Positions 1 through 6,200 of a stretch of 6,200 bases of DNA are shown in pieces. The stretch comes from Porphyrobacter sp. UBA7686 (GTDB lineage: Bacteria; Pseudomonadota; Alphaproteobacteria; Sphingomonadales; Sphingomonadaceae), in NCBI GenBank assembly GCA_002482865.1, contig DLGU01000062.1, forward strand, positions 1 through 6,200. Reading direction: 5' to 3'. Both the position numbers and the translations under genes were made by a program. The notes under the pieces are model-generated. The model ran no database searches, was not told the origin of the DNA, and saw only the letters and a list, made by a program, of their open reading frames with translations. Positions within the stretch are counted from its first letter, which is position 1. The number at the start of each line of letters is the position of its first letter.

Positions 1-1509
1 CGGGCGCAGTCCACGCCTGACCGGTTGGTGCGCCTGACAGTCGATCAGCGCGCGGGCTTGCGCGTCCCCGCTACCTTCGACGTGACGATCGAATATCGCG
101 GCACGATCGGGGCTGGTTGGCGCAGCATGGCCTCGCAAGGCAGCGACGAAATGCGCGAAGACGCGGTGGCCTCCGCCATCACCGAGGTGATCGGTGATGG
201 GCAGGTGGTCGAGCATTCGGTGCGTTACGATGCCGAGGCCGGCCTTGCCGTGCTGACCGGGCGCGGGATCATGAGCAGCGCCTGGACGCGGGACGGCACC
301 GACTACAGGTTCGAGCCGCCCGCCCAGGCCGCGCGCGATGTTGGGTTCGAGGCTGACCGCGCGCGCAGTGCGTGGCGCGCCATCCCGCTCCAGCTCAACG
401 GCCCGGTCTACTTCACCAGCACGGCCGAGGTGCTGCTGCCCGACGATGTCGCGGGCGTGAACCTTGAAGGCAGCGCCGCGCCCGTTTCTGCCACCATTGG
501 CGGGGTCGAACTGGCGTCGACCGCCAAGCTGGACGGGCGCAAGCTGACGATTGATCAGTCGATGCGCACCGTGAAGGAAGAACTCGCCGCCGATGCCATC
601 GGCGCGGCGCGGCGCGAACTCAACCGGTTCGACCGCCAGCTGCCGGTGCTGCGTTCGCAAGGCGAAGTGCGCGAATTGTGGCAGTATTTCGGGAAGGACC
701 GCGCGCGGCTTTCCGCACTTGAGGGGCTCTATGCCAAGGGGATTGCCGGGGCCGAGCCGGATGATCCCTATCCGCTGATCAACCGCGCGGGCTTCCGCAT
801 GGGGATTTTCGATTTTGCCGGCGCGCTGGCGGATGTCGAAGCGGCGATGGCCATCGAGGATTCGCGCGATCTGATCTACGCCCGCGCCACCCTGCGGCGC
901 GAGCTTGGCGATATGTCCGGCGCACTCGCCGATCTGGTCGAGGCCGAAGCGCTGCAACCCGATGGCTCGACCTATGGCGAGCAGATCGAACTGCTCGCAT
1001 TGCTGGGCCGCGCCGAGGAAGGGTTGGTGCTGGCAGAGGACTTCGAAGCTCTGACCAAGGAACGCGCCGACGGCGTCACGGTGATGGCATCCGCGCTCGG
1101 CTGGCAGGGCGCGGCGGACGAAGGCATCGATCTGCTGGACGGCATGATCGCCCAGCGCCCGACTGACGGGAACCTGCTCAACGCGCTGTGCTGGCAGGCG
1201 GCGATCTGGTCGAAGATGGACGAGATGCGGCTGGATTCCTGCACCAAGGCGGTCGAAAAGAGCGACAATGCCCCGACCGCGCTCGATAGCCGGGCGATGG
1301 CGCATTTCCGGCTCGGCAACTTGGCGGCGGCCAAGGCGGATATCGACGCGGCGCTGCTGGCAGAGCCCTATCAGGTCGAATCGCGCCTGCTGCGCGGCAT
1401 CATCCTGCGCGAAATGGGCGACAACTCCGGCAAGGACGAGATCGCACTGGCGCTGAAGATGCGGCCGTCGCTGGCCGCCACCTACAAGGCGTTCGGGCTG
1501 ACCTTCTAA
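1..1509 (+). CDS. DUF3857/transglutaminase-type protein with C-terminal TPR repeats, 5' partial
   Basis: The frame is open from the first base, so the gene starts upstream; the TTG at 25 has no special claim to be a start. About 502 residues are visible. The first ~190 residues are beta-rich, with stretches such as FDVTIEYRGTIG and PVYFTSTAEVLLP that resemble the beta-sandwich part of DUF3857/DUF3858 transglutaminase-like proteins. From about residue 255 to the end there are six or seven degenerate TPR-like helical pairs, for example DFAGALADVEAAMAIED, GDMSGALADLVEAEALQP and LGNLAAAKADIDAALLAEP. TPRs generally mediate protein-protein contacts. In this family the N-terminal part usually carries a signal peptide and a transglutaminase-like domain, but that part lies outside the window, so activity and location cannot be judged. 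It converges on fliA and has no evident flagellar role. The family call is from sequence style and is moderately sure; the TPR part is surer. Confidence 0.75.
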   Translation, partial: RAQSTPDRLVRLTVDQRAGLRVPATFDVTIEYRGTIGAGWRSMASQGSDEMREDAVASAITEVIGDGQVVEHSVRYDAEAGLAVLTGRGIMSSAWTRDGTDYRFEPPAQAARDVGFEADRARSAWRAIPLQLNGPVYFTSTAEVLLPDDVAGVNLEGSAAPVSATIGGVELASTAKLDGRKLTIDQSMRTVKEELAADAIGAARRELNRFDRQLPVLRSQGEVRELWQYFGKDRARLSALEGLYAKGIAGAEPDDPYPLINRAGFRMGIFDFAGALADVEAAMAIEDSRDLIYARATLRRELGDMSGALADLVEAEALQPDGSTYGEQIELLALLGRAEEGLVLAEDFEALTKERADGVTVMASALGWQGAADEGIDLLDGMIAQRPTDGNLLNALCWQAAIWSKMDEMRLDSCTKAVEKSDNAPTALDSRAMAHFRLGNLAAAKADIDAALLAEPYQVESRLLRGIILREMGDNSGKDEIALALKMRPSLAATYKAFGLTF

Positions 1510-1515
1510 GGGTTT

Positions 1516-1579
1516 TTGTTGGCCTACCGCGTCGCTGCTTGAGGGCGTGCTTGTCGGCCTACCGCTTCGCTGCTTGAGG
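1516..1579. repeat. Two-copy direct repeat between convergent genes, possible terminator
   Basis: A 29-base unit occurs at 1516-1544 and again at 1551-1579, a period of 35 bases with two mismatches (bases 1520/1555 and 1531/1566). The shared core includes GGCCTACCGC and TCGCTGCTTGAGG. The second copy with its flank also forms an inverted repeat, GGCCT at 1556-1560 against AGGCC at 1577-1581, so a weak hairpin is possible. It fills the gap between the TPR gene (+) and fliA (-), where a bidirectional terminator would be expected, but there is no clear T-tract after a strong stem. Confidence 0.6.
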
Positions 1580-1581
1580 CC

Positions 1582-2304
1582 TTATGCCGCCTCCAGCAGC
1601 GTGCGCAGGTCGTTCAGCGCCTTGGCCCGCAGCTGGTGGACGCGCGGCACGCTGACCTCCAGCACCGCGGCGATTTCGGTGAGGTTCAATTCCTCGACGA
1701 AGAACAGTTGCAACACCAGCTTCAGCCGGTCGGGCAGCTGGACCATCGCCGTGAGCAGCCGGTCCCGATCCTCGGCGGCGCACAGGGCTTCAAAGGGATC
1801 AGGATCGTCACTGGCGAAGGCGAGGCTGGTTTCGTCGTAGGCGTCGTCGATCGGCGTAAGCTTCACGCCCGAGGCTTCGATCGCGAGCAATTCGGCATCG
1901 CTGACGTCCATCGCGCGGGCAAGCTCCGCGCGGCTCGGCGCGCGGCCCAATGATCCGCGCAGGGCGGAGAGCGCGCGTTCGTAGCCTGAGCGTTTGGCCC
2001 GCGCGGTGCGGCTGTCGAGGGCAACGCGGCGCACTTCATCCAGCATCGCCCCGCGCACCCGGATCTTGGCATAGGCGGCAAACCCGTCCTCGGTCGGCCC
2101 GGCGTGGCGCTGGGCGCATTCGGTGAGCGCGAGGATGCCGGCCTGCACCAGATCCTCGATCTCCAGCCCCTCTCGCCCGCGCCCGTTGATGTGCCATGCG
2201 GTGCGGCGGACCAACGGGAGGAAACGGCGCACGCGGTCGGCCACCTCGGTGCGGGAGGGGGCATAGGGGGCGGGCTGCGCAAAGCTGGTGTGGTCGTGCT
2301 TCAT
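1582..2304 (-). CDS. fliA: Flagellar sigma-28 factor FliA, RNA polymerase sigma factor
   Basis: The 240-residue product has the usual FliA length and directs RNA polymerase to late flagellar promoters. Sigma region 2 spans about residues 20-95, with the core-binding stretch around EIEDLVQAGILAL (49-60) and the promoter-melting/-10 stretch FAAYAKIRVRGAMLDEVR (75-92), which is very FliA-like. Region 3 is about 100-155 (RSGYERALSALRGSLGRAPS onward). Region 4 is about 186-236, with the -35-recognising helix-turn-helix at about 207-228 (LNLTEIAAVLEVSVPRVHQL). No stop or frameshift interrupts it. The ATG start overlaps the flhA stop as ATGA and has a good Shine-Dalgarno, so it is probably co-transcribed and translationally coupled with flhA. 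Because flhA has lost its 5' half, the promoter that served fliA may be lost too. No anti-sigma flgM is visible here. Confidence 0.95.
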   Translation of the reverse strand: MKHDHTSFAQPAPYAPSRTEVADRVRRFLPLVRRTAWHINGRGREGLEIEDLVQAGILALTECAQRHAGPTEDGFAAYAKIRVRGAMLDEVRRVALDSRTARAKRSGYERALSALRGSLGRAPSRAELARAMDVSDAELLAIEASGVKLTPIDDAYDETSLAFASDDPDPFEALCAAEDRDRLLTAMVQLPDRLKLVLQLFFVEELNLTEIAAVLEVSVPRVHQLRAKALNDLRTLLEAA

Positions 2305-3230
2305 GCGGCCGGCTCCTCAGGCGCGGGCGGGGCGAGTTCGGGGGCTTCGTCAGGTGCGCCAATCACGCCGACGACAGCAATCGGCTGGGCGGCGGGCAGT
2401 TCGGCGATGGAGAGGACAAGGCAGCGCGGTGCGCGGGACTTGAGCAAAGCGGCGAGCGCGCGGCGGGCGGGGGGCTGGACGATCAGCGCAACGGGGCTGC
2501 CCTCGCGGTCGGCGATGCGGCTTGCGTCGCGTACGATCATGCTGCCGCAATCGGGCTCGATCAGCGGCTGGCCGGTGGCTGGGTCGATCATCCCGCCGAG
2601 GATCGCGCTTTCGAGGCCCGCGTCGAGGGTGATGACCTTCAAGGGCTCACCCGGCGCGGCGATGCGGGCGACGAGCCGCGCGGCCATTTCGGCGCGCACG
2701 GCATCGATCACGGCGTCGAAATCGCCCGTCTTCTGCAAGGCCAGCGCGAGACTGGTGAACAACGGCTGCGGGTGGGCCAGCCCGATCCCATCGGCCATCA
2801 GCGCCCGCAGCGTGCGGGTCAGCGCGGCGAGCGGCAGGGGATCCGGCGTCACCGCCTCGACCAGCGCCGGTGCGCGGGCCTTGAGCCCATCGACCCACTC
2901 GCGCACCTCGTCCGGGCCGAGCAGCTGGTGCGCTTCGGCCAGCAAGGCCTGATTGGCATGGGTGGCGATGACCGAGGCGGGATCGACCACGAGGAAGCCC
3001 TCCGCCACGGCATGATCGCGCGCGGTCGGCGCGATCCACAAGGCGGGGCAATCGAAGCTGGGATCGCGGGTCGGCTCGCCCGCCAGGCCCCCGTATCCAT
3101 TGGGTCCCGGTCGCACATCGCCGGCGTCGATGGCGAGCAGCTTGCCGGGCCGCACGCTGCCTCGCGCAATGCTCACCCCGCCCATCAGCACGGCGTAATC
3201 CTGTGCAGCAAGATCAAGCACGACAGACGG
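2301..3230 (-). pseudogene. flhA: flhA C-terminal cytoplasmic fragment; 5' half with all membrane helices missing
   Basis: FlhA is normally about 690-700 residues: an N-terminal membrane half that forms the export-gate channel, a linker, and a cytoplasmic domain that docks chaperone-substrate complexes. Here only about 310 residues match, beginning near AAQDYAVLMGGVSIARG, which aligns with the first strand of the cytoplasmic domain (about residue 385 of Salmonella FlhA). Family hallmarks follow in order: RPGKLLAIDAGD, GEPTRDPSFDCPALWI, GFLVVDPASVIATHANQ, the helical stretch through PALVEAVTPDPLPLAALTRTL, and near the end RCLVLSIAELPAAQPIAVVGVIGA. There are no internal stops. No credible start exists at the cut: the in-frame GTG at 3221 and ATG at 3185 lack a Shine-Dalgarno. 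Upstream the frame runs antisense to flhB, without homology. The stop overlaps the fliA ATG. It may instead be expressed as a soluble fragment, but a deletion or inversion product is likelier. The exact 5' edge is uncertain within about 20 bases. Confidence 0.85.
2313..2318 (-). promoter_or_regulatory. Shine-Dalgarno of fliA, inside the flhA 3' end
   Basis: On the minus strand GAGGAG lies 8 bases before the fliA ATG, within the last codons of flhA. It supports the start at 2304 and suggests coupled translation of fliA after flhA. Confidence 0.7.
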
Positions 3231-3236
3231 CTGAAA
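3209..3236. other. Head-to-head breakpoint joining flhA and flhB fragments
   Basis: On the minus strand FlhA similarity is convincing up to about base 3209 and fades by about 3230. On the plus strand FlhB similarity begins at about 3222 (DRRLKMSLQDM). The two gene remnants therefore touch or overlap by a few bases, leaving no promoter, no ribosome binding site and no 5' coding region for either. No insertion sequence, target duplication or obvious attachment site is visible at the join. Confidence 0.75.
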
Positions 3237-3707
3237 ATGAGTCTTCAGGACATGCGCGAGGAGAACAAGCAGGCCGAAGGCTCGCCCGAGATGAAGGGCG
3301 CCCGCCGTCAGCGCCAGCGCGATCTGGCGCGGGGCGGTGTGGCACGCGCGATGAAGGAGGCGCAGTTCATCGTCGTCAATCCGCTGCACTTCGCGGTGGC
3401 GCTGACCTATGATCCCGCCCGCGCGCCCGCGCCGCTGCTGCTGGCGAAAGGCCGGGGCGAAACCGCGCTCGCCATGCGCGAGATTGCGGCGGAGGAGGGG
3501 CTGCCGGTGCTCGAATACCCGCAGCTGGCCCGCGCGGTCTATTTCACCACGAGGCCGAACCAGATGGTGCGTGAGGAATTGTACATCGCGCTCGCATCGC
3601 TGGTGGCCTTCGTGATGGCGCTGAAACGCGGCCAGCGCCCGCGCCGTCCGGTGGTGGAGGTGCCAACGGGGTTGCGCTTCGATGGTGATGGGAAGGCGGA
3701 GGGGTGA
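3222..3707 (+). pseudogene. flhB: flhB C-terminal cytoplasmic fragment (export switch domain); membrane part missing
   Basis: FlhB is normally about 350-385 residues: four membrane helices, then a cytoplasmic domain that self-cleaves between Asn and Pro of NPTH to switch export from hook to filament proteins. Only the cytoplasmic part is here. It starts at DRRLKMSLQDMREENKQ, matching the RKLRMSKQDIRDE region just after the last helix in Salmonella FlhB, and continues with EGSPEMKGARRQRQRD, the cleavage loop IVVNPLHFAVALTYD, LLLAKGRGETALAMREIAAE, PVLEYPQLARAVYF and ELYIALASLVAFVMALKR. Counted from the ATG at 3237 it has 156 residues, with the cleavage Asn at 48 (bases 3378-3380); Met-to-Asn spacing equals that in Salmonella. 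The motif reads NPLH: Asn, Pro and His are kept and Thr is Leu. The ATG lacks a Shine-Dalgarno, so it is an internal Met and probably not a true start. Stand-alone FlhB C-domain paralogues (FlhX) exist, but those are shorter. A repeat and fliD follow on the same strand. Confidence 0.85.
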
Positions 3708-3720
3708 TTGTCCCATGTCT

Positions 3721-3812
3721 CCCCGTCCCGGGCTTGACCCGGGACCCCGCTTTTCCGGTCCGATCGCACCGCTTCAAGGGCATCGGGCCCCCGGGTCAAG
3801 CCCGGGGCGGGG
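3721..3812. repeat. Long inverted repeat (23-bp arms) between flhB remnant and fliD
   Basis: The left arm, 3721-3743, and the right arm, 3790-3812, are reverse complements with one mismatch and are separated by 46 bases. Each arm carries the near-palindromic core CCCGGGCTTGACCCGGG (3727-3743, and its complement at 3790-3806), so each arm can also fold alone. This type of element is, to my knowledge, dispersed between genes in many sphingomonads and relatives. Here it could act as a terminator or attenuator after flhB, or as a transcript-stabilising fold, and it separates flhB from fliD. No transposase is linked to it. Confidence 0.8.
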
Positions 3813-3861
3813 TTGCGAAAGAAGGACTTAAACTTCCCCCGAACCGCCCGTCCTCACGATC

Positions 3862-5295
3862 ATGACCACGACCTCCGGCTCATCAATCATCTCGGCACTT
3901 GGCGCTGGCAGCGGCGTCGATTTCATGAAGCTGGCTTCGGACATTTCCGCCGCCAGCTTTGCCGCGCAGCGCAATTCGCTTACCGCGCGCCAGACCGCGC
4001 TGGAGGCGCAGATTTCGGCTGTCGGGCAGTTGCGCGGCGCGATCACCGGGCTGGCGAGTGCGCTGGGCGACCGGATCCGCTCCGGCGACCTTGCGCCCCG
4101 GCCCGAACTCGCCAACCCCGCCGTCGCCAAGGTGACCGTGCCCGCTGGCCTCAGCCCGCGCGGCAATTTCGCGCTGGAAGTCACTCAGCTTGCCCAAGGC
4201 CAGACGTTGGTGGGCCGTGCCTATGCCAACCGGGATGCGCTGGTGGGCGAAGGCACGCTGACGCTGCGGTTCGGCACGGTGGCAGGCGGCAGCTTCAGCG
4301 CTGATGGCGCGCGGCCCGCGATCGATATTGCTGTCACCGCCACCGACACGCTGGCGAGCCTTGCGACCAAAATCAATCAGGCAAGCGGCGGGGCAGTGCA
4401 GGCCTATGTCGCCAATGGGGCGGCCGGCGCGCAGCTGGTGATGAAGGGGCGCGAAGGCGCGGCCAATGGCTTCGTGCTCGAAGCGGCAGGCGCGGGCGCG
4501 GGCGATGCTCCGGGCGATCTGGGCTATCTTGGCTGGAGCCCGGCGACCAACACCACGCAATTGCAAGGCACCGCGCGCGATGCCGCCTTCACGCTCGATT
4601 CCGTGGCGATGACCAGCCCGACCAACCGCGTCACCGGCCTGCCCGGCGGGTTCGTCCTCAACCTCACCGCGACCAACACCGGCGCGCCGACCAACCTCAG
4701 CTTCGCCAGCAACACCGATGCGATTACCAGCGTGATGAGTGATTTCGTCGCCGCGCTGAACGATATTGTCAGTCAGCTTGCCGATGTCGCCGCGCCAATC
4801 GGGGGCGAGTTGGGCAATGATTCTGGCGCGCGGGAACTGCGCCGCGATCTCGCTGGGTTGGCGAGCCGGATCATCATGCCCGGCGCTGCCGATGGCGAAC
4901 CGCGCACCCTCGCCGATCTCGGCCTGGCGCTGAACCGCGATGGCAGCTTCCGGCTGGACAGCGCGCGCCTCACCCGCTCGCTTGAGACCAGCCCCGATGC
5001 CGTCGCGGCGATGTTCACCACCGGGGTTTCGGGCGTGTTTGCAACGATGGACCGCTTCGCGCGGGAGACCAGCCTTGTCAGCGATCCCGGATCGCTGGGC
5101 GGATCGCTCAAGCGGTTCGAGACGCAGCAGGCCGCCAGTGACGAGCGGCTGGCGAAAATCGCCGAGCAGCAGGAGGATCTGCGTGAACGGCTGACCCGCG
5201 AATTCACCGCGTCCGAACGCCGGGTGGCGGCTTCGCAATCGACCCTGTCGTTCCTGCGCCAGCAGGTCGATATCTGGTCGAACAGCGAACGGTAA
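3862..5295 (+). CDS. fliD: Flagellar filament cap protein FliD (HAP2)
   Basis: FliD is secreted through the flagellar export apparatus and forms the cap at the filament tip, where it helps flagellin fold into place. The 477-residue product is of normal length. The N-terminal FliD_N region is about residues 15-112, opening with the family signature GAGSGVDFMKLASDI and a helical stretch (AAQRNSLTARQTALEAQISAV). The middle holds beta-rich segments, including AAFTLDSVAMTSPTNRVTG (about 239-257). FliD_C covers roughly 275-470 and ends in a helical, coiled-coil-like tail (about 412-470, through LKRFETQQAASDERLAKI and SFLRQQVDIW). I see no cysteine, as is common for exported flagellar subunits. The start is fixed by the N-terminal signature, but no Shine-Dalgarno is evident before it. 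fliS follows after 10 bases, so the two form an operon, as in many bacteria. A FliA-dependent promoter would be expected, but I could not identify a convincing one. Confidence 0.95.
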   Translation: MTTTSGSSIISALGAGSGVDFMKLASDISAASFAAQRNSLTARQTALEAQISAVGQLRGAITGLASALGDRIRSGDLAPRPELANPAVAKVTVPAGLSPRGNFALEVTQLAQGQTLVGRAYANRDALVGEGTLTLRFGTVAGGSFSADGARPAIDIAVTATDTLASLATKINQASGGAVQAYVANGAAGAQLVMKGREGAANGFVLEAAGAGAGDAPGDLGYLGWSPATNTTQLQGTARDAAFTLDSVAMTSPTNRVTGLPGGFVLNLTATNTGAPTNLSFASNTDAITSVMSDFVAALNDIVSQLADVAAPIGGELGNDSGARELRRDLAGLASRIIMPGAADGEPRTLADLGLALNRDGSFRLDSARLTRSLETSPDAVAAMFTTGVSGVFATMDRFARETSLVSDPGSLGGSLKRFETQQAASDERLAKIAEQQEDLRERLTREFTASERRVAASQSTLSFLRQQVDIWSNSER

Positions 5296-5296
5296 A

Positions 5297-5302
5297 AGGG
5301 GG
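5297..5302 (+). promoter_or_regulatory. Shine-Dalgarno of fliS
   Basis: AGGGGG lies between the fliD stop and fliS. It is 3 bases before the ATG at 5306 and 6 bases before the next ATG at 5309, so the second ATG is the better-spaced start. The product differs by one Met only. Confidence 0.6.
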
Positions 5303-5305
5303 CTA

Positions 5306-5707
5306 ATGATGCAGATGTTCAGCCAGAACCCCGCCGCCGCCTATCGCCGGGTTGCGCTGGAAGCCCGGATCGAGGCGTCGGACAGCGCCGATCTCACGCG
5401 CATCTGTCTGGAAGAGGCTTATGCTGCGCTTGGGCAGGCGTTGCGCGCGGTCGAGCAGCCGTTGCCAGCTTGTAGCGAGGTTATACCGAGCTATTCGCGG
5501 GGTTATCGCGATGCGCTGAGCCGGGCGCAGACGATCCTGTTGTGGCTCGCTCAATCGGTTGCACCGGGCCATCCGCTGGGGGCGAGCCTCACGGCGTTCT
5601 ACGGCGGGCTGGCGAGCCAGATCGGGGCCAATTGCCTACAGGCGAATGCGCAGAGAATCGCAGAAATCCAGAGCGATATCAGAGATATACTTGAAGCAGC
5701 AGGCTAG
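5306..5707 (+). CDS. fliS: Flagellar export chaperone FliS (flagellin chaperone)
   Basis: FliS is a small helical cytoplasmic protein that binds the C-terminus of flagellin, prevents early polymerisation and delivers it to the FlhA cytoplasmic domain. The 133-residue product (132 if the ATG at 5309 is used) has the usual length. Family features are the N-terminal AAAYRRVALEARIEASDSADL, then an amphipathic helical run LTRICLEEAYAALGQALRAV, the stretch SRAQTILLWLAQSV, and the C-terminal helices ASLTAFYGGLASQIGANCLQAN and RIAEIQSDIRDILEA. It is a divergent FliS, recognised by helix pattern and by its place 10 bases after fliD. It shares the fliD transcript and ends before a palindrome likely to stop transcription. 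No flagellin gene is present in the window. A different helical flagellar chaperone is less likely given the YRRV...S..L pattern. Confidence 0.88.
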   Translation: MMQMFSQNPAAAYRRVALEARIEASDSADLTRICLEEAYAALGQALRAVEQPLPACSEVIPSYSRGYRDALSRAQTILLWLAQSVAPGHPLGASLTAFYGGLASQIGANCLQANAQRIAEIQSDIRDILEAAG

Positions 5708-5712
5708 GCTGT

Positions 5713-5773
5713 CGCGATGTTTCACATGGAAGCGAAGCTGTGCCGCAGGCACAATCATTTGGCGAACATCGCG
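5713..5773. terminator. Nested palindrome between convergent genes, likely bidirectional terminator
   Basis: The outer arms CGCGATGTT (5713-5721) and AACATCGCG (5765-5773) are perfectly complementary over 9 bases. Inside, TGTGCC-GCA-GGCACA (5739-5753) is a perfect 6-bp stem with a 3-base loop, followed by a short AT-rich run (AATCATTT, 5753-5760). It fills the gap between fliS (+) and the hydrolase gene (-), as expected for a terminator serving both strands. No strong T-tract follows, so the mechanism is uncertain. Confidence 0.55.
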
Positions 5774-5774
5774 G

Positions 5775-6200
5775 TCAGTCGATCCATTCCGCGATGATCC
5801 GCGCCGCATCCGCCGGGTCCTGAAACGGGTGGAAATGGGTCATGTCGGGCCGGTAGAGGTCGGTTCCCTGCGGTAGGACATTCGCCAGTTCAGGCCAGGT
5901 CGGCGAGCTCTTGAAATCGTTGAGATTGGTCATCTGCGCGCGCACCACCAGCACCGGGATGTCGACTGTCCGGGCGGTCTCGACAATCGCGCCATTGCTG
6001 CGGCTCGACGCATAGACGCTGGCTTCGACTTCCGGCGCGCAGGCCAGTTCCAGACCCTCTCCCGAGGCGGCTTGGGTCAGGCCGTAGCGGCAGTAATCAG
6101 CGAAGACGCGGGGGTCGAACAGGTTGTACGGATCGCGGGTCTGGAAGCGTTCGATCATCGCTTCGGCGCTGGCGAAGTCGCGCTTGCGGCGGATCGCGGG
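5775..6200 (-). CDS. Alpha/beta-fold hydrolase, C-terminal part (5' partial at right edge)
   Basis: The frame stays open to the window end, so the gene starts beyond 6200; the ATG at 6158 is internal. The 141 visible residues begin ...RRKRDFASAEAMIERFQ and include the cap-domain-like stretch YNLFDPRVFADYCRYGL, then LELACAPEVEASVYASS. A returning core strand DIPVLVVRAQMT follows, typical of the strand before the acid residue in alpha/beta hydrolases, and then MTHFHPFQDP, whose His (THFH) is the likely catalytic histidine. The C-terminus ADAARIIAEWID is the usual last helix. The nucleophile Ser lies outside the window, so substrate and activity are unknown. It converges on fliS and shows no flagellar connection. 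Confidence 0.85.
   Translation of the reverse strand, partial: PAIRRKRDFASAEAMIERFQTRDPYNLFDPRVFADYCRYGLTQAASGEGLELACAPEVEASVYASSRSNGAIVETARTVDIPVLVVRAQMTNLNDFKSSPTWPELANVLPQGTDLYRPDMTHFHPFQDPADAARIIAEWID

What the first reader, a model, noticed from the sequence alone, without database searches (positions are those of the whole stretch)
2301..3707. flhA and flhB truncated at one shared point and fused head to head
Seen: FlhA C-domain on the - strand and FlhB C-domain on the + strand meet at about 3209-3236 with no spacer. About 385 residues of FlhA and 216 of FlhB are missing, that is, all membrane helices of both. Known: these membrane parts are needed for flagellar export. Inferred origins: (a) a deletion of about 1.8 kb or more across a divergent flhA/flhB pair; (b) an inversion with one breakpoint in each gene, in which case the two N-terminal halves lie head-on elsewhere; (c) a chimeric contig. 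Because the remnants and fliA, fliD and fliS are undamaged, the event looks recent or artefactual.
Basis: partly seen in the sequence, partly recalled or inferred. Interest (0 to 1): 0.75.

Follow-up and report, generated by a model that had tools for sequence, protein, structure and literature searches.

The report
One flagellum deletion, scattered across genus
This Erythrobacter contig carries a deletion of about 30 kilobases that removes nearly the whole flagellar gene cluster, and the same break, to the base, is found in six other species scattered through the genus, likely because one old deletion passes between lineages by recombination.

Summary
The window holds the C-terminal parts of flhA (-) and flhB (+), meeting head to head at 3214-3219. 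It is neither an artefact, nor a 1.8-kb loss, nor an inversion. In full-length relatives the two break points lie 30-41 kb apart (40 of 43 genomes), with the flagellar cluster between; here that stretch is gone. The identical junction is spanned in 7 of 114 genomes of the genus, the window's included, and at protein level in 15 FlhA-C clusters, one of them from those genomes. FlhA N-half, flagellin and FliP were not found in any of the 7, of which two are only about 70% complete. The seven are not one clade: rpoB, flhA-C and flhB-C each reject it. Three other losses in the genus have different ends. Surviving genes evolve like those of full-length strains, even fliD, which needs a flagellum; reuse of the remnants is unlikely. 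I favour one old deletion allele carried by homologous recombination through intact flanks (inferred). Recurrent in-place excision is the main rival: no shared donor tract was found beside the junction.

The parts
1..1509 (+). C-terminal part of a TPR-like protein, left flank; its homologue lies next to fliA in full-length G003 and G091 too
   Evidence: Pfam TPR hits below cut-off
1582..2304 (-). fliA, flagellar sigma factor, intact
   Evidence: Sigma70_r2 and r4; no stops in 7 of 7 junction genomes
2301..3218 (-). flhA remnant: cytoplasmic C-terminal part only
   Evidence: PF00771 382-654/657; no N-terminal half found in the assembly
3214..3219 (.). deletion junction; short motif TCnAGC shared by flhA (reverse strand) and flhB of full-length relatives
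   Evidence: spacing from a conserved flhA motif to the flhB ATG equal in 7 of 7
3220..3707 (+). flhB remnant: C-terminal part with NPLH site; first internal ATG at 3237
   Evidence: PF01312 210-335/335 from the ATG; no Shine-Dalgarno-like motif before the ATG in 7 of 7
3862..5295 (+). fliD, flagellar cap protein, intact
   Evidence: FliD_N, FliD_C; no stops in 6 of 6 junction genomes whose fetched contig holds it
5306..5707 (+). fliS-like flagellin chaperone
   Evidence: PF02561 E 0.00066, below the curated cut-off; order fliD-fliS as in relatives
5775..6200 (-). partial hydrolase-like gene, right flank; the label is my reading, Pfam gives no hit
   Evidence: same neighbour in junction and full-length genomes

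Best explanation
The locus carries a deletion of the flagellar cluster from within flhA to within flhB, and this identical junction, found in seven species that are not one clade, is likely a single old deletion allele that travels between lineages by homologous recombination through its intact flanks. Shown: the deletion relative to full-length relatives, its identical ends, no FlhA N-half, FliP or flagellin found in the seven genomes, the non-monophyly, and the intact flanking genes. Inferred: a short DNA piece with flhA-C and flhB-C as arms (by transformation, transduction or a gene transfer agent) loops out the resident cluster of about 30 kb in one step, while the reverse, import of the whole cluster, is rare. 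The junction then persists beside the full-length state inside species, and recombination with full-length neighbours keeps renewing its flanks. The bearers should lack flagella; the two C-terminal remnants are predicted to be passengers, not a working module.
For: Same base at the junction in 7 of 114 genus genomes among the matches listed, and the same spacing at protein level in 15 FlhA-C clusters, one of which is G066. One clade rejected on rpoB (p-AU 9e-71 for five junction genomes), flhA-C DNA (8e-5, seven) and flhB-C DNA (7e-4, seven). In a 114-row FlhA-C tree 15 changes of state at the fewest, 8 forced by starred branches (quick tree). Three other losses in the genus have different ends, so chance deletion does not favour these ends. 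Recombination between homologous arms gives the same junction whatever the local sequence. Transformation deletes islands far more readily than it inserts them (PMC5850275, abstract and Discussion read). Flanking genes are intact and local.
Against: No excess likeness between junction genomes beside the junction on either side: random sets reach the observed value in 87-96% of draws for flhA and 29-82% for flhB, so no donor tract is seen. G074 matches its full-length sister G048 at 99% in the first 100 bases of the flhA side. The window shares its last flhA-side codon with G056, which keeps full flhA, though four other full-length strains have that codon too. All this also fits in-place deletion. 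Both states inside one species could not be looked for. DNA uptake genes and gene transfer agents were not looked for in these genomes.
Confidence: 0.5

Rival explanations
1. The same deletion arises again and again in place, by a site-specific or hot-spot recombination between one site in flhA and one in flhB, as an irreversible switch to a flagellum-less state.
For: Identical breakpoints with five changes of state on the rpoB trees (several forks there are weakly supported); flanks local up to the junction; no shared tract; surviving genes intact, so each event looks young; synonymous sites at the flhB end are fairly conserved (93rd percentile).
Against: The two ends share only a TCnAGC(G) motif; synonymous conservation at the flhA end is ordinary (57th percentile). 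No recombinase among 10 of the 37 ORFs between flhA and flhB in G003; the other 27 were not scanned.
Confidence: 0.27
2. The junction is ancient and the two C-terminal domains, with FliA, FliD and FliS, were kept for a new job as a soluble module.
For: Remnants have no stops and dN/dS like intact genes, 0.054 for flhA-C and 0.095 for flhB-C between the window and G076. Stand-alone FlhB C-domain proteins (FlhX) are known (recalled).
Against: fliD is just as well kept, though without export it should be useless. The flhB remnant has no Shine-Dalgarno-like site before its ATG in 7 of 7, and the flhA remnant has no ATG at one position in all seven. Flank trees reject one origin of the flanks.
Confidence: 0.1
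3. The junction is the ancestral state of the genus and full-length strains regained the cluster by import.
For: Homologous arms would make regain precise too.
Against: Six full-length-flhA genomes looked at show no clear shift of nearest relative across the junction point in flhA, though the power is low; import of about 30 kb should be rare by the published asymmetry; full-length FlhA occurs in all 16 genomes of other families sampled.
Confidence: 0.07
4. Assembly artefact or an ordinary one-off deletion in this strain.
For: The contig is short, from a fragmented genome.
Against: Same junction in six other assemblies, three on contigs of 0.98-3.76 Mb, and in further protein clusters.
Confidence: 0.01

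Closest known systems
Transformation asymmetry / deletion of genomic islands by transformation (PMC5850275; abstract and Discussion read)
   Same: A short fragment with two flanking arms can remove a large island; removal is easier than insertion; the junction is exact.
   Different: Shown there in pneumococcus for islands up to 10-20 kb. Here the lost block is the flagellar cluster, its arms lie inside flhA and flhB, and transfer is inferred only.
Replacement flexible genomic islands exchanged by homologous recombination in aquatic prokaryotes (PMC4033161; abstract and found passages read)
   Same: Surface-structure clusters, flagellum glycosylation included, exchanged through conserved flanks in aquatic bacteria.
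   Different: There one version replaces another and peaks of synonymous changes mark the borders; here it is presence against absence, and no border signal was found.
Patchy flagella in Erythrobacteraceae (PMC7660246; section 15 and found passages read)
   Same: Flagellar genes and flagella reported for only some type strains of the genus.
   Different: The parts I read do not describe how the cluster was lost or a shared junction.
FlhX, stand-alone FlhB C-domain proteins (recalled; listing only)
   Same: A free C-terminal FlhB domain of similar size.
   Different: FlhX sits in genomes with a complete FlhB (recalled); here no full FlhB or FlhA was found.

Membership tests
Deletion allele spread by homologous recombination | Identical junction in different lineages | tested here: met
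   7 of 114 genomes, same base; 15 protein clusters
Deletion allele spread by homologous recombination | Allele distribution discordant with the species tree | tested here: met
   rpoB rejects one clade of the five junction genomes that could be placed, p-AU 9e-71
Deletion allele spread by homologous recombination | Donor-like tract beside the junction | tested here: not met
   No junction-to-junction excess on either side
Deletion allele spread by homologous recombination | Both states inside one species | not testable with these tools
   One genome per species is held
Site-specific excision | Conserved recognition sequence at both ends | tested here: not met
   flhA end ordinary, flhB end raised (57th and 93rd percentile)
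Site-specific excision | Recombinase linked to the locus | tested here: inconclusive
   10 of 37 ORFs between flhA and flhB of G003 scanned, none a recombinase
Decaying pseudogene pair | Stops, frameshifts or relaxed dN/dS | tested here: not met
   No stops; dN/dS as in full-length pairs
FlhX-type protein | Own start and ribosome site, in a genome with full FlhB (recalled definition) | tested here: not met
   No Shine-Dalgarno-like motif in 7 of 7; no full FlhB in the window's genome or G020, other five not searched for it
Inversion with two breakpoints | FlhA N-terminal half elsewhere in the genome | tested here: not met
   Not found in 7 of 7 junction genomes, two of them about 70% complete

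The most novel reading that the evidence does not exclude
Erythrobacter keeps an ancient genus-wide dimorphism, flagellum cluster or none, in which a single deletion junction older than the species is carried across speciation and between lineages by recombination of its flanks: a trans-species polymorphism for a whole organelle in bacteria, or contagious loss of motility.
Probability: 0.42. Interest if true: 0.87.

Novelty: new variant of a known kind. Interest (0 to 1): 0.7.

Why it matters
Loss of flagella is usually read as many separate accidents. Here one exact junction marks loss in scattered members of a genus, while three other losses there have different ends. If the allele spreads by recombination, gene loss itself is transmissible, and parallel losses on a tree would not be independent events. 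It would also make the asymmetry between deleting and inserting large clusters testable in nature. If instead the event recurs in place, there is an unknown precise excision of about 30 kb. A PCR across 3100-3350 in many isolates of one species would separate the two.

Tried and rejected
Artefact, inversion and a 1.8-kb deletion were tested and rejected. Co-option of the remnants was weighed and mostly rejected, because fliD is equally well kept and starts are not conserved. A junction-to-junction tract was sought and not found. A longer direct repeat between the two ends was looked for by eye in the alignments; I saw only TCnAGC(G). A shift of relatives inside flhA was sought in six genomes and not seen. 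In the family sample the other six junction genomes are not among the rows shown, so that call speaks on other genera only. Literature: in the listings (titles and abstract starts) of searches I saw no paper on this junction; three papers were opened.

Limits and rows dropped: the match lists are cut at the weak end, and the protein searches are capped (one search scored 7998 candidates and listed 120 of 128 hits), so counts are lower bounds. Of 51 FlhA-C proteins classed, 15 run through the junction, 10 are of full-length type and 26 start too late to tell; P0175 looks like a junction type by eye but was not counted. Of 115 FlhB-C hits 3 show the junction motif, 16 the full-length motif, 24 start at the ATG, 72 other. 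rpoB trees use 50 of the 60 genomes searched: G000 has no rpoB; G066, G013, G007, G017, G089, G106, G064, G093 and G094 are partial. G005 was left out of the DNA flank trees and the proximity test; G105 has no sequence at the junction; G056 has no flhB-C. The fliS comparison has one full-length pair only, and fliD covers at most 340 codons. G020 and G066 are sisters in one FlhA-C tree but not in the larger one.

Faults of my own: the first rpoB tree mixed strands and is void, replaced. The first collection pattern had a miscounted spacer (found), replaced. I first took an ORF of G003 for fliF; Pfam shows a sigma-54 activator. The 43 genomes were entered by hand (both hits on one contig); at least one further such genome, G110, was not entered.

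Full report
What is there. The window is the whole of contig C129 (6200 bases) of a fragmented genome, 2.6 Mb in 221 contigs and 71% complete. From left to right: the end of a TPR-like protein, fliA (-), the C-terminal part of flhA (-), the C-terminal part of flhB (+), fliD (+), a fliS-like gene (+), and part of a further gene (-). FlhA covers profile positions 382-654 of 657 and FlhB 210-335 of 335 from its first ATG. The two meet at 3214-3219. No other FlhA or FlhB match was found in the assembly.

What was lost. In relatives with full-length genes (G003, G091) the flanks are the same on both sides, but between flhA and flhB lies the flagellar cluster. Ten of its 37 ORFs in G003 were scanned: flagellin, FliG, FliI, a FliM/N protein, FliP, FliR, FlgI, FlgK, MotA and a sigma-54 activator. 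The distance between the two break points is 30-41 kb in 40 of 43 full-length genomes entered, with three outliers; in G003 it is 31.9 kb. So the junction is a deletion of the whole stretch.

The junction is shared. A DNA search of 114 genomes of the genus found the junction spanned in seven: the window, G076, G074, G059, G066, G020 and G127. Alignment puts it at the same base in all seven, and the spacing from a conserved flhA motif to the flhB ATG is equal in all seven. A scan of one genome per species with a junction pattern gave five named records: a MAG labelled Erythrobacter sanguineus, an Erythrobacteraceae MAG, two 'uncultured Erythrobacter sp.' isolates, and Porphyrobacter sp. SLTP. 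Their contig lengths equal those of G059, G066, G020, G127 and G076. Among the matches listed for 397 genomes of the family only the window spans the junction.

More bearers. A protein search gave 15 FlhA-C clusters whose frame runs through the junction into antisense flhB with the same spacing; one (P0174) is G066. Ten others are of full-length type and 26 start too late to tell. Three of 115 FlhB-C hits show the matching IER[DN]KRLKM motif in place of FQR; 16 show the full-length motif.

The bearers lack the rest. FlhA N-half: not found in 7 of 7. Flagellin: 0 of 7, against 4 of 4 full-length genomes tested. FliP: 0 of 7, against 3 of 3. Five of the seven are 99-100% complete; the window's genome and G066 are about 70%, so absence there is weaker.

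Not one clade. rpoB trees need five changes of state, though several forks are weak. G074 is sister to full-length G048 (91/100), and G076 is sister to G056 (100/100), which keeps full flhA. One clade is rejected on rpoB (p-AU 9e-71 for the five bearers with full rpoB, 3e-6 for three of the near group), on flhA-C DNA (8e-5 for seven, 6e-87 for four) and on flhB-C DNA (7e-4 for seven, 0.02 for four). With the metagenome proteins the FlhA-C tree needs 15 changes, 8 of them forced by starred branches; that is a quick tree with one kind of support.

Other losses differ. G056 keeps flhA and the ORFs as far as a rod-protein-like gene and then resumes inside fliD; G022 keeps flagellin, part of the sigma-54 activator and a shorter flhB piece; G105 has a shorter flhA piece and transposase-like genes (my reading) beside it. 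So the identical ends are not where deletions fall by chance.

The survivors are intact. dN/dS of flhA-C is 0.054 (window-G076) and 0.179 (G066-G020), against 0.058-0.181 in full-length pairs; for flhB-C 0.095 and 0.082, against 0.049-0.182. fliD, which should be useless without a flagellum, shows the same: 0.119 (G074-G048), 0.364 (G059-G055) and 0.244 (G066-G020), against 0.092-0.443. No stops in flhA-C (7 of 7), fliA (7 of 7), fliD (6 of 6) or fliS (6 of 6; partial in G066). Before the flhB ATG there is no Shine-Dalgarno-like motif in 7 of 7, and no ATG of the flhA remnant sits at one position in all seven. Hence the low dN/dS is best read as a young or often recombining state in each lineage, not as a new function (inference).

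How it most likely works. Identical ends plus scattered distribution leave two serious models. In the first, one old deletion allele moves by homologous recombination: two arms, flhA-C with fliA on one side and flhB-C with fliD on the other, loop out the resident cluster. Published work finds that fragments of 2 kb could drive deletions independent of island length, while insertion falls with size (PMC5850275). In the second, a precise excision recurs in place. Against the first: no shared tract next to the junction, and flanks that match local relatives to the last codons. Against the second: the ends share only TCnAGC(G), and the flhA end shows no raised synonymous conservation (57th percentile; flhB end 93rd). 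I give 0.5 to the first and 0.27 to the second. Long coexistence of both states inside species, with free exchange of flanks, would explain the missing tract, but could not be tested.

Relation to known work. Flagellar genes are reported for some type strains of the genus only (PMC7660246, section 15). Exchange of surface islands through flanks is known in aquatic bacteria (PMC4033161, abstract and passages). In the listings of searches I saw no paper on a shared flhA/flhB deletion junction; most of those papers were not opened.

Noticed in passing
G162 and G244, matches: In these two genomes of other genera flhB and flhA lie only about 3.6 kb apart, as if the order were flhB-fliD-fliS-fliA-flhA; the Erythrobacter cluster would then be a circular permutation. 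Order inferred from distances and strands only.
   Followed up: partly
window 3721-3812: Inverted repeat with 29-nt arms, 90% complementary, between the flhB remnant and fliD; looks like a dispersed palindromic unit.
   Followed up: no
window 1516-1579: Two copies of a 29-nt direct repeat, starts 35 nt apart, downstream of the TPR gene.
   Followed up: no
G056 (L112), G022 (L113), G105 (L114): Three other partial losses of the flagellar cluster with different ends; in G105 transposase-like genes (my reading) sit at the break.
   Followed up: partly
G059 (L109, L190): The junction MAG is labelled Erythrobacter sanguineus, while the type strain of that species is reported to have flagellar genes and flagella (PMC7660246). 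Whether the two are one species was not tested.
   Followed up: no
G004:C2:1750077-1754463: A second flhB and a second flhA, the latter matching in two pieces (1-384 and 460-655), beside the standard set.
   Followed up: no
11 of the 16 genomes of other families: A short extra FlhB C-domain match (about 260-335 of the profile) roughly 2.5-3 kb from full flhB on the other strand, FlhX-like by size.
   Followed up: no
P0228: A metagenome protein with both a FlhA and a secretin domain in its precomputed Pfam list; possibly chimeric, not checked.
   Followed up: no
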